DNA of 64,000 nt, from positions 1,687,501 through 1,751,500 of the forward strand of contig NZ_CP109446.1 in the NCBI RefSeq assembly GCF_036227265.1, read 5' to 3'. The number at the start of each line of letters is the position of its first letter. Positions within the stretch are counted from its first letter, which is position 1. Below are positions 1 to 64,000 of the stretch, piece by piece. Position numbers and translations under genes: made by a program. The notes beneath the pieces were generated by a model, which had not been told where the DNA came from, did no database searches, and saw nothing but the letters and a program-made list of their open reading frames with translations. This DNA is from Streptomyces sp. NBC_01476. Lineage in GTDB: Bacteria > Actinomycetota > Actinomycetes > Streptomycetales > Streptomycetaceae.

Positions 1-316
1 CGATCTGGGCCCGTACCCGGTCCACCCACTCCGCGACGACCGCGGGGTCGTTCAGGGTGCGCTCGGCGGTCGGCTTGGGGTCGCCGATCAGTCCGGTGGC
101 GCCGCCGACGAGGCCGAGCGGCCGGTGGCCGGCCAGCTGGAGCCGGCGGACGGTGAGGATCTGGACCAGGTTGCCGAGGTGCAGGCTGGGCGCGGTCGGG
201 TCGAAGCCGCAATAGACCGTGACGGGGCCGTCCGCGAACGCCTTGCGCAGTGCGTCCTCGTCAGTGGATACGGCGATCAGTCCGCGCCACTGCAGCTCGT
301 CGACGATGTCCGTCAC
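1..316 (-). CDS. tyrS: Tyrosyl-tRNA synthetase, N-terminal part (runs off window)
   Basis: Only the first ~105 residues are present; the gene continues beyond base 1. The class I aminoacyl-tRNA synthetase would charge tRNA-Tyr in the cytoplasm. The visible Rossmann start has the tyrosine pocket stretch [15 protein letters not shown] (about residues 35-49), in which HLGN is the family's HIGH-equivalent ATP-binding motif, followed by [10 protein letters not shown]. The start is a GTG at 316, preceded by a GAGGAGA ribosome site about 9 nt upstream; this begins the expected MTDIVDEL-type N-terminus. The DNA glycosylase gene lies upstream on the same strand, 81 nt away. No T-box-like leader is visible in that gap. 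Confidence 0.95.
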
Positions 317-397
317 GGTTCCTGGTCTCCTCTGTAGGGGTGTGCTCTGCCGGGTGGGTCCGGCGTGTCCGAGGGTACGCGGTCCCGGGTGGGTCGT

Positions 398-1036
398 TCA
401 TCGGCGTTTGCGGGGGGCGTGGGCCCGGTACGGGCTGACGGTGGGGTCGCCGTCGATCCAGTACCGCCACGGGTGGGCGGCGCCGTCACCGCCGACGCCG
501 GTCCGTGGTCCGGTGCGGATCAGTGCCGGGTCCGGCGGGGTGCCGGTGAGGATACGGAACGGGCCGCCGCCGGCCGAGCAGGCGTCGGCGCCGTTGAGGG
601 AGCGGTCGACGGAGAGAGCGGTGGCGAGCCGGGCCGGGCCCTGGGCGAGGTCGCTGTCCTTGCGGGAGGCCGGCCGGTGGGCGCGGGCCAGGGCGGCGCC
701 TGCGGTGATCTCCCCGGCGCGCAGCAGCACTCCGCTGGGGGTGCCCTGCGGGCCGCACACCATGTTCAGGCAGTACCACATGCCGTAGGTGAAGTAGACG
801 TAGGTGTGGCCGGGCGGGCCGAACATCACGGCGTTGCGGTCGGTGCGGCCGCGGTAGGCGTGCGAGCCGGGATCGTTGGGGCCGTCGTACGCCTCGACCT
901 CGGTGAGGCGCAGCTCGATCGGGCCGTCGTCGGTGGCCCGGACCAGAACGCGGCCGAGCAGGTCGGGGGCGATCTCAAGGACCGGGCGGTCGAAGAAGGA
1001 ACGGGCCAGTGGGGTCCTGTCCGGTGCCGTGATCAC
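398..1036 (-). CDS. 3-methyladenine DNA glycosylase (AAG/MPG family)
   Basis: A 212-residue protein of the alkyladenine DNA glycosylase family, a base-excision repair enzyme that removes 3-methyladenine and related alkylated or deaminated purines. Recognised from LLGRVLVR near the N-terminus, [18 protein letters not shown] (with the catalytic Glu of EVEAY), [20 protein letters not shown], and GVLLRAGE, all in family order. The frame is open further upstream, but family length (~200 aa) favours the GTG at 1036. The ribosome site there is poor, so the start is uncertain. It lies directly upstream of tyrS on the same strand, an arrangement I recall from other Streptomyces. Confidence 0.92.
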
Positions 1037-1170
1037 GGGGGGGAAGCTTAGTGGAACCGCCGGGAGGGTCCCTGCGTTCGTAGAGTTCGCAAAGACTCGG
1101 GCAACGGATGGCAAGCCACGCGCCGGGGGCGGACCGCCCGGGCCGGTGGCCGGCATGGAGAGGTGGACGT

Positions 1171-1968
1171 ATGGGGTTCAGGAAGCTGCTGGCGAGCCTG
1201 GGGGCCGGCGGGGCGTCGGTGGAGACGGAGCTGACGCAGCCCGATGTGGTGCCGGGCGGGGTGGTCCAGGGCGAGGTGCGGATCCAGGGCGGTTCGGTCG
1301 GGCAGCGCATCGAGGGCCTCTCGGTGGGCCTGCAGGCGCGGGTCGAGGTGGAGCGGCGGGACGCGCAGGGCAACGACACCGAGTACCACCAGAACATCGA
1401 GTTCCACCGGCAGTCCGTCGGCGGGGCGTTCGAGCTGGCGGCCGGCGCGGTCCACCTCGTGCCGTTCACGCTGGAGATCCCCTGGGAGACGCCGGTGACG
1501 ATGTTCCTGGGCCGGCATCTGACCGGGATGAAGCTGGGGGTGACGACGGAGCTGGCGATCGACCGGGCGGTGGACGCGGGTGACCTCGACCCCCTCAATG
1601 TGCATCCGCTGCCGGCTCAGCAGGCGCTGCTGGACGCGTTCGGGCAGCTGGGGTTCGCGTTCCGGAGCGCGGATCTGGAGAAGGGCGTGCTCCGGGACAC
1701 CCGGCAGCGGCTGCCCTTCTACCAGGAGATCGAGTTCCACGCGCCGAGCCAGTACCGGGGGCTGAAGCAGGTGGAGCTGACCTTCGTCGCGGACGGCGAC
1801 CAGATGGATGTGGTGCTGGAGATGGACAAGAAGCCGGGGCTGTTCAGTGTGGGCAGCGACACGTACCGCTCGTTCACGATGAGCCTGGACGCGTACGACG
1901 AGACGGACTGGACGGGGTATCTGCACGCGTGGCTCGCCGAGGTGGGCGGCAAGCGGAACTGGTTCTGA
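1171..1968 (+). CDS. Spo0M-like sporulation/arrestin-fold protein
   Basis: A 265-residue cytoplasmic protein resembling Bacillus Spo0M: beta-rich, starting [21 protein letters not shown], with repeated strands such as [17 protein letters not shown] and EVERRD. Family knowledge: Spo0M proteins have an arrestin-like N-terminal fold and influence sporulation and the cytoskeleton in Bacillus; their role in streptomycetes is not established. The ATG at 1171 follows GGAGAGGTGG and is preferred to an upstream ATG at 1108. It is divergent from the DNA glycosylase gene across a gap of ~135 nt. No membrane segment or signal peptide is evident. Confidence 0.85.
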
Positions 1969-2082
1969 CCCGGCGGTGCCCCCATCGGCGGGTTCGCGGT
2001 GGTCGCGGGCTTAGGCTCGGTCGGTGATGCTTCGGGCTTTTCCGAGCGATTCTTGCGATCAGTGCTATCAGGAGGTGTTGAG

Positions 2083-2622
2083 GTGACCGAGCAAGCGCGG
2101 CGGCCGCTCCCCCATGACTTCCACCCGCCGGTGCCGTCGTTCACTGTGGTGAGCGACGACGTGGTGCCGGGCGGGACGCTCAAGGACGACCAGGTGTACG
2201 CGGCGGGGAACATCTCGCCGCATCTGCGGTGGGAGGGGTTCCCTGAGGGGACGAAGAGCTTCGCCGTCACGTGCTACGACCCGGACGCGCCCACGGGCAG
2301 CGGGTTCTGGCACTGGGTGCTCTTCGATCTGCCGGTGTCGGTGACGGAGCTGCCGCGCGGCGCGGGGTCGGGGGACTTCTCCGGGCTGCCGGCCGGCGCG
2401 GTGCAGGCGCGCAACGACTACGGCACCCGTGACTTCGGCGGGGCGGCCCCGCCGGCCGGGGACGGCCCGCACCGCTATGTGTTCACGGTGTACGCGGTGG
2501 ACACGGAGAAGCTGGGCCCGGACGCGGACGCGTCCCCGGCGTTCGTCGGCTTCAACCTGCGGTTCCACGCGCTGGGGCGCGGGCAGCTGATCGGCGAGTA
2601 CGAGGTCCCCGCCGAGGGCTGA
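2083..2622 (+). CDS. YbhB/YbcL-type PEBP (Raf kinase inhibitor-like) protein
   Basis: A 179-residue phosphatidylethanolamine-binding-protein fold. Family motifs are visible in order: TCYDPDAPTGSGFWHWVLFDLP (the anion-binding DPDAP and HW elements), NDYGTRDFGG, and GPHRYVFTVYAVD. The substrate is unknown for bacterial YbhB-type proteins. The start is GTG 2083, seven bases after a strong GGAGG at 2071-2075. The frame is open upstream, but that part does not look like protein. No signal peptide, so cytoplasmic. It stands alone between the Spo0M-like gene and the HNH gene, all on the plus strand. Confidence 0.9.
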   Translation: MTEQARRPLPHDFHPPVPSFTVVSDDVVPGGTLKDDQVYAAGNISPHLRWEGFPEGTKSFAVTCYDPDAPTGSGFWHWVLFDLPVSVTELPRGAGSGDFSGLPAGAVQARNDYGTRDFGGAAPPAGDGPHRYVFTVYAVDTEKLGPDADASPAFVGFNLRFHALGRGQLIGEYEVPAEG

Positions 2623-2769
2623 GCCGGGGCTGAGGGCCGGGGCGGCGGGGCGCGGGGCGTATCTTCGCTCCGCGTTTCCGCTGCCGCCGCCTTCTCCTGC
2701 GCTTGCGGCAACGTTCGCCGGGAACTTCTTCCCTGCTCATCTGTTGTCTTCCGGCGGGAAATTGCGTTG

Positions 2770-2798
2770 TCCACCGAGGTGCCCGCGGGCACAGTGGA
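2770..2798. promoter_or_regulatory. Palindrome upstream of the HNH gene
   Basis: A perfect 14-bp palindrome GTGCCCGCGGGCAC (2779-2792) nested inside TCCAC...GTGGA arms (2770-2774 and 2794-2798), 50-75 bases before the HNH start. It could be an operator or RNA hairpin. It lies in a 224-nt gap that shows nothing else. No known regulator's consensus was recognised. Confidence 0.3.
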
Positions 2799-2846
2799 GC
2801 CACTTCGCCCGCTGGGTGGCGGGGGCAGGCCCGGGAGGTGGACGAG

Positions 2847-3350
2847 ATGCGTGAGACGCTGGTGCTGAACGCGAGCTTCGAGCCGCTGTCGACGGTGTCG
2901 CTGCGACGCGCGGTCGTGCTGGTCATGCAGGACAAGGCCGTCGTGGAGCAGGCGCACCCCGGGCTGCGGATCCGCGCCGCGGAGGTCGAGGTTCCGGTGC
3001 CGCAGGTGATCCGGCTCTGCCGGTACGTGCGGGTGCCCTTCCGACAACGGGCCGCGTGGTCGCGCCGGGGTGTACTGGTGCGTGACCGGCACCGGTGTGC
3101 GTACTGCGGGCGGCGGGCGACGACGGTCGACCACGTGCAGCCGAAGTCGCGTGGTGGCGGGGACACCTGGCTGAACACGGTGGCGTCGTGCGCGGAGGAC
3201 AACCAGCGCAAGGCGGACCGTACGCCGGAGCAGGCGGGGATGGAGCTGCTGGTGCGGCCGTTCGAGCCGACGCCGGCCGACGCGCTGCTGCTGGCGCTGG
3301 GGATCAGGGACCGGCAGGGGCTGCCGGAGTGGCCGGCGCTGCCGGCGTAG
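2847..3350 (+). CDS. HNH endonuclease family protein
   Basis: A 167-residue actinobacterial HNH protein. The C-terminal half carries CAYC (84-87), DHV (95-97, the metal-binding H), N110, C115 and N119, which is the treble-clef ββα-metal arrangement with a zinc knuckle. The N-terminal half (MRETLVLNASFEPLSTV) is typical of a widespread actinobacterial family annotated only as HNH endonuclease. DNA or RNA nicking is inferred; the substrate is unknown. Start ATG 2847 follows GGGAGGTGG; longer in-frame starts upstream lack a ribosome site. It is convergent with the TauE/SafE permease, 33 nt away. Confidence 0.88.
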   Translation: MRETLVLNASFEPLSTVSLRRAVVLVMQDKAVVEQAHPGLRIRAAEVEVPVPQVIRLCRYVRVPFRQRAAWSRRGVLVRDRHRCAYCGRRATTVDHVQPKSRGGGDTWLNTVASCAEDNQRKADRTPEQAGMELLVRPFEPTPADALLLALGIRDRQGLPEWPALPA

Positions 3351-3383
3351 GACCTTGCCTGGGTCCCGGGTGGTGCCCGGGGC

Positions 3384-4157
3384 TCAGGTGTCCTTGATGA
3401 TCAGCTGGACGATGGCGGCGACGCCGACGACCACGATCAGGCCGCGCAGTGCGGCGGGTGGCAGGCGGCGGCCGACGCGGGCGCCGATCAGGCCGCCGAT
3501 GGTGGCGCCGGTGGCGATCAGTGCGACGGCCGCCCAGTCCATGTGGGCGACGAAGATGAAGAAGAGAGCGGCGACGCCGTTGACTGTCGCGGCGAGCACG
3601 TTCTTCATGCCGTTGATGCGCTGCAGGGGTTCGTCGAGGAGCGGGCCCATCAAGGAGAGGTAGAGGACTCCTTGGGCGGCGCCGAAGTAGCCGCCGTAGG
3701 CGCTGGCGAGCAGCATGCCGAGCAGGAGTACGGGGCCGCCGTGGGTGGGGGCGGTGGTGCCGGCGCGGTCCCTGCGGGCCTGGACGGCGCGGGCGAGGCG
3801 GGGTTGCAGGACGACCAGCACGAGGGCGATGCCGATGAGTACCGGCACGATCGCGTCGAAGGCGCCCGACGGCAGGGTGACCAGCAGCAGGGCGCCGGTG
3901 ACGCCGCCGACCAGGCAGACCAGGCCGAGGCGGAGCAGCCGGGCGCGCTGGCCGCCGAGTTCCGAGCGGTAGCCGATGGCTCCGGTGACGGACCCGGGGA
4001 CCAGGCCGAGCGTGTTGGACACGTTGGCGGTGACGGGCGGCAGGCCCACCGCGAGCAGCACCGGGAAGGTGATCAGCGTTCCCGAGCCGACGATGGTGTT
4101 GATGGTGCCGGCGCCGATTCCGGCCGCGAGGACGGCCACTGCTTCTGCTGGGGACAT
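3384..4157 (-). CDS. TauE/SafE family membrane permease
   Basis: A 257-residue integral membrane protein with seven to eight hydrophobic helices and the two-repeat layout of the TauE/SafE (DUF81) family: GAGTINTIVGSGTLITFPVLL near the N-terminus and ASAYGGYFGAAQGVLYLSLMG in the second half. The family exports or imports sulfite, sulfonates and other small organic anions; the substrate here cannot be told. Start ATG 4157 has GGAGAG about five bases upstream; an earlier ATG at 4169 overlaps that site and is less likely. It is preceded on the same strand by the SPFH gene, 98 nt away. Confidence 0.88.
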   Translation of the reverse strand: MSPAEAVAVLAAGIGAGTINTIVGSGTLITFPVLLAVGLPPVTANVSNTLGLVPGSVTGAIGYRSELGGQRARLLRLGLVCLVGGVTGALLLVTLPSGAFDAIVPVLIGIALVLVVLQPRLARAVQARRDRAGTTAPTHGGPVLLLGMLLASAYGGYFGAAQGVLYLSLMGPLLDEPLQRINGMKNVLAATVNGVAALFFIFVAHMDWAAVALIATGATIGGLIGARVGRRLPPAALRGLIVVVGVAAIVQLIIKDT

Positions 4158-4254
4158 AGCGCTCTCCATGATCTCCGCGCGTCCTCCCCGCCTCATCGGT
4201 CGAGGGGTGCGCGGCGATCATGTCACAACGGGGTGATCCGGCCGGGGGGGTGTC

Positions 4255-5232
4255 TCAGTCCTTGTCGAAGTGCGGGGACTCGCGGCGCGGGGCGGGCGGG
4301 GCCGCGGCGGGCGCGCCGCCGTTGCCCCCCGTGCTGCCCCCGCCGTTGCCGCTGCCGGGGGCGCCGGGGATGTTCACTATGCCGCCGAGGCCCTTGAGAG
4401 CGTCGTTGAGCTCGCTGGGGATGATCCAGAGCTTGTTGGCGTCGCCCTCGGCGATCTTCGGCAGCATCTGGAGGTACTGGTAGGCGAGGAGTTTCTGGTC
4501 CGGGTCGCCGGCGTGGATCGACTCGAAGACGGTGCGGATCGCCTGGGCCTCGCCCTCGGCGCGCAGGGCGGCGGCCTTGGACTCGCCTTCGGCGCGCAGG
4601 ATCGAGGACTGCTTCTCGCCTTCCGCGGTGAGGATCTGGGACTGCCGGATGCCTTCCGCGGTGAGGATCGCGGCGCGCTTGTCCCGGTCGGCGCGCATCT
4701 GCTTCTCCATCGAGTCCTGGATGGAGGTGGGCGGTTCGATCGCCTTGAGCTCGACGCGGTTGACGCGGATGCCCCACTTGCCGGTGGCCTCGTCGAGCAC
4801 TCCGCGCAGCGCGGCGTTGATCTCCTCGCGGGAGGTCAGGGTCCGCTCCAGGTCCATGCCGCCGATGATGTTGCGCAGCGTGGTGACGGTGAGCTGCTCG
4901 ATCGCCTGGATGTAGCTGGCGACTTCGTACGTGGCGGCGCGGGCGTCGGTCACCTGGTAGTAGATGACGGTGTCGATGTTCACCACCAGGTTGTCCTGGG
5001 TGATCACCGGCTGCGGCGGGAACGGGACGACCTGTTCGCGCAGGTCGATCCGGTTGCGGATGGTGTCGATGAAGGGCACGACGATGTTCAGCCCGGCGCT
5101 GAGGGTCCGGGTGTAGCGGCCGAACCGCTCCACGATGGCGGCGGTGGCCTGCGGAATGACCTGGACCGTCTTGATCAGGGCGATGAAGACGAGCACCACC
5201 AGGATGATGAGCACGATGATGATGGGCTGCAT
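4255..5232 (-). CDS. SPFH/Band 7 (stomatin/HflK-like) membrane protein
   Basis: A 325-residue slipin-type protein. One N-terminal membrane helix (MQPIIIVLIILVVLVFIALI) is followed by the Band 7 domain (~23-190; QATAAIVERFGRYTRTLSAGLN, DLREQVV). Then comes an Ala/Glu/Lys-rich coiled coil (AEGIRQSQILTAEGEKQSSI) and a Gly-rich tail. SPFH proteins form membrane scaffolds and often pair with NfeD proteins; the NfeD gene is directly upstream here (129 nt). ATG 5232 follows GGGAG at a good distance; a TTG two codons earlier is also possible. Confidence 0.92.
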   Translation of the reverse strand: MQPIIIVLIILVVLVFIALIKTVQVIPQATAAIVERFGRYTRTLSAGLNIVVPFIDTIRNRIDLREQVVPFPPQPVITQDNLVVNIDTVIYYQVTDARAATYEVASYIQAIEQLTVTTLRNIIGGMDLERTLTSREEINAALRGVLDEATGKWGIRVNRVELKAIEPPTSIQDSMEKQMRADRDKRAAILTAEGIRQSQILTAEGEKQSSILRAEGESKAAALRAEGEAQAIRTVFESIHAGDPDQKLLAYQYLQMLPKIAEGDANKLWIIPSELNDALKGLGGIVNIPGAPGSGNGGGSTGGNGGAPAAAPPAPRRESPHFDKD

Positions 5233-5361
5233 GGCCAACTCCCGGCGCCGTTTGACGGCAAGCTTGGATGCGAACGTCCGACGTACCCTGTCATGATCAA
5301 TTCTCGCAGAACGCCGGTGCGCCGCGGGCCGGTTCGGTGAATTGCCGGCCTGCGGTGCGGT

Positions 5362-5784
5362 TTACATGACGACTGCGGTCGCTCCGTCGATCTCCACTAC
5401 GTCCACCCGCTGTCCCGGGACGAAGACCCGGTCGGACTCCAGCGAGCGGGCCGACCAGACCTCCCCGCCGAGTTTGATGCGGCCGCCGGCCCCGCCGTCG
5501 ACCCGCTCCAGTACAACGGCCTGTTTGCCCTTGAGGGCGTCAACACCACTGCGCTGTTCGGGGCGTTGGCGGTTGCGGTAGGCGATCGGGCGGACGAAGA
5601 CCAGCAGCGCGACGGAGATCACCACGAAGGTGATGACCTGGGCCACGATCCCGCCGCCGAGCCCCGCGGCCGCCGCACCGCCCACCGCCCCGACGGCGAA
5701 CATGGCGAATTCGGGCATTGCCGTGATCACCAGTGGGATGCCCAGTCCCACCGCGGCTATCAGCCACCACACCCATGCTTCCAC
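5362..5784 (-). CDS. NfeD-like protein (SPFH partner)
   Basis: A 140-residue protein: two to three membrane helices (VWWLIAAVGLGIPLVITAM, FAMFAVGAVGGAAAAGLGGG, VITFVVISVALLVFV), then a soluble OB-fold-like C-terminus (GKQAVVLERVDGGAGGRIKLGGEVWSA ... VFVPGQRVDVVEIDG). This is the short NfeD (STOPP) type, known to pair with slipins in membrane quality control. The downstream SPFH gene supports that pairing. The GTG start at 5784 is chosen from the family N-terminus; no convincing ribosome site is seen. Confidence 0.85.
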   Translation of the reverse strand: MEAWVWWLIAAVGLGIPLVITAMPEFAMFAVGAVGGAAAAGLGGGIVAQVITFVVISVALLVFVRPIAYRNRQRPEQRSGVDALKGKQAVVLERVDGGAGGRIKLGGEVWSARSLESDRVFVPGQRVDVVEIDGATAVVM

Positions 5785-5840
5785 GCCGTCAATCGTAGGG
5801 GGGAGAGCCCTGGTTGCGGCAGTACGCACGGAGGATCGGT

Positions 5841-6632
5841 CTAGGACAGGGGGAGTCCGGCGGCGGTGAAGCGGTCGCCGCGGCGCTCGACGACGAGCGG
5901 GAGGCCGAAGCAGAGGGAGAGGTTGCGGGAGGTGAGTTCGAGGTCGATGGGGCCCGCGGTGACGACCTTGCCCTGACGGATCATCAGGACGTGGGTGAAG
6001 CCGGGGGCGATCTCCTCGACGTGGTGGGTCACCATGATCATGGAGGGCGCGATCGGGTCGCGGGCCAGCCGGCCGAGGCGGCGTACCAGGTCCTCGCGGC
6101 CCCCGAGGTCGAGGCCGGCCGCCGGCTCGTCGAGCAGCAGCAGCTCCGGGTCGGACATCATCGCGCGGGCGATCAGCGTCCGCTTGCGCTCGCCCTCGGA
6201 GAGGGTGCCGAACTTCCGGTCGAGGAAGTCGCTCATCCCGAGCCGGTCGAGGAAGGCCTTGGCGCGGTCCTCGTCGACCTTCTCGTACCCCTCCTGCCAG
6301 GTGGCGGTCATGCCGTACGCGGCGGTGAGCACCGTTTCCAGCACGGTCTGCCGGCGGGGCATCTTCTCCGCCATGGCGGCGCCGGCCATGCCGATCCGCG
6401 GGCGCAGCTCGAAGACGTCGACGTTGCCCAGCTTGTCCCCGAGGATCTGGACGGTGCCGCTGGTCGGGAAGAGGTAGCTGGACGCCACGTTGAGCAGGGT
6501 CGTCTTGCCGGCGCCGTTCGGGCCGAGGATGACCCAGCGCTCGCCCTCGGCGACCGACCACGAGACCTGGTCGACCAGAGCTCGTCCGTCGCGGACCACG
6601 GATACGTCCACCAGCTCCAGCACATCGCTCAT
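5841..6632 (-). CDS. ABC transporter ATP-binding protein
   Basis: A 263-residue nucleotide-binding subunit: Walker A GPNGAGKTT (37-45), signature LSEGERKR, Walker B ELLLLDEP and the H-loop VTHHVEEI. LSEGERKR instead of the usual LSGGQ is a feature of a conserved actinobacterial ModF/YlmA-like subgroup. No permease gene is adjacent, so it may act with a distant partner or in a non-transport role; the substrate is unknown. ATG 6632 has GGGAGA about ten bases upstream; the upstream in-frame ATG at 6650 overlaps that site. Confidence 0.88.
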   Translation of the reverse strand: MSDVLELVDVSVVRDGRALVDQVSWSVAEGERWVILGPNGAGKTTLLNVASSYLFPTSGTVQILGDKLGNVDVFELRPRIGMAGAAMAEKMPRRQTVLETVLTAAYGMTATWQEGYEKVDEDRAKAFLDRLGMSDFLDRKFGTLSEGERKRTLIARAMMSDPELLLLDEPAAGLDLGGREDLVRRLGRLARDPIAPSMIMVTHHVEEIAPGFTHVLMIRQGKVVTAGPIDLELTSRNLSLCFGLPLVVERRGDRFTAAGLPLS

Positions 6633-6754
6633 GAGCGCGTTGTCTCCCATTGCAGTCTCGGCAGTCCGGTGTGCCCCGGTCGGCACGGGCCAGAAGGAAC
6701 CCCCGGGGAAAACTTACGCCACCGCCGGTCGGGTCCAGTCCTTAGGCTGGGGCC

Positions 6755-7546
6755 ATGCTTGATGAACCTCGCTCCGGACGGCTCACCGCGTGGGGAAATG
6801 CCCTGCTTGCCGGACTTGCCGCTCCCGATGACGTAGCGCAGCGGATCACGGCGGACGACGCCGTGCACCGGCTCTCCGGACTGCCGGGGGAGCCCGCTCC
6901 GGTCGGGCTGACGCTGGGACTTGGCCGGCTGCGGGCGCTGGGGGCGACCGGACTGCGGCTCGCACTGCCGGTGGCCGGGCACCCGCTGGGGCTCAGCGGA
7001 CCGCCGGAGTTCAACGCCCGCGCGCTGGCGGCCGGTGAGGCGGTGGTCACAGTCGGCGGGGTCTTCCTCGGCCTGGTGCCGCAGGTGCACCAGGCGGGTC
7101 CGGCGGGTGACCTCCATGTCGAGGTGGAGTGGCAGTGCCTGCCGGTACGGGACGCGCCGCCGGCCGATGTGCCCTCGCTGGGCGAGGCGGAGCGGGAGCT
7201 GGCGGAGGCGCTGCGGGATGCCACCGAGGAGCTGGCCCGGCTGGACGTGGCGGGCGCGGGGCCGGCCGCGCAGGCGGCGCTGGAGGCGTACCGGGCGCGG
7301 GCGGCGCGCGGGCGCGAGGTGCTGGCGCCGGGGTACCCGCCGCGCGCGGTACGGGTGCTGGAGCTGGCCCAGCGGGTCGCCGCGCTGGTGGGCATCGCCG
7401 CCGACGGCGGCCACGGCGCGGCGGTGAGCGCCTCGCAGATCGCCGCGCGGGCGGAGCTGCTGCGCCCGGTGGAGCGGACCGCGCGGCGGGCCCAGGTGGC
7501 GGCGTACAACGCGTATGTGGAGGAGGCCGAGCGGCGCAGGCCGTGA
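6755..7546 (+). CDS. Conserved hypothetical protein (263 aa)
   Basis: I recognise no functional domain. The protein is acidic and Ala/Leu/Gly-rich, with no signal peptide or clear membrane segment. Its first half is strand-rich (GLTLGLGRLRALGATGLRLALPVAG) and its second half helical (EAERELAEALRDATEELARLD). Codon use is normal for the window. A TAGGCT box lies exactly six bases before ATG 6755 and there is no ribosome site, which suggests a leaderless mRNA. It is divergent from the ABC ATPase gene (122-nt gap) and convergent with the chaplin, separated by a strong terminator. Confidence 0.75.
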   Translation: MLDEPRSGRLTAWGNALLAGLAAPDDVAQRITADDAVHRLSGLPGEPAPVGLTLGLGRLRALGATGLRLALPVAGHPLGLSGPPEFNARALAAGEAVVTVGGVFLGLVPQVHQAGPAGDLHVEVEWQCLPVRDAPPADVPSLGEAERELAEALRDATEELARLDVAGAGPAAQAALEAYRARAARGREVLAPGYPPRAVRVLELAQRVAALVGIAADGGHGAAVSASQIAARAELLRPVERTARRAQVAAYNAYVEEAERRRP

Positions 7547-7557
7547 GGGGCGGCGCG

Positions 7558-7598
7558 CGGGCCCCGCGTCGACGGTGAGCCGTCGGCCGCGGGGCCCG
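7558..7598. terminator. Bidirectional intrinsic terminator
   Basis: A near-perfect hairpin between convergent genes: outer arms CGGGCCCCGCG/CGCGGGGCCCG and inner arms CGACGG/CCGTCG around a TGAG loop. There is no U-tract, as is common in streptomycetes. It can serve both the plus-strand hypothetical gene and the chaplin. Confidence 0.7.
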
Positions 7599-7627
7599 GT
7601 CGGTGGGGGGTTACCAGGTGACCGAGG

Positions 7628-7873
7628 TCACTGGTTCACGGCGTGGTTGCCGAACACCGGGTTGAGCAGACCGATCACGTTGACGGTGTTGCCGGACACG
7701 TTCACCGGCACGTGCACCGGAACCTGCACCAGGTTGCCGGAGACGACACCCGGCGACTTCACGGCGCCGCCGACGGCCTGGGCGCCACTGTCGGCGGAGG
7801 CGACGCCGGCACCGGCGACGGCCAGACCGCCGGCCACGAGGGTGATGGTCGCGGCCTTCTTCAGGTTCTTCAC
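7628..7873 (-). CDS. Short chaplin (cysteine-free, ChpE-like)
   Basis: An 81-residue secreted protein with a signal peptide (MKNLKKAATITLVAGGLAVAG...ASA; cleavage near residue 28) and one chaplin domain (KSPGVVSGNLVQVPVHVPVN and GNTVNVIGLLNPVFGN). Chaplins assemble into amyloid fibres that lower surface tension and coat aerial hyphae and spores. Most short chaplins have two conserved cysteines; here both positions are non-Cys (NVSGNT and NHAVNQ), as in ChpE. Start GTG 7873 follows a strong AAGGAGG. A two-component system is encoded just upstream on the same strand, 145 nt away. Confidence 0.9.
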   Translation of the reverse strand: MKNLKKAATITLVAGGLAVAGAGVASADSGAQAVGGAVKSPGVVSGNLVQVPVHVPVNVSGNTVNVIGLLNPVFGNHAVNQ

Positions 7874-7900
7874 TGGAAAACATCCTCCTTGCGGGACGCA

Positions 7901-7918
7901 CCGCGGCGTCCGCCGCGG
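7901..7918 (-). promoter_or_regulatory. 5'-leader hairpin of the chaplin gene
   Basis: A perfect hairpin CCGCGGCG-TC-CGCCGCGG about ten bases upstream of the AAGGAGG ribosome site. If transcribed it would sit next to the ribosome site and could affect mRNA stability or translation. Its function is inferred only from position. Confidence 0.35.
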
Positions 7919-8018
7919 CACGCCATGCAGAACGGATCACCGCCGCAGGAGATACGCCGTTCGAGCGACATCCACCCGACAGTATGAACCTCAGCCCGCC
8001 ACCCGCCCCGGCGCGTGG

Positions 8019-8672
8019 CTAGTCGCCCACGCCGTTGCGCACTGCCCACAGGGCCGCCTGGGTGCGGTCGGCGAGGTCCAGCTTCATCAGGATGTTCGAC
8101 ACGTGGGTCTTGACGGTCTTCTCGGAGAGGACCAGCGCGCGGGCGATCTCCCGGTTGGAGCGGCCGTCGGCGATCAGTCCGAGGACTTCGCGCTCGCGTT
8201 CGGTGAGGGCGTTGCCACGGCCGTTGCCGGGTACGTGGTGTTCCTGGGCGAGCAGGGCGCCGGCCACCTCGGGCTGGAGCAGGACGTGCCCGGCGTGCAC
8301 CGAGCGGATGGCGTCGGCGAGTGCGACCGGGTCGATGTCCTTGTAGACGTATCCGGCGGCGCCGGCCCGCAGCGCGGGCACCACCGTGCGCTGCTCAGTG
8401 AAGCTGGTGACGATCAGCACCCGGGCCGGGTTGCCGGCGTCGTGCAGCAGCCGCAGCGCCTCGATGCCGTCGGTGCCGGGCATCTTGACGTCCATCAGGA
8501 TCACGTCGGGCCGCAGTTCCTGTGCCTGGGCGACGCCTTCCGCGCCGTCGGCCGCCTCGCCGACGACCTCGATGTCCCCCTGCACTTCGAGGAAGGTGCG
8601 CAGGCCGCGCCGGACCACCTGGTGGTCGTCGACCAGCAGGACACGGATCGCGGGGCTCACGGCGTCAGCCAC
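8019..8672 (-). CDS. LuxR/NarL-family response regulator
   Basis: A 217-residue two-component regulator. The receiver domain (IRVLLVDDHQVVRRG, phosphoacceptor Asp in DVILMDVKMPGTDG, Lys in YVYKDI) occupies ~8-125. The C-terminal HTH is of LuxR type (LTEREREVLGLIADGRSNREIA...KTVKTHVSNIL). The GTG at 8672 overlaps the kinase stop by eight bases, so it is translationally coupled to its kinase. Its targets are unknown. The chaplin gene lies next downstream and could be read through or regulated, but no operator was identified. Confidence 0.93.
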   Translation of the reverse strand: MADAVSPAIRVLLVDDHQVVRRGLRTFLEVQGDIEVVGEAADGAEGVAQAQELRPDVILMDVKMPGTDGIEALRLLHDAGNPARVLIVTSFTEQRTVVPALRAGAAGYVYKDIDPVALADAIRSVHAGHVLLQPEVAGALLAQEHHVPGNGRGNALTEREREVLGLIADGRSNREIARALVLSEKTVKTHVSNILMKLDLADRTQAALWAVRNGVGD

Positions 8673-9816
8673 CGGGCACCTCCATCTCGATGACGGTGCC
8701 CTTGCCGGGCGCCGATTGCACGGTCAGCCGGCCGCTGACGCCGTCGGCGCGGTCCCGCATGGAGACCAGGCCGAGGTGCCGGCCGGCCGCGCGGACCGCC
8801 GACGGGTCGAAGCCGCGGCCGTCGTCGCGGATCCGCAGCCGGGCGCCCGTGCCGCGGCCTTCGAGGGTGACGCCGACGGCCGTGGCGCGGGCGTGCCGCA
8901 GCGCGTTGTGCATCGCCTCCTGGGCGACCCGCAGCAGCGCCTCCTCCTGGGCGGCGGGCAGCGCGCGTACCCGTTCGGCGTGGAAGGTGACGGAGGCGTC
9001 GTGCACCCGGTCCAGGACGCGGGCCTCGGTGCGCAGCGTGGCGACCAGGCCGTCCTCGTCCAGGCCGGCCGGGCGCAGCTCGACCACGACGGCACGCAGT
9101 TCCTCGGCGGCCTCGGCGGCGAGCGCGGCCACCTGCCGGATCTCCTCCTTGGCGCGGACCGGCTCGTGATCGACCAGCGAGGCGGCGGCCTGCGCGGTGA
9201 GCCGCAGCGAGAAGAGCTTCTGCGAGACCGCGTCGTGCAGCTCGTGGGCGATCCTGGCCCGCTCCCCCGCCAGGGTCAGCTCGCGGCTGCGTTCGTAGAG
9301 CCGGGCGTTGATGAGGGCGATGGCGGCGTGGTCGGCGAGGATCCGCAGCAGGTCCTCGTCCTCCTGGGTGAAGCCGCCGGACGATTCGGGTGCCCTGGGG
9401 CAGGTCTTGTTGGCGAGGAATACGGCGCCGAGGATCTCGTCGCCGTCCACGATCGGCATGCCGATGAAGTCCTTCATCACCGGGTGGGTACGCGGCCAGC
9501 CGGCGAAGCTCTCGAAGGTGCGGACGTCGTCGAGGCGCTGCGGGGCGCCCTCGCGCAGCATCGCGGCGAGCACGCCGTGCTGCCGCGGCAGGGGGCCGAT
9601 GGCCTTCCACTGCTCGTCGCTGACGCCGTCGACCACGAACTGGGCGAAGCCGCCGTGGTCGTCGGGCACGCCGAGGGCGGCGTACTCGGCGCCGAGCAGC
9701 TCCCGCGCCGAGGCGACGATGGTCTGCAGCACCTCGCGCACCTCCAGCTGGCGGTTCATCGCCAGCAGTGCGGCACTGACCGCTTCGAATCCGCCTCGCG
9801 GCGTCCGGCTGGACAT
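8665..9816 (-). CDS. GAF-domain sensor histidine kinase
   Basis: A 383-residue soluble NarL-type kinase: GAF domain (~20-165; LLGAEYAALGVPDDHGG, PMKDFIGMPI-like core), HisKA_3 dimerisation domain with the phosphoacceptor His in ARIAHELHDAVSQKLFS, then a HATPase domain with LRIRDDGRGFDPS and GHLGLVSMRDRADG. It lacks membrane helices, so it senses a cytosolic signal (redox, gas or ligand; not deducible). ATG 9816 is preferred because the 27 upstream codons look non-coding. TACCGT lies seven bases before it, with no strong ribosome site. Confidence 0.92.
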   Translation of the reverse strand: MSSRTPRGGFEAVSAALLAMNRQLEVREVLQTIVASARELLGAEYAALGVPDDHGGFAQFVVDGVSDEQWKAIGPLPRQHGVLAAMLREGAPQRLDDVRTFESFAGWPRTHPVMKDFIGMPIVDGDEILGAVFLANKTCPRAPESSGGFTQEDEDLLRILADHAAIALINARLYERSRELTLAGERARIAHELHDAVSQKLFSLRLTAQAAASLVDHEPVRAKEEIRQVAALAAEAAEELRAVVVELRPAGLDEDGLVATLRTEARVLDRVHDASVTFHAERVRALPAAQEEALLRVAQEAMHNALRHARATAVGVTLEGRGTGARLRIRDDGRGFDPSAVRAAGRHLGLVSMRDRADGVSGRLTVQSAPGKGTVIEMEVPGG

Positions 9817-10001
9817 GTCGTCCACGGTACCGGCGCTTGTCACGGCGGGGATGCGCCCTGCGGACGGGGCGGGCTCGGCCGTACGGACTAGTCCCAAGTG
9901 ACCCGGTGCGGTGCGGCGGGCGGCCGGGGCGGGCGCATTCCTACGGTGAGGTCAGGTGGTCCGGCGTCCGGCCGGGGCGCGGTCTGACGGAGGGCGGGAT
10001 C

Positions 10002-10360
10002 ATGCCGGTGGCGATCATCACGGGCGCGTCGCGGGGGCTCGGGCGGTCGGCGGGGCGGTGCTGAACATCAGCTCGGACGCGGCGGTGGAGGCGTATCCGA
10101 CCTGGGGCGGGTACGGCGCGAGCAAGGCCGCGCTCGACCAGCTGTCGGCGGTACTGGCGCAGGAGGAGCCGCGGGTGCGGGTGTGGTGGGTGGACCCGGG
10201 CGAGCTGCGGACCGAGCTGTACGCGGCGGCGGTGCCGGACGACCCGGACTTCGGGGAGCGGCTGTGTCCTGACGAGGTGGCGCCGGCGGTGGTACGGCTG
10301 CTGGACGAGGACGCGCCGAGCGGCCGGTACGTGGCGGACGTGCTGCTGGGGGCGCGGTGA
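10002..10360 (+). pseudogene. Short-chain dehydrogenase remnant, internally deleted and frameshifted
   Basis: The first 16 codons encode the SDR cofactor-binding start MPVAIITGASRGLGRS, then hit a stop at ~10062. The catalytic half (VLNISSDAAVEAY, YGASKAALDQLSAV with the YxxxK pair, DPGELRTELY) continues in another frame to 10360. About 110 residues between the TGxxxGxG loop and the active site are missing compared with a normal ~230-250-residue SDR. The stop TGA overlaps the GTG of the next gene, so the pair was once an operon. Sequencing or assembly error is possible, but a simple indel would not remove the middle of the fold. Confidence 0.8.
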
Positions 10361-11159
10361 CGGCGGCGGTCAGGTGCGTGACCTGCGACCAGGAGGCGGC
10401 GCGGCTGGGGTCGGCCGGCCTCGCGGGGCTGCGGCTGCCGCCGGAGCTGGTGGCGACGGCGCCGCCGCCCCGGCGGGACGCGGTCCGGCTGCTGGTCGGC
10501 CGGAAGGCGCGGGACGAGGTGACCGGCCACTGCTTCCGGGAGCTGCCGGCGCTGCTGCGGGCCGGGGACGTGCTGGTGGTGAACACCTCGCGGACGCTGC
10601 CGGCGGCGGTGGACGGGCGGCTGAGCGGTACTGCCGAGACGGTGGTGGTGCACTGCTCGACCCGGCGGGCTCGGCGGAGATGCCGAGCGCCGGGCGGCCC
10701 TTCACCGCGGCACTGGTGACCGAGCTGGTCAGCCGGGGGGTGCAGATCGCGCCGATCGTGCTGCACACCGGGGTCGCCTCGGCGGAGGCGCACGAGCCGC
10801 CGTACGCGGAGCCGTTCGCGGTGCCGGCGAGCACCGCGTGGCAGGTGAACGCGGCCCGGGCGGCCGGCGGCCGGGTGGTGGCGGTGGGCACCACCGCGGT
10901 ACGTGCCCTGGAATCGGCGGCCGGCCCGCGGGGCGTGGTGACCGCGGCGCGCGGCTGGACCGAGCTGGTGATCACCCCGGAGCGCGGGATGCGGGCGGTG
11001 GACGGGCTGCTGACCGGGCTGCACGAGCCGGAGGCGTCCCATCTGCTGATGCTGCGGGCGCTGTCCGGGGACCGGCTGCTGACCGCGGTGTACGCCCAGG
11101 CGCTGCGCGGACGTTATCTCTGGCATGAATTCGGCGATGTGAATCTGCTGCTTCCATAA
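10357..11159 (+). pseudogene. QueA-like (SAM:tRNA ribosyltransferase-isomerase family) remnant
   Basis: The N-terminal ~105 codons (10357 to about 10670; FRELPALLRAGDVLVVNTSRTLPAAVDGR) match the QueA family. The frame then shifts and resumes at GSAEMPSAGRPFTAALV, VQIAPIVLHTGVAS, VGTTAVRALES, GLLTGLHEPEASHLLMLRAL and LRGRYLWHEFGD. The central ~90-110 residues of the enzyme are missing. QueA acts in queuosine synthesis; this actinobacterial paralogue group is often annotated QueA-like. GTGA start/stop overlap with the SDR remnant is preserved. A terminator follows directly. Confidence 0.8.
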
Positions 11160-11181
11160 GGCCGTTCGGACATCACATAAA

Positions 11182-11218
11182 GCGCCCTCCCGCTCACCGC
11201 GAGCGACCGGGAGGGCGC
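11182..11218 (+). terminator. Intrinsic terminator after the QueA-like remnant
   Basis: A perfect 11-bp stem GCGCCCTCCCG/CGGGAGGGCGC with a 15-nt loop, 22 bases after the stop codon, followed by AATCGTGT. It probably ends the SDR/QueA-like transcript. Confidence 0.7.
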
Positions 11219-11326
11219 AATCGTGTGAGGTGGCCTATAGGACGTGGATCACATACTAGGCGGCTTAGTCGCATGACCCGGTGGAAAAGCGGCCGGAAAC
11301 AGCGAAGGCAGCCGCGGTTGTCGAGG

Positions 11327-11351
11327 CGGCTACGAATTCCATTCGTAGCCG
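11327..11351 (+). promoter_or_regulatory. Perfect inverted repeat upstream of the SLT gene
   Basis: Arms CGGCTACGAAT and ATTCGTAGCCG (11 bp) flank a TCC loop, just upstream of the putative -35 box at 11358. The position suits an operator for a dimeric regulator, or a hairpin if transcription starts earlier. No matching regulator consensus was recognised. Confidence 0.5.
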
Positions 11352-11357
11352 GTCTCG

Positions 11358-11386
11358 TTGACCCCCGATTTAGGACCCTCTAAGAA
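11358..11386 (+). promoter_or_regulatory. Putative vegetative promoter of the SLT gene
   Basis: TTGACC (11358-11363), a 17-bp spacer, then TAAGAA (11381-11386). This fits an HrdB-type promoter except for the last base of the -10. Transcription would start near 11393, giving a ~30-nt leader before ATG 11422. Confidence 0.45.
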
Positions 11387-11421
11387 TTCTCAGGTCCCGC
11401 AATCGGAAGAGGTAACACCGC

Positions 11422-12306
11422 ATGCAGCTCCCCACGTTCCCGAAGATCGGCCGGCTGTCCAAGAAGCGCAAGATCACGGTGGCCGGTGCCGCCGCCGCGG
11501 CTGCCGTTGTCCTGGCCGTCACCGGTTTCCAGGCGACCGGTGGGTCCTCCTCGGTTGCCAACGGCGATCCCACCGGGTACACCGTCTCCACCGGCGACAA
11601 GGTGAAGAGTCTCGGCGCGAAGTCCGGTCTGGCGTCGCAGCAGGCGATCTCCGACCAGGCCGCGGCGAAGAAGAAGGCAGCGGCCGACGCCGCCGCGAAG
11701 CAGAAGGCGACCGCTGAGGCCGCCGCGAAGAAGAAGGCCGCCGCCGAGGCAGCGGCGAAGAAGAAGGCGGCGGACGAGGCAGCGGCCAGGAAGAAGGCGG
11801 CAGCCGACGCCGCCGCCAGGAAGAAGGCCGCCGCCGACGCCGTCAGGAAGCGGGCGGCAGAACGGGCCGCGGCCGAACGCGCGCAGGCCAGGCAGGCCGC
11901 GAACCGTTCCACCGTGCGGGCCGCCGTCAAGCCCGCCCCGGCGCCGGTCAGGAAGGCCGCCCCCGCCCCGGCCGCGCCGGTCTACGCCAACAACCTCGAC
12001 GGCTGGATCAGGGAATCCCTCGCCGTCATGCACGAGAAGGGTATTCCGGGCAGCTACAACGGCATTTACCGGAACATCATCCGTGAGTCGAGCGGCAACC
12101 CCCAGGCGATCAACCTGTGGGACTCCAACGCCGCCAAGGGCATTCCCTCGAAGGGGCTGCTCCAGGTGATCGACCCGACCTTCCAGACGTACCACGTCAA
12201 CGGAACCTCGTGGAACATCTACGACCCGGTGGCCAACATCACCGCGGCGTGCAATTACGCGTACCACGTGTACGGCTCGATGGACAACGTCAACTCGGCG
12301 TACTGA
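11422..12306 (+). CDS. Secreted SLT-domain (lysozyme-like transglycosylase) protein with Ala/Lys coiled coil
   Basis: A 294-residue exported protein. A long N-terminal hydrophobic signal or anchor (ITVAGAAAAAAVVLAVTGF, residues ~18-36) is followed by a highly charged AAAKKKAAADAA-type repeat helix (~75-160), an Ala/Pro linker, and a C-terminal SLT/lysozyme-like domain. That domain has the catalytic Glu in NIIRESSGNPQAINLWDSNA and the GLLQVIDPTF motif. It probably cleaves peptidoglycan glycan strands, with the coiled coil as a spacer or wall-binding rod. The ribosome site GGAAGAGG precedes ATG 11422. Confidence 0.9.
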   Translation: MQLPTFPKIGRLSKKRKITVAGAAAAAAVVLAVTGFQATGGSSSVANGDPTGYTVSTGDKVKSLGAKSGLASQQAISDQAAAKKKAAADAAAKQKATAEAAAKKKAAAEAAAKKKAADEAAARKKAAADAAARKKAAADAVRKRAAERAAAERAQARQAANRSTVRAAVKPAPAPVRKAAPAPAAPVYANNLDGWIRESLAVMHEKGIPGSYNGIYRNIIRESSGNPQAINLWDSNAAKGIPSKGLLQVIDPTFQTYHVNGTSWNIYDPVANITAACNYAYHVYGSMDNVNSAY

Positions 12307-12333
12307 TCCCGGCCGCGCAATAAGAAACGCACA

Positions 12334-12369
12334 AAGGGGCGGTGGAACCTTCCGGTTCCACCGCCCCTT
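12334..12369. terminator. Strong bidirectional terminator
   Basis: A perfect 16-bp stem AAGGGGCGGTGGAACC/GGTTCCACCGCCCCTT with a TTCC loop, flanked by A-rich and T-containing ends. It separates the SLT gene from the convergent FHA-ABC gene. Confidence 0.88.
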
Positions 12370-12393
12370 CGCATGGGCCGAGTTGTGCGGCGG

Positions 12394-15078
12394 CTACTTC
12401 CGCATGACTTCCGGCTCATGGCGGCGCAGCAGCCGCGACACGACGAAGCCGCAGATGACGCCGATGGCGATCAGCACGGCCATGTCCAGCCCCCACGCCC
12501 CCGCGGTGTGGTTCCACAGCGGGTCGGGGTTGCCCGGGTCCCACGGCATGACCCGGTTCAGATTCGCGGTGGCGGCGAGCGCGGCCACCGCCCACCGGGC
12601 GGGCATCAGCCAGGCGAACTGCTCGATGCCGGGCGAGTCGTAGAGCTGGAAGAGCACACCGGTGAAGACCACCTGGACGATGGCGAACATGACCAGCAGC
12701 GGCATGGTCTTCTCGGCCGTCTTCACCAGCGAGGAGATGATCAGGCCGAACATCATCGAGGTGAAGCCGAGCCCGATGACGGCGAGGGTCATCTCGACGG
12801 CCGGCTGGTTCTGCACGATGACGCCCTCGACCGGCAGCGTCCGGGGGGCGAAACCGATCCCGCAGATGATCGCGCCCTGGAGGGCCGTGATCAGGCCCAG
12901 CACGATGACCTTCGACATCAGATACGCCGACCGGGACAGGCCGGTGGCCCGTTCCCGCTCGTAGATGACCCGTTCCTTGATCAGCTCACGGACCGAGTTG
13001 GCGGCGCCGGAGAAGCACGCGCCGACCGCGAGGATCAGCAGGATGGTGCCGGCGTCCTTGTTGATGCCGTTCGCCTTCGCCGGCCCCGGGCCGAGGCCGC
13101 TGGCCGCCGGGATGACCACGCTCACCACACCGAGCACGGCGGGCAGGATGAACATCAGCGCGATGAAGCCGCGGTCCGAGGAGATCACCGACAGATACCG
13201 GCGGATCAGCGTGAACAGCTGCGCCGTCCAGCCGGTCGGCTTGGGCGGCTTGGCCACCTGGTGCGGGATGTACGGGGCTGCCTGCGGGGCGGCCGAGTCG
13301 AGTTCGGCGGCGTACATCTGGTAGTGCTGCGAGCCGCGCCAGCGTCCCGACCAGTCGTAGTCGCGGTAGTTCTCGAAGGCGGAGAAGACATCGGCCCAGG
13401 TCTCGTAGCCGAAGAAGGTCAGCGCCTCGTCCGGCGGGCCGAAGTACGCCACCGAGCCGCCCGGCGCCATCACCAGCAGCTTGTCGCAGAGCGCCAGTTC
13501 GGCCACCGAGTGGGTGACCACCAGGACGGTTCGGCCGTCGTCGGCCAGACCGCGCAGCAGCTTCATCACATCGCGGTCCATGCCCGGGTCGAGCCCGGAG
13601 GTCGGCTCGTCCAGGAAGATCAGCGACGGCTTGGTGAGCAGCTCCAGGGCGACCGAGACGCGCTTGCGCTGGCCGCCGGAGAGCGAGGTGACGCGCTTGT
13701 CGGCGTGGATGTCGAGCTTCAGCTCGCCCAGCACCTCGTTGATCCGTGCCTCACGCTCGGCGGACTGCGTGTCACCGGGGAAGCGGAGCTTGGCCGCGTA
13801 CCGCAGTGCCGTCTTGACCTGGAGTTCCTTGTGCAGGATGTCGTCCTGCGGGACCAGGCCGATGCGCTGGCGCAGCTCGGCGAACTGCTTGTACAGGTTC
13901 CGGTTGTCGTACAGCACCTCGCCCTCGTCGGCGGGCCGGTAGCCGGTGAGTGCCCGCAGCAGGGTGGACTTGCCGGACCCGGACGGGCCGATCACGCCGA
14001 TCAGCGACTTCTCCGGGACACCGAAGGAGACGTCCTTGAGGATCGTCTTGGTGGTCTTGCCGTGCGGCACGGTGACCGTGAGGCGGCGGGCCGAGAAGGA
14101 CACCTCGCCGGTGTCGACGAACTCCTCCAGCCGGTCGCCGACCAGCCGGAAGGTGGAGTGCCCCACGCCGACGATGTCATTGGGGCCCAGCAGGTGGCGC
14201 TGGATCGACTGGCCGTTGACGTAGGTGCCGTTGTGGCTGCCCAGGTCGACGATCTCGTAGCGGCCGTCGGGGTGCGCCCGGAACTCCGCGTGGAAACGGG
14301 AGACCTGGAGGTCGGAGACGACCAGGTCGTTCTCCAGCGCACGGCCGATCTTCATCACCCGGCCGAGATCGAGCCGGTGGAACGTGGTCGGGTTGCGGAC
14401 GTTGAACCCCGGTCCGCCGCCGGCCGGCGCGGCCTGCGGTCGCGGCTGGGCCTGCGGCGCCGGCGGCTGCCCGCCCCAGCCGGCCTGCTGCGGCGGGACC
14501 TGCGCGGGTGGTGCGCCGCCCCACGCGCCGGCCGCGGGCGCGCCCGGCTGAGCGGCGGCCGGTGCGGGCTGTGGTGCGGCTTGCGCGGGCTGCGGTGCGG
14601 CCTGCGCCGGTGCCGCGTACATCTGCGCCTGCGCGGACGGCTGTTGCCGGGCCGCGGGCTGCGCCTGCTGCTGAACCGCGGGCTGCGGCTGCGCGGCCGG
14701 CGGCTGGTACTGCGGCTGCACCACGTGCCCCGCCGCCGCTCCGGCGACAGCGCCCGCCGCTGCCTGCGGCGCCGCGGCGGCGCGGAAGTCAAGCCGCGGC
14801 CCGTCGGTGGCGTTGCCGAGGTGGACGGCCGCGCCGGGCGCGACCTGCGACTGCTGGACGCGCTGCCCCCGCACGAAGGTGCCGTTGGTGCTGCCGAGGT
14901 CCTCGATCACCCAACCGCCGTCGCCACGGCGGACGGTGGCGTGCCGCCACGACACCCGTGCGTCGTCGAAGACCACATCGCCCTGCGGGTCGCGCCCCAG
15001 GCTGTACGACCGGGCCGCGTCCAGCGTCCAGGTCTGTCCGTTCCATTCGAGTACGAGTTCAGGCACCCCAAGCCCCAT
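12394..15078 (-). CDS. FHA-domain ABC exporter (Rv1747-like)
   Basis: An 894-residue fusion: FHA domain 1 (~5-95; GRDPQGDVVFDDARVSWRH, GSTNGTFV), a Pro/Ala/Gln-rich disordered linker (~100-230), FHA domain 2 (~235-315; GRALENDLVVSDLQVSRFHAEF, GSHNGTYVNG), an ABC ATPase (Walker A GPSGSGKST, signature LSGGQRKR, Walker B IFLDEPTSGLDP) and an ABC-2 type membrane domain with six C-terminal helices. The architecture matches mycobacterial Rv1747, which a Ser/Thr kinase regulates through its FHA domains. Phosphothreonine-controlled export of a lipid or wall precursor is therefore inferred. Start ATG 15078 was chosen because the preceding codons look non-coding. Confidence 0.94.
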   Translation of the reverse strand: MGLGVPELVLEWNGQTWTLDAARSYSLGRDPQGDVVFDDARVSWRHATVRRGDGGWVIEDLGSTNGTFVRGQRVQQSQVAPGAAVHLGNATDGPRLDFRAAAAPQAAAGAVAGAAAGHVVQPQYQPPAAQPQPAVQQQAQPAARQQPSAQAQMYAAPAQAAPQPAQAAPQPAPAAAQPGAPAAGAWGGAPPAQVPPQQAGWGGQPPAPQAQPRPQAAPAGGGPGFNVRNPTTFHRLDLGRVMKIGRALENDLVVSDLQVSRFHAEFRAHPDGRYEIVDLGSHNGTYVNGQSIQRHLLGPNDIVGVGHSTFRLVGDRLEEFVDTGEVSFSARRLTVTVPHGKTTKTILKDVSFGVPEKSLIGVIGPSGSGKSTLLRALTGYRPADEGEVLYDNRNLYKQFAELRQRIGLVPQDDILHKELQVKTALRYAAKLRFPGDTQSAEREARINEVLGELKLDIHADKRVTSLSGGQRKRVSVALELLTKPSLIFLDEPTSGLDPGMDRDVMKLLRGLADDGRTVLVVTHSVAELALCDKLLVMAPGGSVAYFGPPDEALTFFGYETWADVFSAFENYRDYDWSGRWRGSQHYQMYAAELDSAAPQAAPYIPHQVAKPPKPTGWTAQLFTLIRRYLSVISSDRGFIALMFILPAVLGVVSVVIPAASGLGPGPAKANGINKDAGTILLILAVGACFSGAANSVRELIKERVIYERERATGLSRSAYLMSKVIVLGLITALQGAIICGIGFAPRTLPVEGVIVQNQPAVEMTLAVIGLGFTSMMFGLIISSLVKTAEKTMPLLVMFAIVQVVFTGVLFQLYDSPGIEQFAWLMPARWAVAALAATANLNRVMPWDPGNPDPLWNHTAGAWGLDMAVLIAIGVICGFVVSRLLRRHEPEVMRK

Positions 15079-15282
15079 GTGTTGTCCCCCGAGTAGTCCC
15101 CCTTGTGGAGGGGAGTCTAGGGACAGCGAACTGCGGGAGGAACTGTCACAGGCTCCGGTCTCGTAACAGAAAACCGCTTCCGGTACGGGTTTGGCATCAG
15201 ATCGTTGACGACGCTCCCCGCGCACCACGACAGTTGGGGACAGTTGCGGGCGTTGGGGGACGACGGCCTCGGGGGGTCAGGT

Positions 15283-16950
15283 ATGAGTGCACGGCGCACA
15301 CCGTGGGTGCGAGTGCTGTTGAGCGCACTGGCCGCGGTGAGTTGGGCGTTCGCGGGGATGATCGGCGTCGCGGCGCTCGGTCTTCACCTGCTGGGCGCCG
15401 ATGCGTCGGGTTCGCTGGGACCGATGACCGCGGCGGTGGTCGCGATGGCCATCGGCGGCAAGGTGCGGCCGACCGGGGACGTGGGGGCGTTCGGGCTGAG
15501 CGGGTCGCAGACGCAGGCCGCGCTGGGCATCGCGCCGCTGGGTGTCGGCCTGGTCGGGGCGCTGCTGCTGGCCTGGGTGTTCCTGCGGTCCCTGCGCAGG
15601 GCGGGAGTTGTCGTCCCGCCGGGTGAACTGGCCGCGCGGGTCACGGCGACCGCGGTGCTCTTCGTGGCGCTGGTCGGCGGCCTGGCGTGGGCCGGGCAGG
15701 ACACGGTGGCGATCGACGCGGGGTCGGTCGGGCCGCCGAAGGGCGCCACCGACGACCTGCTGGGGAATCTGCCCGGGATCGGCAGGATCAGCGGCGGGCT
15801 CGCCGACGGGCTGCAGGACATCGTCAAGACCCAGACATCGGTAAAGTTCCATGTGGAGACCGGGCGGAGCCTGCTCGGGGCGGCGGTGTGGGTGCTGGTC
15901 GTGCTGGTGATCGCGCTGCTCGCGTCGCGCCGGACGCCGCTGCCGGCCCAGTGGCGCGCCGTGCACCGGGTGGTACGGCCGGCGGCGTCCGCGCTCACGC
16001 TGGTGCTGCTGGTGGCGGTCTTCGCCGGCTTCGCGGCGGCGGTGTACGCGGCCCTGACCGGTGACCAGCCGGGGCGGATCATGGGGGCGGCACTGCTCGG
16101 GACGCCCAACGGGGTGTGGCTCGCGGTCCCGCTCGGGCTCTTCGTGCCGTGGAAGGGGACGGTCTCCGGCCCGCTGGCCTCCTTCCTGCCCGATCCGCTG
16201 CCGAAGTTCCTGGCCGGGCACGACGGCGCCACGATCACACCGGGCGGCCTCGCCGGACTCGACGGGCGGGTGTGGCTGCTGCCGGTGGCCATCGCGGTGA
16301 TGATGCTGCTCGCGGGGGCACTGACCGCCACCCGCACCCCGCTGGAGGAGCCCAGGGGGCGATACGTGGCCGCGTGCGCGGTGCGGCTCGGGGTGGTCAC
16401 GGCACTGGCCCTGCCGCTGCTGGTGCAGGTGACCGGGATCAAGGTCAACGCGAATCTGTCGGTCTTCGGGATCGACGCGGTGGGGGCGGGGCTCGACCTG
16501 CACGGGAACGCGGGGCTGGCCGTGCTGCTCGGTGCGGCGTGGGGAGCCGCGGCCGGCGCCGTGGGCGCGCTGCTCGCCCTGGCGACGGGGTCGGCCGGCC
16601 GGCAGGTCGCCGCCCTGGCGGCGCCGGCACCTGAACGGCCCCCGGTGCCCGCCCCCGCGGACGACCCGGCCCGTACGTACCCCGCGGTGCCCGCCGCCAC
16701 GGACGACCCCGCCCGTACGTACCCCGCGGTGCCCGCCGCCACGGACGACTCCGCCCGTACGTATCCCGCGGTGGCCTACCAGCCGGGCCCCTACCTCCCC
16801 TCCCCCGCCTACCGCCCCGAGCAGGAGCACAACTCGTACGCCTCCCCGTCGCCCGACGAGCCCACCGCCCTCGCCCCGCCCCCGCCCGGCCGGCCGCCTT
16901 CTCCCCCGGCCGCCGACAAGTGGCCGCCACCGCCTCCGCCCGTGTCCTGA
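15283..16950 (+). CDS. Streptophobe-family membrane protein
   Basis: A 555-residue integral membrane protein of the Streptomyces-specific streptophobe family. About ten hydrophobic helices (e.g. VLLSALAAVSWAFAGMIGVAAL) are separated by conserved GPMTAAVVAMAIGGKV and NLPGIGRISGGLADGLQD segments. The C-terminal ~100 residues are a cytoplasmic Pro-rich tail containing three exact-length tandem repeats. The function is unknown. ATG 15283 follows GGGGGGTCAGGT. It is divergent from the FHA-ABC exporter (204-nt gap), so the two may share control; the FHA domains raise the possibility of phospho-signalling to either. Confidence 0.85.
   Translation: MSARRTPWVRVLLSALAAVSWAFAGMIGVAALGLHLLGADASGSLGPMTAAVVAMAIGGKVRPTGDVGAFGLSGSQTQAALGIAPLGVGLVGALLLAWVFLRSLRRAGVVVPPGELAARVTATAVLFVALVGGLAWAGQDTVAIDAGSVGPPKGATDDLLGNLPGIGRISGGLADGLQDIVKTQTSVKFHVETGRSLLGAAVWVLVVLVIALLASRRTPLPAQWRAVHRVVRPAASALTLVLLVAVFAGFAAAVYAALTGDQPGRIMGAALLGTPNGVWLAVPLGLFVPWKGTVSGPLASFLPDPLPKFLAGHDGATITPGGLAGLDGRVWLLPVAIAVMMLLAGALTATRTPLEEPRGRYVAACAVRLGVVTALALPLLVQVTGIKVNANLSVFGIDAVGAGLDLHGNAGLAVLLGAAWGAAAGAVGALLALATGSAGRQVAALAAPAPERPPVPAPADDPARTYPAVPAATDDPARTYPAVPAATDDSARTYPAVAYQPGPYLPSPAYRPEQEHNSYASPSPDEPTALAPPPPGRPPSPPAADKWPPPPPPVS
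16645..16770 (+). repeat. Three in-frame 42-bp tandem repeats
   Basis: Copies at 16645-16686, 16687-16728 and 16729-16770 each encode a 14-residue unit of the form VPAxxDDxARTYPA in the cytoplasmic tail of the streptophobe protein. Near-identity of copies 2 and 3 suggests recent duplication; copy number is likely to vary between strains. Confidence 0.85.
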
Positions 16951-17033
16951 CGAACCCCAGGTCGCGGGGGCCCTGTCCGCAAGGCGGGACGGGGAGGCTG
17001 ACTGATCCACGGGGCGGATACCGTGGAGACACC

Positions 17034-18281
17034 ATGAACGACGCCCCGCAGAGCAGCCCCGCCGCCGAGGTTCCGCCGGCCGGCACCCCCACCCTGCTGG
17101 TCAAGATCTTCGGCAAGGACCGCCCCGGCATCACCGCCGGCCTCTTCCACACCCTCGCCGGGTTCGGTGTGGACGTGGTGGACATCGAGCAGGTCGTGAC
17201 GCGGGGCCGGATGGTGCTCTGCGCCCTGGTCACCGCGCCGGCCGCCCGCGGCGCGGAGGGCGAGCTGCGCGCGACCGTGCACAGCTGGGCCGAGGCGTCC
17301 CGGATGCAGGCCGAGATCATCTCGGGCATCGGCGACAACCGCCCGCGCGGTGAGGGCCGCAGCCACGTCACCGTGCTGGGCAGCCCGCTCACCGCCGAGG
17401 ACACCGCCGCCATAACCGCACTGATCACCGGCGCCGGCGGCAACATCGACCGGATCTTCCGGCTGGCCAAGTACCCGGTCACCGCCGTGGAGTTCGCGGT
17501 GTCCGGTGCGAGCGCCGGGGCCCTGCGCTCGGCGCTCTCCCCGGAGGCGGCGGTCCGCGGGGTGGACGTCGCAGTGGTGCAGGCCGGACTGCAGCGCCGG
17601 GCGCAGCGGCTGATCGTGATGGACGTGGACTCCACCGTGATCCAGGACGAGGTGATCGAACTCTTCGCCGCGCACGCCGGCTGCGAGGCGGAGGTCGCCG
17701 AGGTGACAGCCGCCGCGATGCGCGGCGAGCTGGACTTCGAGCAGTCGCTGCACGCCCGGGTCGCCCTGCTCGCGGGCCTGGACGTCTCGGTGGTGGAGAA
17801 GGTCCGCTCGCAGGTGCGGCTGACCCCGGGCGCCCGCACCCTGGTGCGGACCCTCAAGCGGCTCGGCTACCAGGTGGGCATCGTCTCCGGCGGCTTCACC
17901 CAGGTCACCGACGACCTCAAGGAGCGGCTCGGCCTCGACTTCGCCGCCGCCAACACCCTGGAGGTGGTGGACGGCCGGCTGACCGGCCGGGTGACCGGGC
18001 CGATCGTGGACCGCGCCGGCAAGGCCCGGCTGCTGCGCAGCTTCGCCGAGCAGGCCGGGGTTCCGCTGAGCCAGACCGTCGCGGTCGGTGACGGTGCCAA
18101 CGACCTGGACATGCTCAACGCGGCCGGGCTCGGCGTCGCCTTCAACGCCAAGCCCGTCGTCCGTGAGGCGGCCGACACCGCCGTGAACGTACCTTTCCTC
18201 GACACGGTGCTGTATCTGCTGGGCATCACCCGGGAGGAAATCGAGGCGGCCGACGAGCTGGACGGTGTGGTCACCGGCTGA
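17034..18281 (+). CDS. serB: Phosphoserine phosphatase SerB
   Basis: A 415-residue enzyme of serine biosynthesis (phosphoserine to serine). Two N-terminal ACT-like regulatory domains (~15-185; LVKIFGKDRPGITAGLFHTLAG) precede the HAD phosphatase core: motif I MDVDSTVIQDE (~residue 196), motif II GIVSGGFTQV, motif III GKARLL and motif IV VAVGDGANDLDMLNAAGLGVAFNAKP. The double-ACT form is typical of actinobacteria. ATG 17034 follows GGAGAC. It is convergent with the SixA-like gene, only 18 nt away. Confidence 0.96.
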   Translation: MNDAPQSSPAAEVPPAGTPTLLVKIFGKDRPGITAGLFHTLAGFGVDVVDIEQVVTRGRMVLCALVTAPAARGAEGELRATVHSWAEASRMQAEIISGIGDNRPRGEGRSHVTVLGSPLTAEDTAAITALITGAGGNIDRIFRLAKYPVTAVEFAVSGASAGALRSALSPEAAVRGVDVAVVQAGLQRRAQRLIVMDVDSTVIQDEVIELFAAHAGCEAEVAEVTAAAMRGELDFEQSLHARVALLAGLDVSVVEKVRSQVRLTPGARTLVRTLKRLGYQVGIVSGGFTQVTDDLKERLGLDFAAANTLEVVDGRLTGRVTGPIVDRAGKARLLRSFAEQAGVPLSQTVAVGDGANDLDMLNAAGLGVAFNAKPVVREAADTAVNVPFLDTVLYLLGITREEIEAADELDGVVTG

Positions 18282-18299
18282 CCCGGCGGTGCGCCGCGG

Positions 18300-18821
18300 C
18301 TACGCCTCGTGCGGGGTCCAGAACCCCGTCAACGTGCCCACGCCGTGCTCCACGGTCTTCCAGGAGCCCGCGAAGGTGAGCACCGCGAAGGCCGCGGTGG
18401 GGAAGCCGATCTGGTCCAGCCGGGTCCTGGCGTCCCCTTCGGCGGAGCCGGCCAGCGCGTCGGCCAGCGCGTGCATCCCGGGGTTGTGCCCGACCACCAG
18501 CAGCGAGCCGATCTCGTCGGGGGTCTCGTTGAGCAGTGCCAGCAGGTCGCCGAGGCTCGCTTCGTAGAGCCGCTCCTCGTAGACGGTCCTGGGCCGGTGG
18601 TCCAGTTCGTGGGAGGCGAGCTTCCACGTCTCGCGGGTGCGGGCGGCGGTGGAGCACAGGGCGAGGTCGAAGGTGATGCCGTCGTCGAGGAAGCGGCGGC
18701 CGGCGGCTGGGGCGTCCAGCCGGCCGCGGTCGGCCAGCGGCCGCTCATGGTCCGGGACCGAGGGCCAGTCGGCCTTGGCGTGCCGGAGCAGGACGAGGGT
18801 GCGGGGCGAATCGGCGCTCAT
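18300..18821 (-). CDS. SixA-like phosphohistidine phosphatase
   Basis: A 173-residue histidine-phosphatase-superfamily protein. The catalytic LLRHAKADW motif lies at residues ~9-17, the acid/phosphate pocket in ALCSTAARTRETW, and the second His in LLVVGHNPGMHALA. SixA proteins dephosphorylate phosphohistidines on phosphotransfer proteins; the target here is unknown. ATG 18821 follows GAGAGGC; the longer frame upstream is not supported. Confidence 0.9.
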   Translation of the reverse strand: MSADSPRTLVLLRHAKADWPSVPDHERPLADRGRLDAPAAGRRFLDDGITFDLALCSTAARTRETWKLASHELDHRPRTVYEERLYEASLGDLLALLNETPDEIGSLLVVGHNPGMHALADALAGSAEGDARTRLDQIGFPTAAFAVLTFAGSWKTVEHGVGTLTGFWTPHEA

Positions 18822-19232
18822 GCCTCTCAGCTTTCCAGAAAACCCGCGCCCAGGCGCGGGCTGGCCCCCACCACCGGCCACTCACCGCCGCCAGGGGGCG
18901 CTGTGACCAGCGCCGCAGCCGGTCCGGAGCCCGGGCCGGGACCGGGCCGGAGCCCGAGCCGGGGCGCGTCCGGGGGTCGGGCCGGGGCCCGGCCCCGGGT
19001 GCGTCCAGAGCCGGCCCAGAGGCTGGTCCAGGGTCGGTCCGCAGCCGGTCCGGGAGCTGGTCCGGGGCACGGCCGGCGTCAGTCGGGGGGCTGGTCCAGG
19101 GTCGGTCCGCAGCCAGTTCGGGAGCTGGTCCACGGTCGACCGGCGTCGGTCGCAGCCGGTTCGCAGCCGCTGCGAGGGCCGAGCCAGGACCGGTCCGGCC
19201 GCCGGGCCGGGGTGCGTCCGGGGCTCGGGTCG
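18822..19232. other. 411-bp intergenic, extremely G+C-rich repetitive region
   Basis: No coding frame here looks like protein. The sequence is dominated by imperfect GGTCCGG/GCCGGTCC-type motifs and includes the 68-bp tandem duplication listed separately. It probably contains the promoter of the SixA-like gene at its left end, but no clear boxes were seen. Confidence 0.5.
19021..19156. repeat. Two imperfect 68-bp tandem repeats
   Basis: Copy 1 (19021-19088) and copy 2 (19089-19156) both begin GGCTGGTCCAGGGTCGGTCC and continue GCAGCC...GGGAGCTGGTCC. They lie in the non-coding region between the SixA-like gene and a small membrane-protein gene. Confidence 0.75.
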
Positions 19233-19475
19233 TTACAGCAGGTGCTGCAGCAGGGCGCCGAGTGCGGTGGCGAGGTGGGTGAGGGTGTCCCCGGCCGGGA
19301 GGGCCGACGCGTCCGCCGGGCCGGCGCTGAGCAGCGCCAGCAGCGTGGCGAAGGCGGCGGCGGGCAGGGCGATGGCCCACCACGGCAGCCGGGTCTGCAC
19401 CCGGGCGGCCTTCTCCGGGCCGGGAGCGGCCGGACCGCCGCGCCGGGCGCAGAGGTGCGGGGACTGCGTGGTCAC
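19233..19475 (-). CDS. Small predicted membrane protein (80 aa)
   Basis: Not recognised beyond being a plausible gene. It has a basic N-terminus (LCARRGG, EKAARVQTR), one strong membrane helix (LPWWAIALPAAAFATLLALL), then a Leu/Ala-rich tail (THLATALGALLQHLL). GTG 19475 has an excellent GGAGG ribosome site eight bases upstream, the main reason to call it. Topology would place the short C-terminal tail outside. It stands alone next to the repetitive region. Confidence 0.6.
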   Translation of the reverse strand: MTTQSPHLCARRGGPAAPGPEKAARVQTRLPWWAIALPAAAFATLLALLSAGPADASALPAGDTLTHLATALGALLQHLL

Positions 19476-19667
19476 GGTGACCGCCTCCGTGGTTGGACCG
19501 TCGAAGTGCCTTGTTCCTGCGTGCAGTTCGACGCTACGGGGGCGGGGCGGGCGGCCCCATCCGGTCGTCCACCCACTTGACCCTGACCCTGGCCCCCTAG
19601 GGATGGTGGGGTTGTCCCCACCCCCCGCTCAGGGGGAAGGACCGGGTCCGGTCCTGCGGCCGGGCGG

Positions 19668-19790
19668 TCAGCCCATCCGGGAGGCGAAGATCGCGACCAC
19701 CGCGACGATCGCGGGCACCGCCATCATCATCCCGAAGATCATCAGCAGGCGCCGCTGGGGCTGCGGGGGATTCGGTTCGAGTACGGGCAT
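19668..19790 (-). CDS. SGM_5486-type small transporter-associated protein
   Basis: A 40-residue membrane protein: a Pro-rich, basic head (MPVLEPNPPQPQRRLL) and one helix (MIFGMMMAVPAIVAVVAIFA). It resembles the Streptomyces 'SGM_5486 family transporter-associated protein', which is found beside CynX-type MFS genes. Here it follows the MFS gene on the same strand, 42 nt after its stop, so it is probably co-transcribed and may be an accessory micropeptide. There is no clear ribosome site. Confidence 0.75.
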   Translation of the reverse strand: MPVLEPNPPQPQRRLLMIFGMMMAVPAIVAVVAIFASRMG

Positions 19791-19832
19791 GGGATCAGTC
19801 TGGCACCGGCGGTACGGCGGACCGCGGCGGGG

Positions 19833-21206
19833 TCACAGTTCGTCCTCGATGTGCCGCCTGCGCCCGGCCGACACCCCGCAGAAGACCTGCGGCACGACCA
19901 GGGCGATCATCAGCGCCATCGGGAGTCCCCAGCCGCCGCTCGCCTGGTTGAGCACGCCGACCAGGATCGGCCCGGGGATCGACAGCAGATAGCCGGTGCT
20001 CTGTGCGAACGCCGACAGCCGCACCACTCCGGCACCGGACCGGGACCGCATCCCGATCATGGTGAGCACCAGCGGGAAGGCGCAGTTGGCGACGCCGAGC
20101 AGCAGCGCCCACAGCCAGGGCAGCCAGGAGGTGGCGGCGGGCGCGGCCCACAGCCCGGCGAAGCCGGCCACCTGGAAGCCGGCCAGCACCACGACGATCG
20201 GGCCCTGCGAGCGCATCCGGGCGGCGAGCGCCGGCAGCACGAAGGAGAGCGGCACGGCGATCACCATGGTGACGGCGAGCAGCAGGCCGGCCGTGTCCGC
20301 GGAGACTCCGGCGTCCCGGAAGATCTGCGGCATCCAGCCCATCGTGACGTAGGCGCCGGTGGCCTGCAGGCCGAAGAAGGCGCCGAGCATCCAGGCGGTA
20401 CGGCTGCGGGTGATCCGGCCGTGCGCGCCGTGTTCGCCGAGAGCGCCGCCACCGCGGTGCTCGCTGCGTGCGCTGTGTTCGCCGAGTGCGCCGTTCCCGG
20501 TGGCCGGGGCGGTGCCGCGTACACCAGGAGTGCCGGCCGGCGGCCGGGGCGCGGCCGACCTGTCCCGTACCAGCGGCAGCCAGGGCAGCACCGCGACGGC
20601 GGCCGGCGCCGCCCACACGGCCAGGCCGAGCCGCCAGTTGCCGCCCAGCGCGTCGGTGAGCGGCACGGTGACGGCGGCGGCCACCGCGGTGCCCAGCGAG
20701 AGCGCCATCGAGTACAGGCCGGTGACCGCGCCGACCCGGTCGGGGAAGTAGCGCTTGACGATCACCGGCATCAGCACGTTGGAGACGGCTATGCCGGCCA
20801 GGGCCAGCGCGCTGGCAGCCAGGAAGACGGCGGTGCCGCCGGCGAGGGGACGCAAGCCCAGCCCGGCGGCGATGGCGGCCATGCCGGCGCAGATCACCGC
20901 GCCGGGGCCGTAGCGGCGGGCGAGCCGGGGCGCGGCGAAGCCGAAGAGGGCGAAGCAGGCCGCGGGGACGGAGGTGAGCAGTCCTGCCATCGCGCCGCTC
21001 ATACCGAGTCCGGCGCGGACCTCCTTGAGCAGCGGCCCGAGGCTGGTGACGGCCGGGCGCAGGTTGACGGCCGCGAGCAGGAGCCCGGCGACGACGAGGC
21101 GGCGTACCCAGGGCGCCAGGGTGTTCCGCGGTGCGGGAGGAGCGCCGGGAACGGCCTCCCGGGGCACGCGGGTCCGGTCGAGGGTCACTGATTCGTCTTC
21201 TTGCAT
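19833..21206 (-). CDS. CynX/NimT-type MFS transporter
   Basis: A 457-residue, 12-helix major facilitator. Family features include AVNLRPAVTSLGPLLKEVRAGLGMS after the first helix and RYFPDRVGAVTGLYSMALSLGTA in helix 4-5; a His/Ala/Gly-rich loop sits mid-protein (GALGEHSARSEHRGGGALGEH). CynX-type members move cyanate, nitroimidazoles or other small compounds; the substrate is unknown. The divergent GntR gene is the likely regulator. ATG 21206 (or GTG 21209) lies six bases after a TATGAT -10-like box with no ribosome site, so a leaderless mRNA is predicted. Confidence 0.9.
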   Translation of the reverse strand: MQEDESVTLDRTRVPREAVPGAPPAPRNTLAPWVRRLVVAGLLLAAVNLRPAVTSLGPLLKEVRAGLGMSGAMAGLLTSVPAACFALFGFAAPRLARRYGPGAVICAGMAAIAAGLGLRPLAGGTAVFLAASALALAGIAVSNVLMPVIVKRYFPDRVGAVTGLYSMALSLGTAVAAAVTVPLTDALGGNWRLGLAVWAAPAAVAVLPWLPLVRDRSAAPRPPAGTPGVRGTAPATGNGALGEHSARSEHRGGGALGEHGAHGRITRSRTAWMLGAFFGLQATGAYVTMGWMPQIFRDAGVSADTAGLLLAVTMVIAVPLSFVLPALAARMRSQGPIVVVLAGFQVAGFAGLWAAPAATSWLPWLWALLLGVANCAFPLVLTMIGMRSRSGAGVVRLSAFAQSTGYLLSIPGPILVGVLNQASGGWGLPMALMIALVVPQVFCGVSAGRRRHIEDEL

Positions 21207-21231
21207 CACACCATCATAGAATCATGGGATG
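21206..21231. promoter_or_regulatory. Back-to-back -10 boxes for two divergent leaderless genes
   Basis: TAGAAT (21217-21222, plus strand) ends six bases before ATG 21229. TATGAT (minus strand, 21218-21213) ends six bases before ATG 21206. The boxes overlap by two base pairs, so polymerase can probably occupy only one direction at a time. Direct ATCAT copies (21213-21217 and 21221-21225) may be part of a GntR operator. Confidence 0.5.
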
Positions 21232-21906
21232 ACTCTCGGACCCGTCCCCCGTGCCTCGGCGCTCGCCGATCAGGTCATCGCCCGGCTGCGCGCCGAGATC
21301 GCCTCAGGGGCGTGGCCGGTGGGCTCGCGCATTCCCACCGAACCGGAACTGGTGGAGCGGCTGGGGGTGGCCCGCAACACGGTGCGGGAGGCGGTCAGGG
21401 CGCTGGCCCACAACGGGCTGCTCGACATCCGGCAGGGCTCGGGCACCTATGTGCTGGCGACCAGTGAGCTGGCCGGGGTGATGGGGCAGCGGTTCGCCGG
21501 CGCCGATCCGCTGCACGTCGCCGAGCTGCGCGGCTCGCTGGAGGCGACCGCCGCGGCGCTGGCCGCCGAGCGCCGCGATGAGGCGGATCTGCGGCACCTG
21601 GACGCACTGCTGGAGCGCCGGGAGGAGGCGTGGCGTTCGGGCGACGCGGAAGCGTTCGTGGAGGCCGACGCCACCCTCCACCTCGCGGTGGTCGCGACCT
21701 CCCACAACGAGGTGCTGGCCGCCCTCTACGCCGACCTCGGCCAGGTGCTGCGGGACTTCCTGCGGGCCGACGTCGGCACCGAACTGCGGCCGGAGGACCA
21801 CCTCGACCACGCCCGGCTGGTGGCCGCCATCCGGGCCGGCGACCCGGACCGCGCCGCCGCGGAGGCCCGCGACCACGCCTTCCACTGCCGCTTCACCAAC
21901 TCCTGA
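21229..21906 (+). CDS. FadR-subfamily GntR transcriptional regulator
   Basis: A 225-residue repressor: N-terminal winged HTH (LADQVIARLRAEIASGAWPVGSRIPTEPEL, VARNTVREAVRALAHNGLLDIRQGSGTYV) and an all-helical FCD ligand domain with metal-binding Asp/His positions (EADATLHLAVVATSHNEVL, DHARLVAAIRAGD, HAFHCR). It probably controls the divergent MFS gene in response to its substrate. It starts without a ribosome site, six bases after TAGAAT. It is convergent with fabI across a hairpin terminator. Confidence 0.92.
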   Translation: MTLGPVPRASALADQVIARLRAEIASGAWPVGSRIPTEPELVERLGVARNTVREAVRALAHNGLLDIRQGSGTYVLATSELAGVMGQRFAGADPLHVAELRGSLEATAAALAAERRDEADLRHLDALLERREEAWRSGDAEAFVEADATLHLAVVATSHNEVLAALYADLGQVLRDFLRADVGTELRPEDHLDHARLVAAIRAGDPDRAAAEARDHAFHCRFTNS

Positions 21907-21927
21907 CCGCCCTGGCACCCGCACGAA

Positions 21928-21959
21928 GGCACCCCGCACCGACTCGGGTACGGGGTGCC
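21928..21959. terminator. Bidirectional terminator between the GntR gene and fabI
   Basis: A perfect 9-bp stem GGCACCCCG/CGGGGTGCC whose 14-nt loop contains a further CCGA/TCGG pairing. It lies between convergent stop codons. Confidence 0.75.
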
Positions 21960-21981
21960 GCGTCGCGGTCCGGGTGCGGTG

Positions 21982-22773
21982 TCAGGCGCCCACCGCGTGG
22001 AGCCCGCCGTCCACGTGGATGATCTCGCCGGTGGTCTTGGGGAACCAGTCCGAGAGCAGCGCGACGACACCGCGGCCGGCCGGCTCGGGGTCGGACATGT
22101 TCCACTCCAGCGGGGAGCGGTGGTTCCAGACGTCGGCGAGTTCCGCGAAGCCGGGGATGGACTTGGCGGCCATCGAGCCGATCGGGCCGGCTGAGATGAG
22201 GTTGCAGCGCACGTTCTGCTTGCCCAGGTCGCGGGCGATGTAGCGGGAGGTGGCCTCCAGCGCGGCCTTGGCCGGGCCCATCCAGTCGTACTGCGGCCAG
22301 GCGAACTGCGCGTCGAAGGTGAGGCCGACCACCGAGCCGCCGCCGGTGCCGGTGGCGCTGTCCGGCGCGGACATCAGCGGCAGGCACGCCATGGTGAGGG
22401 ACTTCAGCGAGTACGCCGACACGTGCATCGCGGTGGCGACGGACTCGAAGGGCGTGTTGAGGAAGTTGCCGCCGAGCGCGTCCTGCGGCGCGAATCCGAT
22501 CGAGTGGACGACGCCGTCGAGGCCGCCGAGCTCGTCGCGGACGACGCTCTCCAGACCGCTCAGGTGCTCGTCGTTGGTGACGTCCAGCTCGATCACCTTG
22601 ACCGGCTTGGGCAGCTTCTTGGCGATCCGCTCGGTGAGGGTGGGCCGGGGGAAGGCGGTCAGGATGATCTCGGCACCCTGCTCCTGCGCCAGCCTGGCGG
22701 TGTGGAAGGCGATGGAGGACTCCATCAGCACACCGGTGATCAGGACCCGCTTGCCGTCGAGGATTCCGCTCAT
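21982..22773 (-). CDS. fabI: Enoyl-ACP reductase (NADH) FabI
   Basis: A 263-residue enzyme that catalyses the last reduction of each fatty-acid elongation cycle (FASII). It has the divergent SDR nucleotide loop GVLMESSIAFHTARLAQEQGAEI, SIGFAPQDALGG, and the active-site region FDAQFAWPQYDWMGPAKAALE holding the Tyr and Lys of the Y-x6-K motif. It ends with EIIHVDGGLHAVGA. FabI is the target of isoniazid- and triclosan-type inhibitors in relatives. It follows fabG by only five bases, forming a fabG-fabI operon. ATG 22773. Confidence 0.97.
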   Translation of the reverse strand: MSGILDGKRVLITGVLMESSIAFHTARLAQEQGAEIILTAFPRPTLTERIAKKLPKPVKVIELDVTNDEHLSGLESVVRDELGGLDGVVHSIGFAPQDALGGNFLNTPFESVATAMHVSAYSLKSLTMACLPLMSAPDSATGTGGGSVVGLTFDAQFAWPQYDWMGPAKAALEATSRYIARDLGKQNVRCNLISAGPIGSMAAKSIPGFAELADVWNHRSPLEWNMSDPEPAGRGVVALLSDWFPKTTGEIIHVDGGLHAVGA

Positions 22774-22778
22774 GGTGA

Positions 22779-23498
22779 TCAGTGACCCATGCCCAATCCG
22801 CCGTCAACGGGGATGACGGCTCCAGTGATGTACGAAGCGTCGTCGGAGGCGAGGAAGCGCACGGCGGCGGCGATCTCCTCCGGCTGCGCGTAGCGCCCGA
22901 GCGGCACCTGGGCGACGATGCCGCTGCGCTGCTCGTCGCTGAGCGCCCGGGTCATGTCGGTGTCGACGAAGCCCGGGGCCACGACGTTGAAGGTGATGTT
23001 GCGCGAGCCCAGCTCACGGGCGAGCGAGCGGGCGAAGCCGACCAGACCGGCCTTGGAGGCCGCGTAGTTGGCCTGGCCCGCCTGGCCCAGCAGCCCGACG
23101 ACGGAGGAGATCAGCACGACCCGGCCCTTGCGGGCCCGCAGCATGCCGCGGTTGGCGCGCTTGACGACCCGGAAGGTCCCGGTGAGGTTGGTGTCGAGGA
23201 CGGAGGTGAAGTCGTCCTCGGTCATCCGCATCAGCAGCTGGTCCTTGGTGACGCCGGCGTTGGCGACGAGCACCTCGACATTGCCGTGCGCGGCTTCGAT
23301 CTCCTTGTAGGCCTGCTCGACCTGCTCGGTTTCTGTGATGTCGCAGCGGACCGCGAGCACACCGAGGTCGGTGAGGTCGGCCGGCGGCCGGCCGGAGCGG
23401 TAGGTGATGGCGACCTTGTCGCCCGCCTCGGCGAATGCCCGGGCGATGGCGAGGCCGATGCCCCGGTTTCCTCCGGTGACGAGAACCGAGCGGCTCAA
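22779..23498 (-). CDS. fabG: 3-oxoacyl-ACP reductase FabG
   Basis: A 239-residue NADPH-dependent SDR: TGGNRGIGLAIARAF cofactor loop, NAGVTKD, catalytic Ser in VVLISSVVGLLG, YAASKAG (Tyr and Lys of YxxxK), and GFVDTDMTRAL. It reduces 3-oxoacyl-ACP in fatty-acid synthesis. It is first of two genes with fabI; the five-base gap means tight co-expression. GGGAAGGGTGATCCGTTGAGC-like sequence upstream gives an adequate ribosome site for the start at 23498. Confidence 0.96.
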   Translation of the reverse strand: MSRSVLVTGGNRGIGLAIARAFAEAGDKVAITYRSGRPPADLTDLGVLAVRCDITETEQVEQAYKEIEAAHGNVEVLVANAGVTKDQLLMRMTEDDFTSVLDTNLTGTFRVVKRANRGMLRARKGRVVLISSVVGLLGQAGQANYAASKAGLVGFARSLARELGSRNITFNVVAPGFVDTDMTRALSDEQRSGIVAQVPLGRYAQPEEIAAAVRFLASDDASYITGAVIPVDGGLGMGH

Positions 23499-23570
23499 CG
23501 GATCACCCTTCCCACTAGACAGCCTGTCCAGGGAAAGCTATCGGTCCGGCCCGCGTTCCGGGGAATCGGC

Positions 23571-23602
23571 CCCGACAGGCTGACCAGCGGCAGCCTGTCG
23601 GG
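23571..23602 (-). terminator. Terminator after the LPMO gene
   Basis: A perfect 12-bp stem CCCGACAGGCTG/CAGCCTGTCGGG with an 8-nt loop, 17-48 bases beyond the LPMO stop. It insulates the fabG-fabI transcript from the LPMO. A third copy of CAGCCTGTC occurs at ~23520. Confidence 0.8.
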
Positions 23603-23618
23603 TTCCTACAGCGACCGC

Positions 23619-24509
23619 TCAGTTCCCGGCGCGTGATCCTGCCCTGCGGCGGCTCCAGAAGAGCAGCCCCAGGGCGCCGGAGGCGAGCACCGCGCTGGCG
23701 GACAGGGCGGCTTGGAGCGTCGCACTGCTCGGCGTGGCGGTGGCGACGTCGCTGGTCGCGATGGGCTCGGTGCCGCCGTGGCCGTGGTGGCTGACGGTGG
23801 ACCTCGACTCGCCCGCGGCGATCTGGGCGTCGGTGGGCGCCTGGGGCGCGGCCTTGAGCGCCGCGGCACCCGTCTGGCCGAAGACGACATCCGCGCAGCC
23901 GTAGAAGGCCTCGGGGCTGTCACTGCGCTGCCACACCTGGTAGATCAACTGCCGCCCGGTGCGCGCCGGGAGGGTGGCGTTGAAGGTGTAGTAGCCGCTG
24001 GGCGCCGAGGGGACGGTGTCGTAGGCCGCGATCGGCGTCGTGTCGAGGTCGGACCACTTCAGCGGTTTGGTCGGGTCGTAGCCCTGCTTGGTGATGTAGA
24101 GCGTCATGGTGCCCCGGTGCGGGGCGGTGACCCGGAAGCTGATGCTCCGCTGCCCGGCGGTGACGGGTGTGGCGGGCCAGTCGGTACGGGCCCAGTCCAG
24201 CGCCCGGTACTTGTCGCGGTTGGCCGAGCAGAGGTGGCCGTCGGGGATGATCGTGCGGCTCTGTCCGTTGGCGTCGGCGATGTTGACCTCGTTCCAGTCG
24301 TACAGCGGCTGGGTGCCGCTGTCGGCGACGAGGTCCTTGCAGACCTGGGACTTGGGGTTCTCCGGGCCTTCCGCGTAGCAGCCGGAGACCCGGCTGACCG
24401 GGGTGCTGAGCGCGCCGTGGGCGTCGGCCAGGCCGGGGGTGAGGGCGCCGATGATCAGTGCGGTGGCGCCGACCGCACTGATGGTGGCGGTGTTGCGGCG
24501 TACTGACAT
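23619..24509 (-). CDS. AA10 lytic polysaccharide monooxygenase with C-terminal membrane anchor
   Basis: A 296-residue exported copper enzyme. The signal peptide ends ...GLADA before His31, which becomes the N-terminal copper ligand; His131 (VTAPHRG) completes the histidine brace. Cys pairs (C44/C57, and C94 with the later C of YGCADV) fit AA10. It oxidatively cleaves chitin or cellulose-like glycans. Instead of a carbohydrate-binding module it has a His/Ser/Ala-rich spacer and a C-terminal hydrophobic helix (SASAVLASGALGLLFW) followed by RRR, so it stays on the membrane or wall. The start follows AGGAGC. A dre-like operator lies upstream. Confidence 0.93.
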   Translation of the reverse strand: MSVRRNTATISAVGATALIIGALTPGLADAHGALSTPVSRVSGCYAEGPENPKSQVCKDLVADSGTQPLYDWNEVNIADANGQSRTIIPDGHLCSANRDKYRALDWARTDWPATPVTAGQRSISFRVTAPHRGTMTLYITKQGYDPTKPLKWSDLDTTPIAAYDTVPSAPSGYYTFNATLPARTGRQLIYQVWQRSDSPEAFYGCADVVFGQTGAAALKAAPQAPTDAQIAAGESRSTVSHHGHGGTEPIATSDVATATPSSATLQAALSASAVLASGALGLLFWSRRRAGSRAGN

Positions 24510-24572
24510 GTGGGGGGCTCCTGTCGTGCCTGAGGTGGTGCTCTGCGGACAAGGAGGGCGGTTGTCATGAGC

Positions 24573-24594
24573 ATACTAATTGGTCTGGACCAAG
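24573..24594 (-). promoter_or_regulatory. DasR-type operator (dre) overlapping the LPMO promoter
   Basis: ATTGGTCTGGACCAAG (24579-24594) matches 11 of 12 core bases of the dre palindrome TGGTCTAGACCA known for the GlcNAc-responsive repressor DasR. On the minus strand it sits immediately upstream of a TAGTAT -10-like box (24578-24573), 64 bases before the LPMO start. Repression relieved by GlcNAc-6-phosphate would link the LPMO to chitin or cell-wall turnover. Confidence 0.72.
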
Positions 24595-24718
24595 CCAAGA
24601 GCCGGCCGCGGAAGTTATCCACAGGCGGCGGCAAATGGCCGAGCAGGGGGCGGTGGTGACGTGGTTCACTGCCGTTACCTGTCGGACACCTGTCGAACGG
24701 TCGAAGGGGAACCCCGTC

Positions 24719-26242
24719 GTGCCTCATGAGGTCGATCAGTCATTTCTGGCGCTGCCGCTGCGGGCGCTCGCCGACGCGGCGCTGGCGCGAGCGCGCGCGC
24801 TGGGCGCCGAGCACGCGGACTTCCGGCTGGAGCGGGTGCGCAGCGCCTCGCTGCGGCTGCGGGACGCCCGGCCCGCCGGCAGCTCGGACAGCACAGAACT
24901 GGGCTATGCGGTGCGGGTGGTGCACGGCGGGGCCTGGGGCTTCGCCGCAGGAGTGGATCTGACGATGGACGCCGCGGCGCGGGTCGCCGGCCAGGCGGTC
25001 GCGATGGCCAAGCTCTCCGCCAAGGTGATCGCGGCGGCCGGGTCCACCGAGCGGGTGGAGCTGGCCGACGAGCCGGCGCACCCCGACCAGGTCTGGGTGT
25101 CGTCGTACGAGATCGATCCGTTCGACGTGCCGGACGCCGAGAAGAGCGCGCTGCTCGCCGACTGGAGCAGCCGGCTGCTGGCCGCCGACGGCGTCTCGCA
25201 CGCCGACGCCGACCTGCTCACGGTCCGCGAGAACAAGTTCTACGCCGACACCGCCGGGACCACCACCACCCAGCAGCGGGTCAGGCTGCAGGCGCAGTTG
25301 ACCGCCGTCTCGGTCGACCCGGACAGCGGCGACTTCGCCTCGATGCGGACCCTCGCCCCGCCGGCCGGCCGCGGCTGGGAATACGCCACCGGCACCGGCT
25401 GGGACTGGGACGCCGAACTCGCCGCGATCCCCGGGCTGCTGGCTGAGAAGATGCGCGCCCCCTCGGTGGAGGCGGGCCGTTACGACCTGGTGATCGACCC
25501 GTCCAACCTCTGGCTCACCATCCACGAGTCGGTCGGCCACGCCACCGAACTGGACCGCGCGCTGGGGTACGAAGCGGCGTACGCGGGCACCTCCTTCGCC
25601 ACCTTCGACCAGCTCGGCACGCTGAAGTACGGCTCGCCGCGGATGAACGTGACCGGTGACCGCACCGCGGAACACGGCCTGTCCACCATCGGCTTCGACG
25701 ACGAGGGTGTCGCCGCCCAGTCGTGGGACCTGGTCAAGGAGGGCGTCCTGGTCGGTTATCAGCTGGACCGGCGGATCGCCCGGCTCACCGGCTTCGAGCG
25801 GTCCAACGGCTGCGCCTTCGCCGACTCCCCCGCCCATGTACCCGTCCAGCGGATGGCGAACGTCTCGCTCCAGCCGGATCCGGACGGCCCTTCGACCGAG
25901 GAGCTGATCGCCGGCGTCGACCGGGGGATCTACGTGGTCGGCGACCGCTCCTGGTCCATCGACATGCAGCGGTACAACTTCCAGTTCACCGGGCAGCGGT
26001 TCTTCCGGATCGAGGGCGGCAAACTGGCCGGCCAGCTCAAAGACGTCGCCTACCAGGCGACCACCACCGACTTCTGGGGCTCGATGGAGGCGGTCGGCGG
26101 CCCGCAGACCTATGTGCTCGGTGGCGCGTTCAACTGCGGCAAGGCCCAGCCAGGCCAGGTCGCCGCGGTCAGCCACGGCAGCCCGTCGGCGCTCTTCCGG
26201 GACGTCAACGTACTCAACACCACCCAGGAGGCGGGGCGATGA
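24719..26242 (+). CDS. tldD: TldD metalloprotease subunit
   Basis: A 507-residue peptidase of the TldD/PmbA family. The zinc-site motif HESVGH is at residues 269-274, and the conserved later Cys is in FNCGKAQPG. TldD-TldE heterodimers degrade unfolded peptides in a deep cavity and mature microcin- or gyrase-toxin-like peptides in Enterobacteria. GTG 24719 follows AAGGGGA. The stop overlaps the tldE start (ATGA), giving coupled synthesis of the two subunits. Confidence 0.95.
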   Translation: MPHEVDQSFLALPLRALADAALARARALGAEHADFRLERVRSASLRLRDARPAGSSDSTELGYAVRVVHGGAWGFAAGVDLTMDAAARVAGQAVAMAKLSAKVIAAAGSTERVELADEPAHPDQVWVSSYEIDPFDVPDAEKSALLADWSSRLLAADGVSHADADLLTVRENKFYADTAGTTTTQQRVRLQAQLTAVSVDPDSGDFASMRTLAPPAGRGWEYATGTGWDWDAELAAIPGLLAEKMRAPSVEAGRYDLVIDPSNLWLTIHESVGHATELDRALGYEAAYAGTSFATFDQLGTLKYGSPRMNVTGDRTAEHGLSTIGFDDEGVAAQSWDLVKEGVLVGYQLDRRIARLTGFERSNGCAFADSPAHVPVQRMANVSLQPDPDGPSTEELIAGVDRGIYVVGDRSWSIDMQRYNFQFTGQRFFRIEGGKLAGQLKDVAYQATTTDFWGSMEAVGGPQTYVLGGAFNCGKAQPGQVAAVSHGSPSALFRDVNVLNTTQEAGR

Positions 26243-27630
26243 GCATCACGACGAAGCCGCACGAGATCGTCGAGCGGGCCCTGGAGCTGTCCCGGACGGA
26301 CGGCTGCGTGGTGATCGCCGACGAGGAGTCCAGTGCCAATCTCCGCTGGGCGGCGAACTCGCTGACCACCAACGGCGTCTCCCGCGGCCGGACGCTCACC
26401 GTGATCGCCACCGTGGACGGCGGGCAGGGCACCGCCACCGGCCTGGTGTCGCGCTCCGCGGTGACCGCGGACGAACTCGAACCGCTGGTGCGGGCTGCCG
26501 AGGCGGCGGCCCGGGAGGCCGGTCCCGCCGAGGACGCCCAGCCGCTGGTCACCGGGGTGCCCCGGTCGGCGGGCTTCACCGACGCCCCCGCCGAGACGAC
26601 GTCCGAGGTCTTCGCCTCCTTCGCCCCGGCGCTCGGCGAGGCGTTCGCCCTCGCACGGGCCGGCGACCGGGAGCTGTACGGCTTCGCCCACCACACGGTG
26701 ACCTCGACGTATCTGGGCACCTCCACCGGGCTGCGGCTGCGGCACGACCAGCCCACCGGCACCCTGGAGCTCAACGCGAAGTCCCCGGACCGGACGAAGT
26801 CGGCCTGGGCCGGCGCTGCCACCCGGGACTTCACCGACGTGGACCCGCTGGCACTCGACGCCGATCTGGCCAGGCGGCTGTCCTGGGCGGCCCGCCGGGT
26901 GGAACAGCCCGCCGGGCGGTACGAGACGCTGCTGCCGCCCACCGCGGTCGCGGACCTGATGATCTACCAGCTGTGGTCGGCCAACGCCCGGTCCGCCGCC
27001 GAGGGCCGCACCGTCTTCAGCAAGCCGGGCGGTGGCACCCGGATCGGCGAGAAGCTGGCCGCGCTGCCGCTGACGCTGCGCAGCGACCCGGCCGAACCCG
27101 GCCTGGAATCCGCGCCGTTCGTGATCGCGCACGCCTCCGGCGACGACTCCTCGGTCTTCGACAACGGGCTGCCGATCGGCCCGGTCGACTGGGTGCGGGA
27201 CGGCACCCTCAACCGGCTGCTCGGCACGCGGCACGTCGCCGCGCTGACCGGGGTGCCGGTGGCCCCGGAGACGGACAACCTGATCCTGGACGGCGGCGGC
27301 GAGCGGTCGCTGGAGGAGATGGTGGCCGGCACCGAGCGGGGTCTGCTGCTGACCTGCCTGTGGTACATCCGCGAGGTCGATCCGGCCACGCTGCTGCTCA
27401 CCGGCCTCACCCGTGACGGTGTCTATCTGGTGGAGAACGGCGAGGTGACTGCCGAGGTGAACAACTTCCGGTTCAACGAGTCGCCGGTCGACCTGCTCGG
27501 CCGGGCCACCGAGGCGGGCCGCACCGAGCGGACGCTGCCGCGCGAGTGGAGCGACTACTTCACCCGGGCCGCCATGCCGGCGCTGCGGATCCCGGACTTC
27601 AACATGAGTTCGGTCAGTCAGGGGGTCTGA
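26239..27630 (+). CDS. tldE: TldE/PmbA subunit
   Basis: A 463-residue TldD/PmbA homologue lacking the HExxxH motif, so it is the non-catalytic partner. Characteristic segments are LRWAANSLTTNGVSRG, DLMIYQLWSANARSAAEG, DNGLPIGPVDWVRDGTLNRLLG, NLILDGGGERSLEEMV and YLVENGEVTAEVNNFRFNESP. It starts within the TldD stop codon (ATGA). kptA follows five bases after its stop, suggesting a three-gene transcript. Confidence 0.95.
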   Translation: MSITTKPHEIVERALELSRTDGCVVIADEESSANLRWAANSLTTNGVSRGRTLTVIATVDGGQGTATGLVSRSAVTADELEPLVRAAEAAAREAGPAEDAQPLVTGVPRSAGFTDAPAETTSEVFASFAPALGEAFALARAGDRELYGFAHHTVTSTYLGTSTGLRLRHDQPTGTLELNAKSPDRTKSAWAGAATRDFTDVDPLALDADLARRLSWAARRVEQPAGRYETLLPPTAVADLMIYQLWSANARSAAEGRTVFSKPGGGTRIGEKLAALPLTLRSDPAEPGLESAPFVIAHASGDDSSVFDNGLPIGPVDWVRDGTLNRLLGTRHVAALTGVPVAPETDNLILDGGGERSLEEMVAGTERGLLLTCLWYIREVDPATLLLTGLTRDGVYLVENGEVTAEVNNFRFNESPVDLLGRATEAGRTERTLPREWSDYFTRAAMPALRIPDFNMSSVSQGV

Positions 27631-27635
27631 CAGCG

Positions 27636-28187
27636 GTGGACGAGAAGCGGACGGTCAGGGTGTCGCGGTTCCTGTCGATGGTGCTGCGGCACCGGCCGGA
27701 GGCGGTGGGCATCGTGCTCGACGAGGCCGGCTGGGTGGACGTGGACGAGCTGATCGCCGCGTGCGCCACCCGGGGCCGTCGCTTCTCACGGGCCGAGCTG
27801 GACCATGTGGTGGCGACGAACAACAAGAAGCGGTTCGCCTACTCGCCGGACGGCCGGCGGATCAGGGCCAGTCAGGGCCACTCGGTGGAGGTACGGCTGG
27901 GACTGGCCGCCGCCGTCCCGCCGGACGTCCTCTTCCACGGCACCGCGGCGGCCTCGGTCGGGGCGATCATGCGCGAGGGCCTGAAACCGATGTCACGGCA
28001 GGACGTGCATTTGTCGGCGGACGCGGAGACGGCCGTGCGGGTCGGGGCGCGGCACGGCCGGCCGGTGGTGCTGGCGGTGGACGCCGCCGCGCTGGCCGCG
28101 GCCGGTCACGAGTTCCGGGTCAGCGCCAATGGCGTATGGCTGACGGACGCGGTGCCGCCGGAGCGGCTGCGGCGGATATCCGGCTGA
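27636..28187 (+). CDS. kptA: RNA 2'-phosphotransferase (Tpt1/KptA)
   Basis: A 183-residue enzyme transferring an RNA 2'-phosphate to NAD. Family landmarks are SRFLSMVLRHRPEAVGI, GWVDVDELI, YSPDGRRIRASQGHSV, FHGTAAASVGAIMREGL, RQDVHLSADAETA and the final NGVWLTDAVPP. The RHRP, RASQGHS, HGT and HLS residues are the catalytic set. Bacteria lack the tRNA-splicing pathway that gives yeast Tpt1 its job, so the substrate is unknown. GTG 27636 lies directly after tldE. Confidence 0.92.
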   Translation: MDEKRTVRVSRFLSMVLRHRPEAVGIVLDEAGWVDVDELIAACATRGRRFSRAELDHVVATNNKKRFAYSPDGRRIRASQGHSVEVRLGLAAAVPPDVLFHGTAAASVGAIMREGLKPMSRQDVHLSADAETAVRVGARHGRPVVLAVDAAALAAAGHEFRVSANGVWLTDAVPPERLRRISG

Positions 28188-28253
28188 ACCGACCGGGCGG
28201 CTGGACCGACCGGGCGGCTGAACGGTCCTGACCGGCTGAACGGTCCTGACCGG
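28181..28253. repeat. 17-18-bp tandem repeats after kptA
   Basis: Four imperfect units: CTGAACCGACCGGGCGG, CTGGACCGACCGGGCGG, then CTGAACGGTCCTGACCGG twice exactly. They begin inside the kptA stop region and fill the gap to the convergent GlsB-like gene. They could act as a mRNA 3'-end structure or simply be slippage. Confidence 0.8.
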
Positions 28254-28257
28254 CTGA

Positions 28258-28542
28258 TCAGCGCGGGGCGGCGGTCCGGTCGCGGCCCTTGAACGCCGCC
28301 CACAGGGCGTCGCCGAGTGCCACCAGCAGGATCGCGCCAATGAGCTGCAGGGCGTGGCGGGTCCAGTCGAAACCCTTGGTGTCGTTGACGCCGATCCAGG
28401 TGGAGGCGCCATTGCCGAGCGCGGCGCCGCCCATACCGCAGATCACGGTGAGCCACAGCGGCAGCGCCTGCTTCCCGGGAATGATCGCCTTGGCGATCAG
28501 ACCGAGCACCAGGCCGACGATGATCGCCCACAGCCAACCCAT
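28258..28542 (-). CDS. GlsB/YeaQ/YmgE-type membrane stress protein
   Basis: A 94-residue protein with three helices and the family's Gly-rich pattern (LWAIIVGLVLGLIAKAIIPG, VICGMGGAALGNGAS). The transglycosylase-associated/GlsB family is induced by envelope or general stress in several bacteria; its biochemical role is unknown. The ribosome site GAGGAGGCGAG precedes ATG 28542. It is convergent with kptA. Confidence 0.88.
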   Translation of the reverse strand: MGWLWAIIVGLVLGLIAKAIIPGKQALPLWLTVICGMGGAALGNGASTWIGVNDTKGFDWTRHALQLIGAILLVALGDALWAAFKGRDRTAAPR

Positions 28543-28759
28543 CTCACTCGCCTCCTCGGAACCCGTCGGAACGGACTCGTCCGGTTATGGTTTCGCCAGT
28601 CTGCGTCCGGCCGGTCCGCCCCGCATGTCGGCCGCGGCCGTCCGCCGGCCGGGCGAAAGGCCGCCGCCCCGCTCTGCTGCCGGGGCGCATCCCGGCGTAC
28701 GGTGTTGCCTGACCGGTGCCGAGTGCGGTCCGGCCGAGGCGAGCGGGCGGTGGAGCGGC

Positions 28760-29287
28760 ATGGCGAAGAAGGGCGGCCCGGGGGTCTATCAGATCTCGGG
28801 GGCGCGTACCGGACTCACCGAGGATGTACGCGGCCGGCAGCGCCGCTATGTGATCTCGATGTCGATCCGCACCCTCTCGGTGATCCTGACCGTGGTGCTG
28901 TGGAACGTCGAGCGGCCGCTGGCCTGGGGGACCCTGGTACTGGGTGTGCTGCTGCCGTACGTGGCCGTGGTCTTCGCCAACGCGGGCCGGGAGAACACCC
29001 CGATCGCCCCCAGGACCGCCTACATCCCGCAGCCGGTGCGGCCGGCGCTGGAGGCGACCAAGGTGGAGTCCTCGGCGGACCGCGGCACCGACCCGTTCGC
29101 GGCGCAGGACGGTACGCCGGGCAGCGCGTCGGGCGGTGCGTCAGAGGGCGCGTCAGGCGGTGCGACGGGCGCCGGCCGGACGACCGAGCCGGGCACCCGG
29201 CGGGCCGCCGAACCGGCCGCTGAATCAGGCGCCGAATCGGGCGCTGAATCAGCCACGGAGGCGGCCGAAGGACCCGACGCCGTGTGA
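28760..29287 (+). CDS. DUF3099 membrane protein
   Basis: A 175-residue actinobacterial protein. The N-terminal DUF3099 core (ISGARTGLTEDVRGRQRRYVIS) precedes two helices (TLSVILTVVLWNV, WGTLVLGVLLPYVAVVFAN). A long acidic Gly/Ala/Glu tail follows, with repeats such as GGASEGASGGATG and ESGAESGAESA, probably disordered. The function is unknown. ATG 28760 follows GGAGCGG. It is divergent from the GlsB-like gene. Confidence 0.85.
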   Translation: MAKKGGPGVYQISGARTGLTEDVRGRQRRYVISMSIRTLSVILTVVLWNVERPLAWGTLVLGVLLPYVAVVFANAGRENTPIAPRTAYIPQPVRPALEATKVESSADRGTDPFAAQDGTPGSASGGASEGASGGATGAGRTTEPGTRRAAEPAAESGAESGAESATEAAEGPDAV

Positions 29288-29534
29288 TCCCGGCAGGTCC
29301 CCAGGACCCTGCGGTCTGGACCTGTGAAAGTGGAGCCGGAACCTCAAGAAATGCTCAGATCAATCGTACGGATTCCTCTCCACGCCGGGCTGAGCGCGTG
29401 ACATACTTCGTACGCGCTCCGCATCCCCCGTCGGAGCGACGGACCGACGCCGGGCGGCTCCCCCCGTGGCTGCCCGGCGTCGCCATGTTCACCCGACCGC
29501 CGTGCGGCCCCTCCGGCCCTGTTTACTGGGCCCT

Positions 29535-29846
29535 GTGAGCGACGAGAAGCCGATCTGCTCGGCCAAGGACTGCCGCGCCCCCGCGGTGTGGGTGCTGGCG
29601 TGGAACAACCCCAAACTGCACACGCCCGAGCGGCGCAAGACCTGGCTGGCGTGCGACGAACACCGCGAACATCTGGCCCAGTTCCTGGGCATGCGGGGGT
29701 TCCTCAAGGACGTGGTGACGCTGGAGGAATGGGACCGGGCCGCGGCGGCCGGCGACCCGAACGGCGACGCAGCAGGCGCCCTGACCGGCGACCCCGCCAG
29801 TGACCCGAGCGGCGACCCCGCCGGTGAGTCAGCCGCCGATCGCTGA
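29535..29846 (+). CDS. Small Cys/His protein, conserved hypothetical
   Basis: A 103-residue protein found beside moaA in streptomycetes as I recall; I do not know its function. The N-terminal ~70 residues hold C8, C13, C39 (WLACDEHREHL) and two His, a plausible zinc site. The tail consists of Gly-Asp-Pro repeats (GDPASDPSGDPAG). GTG 29535 follows a TACTGG box at 29524. The last 18 bases overlap the end of moaA on the opposite strand. Confidence 0.75.
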   Translation: MSDEKPICSAKDCRAPAVWVLAWNNPKLHTPERRKTWLACDEHREHLAQFLGMRGFLKDVVTLEEWDRAAAAGDPNGDAAGALTGDPASDPSGDPAGESAADR

Positions 29847-30818
29847 CATCGGCCGCTCGGGCTGCAGGAACGCCGGGTCGTCCAGACCCGAGCCCGCCTT
29901 CTTGCCCCACATCGCGGCCTTCCAGAGCGCGGCCATCTCCGCGTCGGAGGCGCCGGAGCGCAGCGCGGTGCGCAGGTCGGACTCCTCGCGGGCGAAGAGG
30001 CAGTTGCGGACCTGCCCGTCGGCGGTCAGCCGGGTGCGGTCGCAGGCCCGGCAGAAGGGCCGGGTGACCGAGCCGATCACGCCGACCCGGCCGGGGCCGC
30101 CGTCCACCAGCCACCGCTCGGCGGGCGCGGAGCCGCGGACCGACTCGCCTTCCGGGGTGAGCCGGAAGCGGCTGCCGAGCGCGGTCAGGATCTCGTCGGC
30201 GGTGACCATGTCGGTGCGCTGCCAGCCGTGCTGGGCGTCGAGCGGCATCTGCTCGATGAAGCGCAGTTCGTAGCCGTGGTCGAGCGCCCAGGAGAGCAGT
30301 TCGGGGGCCTCGTCGTCGTTGAGCCCGCGCATCAGCACGGTGTTGACCTTCACCGGGGCCATGCCCGCCGCGGTCGCCGCTTCCAAGCCGGCCAGCACGT
30401 CGTGGTGGCGGTCGCGCCGGGTCAGGGTGTGGAAGACCTCGGGGCGCAGGGTGTCAAGCGAGACATTGACCCGGTCCAGCCCCGCCTCGCGCAGCGCGGA
30501 AGCGGTACGGCGCAGGCCGATGCCGTTGGTGGTCAGTGACATCCTGGGCCGTGGTCCGAGGGCGGCGCAGGCCTGGATGATGCCGGTCAGGCCGGGCCGC
30601 AGCAGCGGTTCGCCGCCGGTGAAGCGCACATCGGTGACACCCAGTTCGGTGACCGCGATCCGTACCATCCGGACGATCTCGTCGTCGGTGAGCAACTCCG
30701 GCTTGGCGAGCCACTGCAGGCCCTCTTCCGGCATGCAGTAGGTGCAGCGCAGATTGCACCGGTCGGTGAGCGAGACGCGCAGATCCGTCGCCACCCTGCC
30801 GTAGGTGTCGATGAGCAC
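29829..30818 (-). CDS. moaA: GTP 3',8-cyclase MoaA
   Basis: A 329-residue radical-SAM enzyme for the first step of molybdenum-cofactor synthesis. The SAM cluster CNLRCTYC is at residues 21-28, followed by RFTGGEPLLRPG, SLTTNG and NVSLDTL. The C-terminal [4Fe-4S] set is CRACDRTRLTADGQVRNC, and the protein ends in the essential GG (PMSAIGG). Start GTG 30818 matches the family N-terminus (MLIDTYGRVATDLR). The gene stands alone and ends 18 bases inside its convergent neighbour. Confidence 0.96.
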   Translation of the reverse strand: MLIDTYGRVATDLRVSLTDRCNLRCTYCMPEEGLQWLAKPELLTDDEIVRMVRIAVTELGVTDVRFTGGEPLLRPGLTGIIQACAALGPRPRMSLTTNGIGLRRTASALREAGLDRVNVSLDTLRPEVFHTLTRRDRHHDVLAGLEAATAAGMAPVKVNTVLMRGLNDDEAPELLSWALDHGYELRFIEQMPLDAQHGWQRTDMVTADEILTALGSRFRLTPEGESVRGSAPAERWLVDGGPGRVGVIGSVTRPFCRACDRTRLTADGQVRNCLFAREESDLRTALRSGASDAEMAALWKAAMWGKKAGSGLDDPAFLQPERPMSAIGG

Positions 30819-30892
30819 GGGCACCGCCTCTCTTCGGGCGCCTGTGGCGCGCCGTAACCCCACCAGCGTATGACCCGGCGGCGAAAGAGCGC

Positions 30893-30931
30893 GGGTCCAG
30901 CGCGTACCGCGGCGGCGTACGCGCTGGACCC
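30893..30931 (-). terminator. Terminator of the symporter operon
   Basis: A perfect 15-bp stem GGGTCCAGCGCGTAC/GTACGCGCTGGACCC with a 9-nt loop, 38-76 bases beyond the symporter stop. It separates the operon from moaA. Confidence 0.88.
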
Positions 30932-30968
30932 CGATGGCAACAGTTTGTTGAATCCGCTGGTGGGAGCG

Positions 30969-32591
30969 TCAGTGCGCGCCGGCGCCCGTCAGCGACCGCA
31001 CTTCGAGTTCCTTGTACTTCTCGGCGTCCGGCTGCTCGCGGCCGAGCACCGTACCCAGCCAGCCGAGCAGGAAACCGAGCGGGATGGAGATGATGCCGGG
31101 GTTGGTGAGCGGGAACCAGTGGAAGTCGCTGCCGGCGAAGAGCGCGTCGTCGGCGCCAGAGACCACCGGCGAGAAGATCACCAGCACCAGGGCGGAGACC
31201 AGCCCGCCGTAGATCGACCAGGTGGCGCCGCTGGTGGTGAAGCGTTTCCAGTAGAGGCTGTAGAGGATGGTCGGCAGGTTGGCCGAGGCGGCCACCGCGA
31301 AGGCCAGGGCGACCAGTGCGGCGGCGTTGAGCTTGGTGGCGTACATGCCGAGCACGATGGAGACCGCGCCGATCACCACCGCGGCGATCTTGGCGGTGGC
31401 CACCTCGCCCTTCTCGGTCACCTTGCCGCGTTTGATGACGTTGGCCCACAGGTCGTGCGCGAAGGAGGCCGAGGACGCCAGGGTGAGGCCGGCCACCACC
31501 GCGAGAATGGTGGCGAAGGCGACCGCGGAGATCACCGCGAGCAGGATCGCGCCGCCGGTGGTGCCGGCGCCGCCGCCGACGTTCTCGGCGAGCAGCGGGG
31601 CCGCGGTGTTGCCGGCCGCGTCGCTGGCCACGATGGCGTCCCGGCCGACCAGGGCGGCGGCGCCGAAGCCGAGCGCGATGGTCATCAGATAGAAGGCGCC
31701 GATGATGCCGATCGCCCAGTTCACCGATTTCCTGGCTACCTTGGCGGTGGGCACGGTGTAGAAGCGGACCAGGATGTGCGGCAGTCCGGCGGTGCCGAGC
31801 ACCAGGGCGAGGCCCAGCGAGATGAAGTTGATCTTGCTGGTGGTGTCGATGCCGTACTTCAGCCCGGGTTCCAGGAAGGACGAGCCCTTGCCGCTGCGGT
31901 CGGCGGCGGCGCCGAGCAGGCTGGACGGGTTCCAGTGGAACTTGTTGAGCACCAGGACGGTGATCAGCAGGGTGCCGAGGATCAGCATCACCGCCTTGAC
32001 GATCTGCACCCAGGTGGTGCCCTTCATGCCGCCGATGGTCACGTAGAGCACCATCACCACGCCGACCAGCGCGACGACCAGCTTCTTGGCGCCGTCGCCG
32101 TGCACGCCGAGCAGCAGGGTGACCAGCGCGCCCGCGCCGACCATCTGGGCCAGCAGGTAGAAGATCGACACCACGATGGTGGAGGCGCCGGCCGCGGTCC
32201 GCACCGGGCGCTGCCGCAGCCGGTAGGCCAGGACGTCAGCCATGGTGAAGCGGCCGGAGTTGCGCAGCGGTTCGGCGACCAGCAGCAGTGCCACCAGCCA
32301 GGCGACCAGGAAGCCGATCGAGTACAGGAAGCCGTCGTAGCCGGCCAGCGCGATGGATCCGGCGATGCCGAGGAAGGACGCGGCGGACATGTAGTCGCCG
32401 GAGATCGCCAGGCCGTTCTGCAGTCCGGTGAAGGTACGGCCGCCGGCGTAGAAGTCGGTGGCGTCCTTGGTCTGCCGGCCGGCCCAGACGGTGATCGCCA
32501 GGGTGATCGCGACGAACACCGAGAAGAGGGTGATGATCAGCGCGCGGTGGTCGCCGGCCCCGGCGGCGAGGGTGATGCCGTGCCCGCTCAT
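30969..32591 (-). CDS. Sodium:solute symporter, ActP (acetate/monocarboxylate) type
   Basis: A 540-residue, 13-helix transporter of the SSS family: FYAGGRTFTGLQNGLAISGDYMSAASFLG, the signature region after GLPHILVRFYTV, and RSGKGSSFLEPGLKYG-like loops. It most resembles ActP/MctC-type carriers for acetate, pyruvate or propionate. The partner DUF485 gene overlaps its start (ATGA), the classic yjcH-actP arrangement. A Crp-type motif precedes the operon and a strong terminator follows. Confidence 0.93.
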   Translation of the reverse strand: MSGHGITLAAGAGDHRALIITLFSVFVAITLAITVWAGRQTKDATDFYAGGRTFTGLQNGLAISGDYMSAASFLGIAGSIALAGYDGFLYSIGFLVAWLVALLLVAEPLRNSGRFTMADVLAYRLRQRPVRTAAGASTIVVSIFYLLAQMVGAGALVTLLLGVHGDGAKKLVVALVGVVMVLYVTIGGMKGTTWVQIVKAVMLILGTLLITVLVLNKFHWNPSSLLGAAADRSGKGSSFLEPGLKYGIDTTSKINFISLGLALVLGTAGLPHILVRFYTVPTAKVARKSVNWAIGIIGAFYLMTIALGFGAAALVGRDAIVASDAAGNTAAPLLAENVGGGAGTTGGAILLAVISAVAFATILAVVAGLTLASSASFAHDLWANVIKRGKVTEKGEVATAKIAAVVIGAVSIVLGMYATKLNAAALVALAFAVAASANLPTILYSLYWKRFTTSGATWSIYGGLVSALVLVIFSPVVSGADDALFAGSDFHWFPLTNPGIISIPLGFLLGWLGTVLGREQPDAEKYKELEVRSLTGAGAH

Positions 32592-33010
32592 GCCGTCTCC
32601 TCCGAAGTCGCCGTGGTGGTCGGTCCTTGCGGGTCCTGCGGCGGCGCCGAGCCCTCCCGGGCGGGCGGGACCTGCGGCTGGTCAGGCGGGCCGCCGCCCT
32701 CGAGCCGGGACTTGAGCACCCCGGCCAGCGGGTCGAGCCGCCGGTCGGCGTACCGGGCGTAGAGCCAGGCGATCAGGAAGGTGGTGACGAACTGGGCGAT
32801 GCCCAGGAAGAACGCCACGTTCAGGTGACCGACGAGCTTGGTGGACATGAAGTCGTCGGCGAAGCTCGACAGCAGTACGTAGAGCAGGTACCAGCTGATG
32901 AAGCCGACGGTGACCGGGAACGCGAACACCCGGTAGGAGCGGCGCAGTTCGCGGAACTCCGCGCTGCCCTCCACTGCCGAGTAGCCGGCCGGTTCCGGTG
33001 GTGTTGCCAC
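32588..33010 (-). CDS. DUF485 membrane protein (YjcH-like)
   Basis: A 140-residue protein with two helices (FPVTVGFISWYLLYVLLSSF, NVAFFLGIAQFVTTFLIAWLYARYADRRLDPL) typical of DUF485. The Pro/Thr-rich C-tail is probably disordered. DUF485 proteins accompany ActP-type symporters and may help assembly or activity. GTG 33010 follows GGGGAGG. It is the first gene of the operon, coupled to the symporter by ATGA overlap. Confidence 0.9.
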   Translation of the reverse strand: MATPPEPAGYSAVEGSAEFRELRRSYRVFAFPVTVGFISWYLLYVLLSSFADDFMSTKLVGHLNVAFFLGIAQFVTTFLIAWLYARYADRRLDPLAGVLKSRLEGGGPPDQPQVPPAREGSAPPQDPQGPTTTATSEETA

Positions 33011-33036
33011 AAGTCCTCCCCAGGGGCGGGCGTGAC

Positions 33037-33050
33037 GTGATGTCCGTCAC
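33037..33050. promoter_or_regulatory. Crp-type operator upstream of the symporter operon
   Basis: GTG-ATGTCC-GTCAC fits the GTG-N6-GNCAC motif reported for Streptomyces Crp, and the wider CGTGA-N6-TCACA (33036-33051) differs by one base from the classical TGTGA-N6-TCACA. It lies 27 bases before the first start codon, a position more suited to repression or a start-proximal site. Confidence 0.5.
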
Positions 33051-33235
33051 ATCAGCGCGGATGCCGAATCGTAAAGGAAAGGCAATGTCGTGCAACAGGG
33101 GGCGGGAGTTGAAAACTGAGGCGGCGACAGCAGCGCCCGGACGCGGCATCCGGGGCGCCCGGGCGACACCACGGCCCGGTCGCTTCGTTGAACAGCGCAC
33201 CAGGCCGCCATCGCGCCGCACCGAGGAAGACCGCC

Positions 33236-33442
33236 GTGAACACCTCACCGCCCCCGCCGCCGTCCGGGCCCCACCTCCCGGCCCGCAGGCCCTTCGGGAG
33301 CATCACGCTGCCCGCGGGGCCGCTTCCGCTCCCGTGTCCCGCCACCGCCCCGCGCGCCGCCCTCGGCCACTGGCACCCGGACCGGGTCCGGCTGCCGCTG
33401 CTGAGCATCGCGGCGCTGCGATCCGGCCACCGCGATGGCTGA
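33236..33442 (+). CDS. Possible small Pro-rich protein (68 aa)
   Basis: A weak call in a 576-bp gap between the symporter operon and the subtilase. GTG 33236 has GAGGAAG about seven bases upstream. The product is Pro/Arg-rich (SPPPPPSGPHLPARRPFGSI) with no helix or known domain and contains one Cys. Codon bias is compatible with coding, but a G+C-rich shadow frame is equally possible. The rest of the gap shows only the Crp-type motif. Confidence 0.3.
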   Translation: MNTSPPPPPSGPHLPARRPFGSITLPAGPLPLPCPATAPRAALGHWHPDRVRLPLLSIAALRSGHRDG

Positions 33443-33586
33443 ACCACCGCCGCCGCTGAGGGGATTCCGTGGTTTTTCGGCCACTCCCCTGCTGCGCGGG
33501 GCGGCCGGCCGCTAGCTTCGCTCGTCATGTACCCGTCCCAAGGCAACCCCGCCGCCGGACGAGGACTCCGGACGAATGGAGATCCC

Positions 33587-35113
33587 ATGGCTCCGCTCCC
33601 CCCACCGCGCCGGCGACTGCTCGCGGCTGCCGCCGGCCTGGCGCTGACCGTCACCCTCGCCGTCCTGCCCGGCACCGCGTCGGCCCGGACACCCGGCGCG
33701 GCGCACGCCGCCCCGCAAGGACCGCTGCTGTCGTACGTGGTCAACACCGACTCCCGGCCCGGCACGCTGCGTTCGGTGGAGCGCGCGATCGGCCGGGCCG
33801 GCGGGCAGGTGGTGATCGCCTACGACCGCATCGGCGTGATCGTCGTCCACGCGTCCGATCCCGGTTTCGCCGGCACCATCCGGCGGGTGCGCGGGGTGCA
33901 GAGCGCGGGCGCCACCAGGACCGCCGCCATCGCCCCGACGGCCACCGGTGAAATCGGCGCCCCCGAACCGCTGACCGCGGTCCAGGCCGCGCGGGCGGGC
34001 GCGCACGCCGGACCCGGGCAGGAGCCGCTGGAGGCCGATCAGTGGGACCTGCGGGCCATCCGCGCCGACAAGGCCGCCGCGGTGAACCCCGGCAGCCGCA
34101 GGGTGACCGTCGGCATCATCGACACCGGCGTGGACGACACCCACCAGGACCTCGCCGCCAACTTCTCGGCCGGGCAGTCCGCGAACTGCGTCGGCGGTGT
34201 CGCCGACACCTCGCCGGGCGCCTGGCGGCCCTGGGACCCGGCGGAGGACTACCACGGCACGCATGTCGCCGGAGAGATCGCCGCCGCCCGCAACGGCGTC
34301 GGCGTGGCCGGTGTCGCGCCGAACGTGAAGATCGCCGCGATCAAGGTGAGCGAGCCCGGCACCGCGCTGTTCTACCCCGAAAGCGTCGTCTGCGCCTTCG
34401 TGTTCGCCGCCGACCACGGCATCGCGGTCACCAACAACAGCTACTACATCGACCCTTGGCTCTACAACTGCCCCAATGACCCCGACCAGCGGGCCATCGT
34501 GGACGCGGTCAAGCGCGCCGCCGACTACTCCGCCCGCAAGGGCGTGCTCAGCGTCGCCGCGGCCGGCAACAGCGACGACGACCTCGGCTCGCACGCCCTG
34601 ACCGACACCTCAAGCCCGGACGACAGCACCCCGGTCACCCGGACCGTCGACCCGCACGTCTGCTGGGACCTGCCGACCCAACTCCCCGGCGTCGTCACGG
34701 TCTCCGCGACCGGCGTGCAGAACCTCAAGTCGTACTACTCCAGTTACGGCCTCGGCGTGATCGACGTGGCCGCGCCCGGCGGCGACGCCTTCCAGATCCC
34801 GGACACCCCGTCCGGCAACGGCCGCATCCTGTCCACCCTGCCGGGCAACGCCTACGGCTACCTGCAGGGCACCTCGATGGCCACCCCGCATGTCGTCGCG
34901 GTGGCCGCGCTGATCAAGAGCAGGCACCCGGCCGCCAGCCCGCGGGTGCTCCAGGCGCTGCTCAAGGCCGAGGCGGACAACCCCGGCTGCCCCACCGGCC
35001 TGTACGACCCGGACGGCAACGGTGTGCAGGACGCCACCTGCACCGGGCCGAAGCGGCTCAACAGCTTCTACGGCGCCGGCATCGTGGACGCGCTGGACGC
35101 GGTGACCAGGTAA
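33587..35113 (+). CDS. Secreted S8 subtilisin-like serine protease
   Basis: A 508-residue exported protease. The signal peptide (RRRLLAAAAGLALTVTLAVLPGTASA) leads into a propeptide of ~100 residues and the catalytic domain. The triad is Asp179 (IIDTGVDDTHQD), His226 (HGTHVAGEIAA) and Ser430 (GTSMATPHV), with oxyanion Asn in SVAAAGNSDDD. Cys residues suggest disulphides outside the cell. It probably processes or degrades proteins during growth or sporulation. ATG 33587 lies close behind GGAG. Confidence 0.94.
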   Translation: MAPLPPPRRRLLAAAAGLALTVTLAVLPGTASARTPGAAHAAPQGPLLSYVVNTDSRPGTLRSVERAIGRAGGQVVIAYDRIGVIVVHASDPGFAGTIRRVRGVQSAGATRTAAIAPTATGEIGAPEPLTAVQAARAGAHAGPGQEPLEADQWDLRAIRADKAAAVNPGSRRVTVGIIDTGVDDTHQDLAANFSAGQSANCVGGVADTSPGAWRPWDPAEDYHGTHVAGEIAAARNGVGVAGVAPNVKIAAIKVSEPGTALFYPESVVCAFVFAADHGIAVTNNSYYIDPWLYNCPNDPDQRAIVDAVKRAADYSARKGVLSVAAAGNSDDDLGSHALTDTSSPDDSTPVTRTVDPHVCWDLPTQLPGVVTVSATGVQNLKSYYSSYGLGVIDVAAPGGDAFQIPDTPSGNGRILSTLPGNAYGYLQGTSMATPHVVAVAALIKSRHPAASPRVLQALLKAEADNPGCPTGLYDPDGNGVQDATCTGPKRLNSFYGAGIVDALDAVTR

Positions 35114-35145
35114 CCGCCACCGCTTCCGGCCCGCGGTCACCCGCG

Positions 35146-35190
35146 GCGCACCGCGCTCAGAGCCTGATCAGCGGCTCGGGCGCGGTGCGC
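35146..35190 (+). terminator. Terminator after the subtilase gene
   Basis: An 11-bp perfect outer stem GCGCACCGCGC/GCGCGGTGCGC with an inner GAGCC/GGCTC stem. It begins 33 bases after the stop codon. Confidence 0.75.
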
Positions 35191-35329
35191 CCGCCCCTGT
35201 TACCGACGGGTAAGGCGGCGTTCTGGTGCCAACTCGCGGCAGGCGCCCGGCGGATCCGGCGGACGCGGAACACGGTCGGGGCGGTGCCGCGGTCGATGCT
35301 GTCGGTGGCGGCGCTTATCCTCGGTGACC

Positions 35330-36355
35330 ATGCTGGACAATCTGACCGGGCCCTCGCACCCGACGCCGTGGCCCGCGGGCTACCCCGAGGGTTATGCCGT
35401 GGTCGACGTGGAGACCACCGGGCTCGGCCGGGACGACCGGATAGTGTCCGCGGCCGTCTACCGGCTGGACGCCCGCGGTGAGGTCCAGGACCACTGGTAC
35501 TCCCCGGTCAACCCGCAGCGCGACCCGGGCCCGGTGTGGATCCACGGGCTGACCGGCGCGATGCTCGCCGACGCGCCGCTCTTCCCGGAGATCGCCGGGG
35601 AGCTGGCCGAGCGGCTCGCCGGGCGGGTCCTGGTGGCGCACAACGCGGTCTTCGACTGGTCGATGCTGGCCCGGGAGTACGCCCGCGCCCGGTCCACCGC
35701 GCCGGTCGAGCACCGGCTGTGCACGATCGTGCTGGCCAAGGAGCTGCGGCTGCCGCTGGCCAACCACAAGCTGGAGTCGCTGGCCGCGCACTACGGCGTG
35801 GTGCAGCGGCGCGCCCACCACGCGCTGGACGACGCGCGCGTGCTGGCCGAGGCGTTCCGGCCGAGCCTGCACCTGGCCGCGGCGGCGGAGCTGCCGCTGC
35901 CCCTGCACGCCTGCCGCCCGCTCACCGAATGGACTGAGACCCCGGCGTCCCCGGCATCCGGCGCGTCCCCGGCCGCCCAGGTCCCCGAGCCCCGCCACGG
36001 CCGCATCCACGGTTCCGGCTACCGCACCTGGCGGCCGGCCCGCAAGCGCCCGCCCTGTCCGTACCCCAACCCGGGCCGGCTGGTCCCCGGCGGGCCGCTG
36101 GTCCAGGGCATGCGGGTGGCCTTCTCCGGTGACACCGGAATAGACCGCGAGCTGCTGGAGGACCGCGCGACCGACGCCGGGCTGCACGTCGCCTCCTCGG
36201 TGAGCCGGCTCACCAGCCTGCTGGTCACCAACGACCCGGACTCCTTCACCACCAAGGCCGCCAAGGCACGGGAGTTCGGCACCCCGGTCATCGACGAGCG
36301 GCAGTTCGCCGAGCTCCTCAAGGCGGTCCTGCCCGCCTCCGGGGTCCACGGCTGA
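35330..36355 (+). CDS. DEDDh 3'-5' exonuclease with C-terminal BRCT domain (DnaQ-like)
   Basis: A 341-residue protein. The exonuclease domain (~20-185) shows all DEDDh residues: Asp and Glu in VVDVETTGL, Asp in LVAHNAVFDWS, and His and Asp in HHALDDARVL. A Pro/Ala linker follows, then a C-terminal BRCT domain (MRVAFSGDTGIDRELLEDRATDAGLHVASSVSRLTSLLVTND). It is a proofreading- or repair-type nuclease related to DNA polymerase III epsilon; the BRCT suggests recruitment to DNA damage or ligase-like partners. ATG 35330 has TATCCT at 35316 and little ribosome site; GTG 35324 is an alternative. Confidence 0.9.
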   Translation: MLDNLTGPSHPTPWPAGYPEGYAVVDVETTGLGRDDRIVSAAVYRLDARGEVQDHWYSPVNPQRDPGPVWIHGLTGAMLADAPLFPEIAGELAERLAGRVLVAHNAVFDWSMLAREYARARSTAPVEHRLCTIVLAKELRLPLANHKLESLAAHYGVVQRRAHHALDDARVLAEAFRPSLHLAAAAELPLPLHACRPLTEWTETPASPASGASPAAQVPEPRHGRIHGSGYRTWRPARKRPPCPYPNPGRLVPGGPLVQGMRVAFSGDTGIDRELLEDRATDAGLHVASSVSRLTSLLVTNDPDSFTTKAAKAREFGTPVIDERQFAELLKAVLPASGVHG

Positions 36356-36425
36356 CACCCGGCGCCGGTGCCCGGCCGGGCAGGCCGGAGGCGGGCGGTG
36401 GACGGGCGGGCGGTACGGTCGGGGG

Positions 36426-37256
36426 GTGTACCGCTTCTTGTTGTCCCGGCAGTGGGTGTTCCTCACCCTGCTCGGGCTGGTGATGATCCCCGCGATGGCC
36501 GAGCTGGGTTTCTGGCAGCTGCACCGGCACGACCACCGGGTGGCCAACAACAAGATCATCGCGGCGAGCCTGCGGACCGCCCCCGCCCCGGTGGAGTCGG
36601 TGACCGGGCCGGGGGCCACCGTGCCGCGACAGGACCTCTACCGCACCGTGACCGCCACCGGGCGTTTCGACACCGCGCACGAGGTCGTCGCCCGGCAGCG
36701 TACCGACGCCGACGGGAACCGGATCGGGTACCACGTGATCACCCCGCTGACGCTGGCGAACGGCCGGACGGTGCTGGTCAACCGGGGCTGGATCGCGCCC
36801 GGCGACGATCTCACCGCCTTCCCGGAGATCCCCGGGCCGCCGGCCGGCGAGGTCACCGTGACCGGCCGGCTGCGGCCGGACGAGACCAGCAAGGCCACCG
36901 GTATCCGCAACAAGCACGGCCTGCCGGCCCGTCAGATTCAGCTGATCAGCGGCGCCGAGGCGGCCAAGCAGCAAGTGCCGGGCGAACTGCTCGGCGGCTA
37001 CCTGGAGTTGGTCGGGACCACACCGGGCGCCAAGGGCCCGCAGCCCGAACTGATCCCGGAACCGGACCACAGCGGCATCGGCCCGCACCTGGCCTACGCG
37101 GTCCAGTGGTGGCTCTTCGCCGCCATGGTCCCGGTGGGCTGGGTGGTGCTGGTGCGCCGCCGGCGCGCGGAGATCCTGGCGGAACGCGCCGGGCAGCGCG
37201 GTGACGGCGGCGACCCGCCGCACCGCCCGCACAACGGCGCGGCTCTGGCGGTCTGA
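36426..37256 (+). CDS. SURF1-family cytochrome oxidase assembly protein
   Basis: A 276-residue membrane protein. The first helix near the N-terminus (WVFLTLLGLVMIPAMAELGFWQL) and last helix (YAVQWWLFAAMVPVGWVVLV) bracket an extracellular domain with YRTVTATGRFD, GYHVITPLTLANGRTVLVNRGWI and GEVTVTGRLRPDE. SURF1 helps insert haem or copper into cytochrome c oxidase. It is encoded singly, away from oxidase genes. GTG 36426 is preceded by TACGGT and exactly six bases, so it may be leaderless. Confidence 0.9.
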   Translation: MYRFLLSRQWVFLTLLGLVMIPAMAELGFWQLHRHDHRVANNKIIAASLRTAPAPVESVTGPGATVPRQDLYRTVTATGRFDTAHEVVARQRTDADGNRIGYHVITPLTLANGRTVLVNRGWIAPGDDLTAFPEIPGPPAGEVTVTGRLRPDETSKATGIRNKHGLPARQIQLISGAEAAKQQVPGELLGGYLELVGTTPGAKGPQPELIPEPDHSGIGPHLAYAVQWWLFAAMVPVGWVVLVRRRRAEILAERAGQRGDGGDPPHRPHNGAALAV

Positions 37257-37375
37257 CCGGCCGGCGGGCACGCTGGAGCGCTGGGCCGCCCACGGCGGGC
37301 GCCTCGCGGACCTCAGGACACCGGAACACCGGAACACCCGGACACCAGAAACAGAAGAAGGCGGCGAGGCGGAAC

Positions 37376-39169
37376 GTGCCAGGACCCATCGAGGACTACG
37401 CGCTCATCGGCGACCTGCAGACGGCCGCGCTGGTGGGCCTTGACGGCTCCATCGACTGGCTCTGCCTGCCCCGCTTCGACTCGGCCGCCTGCTTCGCGGC
37501 CCTGCTCGGCGACTCGGACAACGGCCGCTGGCGGCTCGCCCCGCGTGACGCCGACCGCTGCGACAGCCGTACCTACCGGGGCGACACCCTGGTCCTCGAC
37601 ACCTTCTGGGAGACCCCGACCGGCACCGTCAAGGTCACCGACTTCATGCCGCAGCGCGACCGCGCGCCCGACGTGATCCGGATCGTGGAGGGGCTGACCG
37701 GCGAGGTCGCCATGCGCGGCGAGCTGGCGCTGCGCTTCGACTACGGCAACGTGGTGCCCTGGATGCGCCGGGTCGACGGTCACCGGGTGGCCGTCGCCGG
37801 GCCGGACTCGGTGTGGCTGCGCAGCGACCCGGGGGTGCCGATGTACGGCCGGGGCATGCGCACCTACGCGGACTTCACCGTCACGGCCGGGGAGCGCCTG
37901 GCCTTCATACTCACCTGGCACCCCTCGCACGAGAAGCGGCCCCGGCGGGTGGACCCGTACGCCGCGCTCGACCAGAGCCTGGCGGACTGGGACGCCTGGT
38001 CCGCCCAGTGCGCCTACGAGGGGCCCTGGCGCCCCGCGGTGGTGCGCTCGATGATCACCCTCAAGGCGCTCACCTACGCGCCCAGCGGCGGCATCGCGGC
38101 CGCCGCGACCACCTCGCTGCCCGAGGAAATCGGCGGGGTCCGCAACTGGGACTACCGCTACTGCTGGCTGCGCGACGCGGCCCTCACCCTCAACGCGCTG
38201 ATCTCCGGCGGCTTCCTGGAGGAGGCCAACGCCTGGCGCGACTGGCTGCTGCGGGCGGTGGCCGGCGACCCCGCGGACCTGCAGATCATGTACGGCATCG
38301 CCGGCGAGCGGCGGCTGCCCGAGTACGAGGTGCCCTGGCTCAAGGGGTACGAGGGCTCCGCGCCGGTCCGGATCGGCAACGCGGCGGCCGGCCAGCTCCA
38401 GCTGGACGTCTACGGCGAGGTGCTGGACTCGCTCTTCCTGGCCAGGGAGCGCGGCCTGGAGCACGAGTCGCACGCCTGGAGCCTGCAGCGGACCCTGATG
38501 GACTTCCTGGAGTCCAAGTGGCGCGAGCCGGACGAGGGGCTGTGGGAGGTGCGCGGCGGGCGGCGGCACTTCGTGCACTCCAAGGTGATGGCATGGGTCG
38601 CCGCGGACCGGGCGGTGCGCACCCTGGAGGCCAACCCCAGACTCAAGGGCGACGTGGACCGGTGGCGGTCCATGCGCGCCCAGGTGCACGCCGAGGTCTG
38701 CGAGAAGGGGTACGACCCGGTCCGCAACACCTTCACCCAGGCGTACGGCTCCACCCAGCTGGACGCGGCGACGCTGCTGATCCCGCAGGTGGGCTTCCTG
38801 CCGCCGACCGACCGCCGGGTGCTGGGCACCGTCGAGGCGGTCCGCCGCGAGCTGGACCACAACGGCTTCGTCCGCCGCTACACACCCGAGGCGGACAACG
38901 TGGACGGCCTGCCGGGCGGTGAAGGCGCCTTCCTGGCCTGCTCGTTCTGGCTCGCGGACGCCCTGCACGCCACCGGCCGCCGGGACGAGGCGGTGGAGCT
39001 CTTCGAACGGCTGCTGGCGGTCCGCAACGACGTGGGGCTGCTCGCCGAGGAGTGGGACCCGGTCGCGGGCCGCCAACTGGGGAACTTCCCCCAGGCGTTC
39101 AGCCACATCGGTCTGGTCAACACGGCGCTGGCCCTCTCCGACTCCCCCATCCGCCTCCCGGCGGAGTGA
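37376..39169 (+). CDS. Glycoside hydrolase family 15 protein
   Basis: A 597-residue cytoplasmic enzyme of the GH15 glucoamylase/trehalase-like family. The N-terminal beta-sandwich starts PIEDYALIGDLQTAALVGLDGSIDWLCLPRFDS; the (α/α)6 barrel has GGVRNWDYRYCWLRDAALTL with a catalytic-acid-region Glu and EEWDPVAGRQLGNFPQAFSHIGL near the end. Actinobacterial members include trehalases and oligosaccharide hydrolases. There is no signal peptide. The start GTG 37376 follows GGCGAGGCGGAAC. The gap before it holds three GGAACACC-like direct repeats (~37315-37350). Confidence 0.92.
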   Translation: MPGPIEDYALIGDLQTAALVGLDGSIDWLCLPRFDSAACFAALLGDSDNGRWRLAPRDADRCDSRTYRGDTLVLDTFWETPTGTVKVTDFMPQRDRAPDVIRIVEGLTGEVAMRGELALRFDYGNVVPWMRRVDGHRVAVAGPDSVWLRSDPGVPMYGRGMRTYADFTVTAGERLAFILTWHPSHEKRPRRVDPYAALDQSLADWDAWSAQCAYEGPWRPAVVRSMITLKALTYAPSGGIAAAATTSLPEEIGGVRNWDYRYCWLRDAALTLNALISGGFLEEANAWRDWLLRAVAGDPADLQIMYGIAGERRLPEYEVPWLKGYEGSAPVRIGNAAAGQLQLDVYGEVLDSLFLARERGLEHESHAWSLQRTLMDFLESKWREPDEGLWEVRGGRRHFVHSKVMAWVAADRAVRTLEANPRLKGDVDRWRSMRAQVHAEVCEKGYDPVRNTFTQAYGSTQLDAATLLIPQVGFLPPTDRRVLGTVEAVRRELDHNGFVRRYTPEADNVDGLPGGEGAFLACSFWLADALHATGRRDEAVELFERLLAVRNDVGLLAEEWDPVAGRQLGNFPQAFSHIGLVNTALALSDSPIRLPAE

Positions 39170-39211
39170 CCCGGGCAGGAGGCCGGGGACCAGGAGAGGG
39201 CGGAAGAGCTT

Positions 39212-39811
39212 TCAGCTGACCCGGCGGGCGCGGTGGCGGACGGCTCGCAGCCTTGCTTCGGTGGGGAGTTCGTCGAGGCGGGCCGAGGAGCGGGCGTGGG
39301 CGAGTACCGCCGCGTCCAGGCCGGCCACGACGTCGACGGGGGTGGCGTGGGGGGCCAGGCCCAGCACCAGCCGGGCCTGGGGTGCGCCGTGCCGGGCGAC
39401 GAGGGCCGCGCCGGCCCATTCCACGCCCTCGTAGGCCTCGGACTCCACGGTGAGCACGCTTTCCAGGGCCCGGCCGCGGACCAGTGCGCCCTGGCCGTCG
39501 CCGCTGTCGATCCGCAGCTGGCGCAGCCGCCGGGTGCGGGCCTGGGCCAGCAGCCACCACAGGCCGATCACGAAGATCACCGCGAGCGCCGCGATGACCA
39601 CCGGCCACCACCAGTCGTCCGAGCGGTAGCGGGTCCGGTCATGGTCGCTGAGCAGCACGTCCTTGGGCCCGTCGAACGGCCACGAGGAGGGCAGCGTGAA
39701 GTCCCAGTGCCGCTGCAGGTCGAGGCTGCCGATCAGCACCGCGACGCCCAGCGCGAGCAGCACCAGGCCGATGAGAGCGAGCAGGATCCGGTTGACCGCG
39801 GTGCGCCGCAT
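39212..39811 (-). CDS. amaP: AmaP-type Asp23 membrane anchor protein
   Basis: A 199-residue protein with two helices (ILLALIGLVLLALGVAVLIG, VVIAALAVIFVIGLWWLLAQ) and a cytoplasmic C-terminal domain. It resembles the alkaline shock response membrane anchor AmaP, which tethers Asp23 in staphylococci. It is last in a five-gene minus-strand operon of Asp23 proteins and small membrane proteins. ATG 39811 follows GAGGAG; GTG 39826 would overlap the upstream stop. Confidence 0.85.
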   Translation of the reverse strand: MRRTAVNRILLALIGLVLLALGVAVLIGSLDLQRHWDFTLPSSWPFDGPKDVLLSDHDRTRYRSDDWWWPVVIAALAVIFVIGLWWLLAQARTRRLRQLRIDSGDGQGALVRGRALESVLTVESEAYEGVEWAGAALVARHGAPQARLVLGLAPHATPVDVVAGLDAAVLAHARSSARLDELPTEARLRAVRHRARRVS

Positions 39812-39822
39812 CGGGCTTCTCC

Positions 39823-40509
39823 TCACGCGTTCTTGTCGGCGCGCTGGACGGACACGCGCAGGCGGGGTGGCTTGGCGAGGCCGAGCTGACGGACCGCCTG
39901 GTCCAGCGCATCGGTCAGGTCCCGCCGTACGTCGGTCAGTTCGCGGAAGTGCGAGGTGGCGCGGACCCTGATGTGGCGGCGGCCGACCGCGACCCGCGCC
40001 CAGCGGATGCCGGAGACCTCCATCGCCCGGTCGCGCAGGACCAGTTCGGCGGCGTGCCGGTCGAGCCCGGCGCGGACACCCGACGGTCCGCGGCGCGCCA
40101 TCGGCAGCACCCCGCGCTCACCGGGGGTGACGGCCAGCACCAGCAGCCACAGCCCGAGCACCGCGCACACCGAGGCGCCGAGGATGACCCAGGTGTCGTC
40201 CAGATGCCGGGTGGCCAGCTGGCGGGCGAGGCTCTTGCGCCAGCTCATCGCCTTCCGGTCGGCGCGCACCGACGACACGTCGTAGAGGAAGAGCCCGGAC
40301 AGGCCGACCACCACCGCGGCGGTGATCGCCGAGGGCACCCGGCGCGCTGACCAGAACCGCCTGACACCGACCGCGTTCGCCTCGTCCTGGGCGGGTGCGC
40401 GGCGGAGGCCGCCGGCGGTCACCTGCTCGCGGATGTCCACCGCGGTGTCCCGGGTGGCGGAGTCGCCGCGCTCCGGCTCGGGGCCGGCCGGCGGGCCGGG
40501 GTGGCTCAC
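39823..40509 (-). CDS. DUF6286 membrane protein
   Basis: A 228-residue protein. An N-terminal ~55-residue polar region is followed by two helices (VPSAITAAVVVGLSGLFLYDV, TWVILGASVCAVLGLWLLVLAV) and a C-terminal domain (RHAAELVLRDRAMEVSGIRWARVAVGRRHIRVRA) that reads like an Asp23-type strand-helix repeat. It is known only as DUF6286, part of streptomycete Asp23 clusters. GTG 40509 overlaps the upstream gene stop (GTGA). Confidence 0.82.
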   Translation of the reverse strand: MSHPGPPAGPEPERGDSATRDTAVDIREQVTAGGLRRAPAQDEANAVGVRRFWSARRVPSAITAAVVVGLSGLFLYDVSSVRADRKAMSWRKSLARQLATRHLDDTWVILGASVCAVLGLWLLVLAVTPGERGVLPMARRGPSGVRAGLDRHAAELVLRDRAMEVSGIRWARVAVGRRHIRVRATSHFRELTDVRRDLTDALDQAVRQLGLAKPPRLRVSVQRADKNA

Positions 40510-40877
40510 CGCACCCTCCCCTCGTCCTTGCGGCGGGCGGTCGCCGAGTGCAGCCGCTCGATCTCGACGGCCACCTCGGGGACCTGCATGCCCGTCAGTT
40601 CCTCGACCCGGACCGCGACATGGCGGCGTACCGACGCGCTCACCGCACCGAGGTCCGCGGGGTAGCCGAGCTCCAGGGCGAGCCGCAGCCGGGCGGTGTT
40701 CTTGCGCACCGACACCGTGGCATGGGCGGCGGCCTCCCGCGGCACCAGGTCGGCGCCCGGCGCGCCGGAGAGCACCTCACCGGCCGCCTGGGAGGCGATC
40801 TTGGCGATCACCCGGTCGGCGATCCGCAGCGAACCCCGCTCGGCGGGCGGCAGTTGCCCCGGGACGGCTGCCGCCAT
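40506..40877 (-). CDS. Asp23/Gls24-family protein (short)
   Basis: A 123-residue cytoplasmic protein of the Asp23 alkaline-shock/Gls24 family: LRIADRVIAKIASQAAGEV, VSVRKNTARLRLALELGYPADLGAVSASVRRHVAVRVEELTGMQVPEVAVEIERL. It is predicted to act at the envelope with AmaP and DUF6286. Start and stop overlap both neighbours (TGATG before, GTGA after), showing tight stoichiometry. Confidence 0.85.
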   Translation of the reverse strand: MAAAVPGQLPPAERGSLRIADRVIAKIASQAAGEVLSGAPGADLVPREAAAHATVSVRKNTARLRLALELGYPADLGAVSASVRRHVAVRVEELTGMQVPEVAVEIERLHSATARRKDEGRVR

Positions 40878-41089
40878 CAGCGCCGCCGGTCGCGGTCGCG
40901 GTCACGGTCGCGGTCACGGTCGCGCGGCCGGAAGAACTCCCCCGGTTCGATGTCGCCGTCGATGAACTTGCCCACCACGAAACCGATCGCACCGAGCGCC
41001 GCCACCAGCAGAAAAGCCCCGAAACCGCCGAAATACCCGGCGAAGCCGAGCGCCATTCCGACGGCCAGTCCGATCACCGCCATGCTCAT
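40877..41089 (-). CDS. Small membrane protein of the Asp23 operon (70 aa)
   Basis: Two closely packed hydrophobic segments (MAVIGLAVGMALGFAGYFGG, FGAFLLVAALGAIGFVVG), then FIDGDIEPGEFFRP and a tail of alternating Arg-Asp (RDRDRDRDRDRDRRR). Similar small proteins occur in other actinobacterial Asp23 clusters. The zwitterionic tail is encoded by a 12-bp repeat and probably varies in length. Its stop overlaps the next start (TGATG). Confidence 0.8.
   Translation of the reverse strand: MSMAVIGLAVGMALGFAGYFGGFGAFLLVAALGAIGFVVGKFIDGDIEPGEFFRPRDRDRDRDRDRDRRR
40887..40924. repeat. Hexamer/dodecamer tandem repeat coding Arg-Asp
   Basis: About three copies of CGGTCGCGGTCA (six-base sub-period GGTCGC/GGTCAC) encode the Arg-Asp tail of the 70-residue membrane protein. 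A multiple of three keeps the frame, so slippage would only change tail length. Confidence 0.75.
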
Positions 41090-41140
41090 TCCGCGCTCTC
41101 CGTCCCCTTGAGGTTCCGCGCCCGGCAGTCGGGTGTCCGG

Positions 41141-41644
41141 CTACTGGACCCGCGACTCACGGTCGTCCTCGTCCTCTTCGTCGGGGAGTTTCACATCGCC
41201 GACGGCGACATTGACCTCGACCACTTCGAGACCGGTCATCCGCTCCACCGCGGCGATCACGTTCTCCCGCACCGCGCGCGCGACTTCGACGATCGAGACG
41301 CCGTACTCGACGACGATGTCCAGGTCGAGCGCCGTCTGCACCTCGCCGACCTCGGCCTTGACGCCGCGGCTCACCGAGGTCCTGCCGCCGGGCACCCGGT
41401 CGCGCACCGCACCGAAGGTACGGGACAGACCGGTGCCCATCGCGTGCACCCCGACGACATCGCGCGCGGCGAGGCCGGCGATCTTCTCCACCACGCCGTC
41501 GGCGATGGTGGTGCGGCCGCGCGTGGCCGGATCACCGAGGGCCTTGCGACCGGACACGCCGGTGCTGCCCTTGTCCAAGGTCCTGCCCTCGGTGGAGTAT
41601 GACGGGCCATCCGGTTCCGGCCTGCCCTGCTGCGCGTCCGTCAT
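41141..41644 (-). CDS. Asp23/Gls24-family envelope stress protein (long)
   Basis: A 167-residue Asp23-family protein, first gene of the operon. Core: TTIADGVVEKIAGLAARDVVGVHAMGTG, VKAEVGEVQTALDLDIVVEYGVSIVEVARAVRENVIAAVERMTGLEVVEVNVAVGDVKLP, with an acidic tail (DEEDEDDRES). Asp23 proteins form membrane-proximal filaments under envelope or alkaline stress in Firmicutes; the role in streptomycetes is open. ATG 41644 follows AAGGGACGA. The upstream gap (133 nt, divergent from the P10-family gene) holds CCCAC-N5-GTGGG at 41678-41692. Confidence 0.88.
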   Translation of the reverse strand: MTDAQQGRPEPDGPSYSTEGRTLDKGSTGVSGRKALGDPATRGRTTIADGVVEKIAGLAARDVVGVHAMGTGLSRTFGAVRDRVPGGRTSVSRGVKAEVGEVQTALDLDIVVEYGVSIVEVARAVRENVIAAVERMTGLEVVEVNVAVGDVKLPDEEDEDDRESRVQ

Positions 41645-41777
41645 CGCGAGTCGTCCCTTCGTCTGGGTCGTGCGTGTCCCACACTAGGTGGGCGTTCCCC
41701 GAAGCGCTCAGGGGATGCGGCCGAAGGGTACCGCCGACCCCCCGGATGAGTGGTCGGCACTGGGAAGGCGATGCCGG

Positions 41778-42530
41778 ATGACCATGGACCGACTGACCCG
41801 CACCGTACGGGAGCAGGTTGCCCTGGGCCGGCTTCTTCCGCTCGGCGGGCCCGACGACCCGGTGTGGATCACCGAGAACGCCGCCGTGCTGGCGCTGCGC
41901 GGTGCCGCCGACGGGATGCGCGGGGTACGGCTGCGGGATGTCGATGTGGTGCTGGTCGACGCCGGCGGCGCGCCCAGCGTACCGCCCGCCGCTCCGGTGG
42001 GCGCGCTGCCGCATCTGCCGGTGCGCATCGAGGCGGAGTTCGACGCGGCGGCCGACGAACCGCTGCCGGTGACCGCCGAGCGGCTGCGCGATGTGCTGTG
42101 GGAGGCGGCCGGGCCCCGGCTCGGCCTGGTGGTGGCCGCGGTGGACCTCCAGGTGTCCGGGCTGCTGGACGACGGGCCGCCGGCGCCGGGCGGCCCGCTG
42201 GAGGGCAGGGTGCTCGACCCGGAGCCGGAGCCCGGCCCGGCGCTGGTCGAACCCGGCAGCGCGGAGGCCGTCGCCGCTGCCGCCCGCGCGGTGCCCGGGG
42301 TGCGGCGCCTGACCCGCCGGCTGGCCGGCCTCGGCCCGGGCATCCGGGTGCGTGACGACACCGCCGAGGGCCGGTCCCCGTCCCGCCACGTCCAGGCCCA
42401 GATCGCCACCGGCCCCGGGCACCTGCCGCTGGCCGTCGCCCGCGCGGTGGCCGTCGCGATCGCCGACGCGGCGGCGCCCGGTGCGCCGGGCCCGGTGACG
42501 TCGGCGGTGGTGGTCACGGACGTGGGCTGA
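41778..42530 (+). CDS. 'Nucleopolyhedrovirus P10 family' conserved protein
   Basis: A 250-residue actinobacterial protein that databases name after the baculovirus P10 family; that name is probably not meaningful. It contains Asp23-like repeats at its end (VAAAARAVPGVRRLTRRLAGLGPG, SRHVQAQIATGPGHLPLAVARAVAVAIADAA), suggesting a divergent Asp23-related fold. Position next to and divergent from the Asp23 operon supports a shared role. ATG 41778 follows GGGAAGG. No signal peptide. Confidence 0.72.
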   Translation: MTMDRLTRTVREQVALGRLLPLGGPDDPVWITENAAVLALRGAADGMRGVRLRDVDVVLVDAGGAPSVPPAAPVGALPHLPVRIEAEFDAAADEPLPVTAERLRDVLWEAAGPRLGLVVAAVDLQVSGLLDDGPPAPGGPLEGRVLDPEPEPGPALVEPGSAEAVAAAARAVPGVRRLTRRLAGLGPGIRVRDDTAEGRSPSRHVQAQIATGPGHLPLAVARAVAVAIADAAAPGAPGPVTSAVVVTDVG

Positions 42531-42558
42531 TCCGCCGCGGCGGGCGCGGGGCAGCGCC

Positions 42559-43350
42559 CTACTCCCCCACCCCGGCCAGGTCCCGCAGCCGGCGGCCCTG
42601 GGCCGCGCGCTCGGCGGCGTACTGGGCGGCCTCGGGCGTCGTCACGGCGGAACGGAGCAGCGCCTTGGTCTCGTTGACCGCGTCACGCGGGGGCGCCAGG
42701 AGGGCGGCGGCCAGGTCGGCGACGGCCGCGTCGAGGTCGGCGGCGGGGACCACGAGGTTGGCCAGGCCGATCCGTTCGGCCTCGGGGGCGTGCACGTAGC
42801 GGCCGGTCGCGCAGATCTCCAGCGCGCGTCCGTAGCCGACCAGCGCGACGAGCGGCTTGGTGCCGGTGAGGTCGGGGACCAGGCCGAGACTGGTCTCCCG
42901 CATGGCGAACTGCGCGTCGTCGGCGCAGATCCGCAGGTCGCAGGCGAGCGCGAGCTGGAAGCCGGCACCGATCGCGTGTCCCTGGACAGCGGCGACCGTG
43001 ATCAGATCGGTGCGCCGCCACCAGGTGAAGGCCTCCTGGTACTGGGAGATGGCCGCGTCGAGCTCCGCGTCGGAGCCGCGCGCGAGGTCCAGGAACGAGG
43101 GCTCGCCGTCGAAGCCCTCGGGCGTGAACGCCTGCCGGTCGAGCCCCGCGGAGAAGGACGCGCCTTCGCCGCGCAGCACCACAACGCGCACCTGCCCCGG
43201 CACCAGCCGCCCCGCTTCGGTCAACGCCCGCCACAGGGCGGGCGTCTGCGCGTTGCGCTTGGCCGGATGGCACAAGGTCACCGTCGCGACAGCGTCATCG
43301 ACGGTGAGCCGGACCCCGTCACGTTCGAGCAGGGTGTTCTCTTCGGGCAT
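42559..43350 (-). CDS. Enoyl-CoA hydratase/isomerase family protein
   Basis: A 263-residue crotonase-fold enzyme: LRGEGASFSAGLDRQAF (oxyanion hole 1), AAVQGHAIGAGFQLALACDLRICADDAQFAMRETSLGLVPDLTG (oxyanion hole 2 and the catalytic Glu region) and KPLVALVGYGRALEICATGRYV. It probably hydrates or isomerises an acyl-CoA; substrate unknown. Catalytic residues vary in this family, so specificity should not be assumed. It is single, convergent with the P10-family gene by 28 bases. Confidence 0.9.
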   Translation of the reverse strand: MPEENTLLERDGVRLTVDDAVATVTLCHPAKRNAQTPALWRALTEAGRLVPGQVRVVVLRGEGASFSAGLDRQAFTPEGFDGEPSFLDLARGSDAELDAAISQYQEAFTWWRRTDLITVAAVQGHAIGAGFQLALACDLRICADDAQFAMRETSLGLVPDLTGTKPLVALVGYGRALEICATGRYVHAPEAERIGLANLVVPAADLDAAVADLAAALLAPPRDAVNETKALLRSAVTTPEAAQYAAERAAQGRRLRDLAGVGE

Positions 43351-43435
43351 CGGGAACCTCCGAGCGGACCACGGACATGATTACCGAAGAGTAACCATGC
43401 CGGTCCGGCGGAGGGGCCCCGGCCCTGTGCGGGGA

Positions 43436-43657
43436 TCAGGCCGCGGTGGCCTTCTTGCCCCGTGTCGCCCCGCCGCGACCACGCAGGGTCACGCCGGACT
43501 CGCTGAGCATCCGGTGCACGAATCCATAGGAGCGGCCGGTCTCTTCGGCCAGCGCCCGGATACTCGCGCCGGAGTCGTACTTCTTCTTCAGGTCTGCCGC
43601 GAGCTTCTCGCGCGCGGCGCCGGTTACCCGGCTGCCCTTCTTCAGAGTCTCGGCCAC
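43436..43657 (-). CDS. gbn: Gbn, GATC-binding nucleoid-associated protein
   Basis: A 73-residue basic HTH protein: N-terminal LKKGSRVTGAAREKLAADLKKKYDSG, central HTH ASIRALAEETGRSYGFVHRMLSESG, and a C-terminal RGRGGATRGKKATAA tail. The sequence and length match what I recall of S. coelicolor Gbn (SCO1839), a nucleoid protein binding GATC sites and affecting sporulation timing. GTG 43657 follows AGGAGG. A GATC lies ~40 bases upstream of the start, within the probable promoter, so autoregulation is possible. Confidence 0.88.
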   Translation of the reverse strand: MAETLKKGSRVTGAAREKLAADLKKKYDSGASIRALAEETGRSYGFVHRMLSESGVTLRGRGGATRGKKATAA

Positions 43658-43798
43658 CCGTGCCTCCTCTAGGGAAGTGCGCTGTCGAACTCTCATGATC
43701 ACCCCTAAGCGCCTTCCTGGCCACCCATTCGACAAGGTCCATCACGCGACATTCGCAAGGTGAATGCCCCGATAGCGCCCGCGGAACGGGGGAGGCGG

Positions 43799-43821
43799 GG
43801 AATTTACGGGCGGGAAATTCC
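43799..43821. promoter_or_regulatory. Inverted repeat upstream of gbn
   Basis: GGAATTT-N9-AAATTCC, an A/T-rich dyad unusual in this G+C-rich stretch, ~145 bases upstream of the gbn start. It could be an operator; no consensus was recognised. The 422-bp gap around it (43658-44079) contains no convincing gene; a 75-codon frame at 43760 lacks a ribosome site. Confidence 0.4.
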
Positions 43822-43966
43822 GGCCGCGGAACGGTTTGGCCGGAATACCGGCAGGTCAGCAGTGGTCGGTAAGGAGTTTGCCGACATCACACCACTGATC
43901 ACCTGGCGCCCCGGGCGCCACCGGCGTCAGGCGGCGCCGGTACCAGGGCGACTCATGCAGATGAAG

Positions 43967-44003
43967 GATCTTCGATGGGCCGAATGATCCAATCCACATG
44001 ATC
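43967..44003. other. Cluster of three GATC sites near gbn
   Basis: GATC at 43967, 43986 and 44000, with spacings of 19 and 14 bases, in the otherwise empty region between gbn and the ABC-F gene. Because Gbn binds GATC this may be a binding cluster; chance is not excluded. Confidence 0.35.
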
Positions 44004-44038
44004 ATCCGACCGGACGGGCCGCGGCGGGGCCCCGCGAA

Positions 44039-44061
44039 CGCCCCGGGCCGCGCCCGGGGCG
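44039..44061 (-). terminator. Terminator after the ABC-F gene
   Basis: A perfect 10-bp stem CGCCCCGGGC/GCCCGGGGCG with a 3-nt loop, ending the ABC-F transcript 19-41 bases beyond its stop codon. Confidence 0.7.
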
Positions 44062-44079
44062 GCCCTCAGGCCGGCCCGC

Positions 44080-45678
44080 TCAGGCCAGCGCCACCAGGTC
44101 GACGTAGTCCTGTCCCCACAGGTCCTCCACGCCGTCGGGGAGCAGGATGATCCGCTCCGGCTGCAGCGCCTCGACCGCGCCCTCGTCGTGGGTCACCAGC
44201 ACCACCGCGCCGGTGAAGGAGTGCAGGGCGCTGAGGATCTCCTCACGGCTGGCCGGGTCGAGGTTGTTGGTGGGCTCGTCGAGCAGCAGCACGTTCGCAC
44301 TGGAGCAGACGAGTGAGGCGAGCGCCAGCCGGGTCTTCTCACCGCCGGAGAGGACCCCCGCGGGCTTGTCCACGTCGTCGCCGGAGAAGAGGAAGGAGCC
44401 GAGGATCTTCCGGATCTCCACCAGATCGGTGTCCGGGGCGGCGGAGCGCATGTTCTCCAGCACCGTCCGCTGCGGGTCGAGCGTCTCGTGCTCCTGCGCG
44501 TAGTAGCCGAGCTTGAGACCGTGGCCGGGGGTCACCTCACCGGTGTCGGGCTTCTCCACCCCGGCCAGCAGCCGCAGCAAGGTGGTCTTGCCGGCGCCGT
44601 TGAGGCCGAGGATGACCACCCGGGAGCCGCGGTCGATCGCCAGGTCGACGTCGGTGAAGATCTCCAGCGAGCCGTACGACTTGGACAGGCCCGAGGCCAT
44701 CAGCGGGGTCTTGCCGCAGGGCGCCGGGTCCGGGAAGCGCAGCTTGGCGACCTTGTCGGAGGCGCGGACCGCTTCGAGCCCGGAGAGCAGCTTCTCGGCG
44801 CGGCGGGCCATGTTCTGCGCGGCGACCGTCTTGGTGGCCTTCGCACGCATCTTGTCGGCCTGCGTATTCAGCGCGGCGGCCTTCTTCTCGGCGTTGGCGC
44901 GTTCCCGCTTGCGGCGCTTCTCGTCGGCTTCCCGCTGCTGCTGGTAAAGCTTCCAGCCCATGTTGTAGACGTCGATCTGCGAACGGTTGGCGTCGAGATA
45001 GAAGACCTTGTTGACGACCGTCTCGATGAGCGCGACATCGTGGGAGATGACGATGAATCCGCCGCGGTACGACTTCAGGTAGTCGCGCAGCCAGGCGATG
45101 GAGTCGGCGTCCAGGTGGTTGGTCGGCTCGTCGAGCAGCAGGGTGTCGGCGTCCGAGAAGAGGATCCGGGCCAGCTCCACGCGGCGCCGCTGACCACCGG
45201 AGAGGGTGTGCAGCTGCTGGCCGAGCACCCGGTCGGGCAGGCCCAGCGCGGCGGCGATGGTGGCGGCCTCGGCCTCGGCGGCGTAACCGCCCTTGGTGAG
45301 GAATTCCGTTTCCAGACGCGAGTATTTCTTCATCGCGTTTTCCCGGGTGGCGCCTTTTCCATTGGCCATCCGCTCCTCGTTCTCCCGCATCTTGCGCAGC
45401 ACGGTGTCGAGGTCGCGGGCGGACAGGATGCGGTCGCTGGCGAGGGTCTCCAGGTCGCCGGTGCGCGGGTCCTGCGGCAGGTAGCCGACCTCACCACTGC
45501 GGGTGACGCTGCCGGCGGCGGGCTGGCCCTCGCCGGCCAGCACCTTGGTGAGGGTGGTCTTGCCGGCTCCGTTGCGGCCGACCAGGCCGATGCGGTCGCC
45601 CTTGGCGACACGGAAGGAGGCGGACTCGATGAGGACGCGGGCGCCGGCGCGCAACTCGATACCGGTGGCAGTGATCAC
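44080..45678 (-). CDS. ABC-F family ribosome-associated ATPase
   Basis: A 532-residue protein with two ABC ATPase domains and no membrane part: Walker A GRNGAGKTT and GLNGAGKTT, signatures LSGGQRRR and LSGGEKTR, Walker B LLLDEPTNHLD and LLLDEPTNNLD. Between them is the Arg/Lys-rich linker (READEKRRKRERANAEKKAAA) that reaches into the ribosome. ABC-F proteins rescue stalled or antibiotic-bound ribosomes. GTG 45678 follows GGAG. A seven-codon leader ORF lies 60 bases upstream. Confidence 0.94.
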   Translation of the reverse strand: MITATGIELRAGARVLIESASFRVAKGDRIGLVGRNGAGKTTLTKVLAGEGQPAAGSVTRSGEVGYLPQDPRTGDLETLASDRILSARDLDTVLRKMRENEERMANGKGATRENAMKKYSRLETEFLTKGGYAAEAEAATIAAALGLPDRVLGQQLHTLSGGQRRRVELARILFSDADTLLLDEPTNHLDADSIAWLRDYLKSYRGGFIVISHDVALIETVVNKVFYLDANRSQIDVYNMGWKLYQQQREADEKRRKRERANAEKKAAALNTQADKMRAKATKTVAAQNMARRAEKLLSGLEAVRASDKVAKLRFPDPAPCGKTPLMASGLSKSYGSLEIFTDVDLAIDRGSRVVILGLNGAGKTTLLRLLAGVEKPDTGEVTPGHGLKLGYYAQEHETLDPQRTVLENMRSAAPDTDLVEIRKILGSFLFSGDDVDKPAGVLSGGEKTRLALASLVCSSANVLLLDEPTNNLDPASREEILSALHSFTGAVVLVTHDEGAVEALQPERIILLPDGVEDLWGQDYVDLVALA

Positions 45679-45738
45679 GGGAAAAGCTCCAGGGCGGGAC
45701 GGGCGACGGTCAGGGGGCGTCGAGGTCGTACGCCGCGG

Positions 45739-45762
45739 CTAATCGAGGAGGAAAACTGCCAT
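45739..45762 (-). CDS. Leader peptide MAVFLLD upstream of the ABC-F gene
   Basis: A seven-codon ORF (ATG GCA GTT TTC CTC CTC GAT TAG) starting at 45762. A TAGACT -10 box (minus strand, 45774-45769) lies exactly six bases before the ATG, so the mRNA is predicted to begin at the leader start itself. Such leaders control ABC-F and other ribosome-protection genes by drug-induced ribosome stalling. No alternative hairpin could be drawn confidently in the 60-nt spacer, so the mechanism is inferred. Confidence 0.55.
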   Translation of the reverse strand: MAVFLLD

Positions 45763-45782
45763 GCCGCCAGTCTACTGGCGGC
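45763..45782. promoter_or_regulatory. Inverted repeat and -10 box of the ABC-F leader
   Basis: A perfect GCCGCCAG-TCTA-CTGGCGGC dyad whose centre carries the TAGACT -10 box on the minus strand. It may be a repressor or activator site. No good -35 hexamer is visible; a GTAAAC stretch lies at the right distance. Confidence 0.4.
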
Positions 45783-45884
45783 CGGCAACCGGTTTACTGT
45801 CCGGCGGGCCGCCGGGCGGGGCCACGGGCGGGCGGCCACGGCCTCGGAGACGCGGCTGTGAGCCGAATCACAGACAATGGGGCC

Positions 45885-46295
45885 ATGACGAACAAGCTCA
45901 GCGTGTACCCCACTCTGCGGTATCAGGACGCCAGAGCCGCCATCACGATGCTGAAGGACGCGTTCGGCTTCACCGAGGTCGCGGTGTACGAGAACGAGGA
46001 CGGCACCGTCGCGCACGCCGAACTCGCCTACGGCAACGGGATGGTGATGCTCGGCACGGCCCGCGCCGAGGGCCGGTTCGGTGAGCTGGCCAGGGACCTG
46101 GGACCGGTCTCGGTGTACGTGGCGGTCGAGGACGCGGACGTGCACCACGCCCGTGCGGTGTCGTACGGCGTGAAGGTCGTGATGCCGCTCACCGACCAGG
46201 AGTACGGCTCACGGGACTACATCGTGCGGGACGCGGAGGGGAACCTGTGGACCTTCGGCACCTATGCGCCGGAGCTGCCCGGACAGAACAGCTAA
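45885..46295 (+). CDS. VOC (glyoxalase/bleomycin-resistance) superfamily protein
   Basis: A 136-residue PhnB-like VOC protein: YPTLRYQDARAAITMLKDAFGFTEVAVYEN (first βαβββ module), LGPVSVYVAVEDADVHHARAVSYGVKVVMPLTDQEYGSRDYIVRDAEGNLWTFGTY (second module with the metal-site Glu). The substrate is unknown. ATG 45885 is preceded by GACAAT and six bases and lacks a ribosome site. Its end is convergent with the 466-residue hypothetical gene. Confidence 0.88.
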   Translation: MTNKLSVYPTLRYQDARAAITMLKDAFGFTEVAVYENEDGTVAHAELAYGNGMVMLGTARAEGRFGELARDLGPVSVYVAVEDADVHHARAVSYGVKVVMPLTDQEYGSRDYIVRDAEGNLWTFGTYAPELPGQNS

Positions 46296-46311
46296 GCCTC
46301 TGCCCGCCGCG

Positions 46312-47712
46312 TCACGCCTCGCCGGTGTGCACCTGGAACGCCGCCCGGCGCATCGCCTTGGCCACCGCCGGGTCCGGGTGGGCCGCGGCCAGCGCGACCA
46401 GCACCTGGACGGTCCGCGGGTGCCCGACGTTGCGGACCTCCTCCAGCAGGCCGGGGACCGAGCCCTGCACGGCCGTCTCCAGATGGCTCACCAGCAGGTG
46501 GTCCTCGCCGTGGTCGGCGACGGCCGCCGCGGTGTCCACCCAGAGCCAGGTGGCCTCCTCCCGGGTGAGCAGCGCGGTGGCGTCGTCCGGGTCGCTGCCG
46601 CCGAGCTCGGCGAGCCACAGCACCGCGTACGGGCGCAGCACCGGCTCGTCCACTCCGGCGCGTACCGCCGCCTCGGCCGGGTCGCCGACGACCCGCAGCG
46701 CCTCGAAGGCCAGGCCCCGCAGCAGGGCGTCGTCGCCGCGCGCGGTGTCCAGCAGTTCCGCGACGGCGGGGGCGACCGGGCGGGCCGCGAGCCAGGCGCG
46801 GTACTCGGCGCGGGCCGGGCCGGGCGAGAGCCGGGCGCAGGCGCGCAGCATGGTCTCCGCGGACTGCTCCATGTGCCCGGCCGGCCCCTGGGCGGCGACG
46901 CAGATCTGCTCCAGTTTCACCCAGACCGCCCAACTGCCCAGCTCGGTCAGCGCCACCTCGTCGGGCCGGTGCCGGTCGCGCGGACGCAGCGCGCCGACGA
47001 GGGCGGCGGCGTCCAGGATCCAGTCGAGCAGCGCCGGCAGCGGGTCGTGGGCTCCGTCGGTGGGCGGTTCATGGCGTTCCGACCGGAGTTCCGCGACGCG
47101 CTGGCGCAGCAGGTCCAGCAGGGTGTCGATCGGCACCGGGCCGTTCGACAGGTGCAGAAAGGAGAGCAACTGCGGTGCGGCCTCGATGACTTCGGCGACC
47201 AGCGCCGGGTCGGTGCCGTCGGTTTCCGGAGCCGCGGGGGCCGCGGGGGCGGTGCGGTGCGGCAGGAAGGGGTGGGCCAGCGACCAGGCGTCGAAGAGCG
47301 CGACCCAGCCGCGCAGCACCGCGGTGTCGTCGTTGTCCCAGGCGCGCAGCCGCCAGCCGGGCCGGGCGGCGCCGCCGTGCAGTTCGATCAGGCCGGCCAG
47401 CCGCGCGCGGTCCCAGGCGGCGCGGATCTGGCCCGGTGTCAGGTCGAGGGCGGCGGCGGCCTCTTTGAGGACCGGGTCGTCGAGTATGCCGGTCGGGCCC
47501 GCGGTGCCGGGGCCGGTGCCGGCCCAGCGGGCGAGCCGTACGGCGTCGTCGAGTTCGACCCGGGCCAGCCGGGCGAGATCGGGCACCGAGGGCGTGCCCT
47601 CGGGCGGGCGCGGAGGCCTGGGCCTGCGCGTCGTGGCGGTCCGGCGGGCGGCGGTGAGCGGCCGGCGGGGGACGAGGCGGAGCGGAGTGTCTCGCGGGCT
47701 ACGGGACGTCAC
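46312..47712 (-). CDS. Conserved hypothetical protein (466 aa)
   Basis: Not recognised by function. After a basic Pro/Arg-rich N-terminus (~40 residues) it contains a helical, HTH-like stretch (AAAALDLTPGQIRAAWDRARLAGLIELHGG) and a long all-helical C-terminal half resembling HEAT-type repeats (ALRVVGDPAEAAVRAGVDEPVLRPYAVLWLAEL). Such domains mediate protein contacts. Start GTG 47712 is uncertain; a TTG at 47748 is an alternative. It is the likely downstream partner of the hydrolase gene on the same strand. Confidence 0.7.
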   Translation of the reverse strand: MTSRSPRDTPLRLVPRRPLTAARRTATTRRPRPPRPPEGTPSVPDLARLARVELDDAVRLARWAGTGPGTAGPTGILDDPVLKEAAAALDLTPGQIRAAWDRARLAGLIELHGGAARPGWRLRAWDNDDTAVLRGWVALFDAWSLAHPFLPHRTAPAAPAAPETDGTDPALVAEVIEAAPQLLSFLHLSNGPVPIDTLLDLLRQRVAELRSERHEPPTDGAHDPLPALLDWILDAAALVGALRPRDRHRPDEVALTELGSWAVWVKLEQICVAAQGPAGHMEQSAETMLRACARLSPGPARAEYRAWLAARPVAPAVAELLDTARGDDALLRGLAFEALRVVGDPAEAAVRAGVDEPVLRPYAVLWLAELGGSDPDDATALLTREEATWLWVDTAAAVADHGEDHLLVSHLETAVQGSVPGLLEEVRNVGHPRTVQVLVALAAAHPDPAVAKAMRRAAFQVHTGEA

Positions 47713-47787
47713 TGGAGCAGTCTCGCTTCTCAGGGCCCGGAATCCCAAACGGAGCGGGATATGGAGCGCTCGGCGGGCCGGAGCCGC

Positions 47788-48903
47788 TCACATGAGCGGG
47801 GTCAAAAAGCGCCGCAGGGTCTCCTCGTAGCCGTGCGGGTCGACATTCCACATCGCGGTGTGCGGGGCGTCGGGGACCCGGTGCAGGGAGACCACGTCGG
47901 GCCGCCGCGCGGCGAGTTCCCGGGTCGCGTCCCAGGAGGCGAAGGTGTCGTCCGGGCCGTGCACGAGGAGGGTGGGCACGGTCAGTTTTCCGGGGTCCGT
48001 GGCCTCGGCGTGGTGGGTGGCCCGCAGTCCGGTACGGCCCTCGGCGGCGCGTACGGCGAGCGGGGTCAGCGCGGCGGGCAGCCGGTGCTGGGTGACCGCG
48101 GCCTTCACCGTCGACCGCCAGTCGAGCACCGGCGAGTCCAGTACGAGCCCGGCGACCCGGTCCCGTACCGGCGACTGCTGGGAGGCGCGCAGCGCCATGG
48201 TGGCGCCGGTGGACCAGCCGTAGAGCACGATCCGGCCGGCGCCGTGGTCCACGGCGTACCGCATGGCCGCGTCCAGGTCGCGCCACTCGGTGTCGCCGAG
48301 GTGGCCGAGCCGGTCGGGAGAGGCGGGGGCGCCGGGGTCGTTGCGGTAGCTGACGACCAGGACGGGGAGGCCGAGGCGGTGCAGGGTGGGCACCATGTTC
48401 AAGGTGGCCTCGCGGGTGAACCCCACTCCGTGCACGGCGATCACCCAGGTGGTGCGGGTGGCGGGCACGAACCAGGCGGGCAGCGGCCCGAGTTCGCCCG
48501 TCACCTGGACCTCGGTGTACTCCAGCGCGAGGGCGCTGCCCGGGTCACCGGTATAGACCTGTGGGGTGATCCGGACGAAGGTGTCGCGGCCGAGCGCGCC
48601 CTTGTCGACCCGCAGCAGCCGCCGGGTCACCGTGTGGGCGTCCCCGTCGACCACCCGGCCGACGGTGGCGTGCACGCCGATCCCGGTCAGTCCGTACACA
48701 CCGGGCCTCGCGGACGCCTCGGTGCGGTCCAGGACCACCTGGTCGCGGCCGATGGAGCGGACCCGGATCAGGCCCCCGGGGGCGGGCCCGGCGACCGACG
48801 GTTTGAGGGCGAACGCCGACCCGTACCGGCCCGCCGCCAGAGCGGCCGTACCGGCACCCACCAGGGCGATCGCAGCCACGGCTGCCACGTTTCGTAGGCG
48901 CAT
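47788..48903 (-). CDS. Exported or anchored alpha/beta hydrolase
   Basis: A 371-residue protein with an N-terminal hydrophobic signal or anchor (NVAAVAAIALVGAGTAALAAG) and a β-rich insert before the α/β-hydrolase core. The core has the oxyanion HGVGFTRE, nucleophile elbow LYGWSTGATMAL (Ser), acid in VHGPDDTFASWD and His in PDAPHTAMWN. It is probably a serine hydrolase or peptidase acting outside the membrane; substrate unknown. ATG 48903 follows GGAAGG. Confidence 0.85.
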   Translation of the reverse strand: MRLRNVAAVAAIALVGAGTAALAAGRYGSAFALKPSVAGPAPGGLIRVRSIGRDQVVLDRTEASARPGVYGLTGIGVHATVGRVVDGDAHTVTRRLLRVDKGALGRDTFVRITPQVYTGDPGSALALEYTEVQVTGELGPLPAWFVPATRTTWVIAVHGVGFTREATLNMVPTLHRLGLPVLVVSYRNDPGAPASPDRLGHLGDTEWRDLDAAMRYAVDHGAGRIVLYGWSTGATMALRASQQSPVRDRVAGLVLDSPVLDWRSTVKAAVTQHRLPAALTPLAVRAAEGRTGLRATHHAEATDPGKLTVPTLLVHGPDDTFASWDATRELAARRPDVVSLHRVPDAPHTAMWNVDPHGYEETLRRFLTPLM

Positions 48904-49062
48904 CGCCTTCCAGTGTGGGCGGTCGGCGGCGGACCTGCCAGGGGAGGACCGCGGTTGGGTGACGCGGGCGGATCCGGGGAAGGATTCGCTGATTGGGTGG
49001 GTTCCGCGCCGGTCCCGGACCGGGCCGGCGGCCTCGATCCCGGCGGTGGCTCCCCAGGGCCT

Positions 49063-49710
49063 TCAGCGCTGCCCGTAGCCCTTGAGCTTGGCGGCGACCC
49101 TGGTCATGTCCCGGTGCGAGAGGGTGCGCGGGGAGCCGGTGTCGGTGGCGGACCTGGCCATCAGCCAGACCCGGCACATCCACTCCAGCTGGGCGGTGTG
49201 GTCGTAGGCCTGGCCGAGGCTGTCGCCGTACACCAGGGTGCCGTGATTGCGCATCAGGCAACCGGTGCGGTCCCGCAGCGCCTTGAGCACCGAGCGGGCC
49301 AACTCCTCGGTGCCGTACAGCTCGTAGCGCGCCACCTGGATCTGACCACCCATCACCGCGGCCATGTAATGGACGTTGGGCAGCTTGTCGACGAGGGTGG
49401 ACACGGCGGTGGCGTGGGGCGCGTGGGTGTGCACGATCGCGCGGGCCGGGGTCTCGCGGTATACGGCCAGGTGCATCGGCAGCTCGCTGCTGGGGGTGAG
49501 CGTCCCGCGCAGCTGCCGCCCGTCGAGGCCGACCGCCACCACCTCCCCGGGACCCAGCCGGTCGTACGGCACCCCGCTCGGGGTGATCAGCACCAGGTCG
49601 CCGACCCGGGCCGACACATTGCCCGAGGTGCCGACCACCAGCCCGTCGGCGACGCTGCGCCGGGCCGTGGCCAGCAGGTCCGACCAGGTCTGTTCCACCG
49701 CGTCCTGCAC
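49063..49710 (-). CDS. Class II aldolase/adducin family protein
   Basis: A 215-residue FucA-like enzyme. Zinc ligands are visible in VHTHAPHATAV and in MRNHGTLVYG; the GTSGNVSAR and TPSGVPYD loops bind phosphate, and Glu in SSELPMHLAVYRE is the catalytic acid. It probably cleaves a sugar phosphate (fuculose-, ribulose- or deoxyribulose-phosphate type). GTG 49710 gives the family length (~215 aa) and follows GAGGTGG; 41 upstream codons look non-coding. It is divergent from the phosphate transporter. Confidence 0.9.
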   Translation of the reverse strand: MQDAVEQTWSDLLATARRSVADGLVVGTSGNVSARVGDLVLITPSGVPYDRLGPGEVVAVGLDGRQLRGTLTPSSELPMHLAVYRETPARAIVHTHAPHATAVSTLVDKLPNVHYMAAVMGGQIQVARYELYGTEELARSVLKALRDRTGCLMRNHGTLVYGDSLGQAYDHTAQLEWMCRVWLMARSATDTGSPRTLSHRDMTRVAAKLKGYGQR

Positions 49711-49827
49711 CGTCGGCCACCTCGCTCGTCCGTCGTGGTTCGTCTCGCTCGCTGCCGCAGAGGCATTATGCGCGGCGGCCCCCGTACACCACGGCGCCCG
49801 GTGGCGGCCGTCCGGCGTTATCGCACC

Positions 49828-49890
49828 GTTCATGGCCGATTCACGTCAGCACCGTGAGTACGCTGACAGTTAACCTCCCGTTCACCAATG
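49828..49890 (+). promoter_or_regulatory. PHO-box-like direct repeats upstream of the PiT gene
   Basis: Two pairs of 11-base direct repeats, GTTCATGGCCG/ATTCACGTCAG (49828-49849) and GTTAACCTCCC/GTTCACCAATG (49869-49890), fit the PHO-box unit (GTTCACC-type) bound by PhoP. The two pairs are not in phase with each other, implying two sites 49-110 bases before the start. Confidence 0.55.
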
Positions 49891-49938
49891 ATCCGTACGG
49901 TCAGCTCGCCCCTGCCCAACCGAACGAATCCTGGGTCC

Positions 49939-51171
49939 ATGGAACACATCACGCTCCTGATCGGAATCGTGATCGTCACCGCACTCGTGTTCGACTTCAC
50001 GAACGGTTTCCACGACACCGCGAACGCGATGGCCACCACCATCTCGACCGGTGCCATGGGGCCCCGGGTCGCGGTGGGCATGTCCGCGGTCCTCAACCTG
50101 GTCGGTGCCTTCCTCTCGGTCGAGGTCGCCAAGACGATCTCCGGCGGCATCGTGGACGAGTCGGCCGGCATCAGACCCGAGGTGATCTTCGCCGGGCTGG
50201 TCGGGGCGATCCTGTGGAATCTGCTGACCTGGCTGGCCGGCCTGCCGTCCAGTTCCTCGCACGCCCTCTTCGGCGGCCTGATCGGCGCCACCCTCGTCTC
50301 CGTCGGCACCCACGGGGTGAACGGCGACGCGGTCGTCATGAAGGTGCTGATCCCGGCGGTGGCGGCGCCCGTCGTGGCCGGTCTGGCCGCGATGCTCGCC
50401 ACCCGTCTCAGCTACCGGCTCGGCCGCAGGGCCGACCCCGGGGCGACCGCCAAGGGGTACCGGGCCGGGCAGATCGCCTCCGCCGCCCTGGTCTCGCTCG
50501 CCCACGGCACCAATGACGCGCAGAAGACCATGGGTGTCATCACCCTGGCACTGATCACCGGCGGCGCCATCGCCCCGGACTCCGACCCGCCGCTGTGGGT
50601 CATCGTCACCGCGGGCAGCGCGATAGCGCTGGGCACCTATCTCGGCGGCTGGCGGATCATCCGCACCATGGGCCGCGGGCTCACCGACATCGAACCGCAG
50701 CAGGGCTTCAGCGCGCAGACCGGCGCGGCCGTCACCATCCTCACCTCCTCCCACCTCGGGTTCGCCCTGTCCACCACCCAGGTCTGCTCGGGCGCGGTGC
50801 TCGGCGCGGGCGTGGGGCGGCGCGGGTCGGTGGTGCGCTGGGGCACCGCAGGCCGGATGGTCGTGGCCTGGGGCCTCACCCTGCCCGCCGCGGGACTGGT
50901 CGCCGCGGGGGCCGCGCTGCTGGCGGACCGCGGGAACTGGGGTATCGCCGCGGTCGCGGTGATCGGCCTGGCGGGCTGCGCGGCGGTGTGGGCGGCGTCC
51001 AGGCGCCGGCCGGTCACCTACGCGAACGTCAATGACGTGGCGGCCACGGAGCCCGCGCGGCTTCCGGTGGCGCCCACCGCCGCCGCCCCGCTGCCGGCCG
51101 CCGGGTCCGCGGCGATCGCGGCGGTCATCCCGCCGCCGGCCACCCCCACCACCACGCCGACCACGGCCTGA
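49939..51171 (+). CDS. pitH2: PiT-type low-affinity phosphate transporter (PitH2-like)
   Basis: A 410-residue, ~10-helix inorganic phosphate:proton (metal-phosphate) symporter. The two PiT signatures are DFTNGFHDTANAMATTIST and SLAHGTNDAQKTMGV; GLPSSSSHALFGGLIGA also fits. A Pro/Ala-rich C-tail follows. In S. coelicolor the PhoP-regulated homologue here is pitH2. ATG 49939; a weak ribosome site suggests a strong promoter or leader-dependent start. The small gene at 51191 follows 19 bases after. Confidence 0.93.
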   Translation: MEHITLLIGIVIVTALVFDFTNGFHDTANAMATTISTGAMGPRVAVGMSAVLNLVGAFLSVEVAKTISGGIVDESAGIRPEVIFAGLVGAILWNLLTWLAGLPSSSSHALFGGLIGATLVSVGTHGVNGDAVVMKVLIPAVAAPVVAGLAAMLATRLSYRLGRRADPGATAKGYRAGQIASAALVSLAHGTNDAQKTMGVITLALITGGAIAPDSDPPLWVIVTAGSAIALGTYLGGWRIIRTMGRGLTDIEPQQGFSAQTGAAVTILTSSHLGFALSTTQVCSGAVLGAGVGRRGSVVRWGTAGRMVVAWGLTLPAAGLVAAGAALLADRGNWGIAAVAVIGLAGCAAVWAASRRRPVTYANVNDVAATEPARLPVAPTAAAPLPAAGSAAIAAVIPPPATPTTTPTTA

Positions 51172-51190
51172 ACCGCTGAGGACCCCTGTT

Positions 51191-51388
51191 ATGAGCATCG
51201 ACTGGCACGCCCTCGGCAGCGTCTTCGCCGTCACCCTCGTCGCCACCGTCGGCCTGGTCGGCGTCTTCACCCTCGGCGTGGTCGGCCTCTCCCGGCAGAC
51301 CGCGGCGCTCACCCGTACCGGCGCCTGCCTGTGCTTCGCCGCCTGCGCGGCGGCGGTCGGCTACGGCATCGACCTGATCGTCTCCTGA
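51191..51388 (+). CDS. Small membrane protein downstream of the PiT gene (65 aa)
   Basis: Two hydrophobic helices (LGSVFAVTLVATVGLVGVFTLGVVG and ACLCFAACAAAVGYGIDLIV), short and Cys-containing. It is not a known domain but is conserved behind PiT genes in streptomycetes as I recall. ATG 51191 follows GAGGACC at a good distance. Likely co-transcribed with, and accessory to, the phosphate transporter. Confidence 0.75.
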   Translation: MSIDWHALGSVFAVTLVATVGLVGVFTLGVVGLSRQTAALTRTGACLCFAACAAAVGYGIDLIVS

Positions 51389-51474
51389 CCCCCCGGCCGG
51401 CGCGGCCGGCGCGTGTGCCGCTCACCACACTCCGTCCCCGCAGGTCAAGGGCAGGTTGACGGGCTTTGGCGGGC

Positions 51475-51645
51475 GTGGTGAACTGCCGGGAGCCATACGG
51501 CGGCAGGAGAGGAAGTCCGGTGCGAATCCGGCGCGGTCCCGCCACTGTCACCGGGGAGTGCACTCCCAACCCGAACGTCACGGCCGGCTGGTCCGGCTGG
51601 AAGACCGGGAGTGCGTTGATCCGGGAGCCAGGAGACTCTCACCGC
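51475..51645 (+). promoter_or_regulatory. Cobalamin (adenosylcobalamin) riboswitch
   Basis: The hallmark GGAAGTCCGGTGCGAATCC core (51511-51529), then GCCACTG (51541) and the B12 box AGCCAGGAGACT (51627-51638) occur in canonical order. A P1-like stem GTGGTGA (51475-51481)/TCACCGC (51639-51645) closes it. It should repress the downstream B12 operon when coenzyme B12 is plentiful, by hiding a downstream ribosome site or by termination; no clear terminator follows. This explains most of the 388-bp gap after the small membrane gene. Confidence 0.93.
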
Positions 51646-51691
51646 CGGTCACGTCGAGCCAGGGCGCGGACCCTGAGTGAGGACCCATGCC

Positions 51692-51772
51692 ATGCCCGGC
51701 ACGCGCGTACGCGAACGTCTCTGTGAACGGCCTTACGGTCCTTTTCCCGCCCGGAGCGTGACGGCGGTCTGA
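51692..51772 (+). CDS. Possible 26-codon leader ORF between riboswitch and cobD
   Basis: ATG 51692 follows GAGGACC and is read MPGTRVRERLCERPYGPFPA-type to a TGA at 51770-51772, four bases before the cobD ATG. cobD has no ribosome site of its own, so translation of this frame could deliver ribosomes to cobD. It has no recognisable homology, and chance is quite possible. Confidence 0.35.
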   Translation: MPGTRVRERLCERPYGPFPARSVTAV

Positions 51773-51776
51773 GCTG

Positions 51777-52775
51777 ATGCGTGCCGATCGCGTGTTCGCG
51801 TACGGTGCCACGCTCGGCTTTCTCGGCGATCTCGTCGCGGGCGACCCGCGCCGCGGCCACCCGGTCGCGGGGTTCGGCCGGGCGGCGGGCGCGCTGGAGC
51901 GCCGGATGTGGCGGGACGACCGCGGCAGCGGCGCGGCCTTCGCCGCGCTGAGCTTCGGCGGGGCGCTGGGCTGCGCCGCGCTCGCCGGGCGGGCGCTGCG
52001 CGGCTCCCCTGTGCTGTCGGCCGGGCTCACCGCGCTCACCACCTGGTCGGTGCTGGGCGGTACGTCGCTGGCCCGCGAGGCGCGGCTGGTGGCGGCGGCG
52101 CTGGAGGCGGGGGATCTCGCGGCGGCCCGGCGGCGGCTTCCGCATCTGTGCGGACGGGACCCGCAGGGGCTGGACGCCGACGGGATCGCCCGGGCGGTGG
52201 TCGAGTCGGTCGCCGAGAACACCTCGGACGCCGTGGTGGGGGCGCTGGTCTGGGGCGCCCTCGGCGGGGTGCCGGGACTGGTGGGCTTCCGCGCGGCCAA
52301 CACCCTGGACGCCATGGTCGGCCACAAATCCCCCCGCCATCTGCGCTTCGGCTGGGCCGCGGCCCGCCTCGACGACGTGCTGGGCTACCCGGGGGCCCGC
52401 CTCACCGCCTGCCTCGCGGTGCTGGCCGGGGGCGCGCCCCGCGCCGCGCTGCGCACCTGGCGGCAGGACGCCCGCCGCCATCCCAGCCCCAACGCGGGCC
52501 CGGTGGAAGCCGCGTTCGCCGGCGCCCTCCGGCTCCGCCTGGGCGGCACCCTGTCCTACGCGGGCCGCACCGAGCACCGCCCGGTCATGGGGGCCTGCTT
52601 CTCCCCGCCCGGCCCGCCGGACATCGAACGCGCCGTCCGCCTGTCCCGGCGGGTCAACGCCCTTGCCCTGGCCGTCTGCGTCGCCGCCTCCGCGGTCGCC
52701 GGCCGCCGCAGGTCCGGCCGGCCGGGGTTCGCCGCCGTGCCGGCACGGCCGCGGCAGCGAGGGGGCATCCGGTGA
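51777..52775 (+). CDS. cobD: Adenosylcobinamide-phosphate synthase CobD/CbiB
   Basis: A 332-residue membrane enzyme that attaches the aminopropanol linker to adenosylcobyric acid. Features: [23 protein letters not shown] near the N-terminus, [44 protein letters not shown] and [21 protein letters not shown] 51777 lacks a clear ribosome site. It is the first gene after the riboswitch; its stop overlaps cobQ (GTGA). Confidence 0.94.
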
Positions 52776-54277
52776 AGGGACTGCTGATCGCCGGTACGAC
52801 CAGTGACGCCGGCAAGAGCGTGCTCACCGCGGGGATCTGCCGCTACCTGGTCCGCCAGGGCGTGCGGGTCGCCCCGTTCAAGGGCCAGAACATGTCGCTG
52901 AACTCCTTCGTGACGAAGGAGGGCGCCGAGATCGGCCGGGCGCAGGCCATGCAGGCGCGGGCCGCCCGGGTGGAACCCACCGCGCTGATGAACCCGGTGC
53001 TGCTCAAGCCCGGCAGCGACCGGAGCAGCCAGGTGATCGTGCTGGGCACGGCGGTCGGCGAGCTGAGCGCCCGCGGCTACCACGGCGGCCGGCAGGCCGA
53101 GTTGCTCGACACCGTGGTGGGGTGCCTGGAGGAGCTGGGGGCCGCCTACGACGCCGTGATCTGCGAGGGCGCCGGCAGCCCCACCGAGATCAATCTGCGC
53201 CGCACCGACATCGTCAACATGGCCCTGGCCCGCCGCGCCCACCTGCCCACCCTGGTGGTGGGCGACATCGACCGGGGCGGGGTCTTCGCCTCCTTCTTCG
53301 GCACCACCGCCCTGCTCTCCCCCGCCGACCAGGCCCTGATCTGCGGCTATGTCGTCAACAAATTCCGCGGCGACCCGGCCCTGCTCCAGCCCGGCCTCGA
53401 CATGCTGCGGGGGCTCACCGGCCGCCCCACCCTCGGCGTGCTGCCGTACACCCACGGGCTCGGCATCGACGAGGAGGACGGCCTGCGGGTGTCGCTGCGC
53501 GGCGCCGTCCGCGCGTCGGTGGTGGCTGCCCCGCACGGCCAGGACCTGCTGCGAGTCGCGGTCGCCGCGGTCCCCCTGATGTCCAACTTCACCGACGTGG
53601 ATGCCCTCGCCGCGGAACCGGGCGTCGTCGTCCGGTTCGTGGACCGCCCGCAGGAGCTGGCGGACGCCGACCTGGTGGTGCTGCCCGGCACCCGCGGCAC
53701 TGTCCGCGCGCTGGAATGGCTGCACGCCCGGGGCCTCGCCGACGCGATCCGGCGGCGTGCCGCGGAGGGCCGCCCGGTGCTCGGGGTGTGCGGCGGCTTC
53801 CAGATGCTCGCCGAACGCATCGACGACGACGTGGAGTCGAGGGCGGGTACGGTCCCGGGCCTCGGACTGCTGCCGGTGCGGGTCAGGTTCGCGGCCGGCA
53901 AGACGCTGGCCCGGCCGGTGGGCAGCGCCTACGGCGAGCCGGTGGCGGGTTACGAGATCCACCACGGGGTGGCCGAACTGCTCGGTGGCGGCGAGGAGTT
54001 CCTGGACGGCTGCCGGGTCGGCGCGGTCTGGGGCACGCACTGGCACGGTTCGCTGGAGAGCGACGCCTTCCGCCGGGCGTTCCTGCGCGAGGTGGCGGCG
54101 GTCGCCGGCCGGCGGTTCGTACCGGCGCCGGACACGTCCTTCGAGGCGCTGCGCGAGGCGCAGCTGGACCTGCTCGGCGACCTGGTCGAGGAGCACATGG
54201 ACACCGCCGCACTGCTGCGGCTCATCGAGGACGGCGCGCCCGCCGGCCTCCCCTTCATCGCACCGGGGGCACCATGA
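52772..54277 (+). CDS. cobQ: Cobyric acid synthase CobQ
   Basis: A 501-residue amidotransferase that adds four amides to adenosylcobyrinic acid a,c-diamide. P-loop [15 protein letters not shown] at the N-terminus, [24 protein letters not shown], and a class I GATase-like C-terminal domain with the nucleophile Cys in [11 protein letters not shown] and a late HWHGSLE. It starts in the cobD stop (GTGA) and ends in the cobN start (ATGA), so translation is coupled on both sides. Confidence 0.96.
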
Positions 54278-57200
54278 CCACCGTTCTGCTGCTGTCCACC
54301 GCCGACACCGACCTGCTCGCGGCGCGGGCCGCCGCCGGAGCCGCGTACCGCATCGGCAACCCCTCGCGGGTGGACCCGGACAGCGAACTGCCGGCCCTGC
54401 TGGACGGGGCGGACCTGGCGGTCGTCCGGCTGCTGGGCGGGCGCCGCGCCTGGGAGCGCGGTCTTGAGGTGCTGGCCGCCTCGGGCGTGCCGACGGTGCT
54501 GCTGGGCGGCGAGCCGGTGCCCGACGCGGAGCTGATGGCGCTGTCGTCGGTGCCGGCCGGCGTCGTCGCGGAGGCGCTGCGCTATCTGGTGGCCGGCGGT
54601 CCCGGCAACCTCGCCGAACTCGCCCGTTTCCTCTCCGACACCGTGCTGATGAGCGGGGAGGGCTTCGAACCACCGCACGCCATGCCGGAGTTCGGCCGGC
54701 ACGGGTCCTTCGCCCAGCGGGACGGCCGGCCGACGGTCGCGGTGCTCTTCTACCGGGCACACGAACTCTCCGGCAACACCGGCTTCGTGGAGACCCTGTG
54801 CGAGGCGATCGAGGCGAAGGGCGCCAACGCGCTGCCGGTGTACTGCGGTTCGCTGCGCGGCCTGGCGGAGACGCAGCGGACGGCGGAGGCCGCGTCCGAC
54901 GGGGCACCCGACGGCGACGGCCTGTACGACCTGCTGGGCCGGGCCGACGCGATCATCACCACAGTGCTGGCGGCGGGCGGCACGGTCGCGTCCGAGGCGA
55001 GCGCGGGCGGCGACGACGAGACCTGGGACATCGGGGCGCTCGCCGACCTCGACGTGCCGGTCATCCAGGGGCTGTGCCTGACCTCCTCCCGCAAGACCTG
55101 GCAGGAGTCGAACGCGGCCCTGTCCCCGATGGACGCGGCGATGCAGGTGGCGATCCCGGAGTTCGACGGCCGGCTGATCACCGTGCCGTTCTCCTTCAAG
55201 GAGACCGGCGAGGGCGATGTGCCGGTGTACGTGGCCGATCCGGAGCGCGCCGCGCGGGTCGCCGGGATCGCGGTGCGGCACGCGGCCTTGAAGTACACCC
55301 CCAACGCCGAGAAGAAAATCGCCCTGGTCTTCACCGCGTACCCGACGAAGCACTCCCGGGTCGGCAACGCGGTCGGCCTCGACACGCCCGCCTCCGCCGT
55401 CCGGCTGCTGCACGCCCTGCGCGCGGCGGGGTACACCACCGGTGATTTCCCCGACGACGGCGACGAGCTGATCCACCGGCTGATCGCGGCCGGCGGCCAC
55501 GACGTGGAGTGGCTGACCGAGGAGCAGCTGGCCGCCGCGCCCGCCCGGGTGCCGGTGGCCGACTACCGGCGCTGGTTCGGCACGCTGGACGAGGAGTTGC
55601 GGGCCGGCATGCTCACCCACTGGGGCGAGCCGCCCGGTTCGCTCTACGTGGACGGCGAGGACATCGTGCTGGCGTCCCTGCGGTTCGGCAATGTGGTGAT
55701 CATGATCCAGCCGCCGCGCGGCTTCGGGGAGAACCCGATCGCGATCTACCACGACCCCGACATGCCGCCCTCGCACCACTACCTGGCCTCGTACCGCTGG
55801 CTCGACCACACCTTCGGCGCCGACGCCATCGTCCACCTCGGCAAGCACGGCACCATGGAGTGGCTGCCCGGCAAGGGACTCGGCCTGTCCGCGGGCTGCG
55901 CGCCGGACGCCGTACTGGGTGAACTCCCCCTGGTCTACCCGTTCATCGTCAACGACCCGGGCGAGGGCACCCAGGCCAAGCGGCGCGGCCACGCCACCGT
56001 GGTGGACCACCTGGTACCGCCGATGGCCCGCGCCGACTCCTACGGCGACCTGGCGAAGCTGGAGCAACTGCTCGACGAGTACGCCATGGTGAACGATCTC
56101 GACCCGGCGAAGGCGCCGGCGATCCGCAGCCGGATCTGGACCCTGGTGCGGGCCGCCGAACTCCACCACGACCTGCACGTGGACGAGCAGCCGGGCGAGG
56201 ACGACTTCAGCGACTTCGTGCTCCATGTGGACGGCTGGCTCTGCGAGATCAAGGACGTCCAGATCAGGGACGGCCTGCACATCCTGGGCGGCGGCCCGGT
56301 GGCCGAGGCGCGGGTCAACCTGGTGCTGGCGGTGCTCCGTTCGGCCCAGGTGTGGGGCGGCGTCGGGGCCGCGCTGCCCGGGCTGCGGGCGGCGCTCGCC
56401 GAACGGTTCGGGCTGGTGGAGAAGGAGTTGCTGGCCGAACCCGGCGCCCGGGTCGCGGTTCCGGAGGCACTGACCGCCGTCGCGGAAGGACCCGCGCGGA
56501 CCGCCTCGGACACCGTCGACCTGCTGGAGCAGGTGGCCCGGCGGCTCGCCGAGGCGATGGAGGCGGCCGGCTGGGCGCCGGGCGCCGCCCCCGGGGTGGT
56601 CTCGGACGCGCTGGGCGGACTCGACGTGCCGGACGCGGTGCGGGTGCTGGAGTTCGCGGGCACCGAGGTCGTACCGCGGCTGGCGCGTACCACCGACGAG
56701 ATCGACCACATCCTGCGGGCGCTGCGCGGCGGTTACGTCCCGGCCGGCCCGTCCGGCTCGCCCACCCGCGGGCTGGTCAACGTGCTGCCCACCGGCCGCA
56801 ACTTCTACTCCGTCGACCCCAAGGCGATCCCCTCCCGCCTCGCCTGGGACGTCGGCACCGCGCTGGCGGACTCGCTGCTGGCCCGGCACCTCGCCGACAC
56901 CGGCGCCTATCCGAAGTCGGTCGGGCTGACCGTCTGGGGCACGTCCTGCATGCGCACCCAGGGCGACGACATCGCGGAGATCCTGGCACTGCTGGGCTGC
57001 CGCCCGGTGTGGGACGACGCGTCCCGGCGGGTCACCGGCTTCGAGGTGATCGGGGCCGCGGAGCTGGGCCGCCCCCGGATCGACGTCACCGTCCGCATCT
57101 CCGGCTTCTTCCGTGACGCCTTCCCGCATGTGGTCGCCCTGGTGGACGACGCGGTCCGCGCGGTCGCCGAACTCGACGAACCCGCCGAGGTGAACTACGT

Positions 57201-57978
57201 CCGCGCGCACGCCGACGAGGACACCCTCGCGCACGGCGACCGCCGCCGGGCCACCGCGCGCGTGTTCGGCTCCAAGCCGGGCGCGTACGGGGCCGGTCTG
57301 CTGCCGCTGATCGACGCGCGCAACTGGCGCTCCGACGCGGACCTCGCCGAGGTCTACGCGGTCTGGGGCGGTTACGCCTACGGCCGCGGCCTGGACGGGC
57401 GGGCCGCGCGGGGCGACATGGAGGCGGCGTTCCGGCGGATCCAGATCGCGGCGAAGAACGTCGACACACGCGAGCACGACATCGCCGACGCGGACGACTA
57501 CTTCCAGTACCACGGCGGCATGGTGGCGATGGTCCGGCACCTGACCGGGACCTCACCGGAGGCGTACGTCGGTGACAGCGCGCTGACCGACCAGGTGCGC
57601 ACGCGGACCCTCGGGGAGGAGACGCACCGGGTGTTCCGGGCGCGGGTGGTCAACCCGCGCTGGATGGCGGCGATGCGCCGGCACGGCTACAAGGGCGCCT
57701 TCGAGATGGCGGCGACCGTCGACTACCTCTTCGGGTACGACGCGACGGCCGGCGTGGTGGACGACTGGATGTACGAGAAGCTCGCCGCCGAGTACGTCTT
57801 CGACCCGGAGAACCAGGAGTTCATGAAGCGGTCGAATCCATGGGCGCTGCGGGGGATTTCCGAGCGGCTGCTGGAGGCGGCGGACCGCGGCCTCTGGGAG
57901 AACCCCGACCCGGCCACGCTCGACCGCCTCCGCGAGATGTATCTCGCCCTCGAAGGCGATCTGGAGGGCGACGCGTGA
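54274..57978 (+). CDS. cobN: Cobaltochelatase large subunit CobN
   Basis: A 1234-residue ChlH/CobN-family subunit that holds hydrogenobyrinic acid a,c-diamide during ATP-dependent cobalt insertion. Characteristic segments: [103 protein letters not shown] and [21 protein letters not shown]. Presence of CobN implies the aerobic (late cobalt insertion) B12 route. It starts in the cobQ stop; a 106-nt gap follows. Confidence 0.97.
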
Positions 57979-58084
57979 ACCGCCGTGCCACGAACCGACG
58001 TTCCACCACCGCCGCCCCAGGCGCCGCGTACGCCGCGGGCAGGACCGCGGACACGTGCCGTACTACGGAAGGCGAGGACCGATC

Positions 58085-60112
58085 GTGAGCAGCCCGTACC
58101 CGTTCAGTGCCCTGGTGGGCCAGGAGGAGCTGCGGCTCGCGCTGGTGCTCAACGCCGTGAGCCCCGCGGTCGGCGGCGTGCTGGTCCGCGGCGAGAAGGG
58201 CACCGCGAAGAGCACCGCGGTCAGGGCCCTGACCTCGCTGCTGCCGGCGGTCACGGTCGTCGCGGGGTGCAGGTTCAGCTGCGACCCCGCGGCCGCGGAC
58301 CCGCACTGCCCGGACGGCCCGCACGACCCCGCCACCCGGGGATCGGAGCGGCCCGCGCGGATGGTGGAGCTGCCGGTCGGCGCCTCCGAGGACCGGCTCG
58401 TCGGCGCCCTGGACATCGAACGCGCCCTGTCAGAAGGCGTGAAGGCCTTCGAACCCGGCCTGCTCGCGGCGGCACACCGCGGCATCCTCTACGTCGACGA
58501 AGTGAACCTGCTCCACGACCACTTGGTCGACCTGCTGCTGGACGCCGCCGCGATGGGGGCGAGTTACGTCGAGCGGGAAGGCGTCTCCGTACGGCACGCC
58601 GCACGCTTCCTGCTGGTCGGCACGATGAACCCCGAAGAGGGCGAACTGCGCCCGCAGTTGCTGGACCGCTTCGGCCTGACCGTGGAGGTCGCGGCCTCCC
58701 GGGAGACCGACGAACGGGTGGAGGTCGTCCGCCGCCGGCTCGCGTACGACGCCGATCCGGCGGGCTTCGCGGCGCGGTGGGCCGCCGAGGAGGAAGCGGT
58801 AAGGGACCGGATCGCCGCCGCCCGGCGGCTGCTGCCCGATGTGCGGCTCGGCGACAGCGCGCTGCGGCAGATCGCCGCCACCTGCGCCGCCTTCGAGGTG
58901 GACGGCATGCGCGCCGACATCGTGATGGCGCGTACCGCCACCGCGCTGGCCGCCTGGGCGGGCCGTACCGTCGTACTCGCCGAGGACGTACGCCGGGCGG
59001 CGCTGCTGGCGCTGCCGCACCGGCGCCGCCGCAACCCGTTCGACGCGCCCGGCCTGGACGAGGAGAAGCTGGACGAGACGCTGGAGCGGGAACGCGGCGA
59101 GGGCGACGGCGAAGGCGACGACGATCCGGACCCCGGTCCCGGCGGCGGGCCCGAGGGTCCGGGCGGCGGCCCGCGCGACGGTGACGCGCCGCCCCAGGAC
59201 GGCCCCCGCCCCGGCCCCGGCACCGCCGGCGAGGACCCCGCCGGAGGCCAGGCCGGACCCGGCGGCCCCGGCGCCGCCCCGGAAGGACAGCCGCCCGCCG
59301 CCGCGGCCGACCCGTACAGGACCCGTCCCCTCACCGTGCCCGGCCTCGGTGAGGGCGCGGCCGGCCGGCGGTCGCGGGCCCGTACCGCGCACGGCCGTAC
59401 GACCGGGGCCAGGCGCCCCGGCGGAGCGCTCGGCAGGCTGCACCTGGCGGCGACGATCCAGGCCGCGGCGCCGTACCAGCGGGCCCGTGGCCGCAGCGGG
59501 CCCGGTCTGGTGGTGCGCCGCGACGACCTGCGGCAGGCCGTCCGGGAGGGCCGTGAGGGCAATCTCGTCCTCTTCGTCGTGGACGCGTCCGGCTCGATGG
59601 CGGCGCGGCAGCGCATGGGCGCCGTGAAAGGCGCGGTGCTGTCGCTGCTGCTCGACGCGTACCAGCGGCGGGACAAGGTCGGGCTGATCACCTTCCGGGG
59701 CAGCCGGGCCGACCTGGCGCTGCCGCCGACCTCGTCGGTGGACACCGGCGCCGCCCGGCTGGAGAAGCTGCCCACGGGGGGCCGCACCCCGCTGGCCGCG
59801 GGGCTGCTGAAGGCACACGAGGTGCTGCGGGTCGAGCGGCTGCGGGACGCCTCGCGCCGGCCGCTGCTGGTCGTGGTGACCGACGGCCGGGCCACCGGCG
59901 GCCCGGAGCCGGTGGCTCACGCGGCGCGTGCGGCGCGGCTGCTGGCCGCCGCCGGGACCGCGGCGGTGGTGGTGGACTGTGAGTCGGGCCCGGTGCGGCT
60001 CGGGCTGGCGGGCGCGCTGGCCGGGGAGCTGGGCGGACTCGCCGTCACGCTGGGGGAGTTGCGGGCGGACGCGGTGTCCGCACTGGTCAAGGACGTACGG
60101 AGGGCAGCCTGA
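58085..60112 (+). CDS. Cobaltochelatase AAA/VWA subunit (ChlI-ChlD fusion type)
   Basis: A 675-residue fusion. An N-terminal AAA+ ATPase (Walker A GEKGTAKST ~33-41; Walker B GILYVDEVNLL) is followed by an acidic, Gly/Pro-rich linker (~345-435) and a C-terminal von Willebrand A domain with the MIDAS motif DASGS at 500-504. It probably drives CobN as the chelatase motor in place of separate CobS and CobT. GTG 58085 follows GAGGACC. This is the one junction of the operon with a real gap (106 nt); its stop overlaps cobO (TGATG). Confidence 0.93.
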   Translation: MSSPYPFSALVGQEELRLALVLNAVSPAVGGVLVRGEKGTAKSTAVRALTSLLPAVTVVAGCRFSCDPAAADPHCPDGPHDPATRGSERPARMVELPVGASEDRLVGALDIERALSEGVKAFEPGLLAAAHRGILYVDEVNLLHDHLVDLLLDAAAMGASYVEREGVSVRHAARFLLVGTMNPEEGELRPQLLDRFGLTVEVAASRETDERVEVVRRRLAYDADPAGFAARWAAEEEAVRDRIAAARRLLPDVRLGDSALRQIAATCAAFEVDGMRADIVMARTATALAAWAGRTVVLAEDVRRAALLALPHRRRRNPFDAPGLDEEKLDETLERERGEGDGEGDDDPDPGPGGGPEGPGGGPRDGDAPPQDGPRPGPGTAGEDPAGGQAGPGGPGAAPEGQPPAAAADPYRTRPLTVPGLGEGAAGRRSRARTAHGRTTGARRPGGALGRLHLAATIQAAAPYQRARGRSGPGLVVRRDDLRQAVREGREGNLVLFVVDASGSMAARQRMGAVKGAVLSLLLDAYQRRDKVGLITFRGSRADLALPPTSSVDTGAARLEKLPTGGRTPLAAGLLKAHEVLRVERLRDASRRPLLVVVTDGRATGGPEPVAHAARAARLLAAAGTAAVVVDCESGPVRLGLAGALAGELGGLAVTLGELRADAVSALVKDVRRAA

Positions 60113-60708
60113 TGCCGCAGGGACAGCCTGCCGCGGTGCCCGACGACGGACTGACGACCCGGCAGCGCCGCAACCGGCCGCTGACGATCGTGCACACCGG
60201 CATCGGCAAGGGCAAGTCGACGGCTGCCTTCGGGCTCGCCCTGCGGGCCTGGAACCAGGGCTGGCCGGTCGGGGTGTTCCAGTTCGTCAAGTCGGCCAAG
60301 TGGAAGGTCGGTGAGGAACGGGCGCTGCGGGTCCTCGGCGCCTCCGGCGAGGGCGGCACGGTCGCCTGGCACAAGATGGGCGAGGGCTGGTCGTGGGTCC
60401 AGCGCTCGATCGAGGACAGCCAGGAGGCGGCGCGCGAGGGCTGGGCACAGGTCAGGCGCGATCTGGCCGCCGAGACCTACCGGCTGTACGTACTGGACGA
60501 GTTCGCGTACCCGATGCACTGGGGGTGGGTCGACACCGCCGAGGTCGTGGCGGTGCTGCGGGACCGCCCGGGCACCCAGCATGTCGTGATCACCGGCCGC
60601 AACGCGCCGCCGGAACTGCTCGGCGCGGCCGACCTCGTCACCGAGATGTCGAAGGTCAAGCACCCCATGGACGTGGGCCAGAAGGGCCAGCGGGGCATCG
60701 AGTGGTGA
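60112..60708 (+). CDS. cobO: Cob(I)yrinic acid a,c-diamide adenosyltransferase CobO
   Basis: A 198-residue ATP:corrinoid adenosyltransferase of the BtuR/CobA type: P-loop GIGKGKST (30-37), FQFVKSAKWKVGEERAL, WSWVQRSIEDSQEAA, LYVLDEFAYPMHWGW and VVITGRNAPPELL. It forms the Co-C bond of adenosylcobalamin. TGATG overlap with the chelatase gene upstream and GTGA overlap with cobB downstream. Confidence 0.97.
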   Translation: MPQGQPAAVPDDGLTTRQRRNRPLTIVHTGIGKGKSTAAFGLALRAWNQGWPVGVFQFVKSAKWKVGEERALRVLGASGEGGTVAWHKMGEGWSWVQRSIEDSQEAAREGWAQVRRDLAAETYRLYVLDEFAYPMHWGWVDTAEVVAVLRDRPGTQHVVITGRNAPPELLGAADLVTEMSKVKHPMDVGQKGQRGIEW

Positions 60709-62246
60709 CGCCGATCCCCCGCCTGGTCATCGCCGCGCCCTCGTCCGGCAGCGGCAAGACCACCGTCGCCACCGGGCTGATGGCGGCCTTCGCCGGACGC
60801 GGCCTCGCCGTCTCCCCGCACAAGGTGGGCCCCGACTACATCGACCCCGGCTACCACGCCCTGGCGACCGGCCGCCCCGGCCGCAGTCTCGACGCCTGCC
60901 TCTGCGGCCCGGAGGCGATCGCGCCGCTCTTCCTGCACGGCGCCGCCGGCTGCGAACTGGCGGTCGTGGAAGGCGTGATGGGGCTCTACGACGGTGCGTC
61001 GGGCCAGGGCGAACTCGCCTCAACCGCCCAGGTGGCCAAACTCCTGCGCGCGCCCGTGGTGCTGGTGGTGGACGCCTCCTCCCAGGCGCGCTCGGTGGCG
61101 GCGCTCGTGCACGGCTTCGCCTCCTGGGACCCCGGGGTGCGGCTGGCCGGCGTCATCCTCAACAAGATCGGCTCCGCGCGGCACGAGGCGGTCCTGCGGG
61201 GCGCGCTGGACGAAGGAGGGGTCCCCGTCCTGGGGGCGCTCCACCGTACGGACGCCCTGCACGTCCCCTCCCGCCACCTCGGCCTCGTCCCGGCGGCGGA
61301 ACGCGCCGCGCAGGCGCGCGCGTTCGTCGGCGCGGCGGCCGACCGGGTCCGCGCGGCCTGCGACCTCGACGCCCTCCTGACCCTGGCACGGTCGGCTCCC
61401 CCGCTGCCGGAAGAAGCCTGGGACCCGGGCGCCGCCTTGTCCCGGGCGCACGCCCAGGCCGCTTCCGGCCCGTCCCTGCCGGCCTCCCGGCGGGGCGGAG
61501 GGGTCGCGTATACGGTGGCCGGCGCGCCGGGACCGGCCGCGGGGACCGGGCACAGCACGGCGACGCCGCCGCACCCGGGCGACGAGGCCGAGGACAGCGC
61601 GACCCCGGCGCCGCACCCGGCCGGAGGCCGCCGGGCGCACCGGGCGCCGGTGGTCGCTGTCGCGACCGGCGCGGCGTTCACCTTCGCCTACCCCGAGCAG
61701 ACGGAGCTGCTCACCGCCGCGGGAGCGGACGTCGTGCCGTTCGACCCGCTGTCGGACGACGCCCTCCCGGAAGGCACCGCCGGTCTCGTCCTCGGCGGCG
61801 GCTTCCCCGAGGTCCACGCGGGAGAGCTCAGCGCCAACACCGCGCTCCGCGAGGAGATCGCCGCCTTCGCGGGCCCGATCGCCGCCGAGTGCGCCGGCCT
61901 GCTCTACCTGAGCCGGTCCCTGGACGGCACCCCGATGTGCGGCGTGCTCGACGCCACCGCCGCCATGACCGGCCGCCTCACCCTCGGCTACCGCGAAGCC
62001 GTCGCGCTGAGCGACAACCTCCTGGCGCCGGCCGGCACCCGCCTGCGCGGCCACGAATTCCACCGTACCCGGGTGACCCCGGCCGAAGGCCCCAGCCCGG
62101 CCTGGGGTTTCACCCGTCCCGAACGCCGTACCGAGGGCTTCGCGGAGAAGAACGTGCATGCCTCCTACCTGCATGTGCACTGGGCCGCCGAGCCCTCCCT
62201 GGCCCGGCGCTTCGTCGAGAGGTGTGCCGCATGGACATGCGACTGA
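60705..62246 (+). CDS. cobB: Cobyrinate/hydrogenobyrinate a,c-diamide synthase CobB
   Basis: A 513-residue glutamine amidotransferase adding amides at positions a and c. P-loop APSSGSGKTTVATGLM, HKVGPDYIDPGYHALATGRPGRSLD, GVMGLYDGA, ILNKIGSARHE; C-terminal GATase with LGGGFPEVHAGELSAN, nucleophile Cys in AAECAGLLYLSRSL, and SYLHVHWA. An Ala/Gly/Pro-rich insert (~245-315) lengthens it compared with most CobB. It starts in the cobO stop and overlaps cobI by 16 bases. Confidence 0.96.
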   Translation: MTPIPRLVIAAPSSGSGKTTVATGLMAAFAGRGLAVSPHKVGPDYIDPGYHALATGRPGRSLDACLCGPEAIAPLFLHGAAGCELAVVEGVMGLYDGASGQGELASTAQVAKLLRAPVVLVVDASSQARSVAALVHGFASWDPGVRLAGVILNKIGSARHEAVLRGALDEGGVPVLGALHRTDALHVPSRHLGLVPAAERAAQARAFVGAAADRVRAACDLDALLTLARSAPPLPEEAWDPGAALSRAHAQAASGPSLPASRRGGGVAYTVAGAPGPAAGTGHSTATPPHPGDEAEDSATPAPHPAGGRRAHRAPVVAVATGAAFTFAYPEQTELLTAAGADVVPFDPLSDDALPEGTAGLVLGGGFPEVHAGELSANTALREEIAAFAGPIAAECAGLLYLSRSLDGTPMCGVLDATAAMTGRLTLGYREAVALSDNLLAPAGTRLRGHEFHRTRVTPAEGPSPAWGFTRPERRTEGFAEKNVHASYLHVHWAAEPSLARRFVERCAAWTCD

Positions 62247-62971
62247 CCGGGGTCGGGGTCGGCCCCGGCGACCCGGAACTGGTGACGGTGAAGGGCGTCA
62301 ACGCCCTGCGTGCGGCGGGCGCGGTGGTCGTGCCGGTGATGGACAGCGGCGAACCGGGCCGGGCGGAGGCGACCGTACGCCACTACGTCGACGCCTCCCG
62401 CGTCGTCCGGGTCGTCTTCGCGCTGAACGAGCGCACGGACCGGGCCCGGCGCGAGGCCGCGTGGGACGCGGCGGGTGCCCGGGTGGCCGAACTGCTGCGC
62501 ACGCACCGCACGGTGGCCTTCGCGACCATCGGGGACCCCAATGTGTACTCGACCTTCACCTATCTCGTCGGCACGGTCGGCGGACTGCTGGGCGCCGGCG
62601 AGCCGTTGGCGGTCGCGACGGTGCCGGGCATCACCGCGATGCAGGATCTGGCCGCCCGCAGCGGCGCCGTACTGACCGAGGGCACCGAGCCGTTGACGCT
62701 GGTGCCGGTGACGGCCGGAGCCGCGGTGCTCAAGGACGCGCTGCGGGGGCCCGGCACGGTCGTGGCCTACAAGTTCGGCCGGCACGCGGCCGAGGTGGCG
62801 GCGGCGCTGCGGGCCACCGGGCGGATCGAGGGCGCGGTGTGGGGCAGTTCGCTGGGGCTGCCGGAGGAGTCGATCCGGGCGGCGGCCGAACTGCCCGACG
62901 GGCCGCTGCCGTATCTGTCGACGCTGATCGCGCCCGCGCGGCGCGACGGCGGCCGGGGAGGAAAACTGTGA
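62231..62971 (+). CDS. cobI: Precorrin-2 C20-methyltransferase CobI
   Basis: A 246-residue SAM-dependent tetrapyrrole methylase: LTGVGVGPGDPELVTVKGVNALRAA, FATIGDPNVYSTFTYL and VATVPGITAMQDLAARSGAVLTEG, matching CobI/CbiL. It methylates precorrin-2 to precorrin-3A. ATG 62231 (or 62237) lies inside the end of cobB with GAGAGGTG upstream. Its stop overlaps the cobM start (GTGA). Confidence 0.94.
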   Translation: MDMRLTGVGVGPGDPELVTVKGVNALRAAGAVVVPVMDSGEPGRAEATVRHYVDASRVVRVVFALNERTDRARREAAWDAAGARVAELLRTHRTVAFATIGDPNVYSTFTYLVGTVGGLLGAGEPLAVATVPGITAMQDLAARSGAVLTEGTEPLTLVPVTAGAAVLKDALRGPGTVVAYKFGRHAAEVAAALRATGRIEGAVWGSSLGLPEESIRAAAELPDGPLPYLSTLIAPARRDGGRGGKL

Positions 62972-63768
62972 GCGGCAAGGTGACGATCGTGGGCGCGGGT
63001 CCGGGGGCGGCCGATCTGCTGACCTTCCGGGCCGCGCGGGCCATCGCCGTGGCGGACGTGGTGATCTGGGCGGCCAGTCTGGTGCAGGCCGAGGTGCTGG
63101 AGCACGCCCGCGAGGGCGCGGAGATCCTGGACTCGGCGACGATGTCGCTGGAGGACGTGGTGGCCGTCTACGAGCGGGCCGGCCGGGAGGACCTGCGGGT
63201 GGCGAGGATCCACTCCGGGGATCCGGCGCTGTGGGGCGGTACGCAGGAGCAGGTCGACCGGTGCGCGGAGCTCGGCATCGCGGTGGAGATCGTGCCGGGG
63301 GTGTCGTCGTTCTCCGCGGTCGCGGCGCTGGCCGGACGGGAGTTGACGATTCCCGAGGTGGCGCAGTCGGTGATCCTGACCCGGCTGGGCGGTGGCAAGA
63401 CGCCGATGCCGCCGGGTGAGGAGGTGCGGGAGTTCGCCCGGCACGGGACGACGATGGCGCTGTTCCTCTCGGCTGCCAGGTCCGGGCAGCTGGCCGCGGA
63501 GCTGCTGGAGGGCGGCTACCCGTCGGACACACCGGCGCTGATCGCCCATCAGGTGACCTGGCCGGAGGAGCTGCTGCTGCACTGCACGGTCGGGACGCTC
63601 GAAGAGACCGTCAAGGCCCACAGGCTGTGGAAGCACACGCTCTTCCTGGTGGGTCCCGCGCTGGCGGCCTCCGGCACCCGGTCGCATCTGTACCACCCGG
63701 GGCACTTCCACGGCTTCCGGCGGGCCGATCCGGCCGCCCGGCGAGAGTTGCGCACGTCCCGTGGCTGA
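62968..63768 (+). CDS. cobM: Precorrin-4 C11-methyltransferase CobM
   Basis: A 266-residue SAM-dependent methylase: VTIVGAGPGAADLLTFRAARAIAVADVVIWAASLV, RIHSGDPALWGGTQEQVD, IVPGVSSFSAVAALAGRELTIPEVAQSVILTRLGGGKTPMP and HQVTWPEELLLHCTVGTL match CobM/CbiF. It methylates C11 of precorrin-4. GTG 62968 follows GGAGGAAAA; its end overlaps cobL by eight bases. Confidence 0.96.
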   Translation: MSGKVTIVGAGPGAADLLTFRAARAIAVADVVIWAASLVQAEVLEHAREGAEILDSATMSLEDVVAVYERAGREDLRVARIHSGDPALWGGTQEQVDRCAELGIAVEIVPGVSSFSAVAALAGRELTIPEVAQSVILTRLGGGKTPMPPGEEVREFARHGTTMALFLSAARSGQLAAELLEGGYPSDTPALIAHQVTWPEELLLHCTVGTLEETVKAHRLWKHTLFLVGPALAASGTRSHLYHPGHFHGFRRADPAARRELRTSRG

Positions 63769-64000
63769 GCCGGTGATCACGGTGCTGGGGACCGGTACGG
63801 GCGCGGCCCCGCCGCAGGCGGCGGTCGGCGCCGTCGGCCTGGTGGTGGGGGCCGCCCGGCACCTGGCCGCGGTGGAACTCCCCGCCGGGGCGCGGCAGGT
63901 GGTGCTCGGGCCGCTGGCGCCCGCGCTGGACGCCGTCGAACGGCACCTGAAGGAGGACGCCGGCCCGGTGGTGGTGCTGGCCTCCGGCGACCCCGGGTTC
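63761..64000 (+). CDS. cobL: Precorrin-6Y C5,15-methyltransferase CobL, N-terminal part (runs off window)
   Basis: The first 80 codons are present: ITVLGTGTGAAPPQ, then LVVGAARHLAAVELPAG and VVVLASGDPGF, the start of a CbiE/CobL-type methylase (GASGDPGF-like loop at the window end). The full enzyme would methylate C5 and C15 and decarboxylate precorrin-6Y. GTG 63761 lies eight bases inside cobM. Confidence 0.85.
   Translation, partial: MAEPVITVLGTGTGAAPPQAAVGAVGLVVGAARHLAAVELPAGARQVVLGPLAPALDAVERHLKEDAGPVVVLASGDPGF

Follow-up and report, generated by a model that had tools for sequence, protein, structure and literature searches.

A five-gene Asp23-AmaP operon of Streptomyces and its divergent neighbour P10, a probable relative of Asp23-type anti-sigma factors

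The window, a stretch of 64,000 nucleotides from Streptomyces sp. NBC_01476, carries a five-gene operon encoding Asp23-, DUF6286- and AmaP-type proteins and, divergent from it, the gene for P10. Profile comparison relates P10 to the Asp23-type anti-sigma factor of an ECF switch that adjoins the same operon in other actinobacteria. We propose, at a probability of roughly 0.6, that the operon encodes a scaffold once governed by such a sigma/anti-sigma switch, that the sigma factor was lost, that P10 is an Asp23 adaptor that was kept, and that the promoter changed. Computed support for this reading comes from gene content, domain relationships, gene position, trees, a contrast in promoters and selection on P10.

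Gene content of the locus

The locus comprises the following genes and domains:

41141..41644, minus strand: Asp23-A, 167 aa, first gene of the operon, in conserved order; PF03780 at 102.7 bits (cut-off 28)
40877..41089, minus strand: DUF2273-like membrane protein, 70 aa, with the Arg-Asp tail RPRDRDRDRDRDRDRRR
40506..40877, minus strand: Asp23-B, 123 aa; PF03780 at 37.1 bits (cut-off 28)
39823..40509, minus strand: DUF6286 protein; PF19803 at 119.1 bits (cut-off 35)
39212..39826, minus strand: AmaP-like membrane anchor, 204 aa; NF033218 at 63.5 bits (cut-off 55)
41778 (ATG)..42530, plus strand: P10, a tandem Asp23-like protein encoded divergently to the operon and probably related to the Asp23 domain found in ZAS-Asp23 anti-sigma factors; alternative start GTG at 41688
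41865..42173, plus strand: P10 domain 1 (about residues 30-132), matching the anti-sigma Asp23 domain
42243..42527, plus strand: P10 domain 2 (about residues 156-250), its end matching the small Asp23-like partner encoded after the anti-sigma factor in some loci

All six open reading frames are present where the original prediction, made from the letters of the window, had located them. It had described the operon as translated from overlapping frames, which holds for three of the four junctions (overlaps of 4, 4 and 1 nt) but not for Asp23-A and the membrane protein, which lie 51 nt apart. The Arg-Asp tail that it had noted on the 70-residue protein is found in the window copy, RPRDRDRDRDRDRDRRR, but is not a general trait: 16 of 58 homologues carry one, defined as at least two consecutive RD or DR units inside the last 25 residues. 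The window copy of this protein reaches 16.1 bits against PF10031, under the cut-off of 25.4, and 27 of 37 scanned homologues match the family (E <= 0.1; best 2e-8).

The five-gene order was found again in 19 of 20 actinobacterial loci picked for DUF6286, with Asp23-B and DUF6286 sharing one frame in 4 of them. Among the best 80 of 486 loci from a P10 search, P10 stands divergent beside Asp23-A in all 80. Chance is excluded as the source of this gene set because both the five-gene order and the divergent P10 recur across loci. The genome holds two copies of the operon, whose Asp23-A proteins match at 88% over 148 residues; a P10 gene at the second copy (L006) was considered and rejected, as none lies beside it.

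Predicted folds of DUF6286 and P10

Long helices are predicted in the DUF6286 protein at residues 57-82 and 106-127, which may form a membrane hairpin. Its C-terminus (about residues 148-226) takes an Asp23-like fold in the AF2 model, with pLDDT mostly 96-98 there; the model overall has a mean pLDDT of 79.1 and a pTM of 0.58. The AmaP and DUF6286 profiles align over 159 columns (probability 76, E = 2e-5), and we read DUF6286, with its predicted Asp23-like fold, as a putative second anchor of the AmaP type.

In P10, the original prediction had seen Asp23-like segments at the end of the protein. The C-terminal half is indeed predicted to be Asp23-like, but so is the N-terminal half: the AF2 model (pLDDT 89.8, pTM 0.85) consists of two alpha-beta-beta-alpha-beta domains, one per half, and a likeness confined to the end was rejected. 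The lack of such a fold in DUF6286 and P10 had been named as grounds against the original prediction; on the side of fold it stands, because the same alpha-beta-beta-alpha-beta fold is predicted in both proteins and profiles connect AmaP with DUF6286, and the anti-sigma factors related to P10 with Asp23 as well as DUF6286.

Structural comparison extended to other families. DUF6286 aligned with the PrgK ring domain (Z 9.4, 2.7 A, 79 residues), and both it and the two P10 halves aligned with the C-terminal domain of the CDF transporter MamM (Z 8-10). In Foldseek, the DUF6286 model gave zero matches at E < 0.001. P10 gave two rows at this level, both methionine adenosyltransferases (rmsd 14-15), a likeness dismissed at an rmsd near 14.6, and matched CDF domains at E 0.01-0.05. 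The fold is a common arrangement, and no membership of the CDF or PrgK families is claimed.

At the level of single families, the window copy of P10 matched nothing in Pfam and NCBIfam at E <= 1, and Pfam Asp23 (PF03780) matched 2 of the 40 P10 relatives scanned, at E 0.034 for the better one, and did not match the window copy. Against PDB sequences, the P10 profile had 0 matches at E <= 1, and phmmer with Asp23-A returned just three weak ones (E 0.5-0.7); no solved Asp23 relative was located there. The direct profile link between P10 and the scaffold Asp23 proteins is weak, and their relationship depends on the anti-sigma bridge and on the fold.

Relationship of P10 to Asp23-type anti-sigma factors

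In many loci of other actinobacteria, the operon is accompanied by a gene for an ECF sigma factor, followed by one for an anti-sigma factor with an Asp23 domain and, in most cases, a ZAS motif. We annotated 62 loci: 20 with sigma and ZAS, 13 with sigma and no detected ZAS motif, 20 with P10 (one of which, L165, is a weak mis-hit), and 9 with neither; several locus sets were chosen by an anti-sigma or P10 match, and these proportions are not frequencies. Like P10, the sigma gene runs divergently from Asp23-A at 22 of these 33 sigma loci; at 10 it is co-directional, elsewhere in the cluster, and at the remaining one (L136) no Asp23-A was called.

The anti-sigma factors of these loci, which we take to be of the ZAS family (RsrA type), carry the motif C...Hx3Cx2C in 20 of 26 cases. 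Seven of the 33 sigma loci are omitted from this set of 26: L078, where the gene is a fusion, and L084, L086, L157, L164, L166 and L167, which have no anti-sigma match of at least 40 bits. The N-terminal part aligned with six zf-HC2 proteins of the Streptomyces genome over 30 columns (probability 90, E = 1.6e-6), and Pfam zf-HC2 matched 1 of the 26. The putative ZAS assignment rests on the motif and this 30-column match.

With hhalign, P10 aligned with the anti-sigma factor over 124 columns starting after the ZAS part (probability 99, E = 2e-18) and with the small Asp23-like partner over 38 columns only (probability 95, E = 2e-8). Searched against the Streptomyces genome, the anti-sigma query had P10 as its sole match, again aligned past the ZAS part. 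These alignments suggest that P10 derives from the same stock as the anti-sigma factors. The original prediction had missed this relationship. A literature search for the phrase 'P10', which we take to be the NCBI product name, found nothing.

Phylogeny of the loci

Two trees were computed, both midpoint-rooted without an external outgroup. The operon tree covers 50 of the 62 loci and does not use P10 itself; the domain tree covers 24 of the 26 anti-sigma factors and 15 of 19 P10 proteins. On the operon tree, the loci with P10 group as a single clade, placed among loci that bear sigma (SH-aLRT/UFBoot 99.5/99), and the P10 clade is recovered on the domain tree at 100/100. Its sister group is moderately supported: the clade groups with the sigma-bearing loci L131, L078 and L157 at 85/94 on the operon tree and with L131 and L078 at 77/77 on the domain tree, where L131 and L078 alone are unsupported as a group (28/66). 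Four loci of the clade lack P10 (L006, L155, L156 and L163).

P10 might instead be a duplicated scaffold Asp23 gene, making a third soluble Asp23 subunit with no anti-sigma ancestry. The Asp23-like fold of both its halves and its place next to the operon would suit such an origin, and the domain tree, holding P10 and anti-sigma domains only, provides no direct test of it. We nevertheless consider it unlikely: the strongest profile match of P10 is the anti-sigma Asp23 domain at probability 99, against 28 for Asp23-A and 2 for Asp23-B; its end aligns with the small protein encoded behind the anti-sigma factor in some loci; and the operon tree, built without P10, places sigma-bearing loci as sisters.

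Promoters

In front of the operon, 23 of 32 sigma-type loci have an ECF-like promoter (1.8 in shuffles) and the other 9 lack it, as against 1 of 20 P10-typed loci (shuffles 0.73), 1 of 8 loci of neither type (shuffles 0.2) and 2 of 80 named P10 loci (the best 80 of 486). The motif was defined by eye on a set of 22 sigma-type loci, of which 17 carry it; among 10 sigma-type loci outside that set it occurs in 6. A strict form of the pattern has a single occurrence, at this operon, in 4 of 7 sigma-type genomes searched. It was not found in two others, G089 and G191, and lies away from the operon once in the sigma-type G153 and twice in the P10-type G018 (one in the backward control).

Before Asp23-A of the window, the ECF-like pattern of sigma-type loci was not found. 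The following element lies there and is common to much of the P10 clade:

41679..41688, minus strand: -10-like element CCTAGTGTGG, before Asp23-A

This element occurs in 13 of 20 P10-typed loci (0.38 expected) and 54 of 80 named P10 loci among the best 80 of 486 (1.82 expected), against 0 of 32 sigma-type loci (0.8 expected).

These counts also bear on the possibility that P10 is still an anti-sigma factor, acting in trans on an ECF sigma factor to which it is not linked. P10 probably shares ancestry with anti-sigma factors, a search of the Streptomyces genome with the linked ECF sigma factor gives 22 matches (E <= 0.001), and some sigma neighbours are of Asp23 type without a ZAS motif, so that ZAS may be dispensable for sigma binding. 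Against this, the ECF-like operon promoter is absent from the P10 clade apart from the few loci counted above, and Hx3Cx2C occurs in 0 of 35 P10 proteins, compared with 5 of 5 anti-sigma factors, and in none of the P10 proteins of the best 80 of 486 loci. The best match to the linked sigma factor in the Streptomyces genome is only 41% identical and, as we read its surroundings, lies near thioredoxin reductase and thioredoxin genes (presumably trxB and trxA, the sigma factor itself being SigM-like); persistence of the linked sigma factor elsewhere in this genome was rejected at that identity. We therefore hold regulation in trans to be quite unlikely. Among the 417 open reading frames of the window there is no ZAS or sigma match (for sigma, none at E <= 10), and the stretches examined at the best 80 of 486 P10-search loci contain no sigma factor at E <= 1e-20.

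Distribution and selection

Within the class, sigma-type loci were seen in 11 families and along most of the deeper branches, where some loci are of neither type. P10 proper is confined to the family of the window among the loci examined, with one ZAS-less match elsewhere (G241). The opposite direction of change, in which the P10 locus is ancestral and other lineages gained the sigma/anti-sigma pair later, is left room by the midpoint rooting of both trees, but this distribution makes it very unlikely.

P10 is widespread in Streptomyces, and its dN/dS of 0.32-0.57 in 9 of 9 pairs (some sharing one locus) lies within the values obtained for DUF6286 and Asp23-B. Its lower conservation relative to Asp23-A and its absence from the four clade loci named above would fit a functionless, decaying relic of the lost switch, but such a relic is most improbable in a protein so widespread, and was dropped on dN/dS.

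Proposed model

In our preferred reading, the five genes would form a membrane-tethered Asp23 scaffold: AmaP and DUF6286 may each anchor it by a membrane hairpin and carry an Asp23-like domain on the cytoplasmic side, the DUF2273-like protein may be a third membrane component, and Asp23-A and Asp23-B may make up a soluble layer. In the ancestral state, a dedicated ECF sigma factor would have turned the operon on and would itself have been kept in check by a soluble anti-sigma factor that combined a zinc-binding ZAS domain with an Asp23 domain; by binding the scaffold, presumably through Asp23-Asp23 contact, the latter domain would have sensed its state. In one Streptomycetaceae lineage, the sigma factor and the ZAS domain would have been lost, the Asp23 domain of the anti-sigma factor joined with its small Asp23-like partner into the single protein P10, and the ECF promoter of the operon replaced by another type. 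P10 would then most likely be a soluble adaptor of the Asp23 type, docking on the scaffold.

A more specific version, which we offer tentatively, makes the scaffold an envelope-stress sensor: free Asp23 would compete with the sigma factor for the anti-sigma factor, so that the state of the scaffold sets its own synthesis. After loss of the sigma factor in Streptomycetaceae, the sensor half and the small partner would have become P10, a structural or regulatory scaffold part under another promoter.

If this version is true, a transcription switch was turned into a scaffold part. If the ancestral controller was an Asp23-domain anti-sigma factor, the signal path becomes directly testable, for instance by asking whether free Asp23 titrates it. 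The P10 clade would be a natural loss of the switch in which the earlier promoter has given way to a different one, and the two states could be compared in laboratory Streptomyces. DUF6286 and the P10 family would also gain a function-linked reading.

Comparison with known systems

DUF6286 (PF19803) has no function given in Pfam; the window protein scores as a full member of the family (119.1 bits) and is read here as a putative second AmaP-like anchor. Likeness to ZAS anti-sigma factors extends to those of the sigma-type loci, through the motif counted above and the zf-HC2 alignment, and not to P10, which has no ZAS domain.

In the portion of the source available to us, the ECF286 and ECF292 sigma groups are encoded beside soluble Asp23-family proteins that are predicted anti-sigma factors (PMC8999054). 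The sigma-type relatives likewise pair an ECF sigma factor with a soluble Asp23-domain protein, with no group assigned to them; set against the same portion, the window has no such sigma factor, and its P10 lacks ZAS and is tandem Asp23-like. From Streptomyces venezuelae, the part of the report at hand describes an Asp23 gene with lowered expression after ethanol shock, which we do not equate with that of this operon (PMC9769785).

The closest parallel is Staphylococcus aureus, where, as given in the excerpt of the source used here, Asp23 and its anchor AmaP share an operon, Asp23 is reported to form filaments attached through AmaP to the inner face of the membrane, and its molecular function was still termed unclear in 2020 (PMC6954212). 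The window operon also encodes Asp23 proteins over the cut-off (102.7 and 37.1 bits) and AmaP (63.5 bits). The membrane-tethered Asp23 assembly of the original prediction is reasonable because the operon represents this Firmicutes system in actinobacteria, but for the same reason it is not a new kind of assembly. To the S. aureus arrangement, as far as that excerpt describes it, the window adds a second Asp23, the putative second anchor DUF6286, and P10, and its relatives add an ECF sigma/anti-sigma pair beside the operon.

Organization and conservation of the operon

The six open reading frames lie at the positions originally predicted. The relevant features of the window are the following.

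37376-39169, GH15-family gene flanking the operon
39212-41644, minus strand, operon of Asp23-A, a 70-residue DUF2273-like membrane protein, Asp23-B, a DUF6286 protein and AmaP
39832-40068, minus strand, C-terminal domain of the DUF6286 protein
41679-41688, C[CTA]TANNNTGG element before Asp23-A
41778-42530, plus strand, P10, divergent from the operon
42559-43350, enoyl-CoA-hydratase-family gene flanking P10
43436-43735, small protein past the hydratase gene, presumably helix-turn-helix-like

Both Asp23 proteins, DUF6286 and AmaP scored above curated cut-offs (Pfam, NCBIfam), the membrane protein matched DUF2273 (Pfam) only below the cut-off, and P10 had no Pfam or NCBIfam match at E ≤ 1. Among 37 homologues of the membrane protein, 27 matched DUF2273 at E ≤ 0.1. 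The frames had been described as overlapping, which holds at three of the four junctions, but Asp23-A is set apart by 51 nt.

The genome, a single contig of 8.4 Mb, contains five Asp23 matches: a pair in the window, a pair in another five-gene copy at ~7.17 Mb, and a single one at ~5.99 Mb. The second copy is 84.9% identical to the window in DNA (2558 alignment columns), and the locus annotation shows no neighbouring P10. Protein identity between the copies is uneven (AmaP 98%, Asp23-B 91%, membrane protein 70%, DUF6286 68%); given the value for AmaP against those for DUF6286 and the membrane protein, the AmaP ends look as if homogenised by gene conversion. The gene at ~5.99 Mb stands alone without the remaining operon genes, near a gene that we take to be SRPBCC-like.

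Of 296 genomes of the class, 122 had a DUF6286 match at E ≤ 0.001 (105 above cut-off). The order Asp23-A, membrane protein, Asp23-B, DUF6286, AmaP was kept in 19 of 20 loci picked from the list of DUF6286 matches. One locus, L083, has only DUF6286 and AmaP of the five genes, and at four others (L074, L075, L076 and L086) a single open frame holds both Asp23-B and DUF6286 matches, as if the two formed one protein. In five genomes among the matches listed, a weak DUF6286 match directly adjoins the strong one at the position expected for AmaP; by hhalign, AmaP aligned with DUF6286 over 159 columns (probability 76, E = 2e-5).

Sigma and anti-sigma genes beside related operons

In relatives, an ECF sigma gene adjoins the operon according to our reading of the neighbours. 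Next comes a gene whose product combines a zinc motif with an Asp23-like domain and, at some loci (labelled at 10 of 33), one for a further, small Asp23-like protein. At L074, L075 and L076 the sigma gene shares 4 nt with the anti-sigma gene. Considering the 26 anti-sigmas with at least 40 bits among the 33 sigma loci, C...Hx3Cx2C (the ZAS motif) occurs in 20, and at E ≤ 0.1 Asp23 was matched by 21, DUF6286 by nine and zf-HC2 by one. The N-terminal part aligned with six zf-HC2 proteins of the window's own genome (30 columns, probability 90, E = 1.6e-6). Counted by eye among the matches listed, a DUF6286 match lay within ~5 kb of 22 of the 28 anti-sigma matches that cover the ZAS end of the model.

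The 62 annotated loci comprised 33 with sigma (a ZAS motif was detected in 20 and not in 13), 20 typed P10 and nine of neither type. One of those typed P10, L165, is a weak match (22 bits) lying on the operon's strand, which leaves 19 real ones. The 20 loci obtained from DUF6286 matches included seven P10, eight sigma and five neither. These counts are not frequencies, since most remaining loci were included on the strength of a match to an anti-sigma, P10 or DUF6286. Sigma was divergent from Asp23-A at 22 of the 33 sigma loci and co-directional elsewhere in the cluster at 10; no Asp23-A was called at L136. Both forms occur at separate loci of one genome in G039 (L075, L148), G089 (L076, L149) and G191 (L074, L150). 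Between Asp23-A and sigma, L074:8004-10313 holds two genes, presumably for a fasciclin-like lipoprotein and a molybdopterin-oxidoreductase-like protein.

Relationship of P10 to the anti-sigma proteins

By profile comparison, the match between P10 and the anti-sigmas covers 124 columns (probability 99, E = 2e-18) and starts behind the ZAS part. A second match, of 38 columns, links a stretch close to the C terminus of P10 to the small partner (probability 95, E = 2e-8); the direct match to Asp23-A was weak (probability 28). Hx3Cx2C was found in none of 35 P10 proteins. With an anti-sigma as query, P10 was the only match in its own genome at E ≤ 0.001, aligned from query residue 89. For the linked sigma, the best match in this genome shows 41% identity, and genes that we take to be thioredoxin-type are found near it. 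Searches of 417 window ORFs with profiles of ZAS (E ≤ 1) and of sigma (E ≤ 10) gave no match. Judged from these sequence comparisons, P10 appears to be the remnant of a sigma/anti-sigma pair.

A wider scan yielded 486 relatives, of which the best 80 came from 76 assemblies, all Streptomyces but for one Wenjunlia. At all of these best 80 loci P10 is divergent beside Asp23-A, and the stretch examined contains no gene labelled as sigma. The full gene order, with the GH15-family and enoyl-CoA-hydratase-family genes in the same places, is present at 50 of the 80; at the rest, one or both flanking genes are missing or outside that stretch. Across the order, the P10 search matched 117 of 147 genomes, some of these matches being sigma-type anti-sigmas (e.g. 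in G153, G234, G243 and G285). P10 dN/dS was 0.32-0.57 in nine pairs, some with a locus in common, comparable to DUF6286 and Asp23-B and above Asp23-A.

An Asp23-like fold had been anticipated in DUF6286 and P10, and AF2 modelled an alpha-beta-beta-alpha-beta fold in both. P10 (pLDDT 89.8, pTM 0.85) was said to end in Asp23-like segments; the likeness stands, but is not confined to the end, as the model has two such domains. The DUF6286 model (pLDDT 79.1, pTM 0.58) has long helices and one such domain, mostly at pLDDT 96-98. C-terminal domains of CDF transporters such as MamM matched the DUF6286 domain as well as each half of P10 (Z 8-10). The best structural match of the DUF6286 domain was the PrgK ring domain of type III secretion (Z 9.4), within 1 of its CDF score; this modelled likeness may bear on ring or filament assembly. 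Foldseek E-values for the CDF and PrgK matches were at least 0.002. Because the fold is common, it is used solely as agreement with the sequence links.

Phylogeny

An operon tree without outgroup was built from 50 of the 62 loci (four proteins concatenated, 623 columns). In it, the P10 loci and four members without P10 formed one clade (FastTree 0.99, SH-aLRT/UFBoot 99.5/99), adjoined by the sigma-bearing L131, L157 and L078; the clade and these neighbours together had 85/94. A second tree, likewise without outgroup, had 40 sequences and 118 columns and combined the first P10 domain with the Asp23 domain of the anti-sigmas. P10 was supported by 100/100, P10 with L131 and L078 by 77/77, and L131 with L078 alone by 28/66. 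L157 and L078 stand close to the point where the P10 clade splits off. In L157 (7401-8042) sigma is kept, but the anti-sigma frame stops shortly past the ZAS part and carries another residue in place of the first Cys, possibly a decay in progress. In L078:4600-6126, a stretch also contained in L034, the ECF sigma and the Asp23-like domain share one open frame downstream of AmaP.

Promoter motifs

Upstream of Asp23-A in sigma-type loci, an ECF-like motif, GTSAS-N17/18-GTCY, was recognised by eye; it was defined on 22 such loci, 17 of which carry it. It also precedes Asp23-A at six of the ten sigma-type loci outside that listing (L078, L085, L132, L134, L142, L143, L144, L146, L147 and L162); in L132 and L134 it precedes sigma. 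Against shuffles, it occurred at 14 of 19 sigma-ZAS and nine of 13 other sigma loci (expected 1.8), at one of 20 typed P10 (0.73) and at one of eight neither-type loci (0.2), and at two of the best 80 of 486 P10 loci. A stricter form occurs once, at the operon, in each of the genomes G039, G285, G234 and G199; of the remaining three sigma-type genomes, G089 and G191 lack it and G153 has one copy elsewhere. Two P10-type genomes were also searched, with no occurrence in G000 and two elsewhere in G018 (backward control 1). In L138, a short ORF, presumably CsbD-like, lies between the ECF-like promoter and Asp23-A.

The element C[CTA]TANNNTGG, which we take to resemble a housekeeping -10 box, was defined by eye on the typed P10 loci. 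It precedes Asp23-A at 13 of these 20 (expected 0.38), at three of the four clade members without P10 (0.04) and at none of 32 sigma-type loci (0.8). Among the best 80 of 486 P10 loci, a set that is for the most part independent of the typed loci (exceptions: L169 and L240, apparently the same as L151 and L152), it was present at 54 (1.82).

Interpretation and comparison with known systems

The best overall explanation, to which we assign a probability of roughly 60%, is that the scaffold was once under a sigma/anti-sigma pair, that sigma and ZAS were lost in one lineage, and that the remainder stayed as P10 while the promoter changed. Two points lowered our confidence slightly: sigma is divergent at 22 of the 33 sigma loci and not at all of them, and scaffold Asp23 proteins were not part of the domain tree. 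How the scaffold, P10 and the switch parts would act together is inferred.

In the literature searched, neither a link between P10 and anti-sigmas nor a one-lineage loss of sigma and ZAS with promoter change was found. The ECF-Asp23 pairing has been predicted before, in the groups ECF286 and ECF292 (PMC8999054). The original prediction of a membrane-tethered Asp23 assembly holds in that the five genes, by analogy, read as an Asp23-AmaP membrane scaffold, but the kind is not new: the Firmicutes Asp23-AmaP system is a membrane scaffold of the same kind (PMC6954212).
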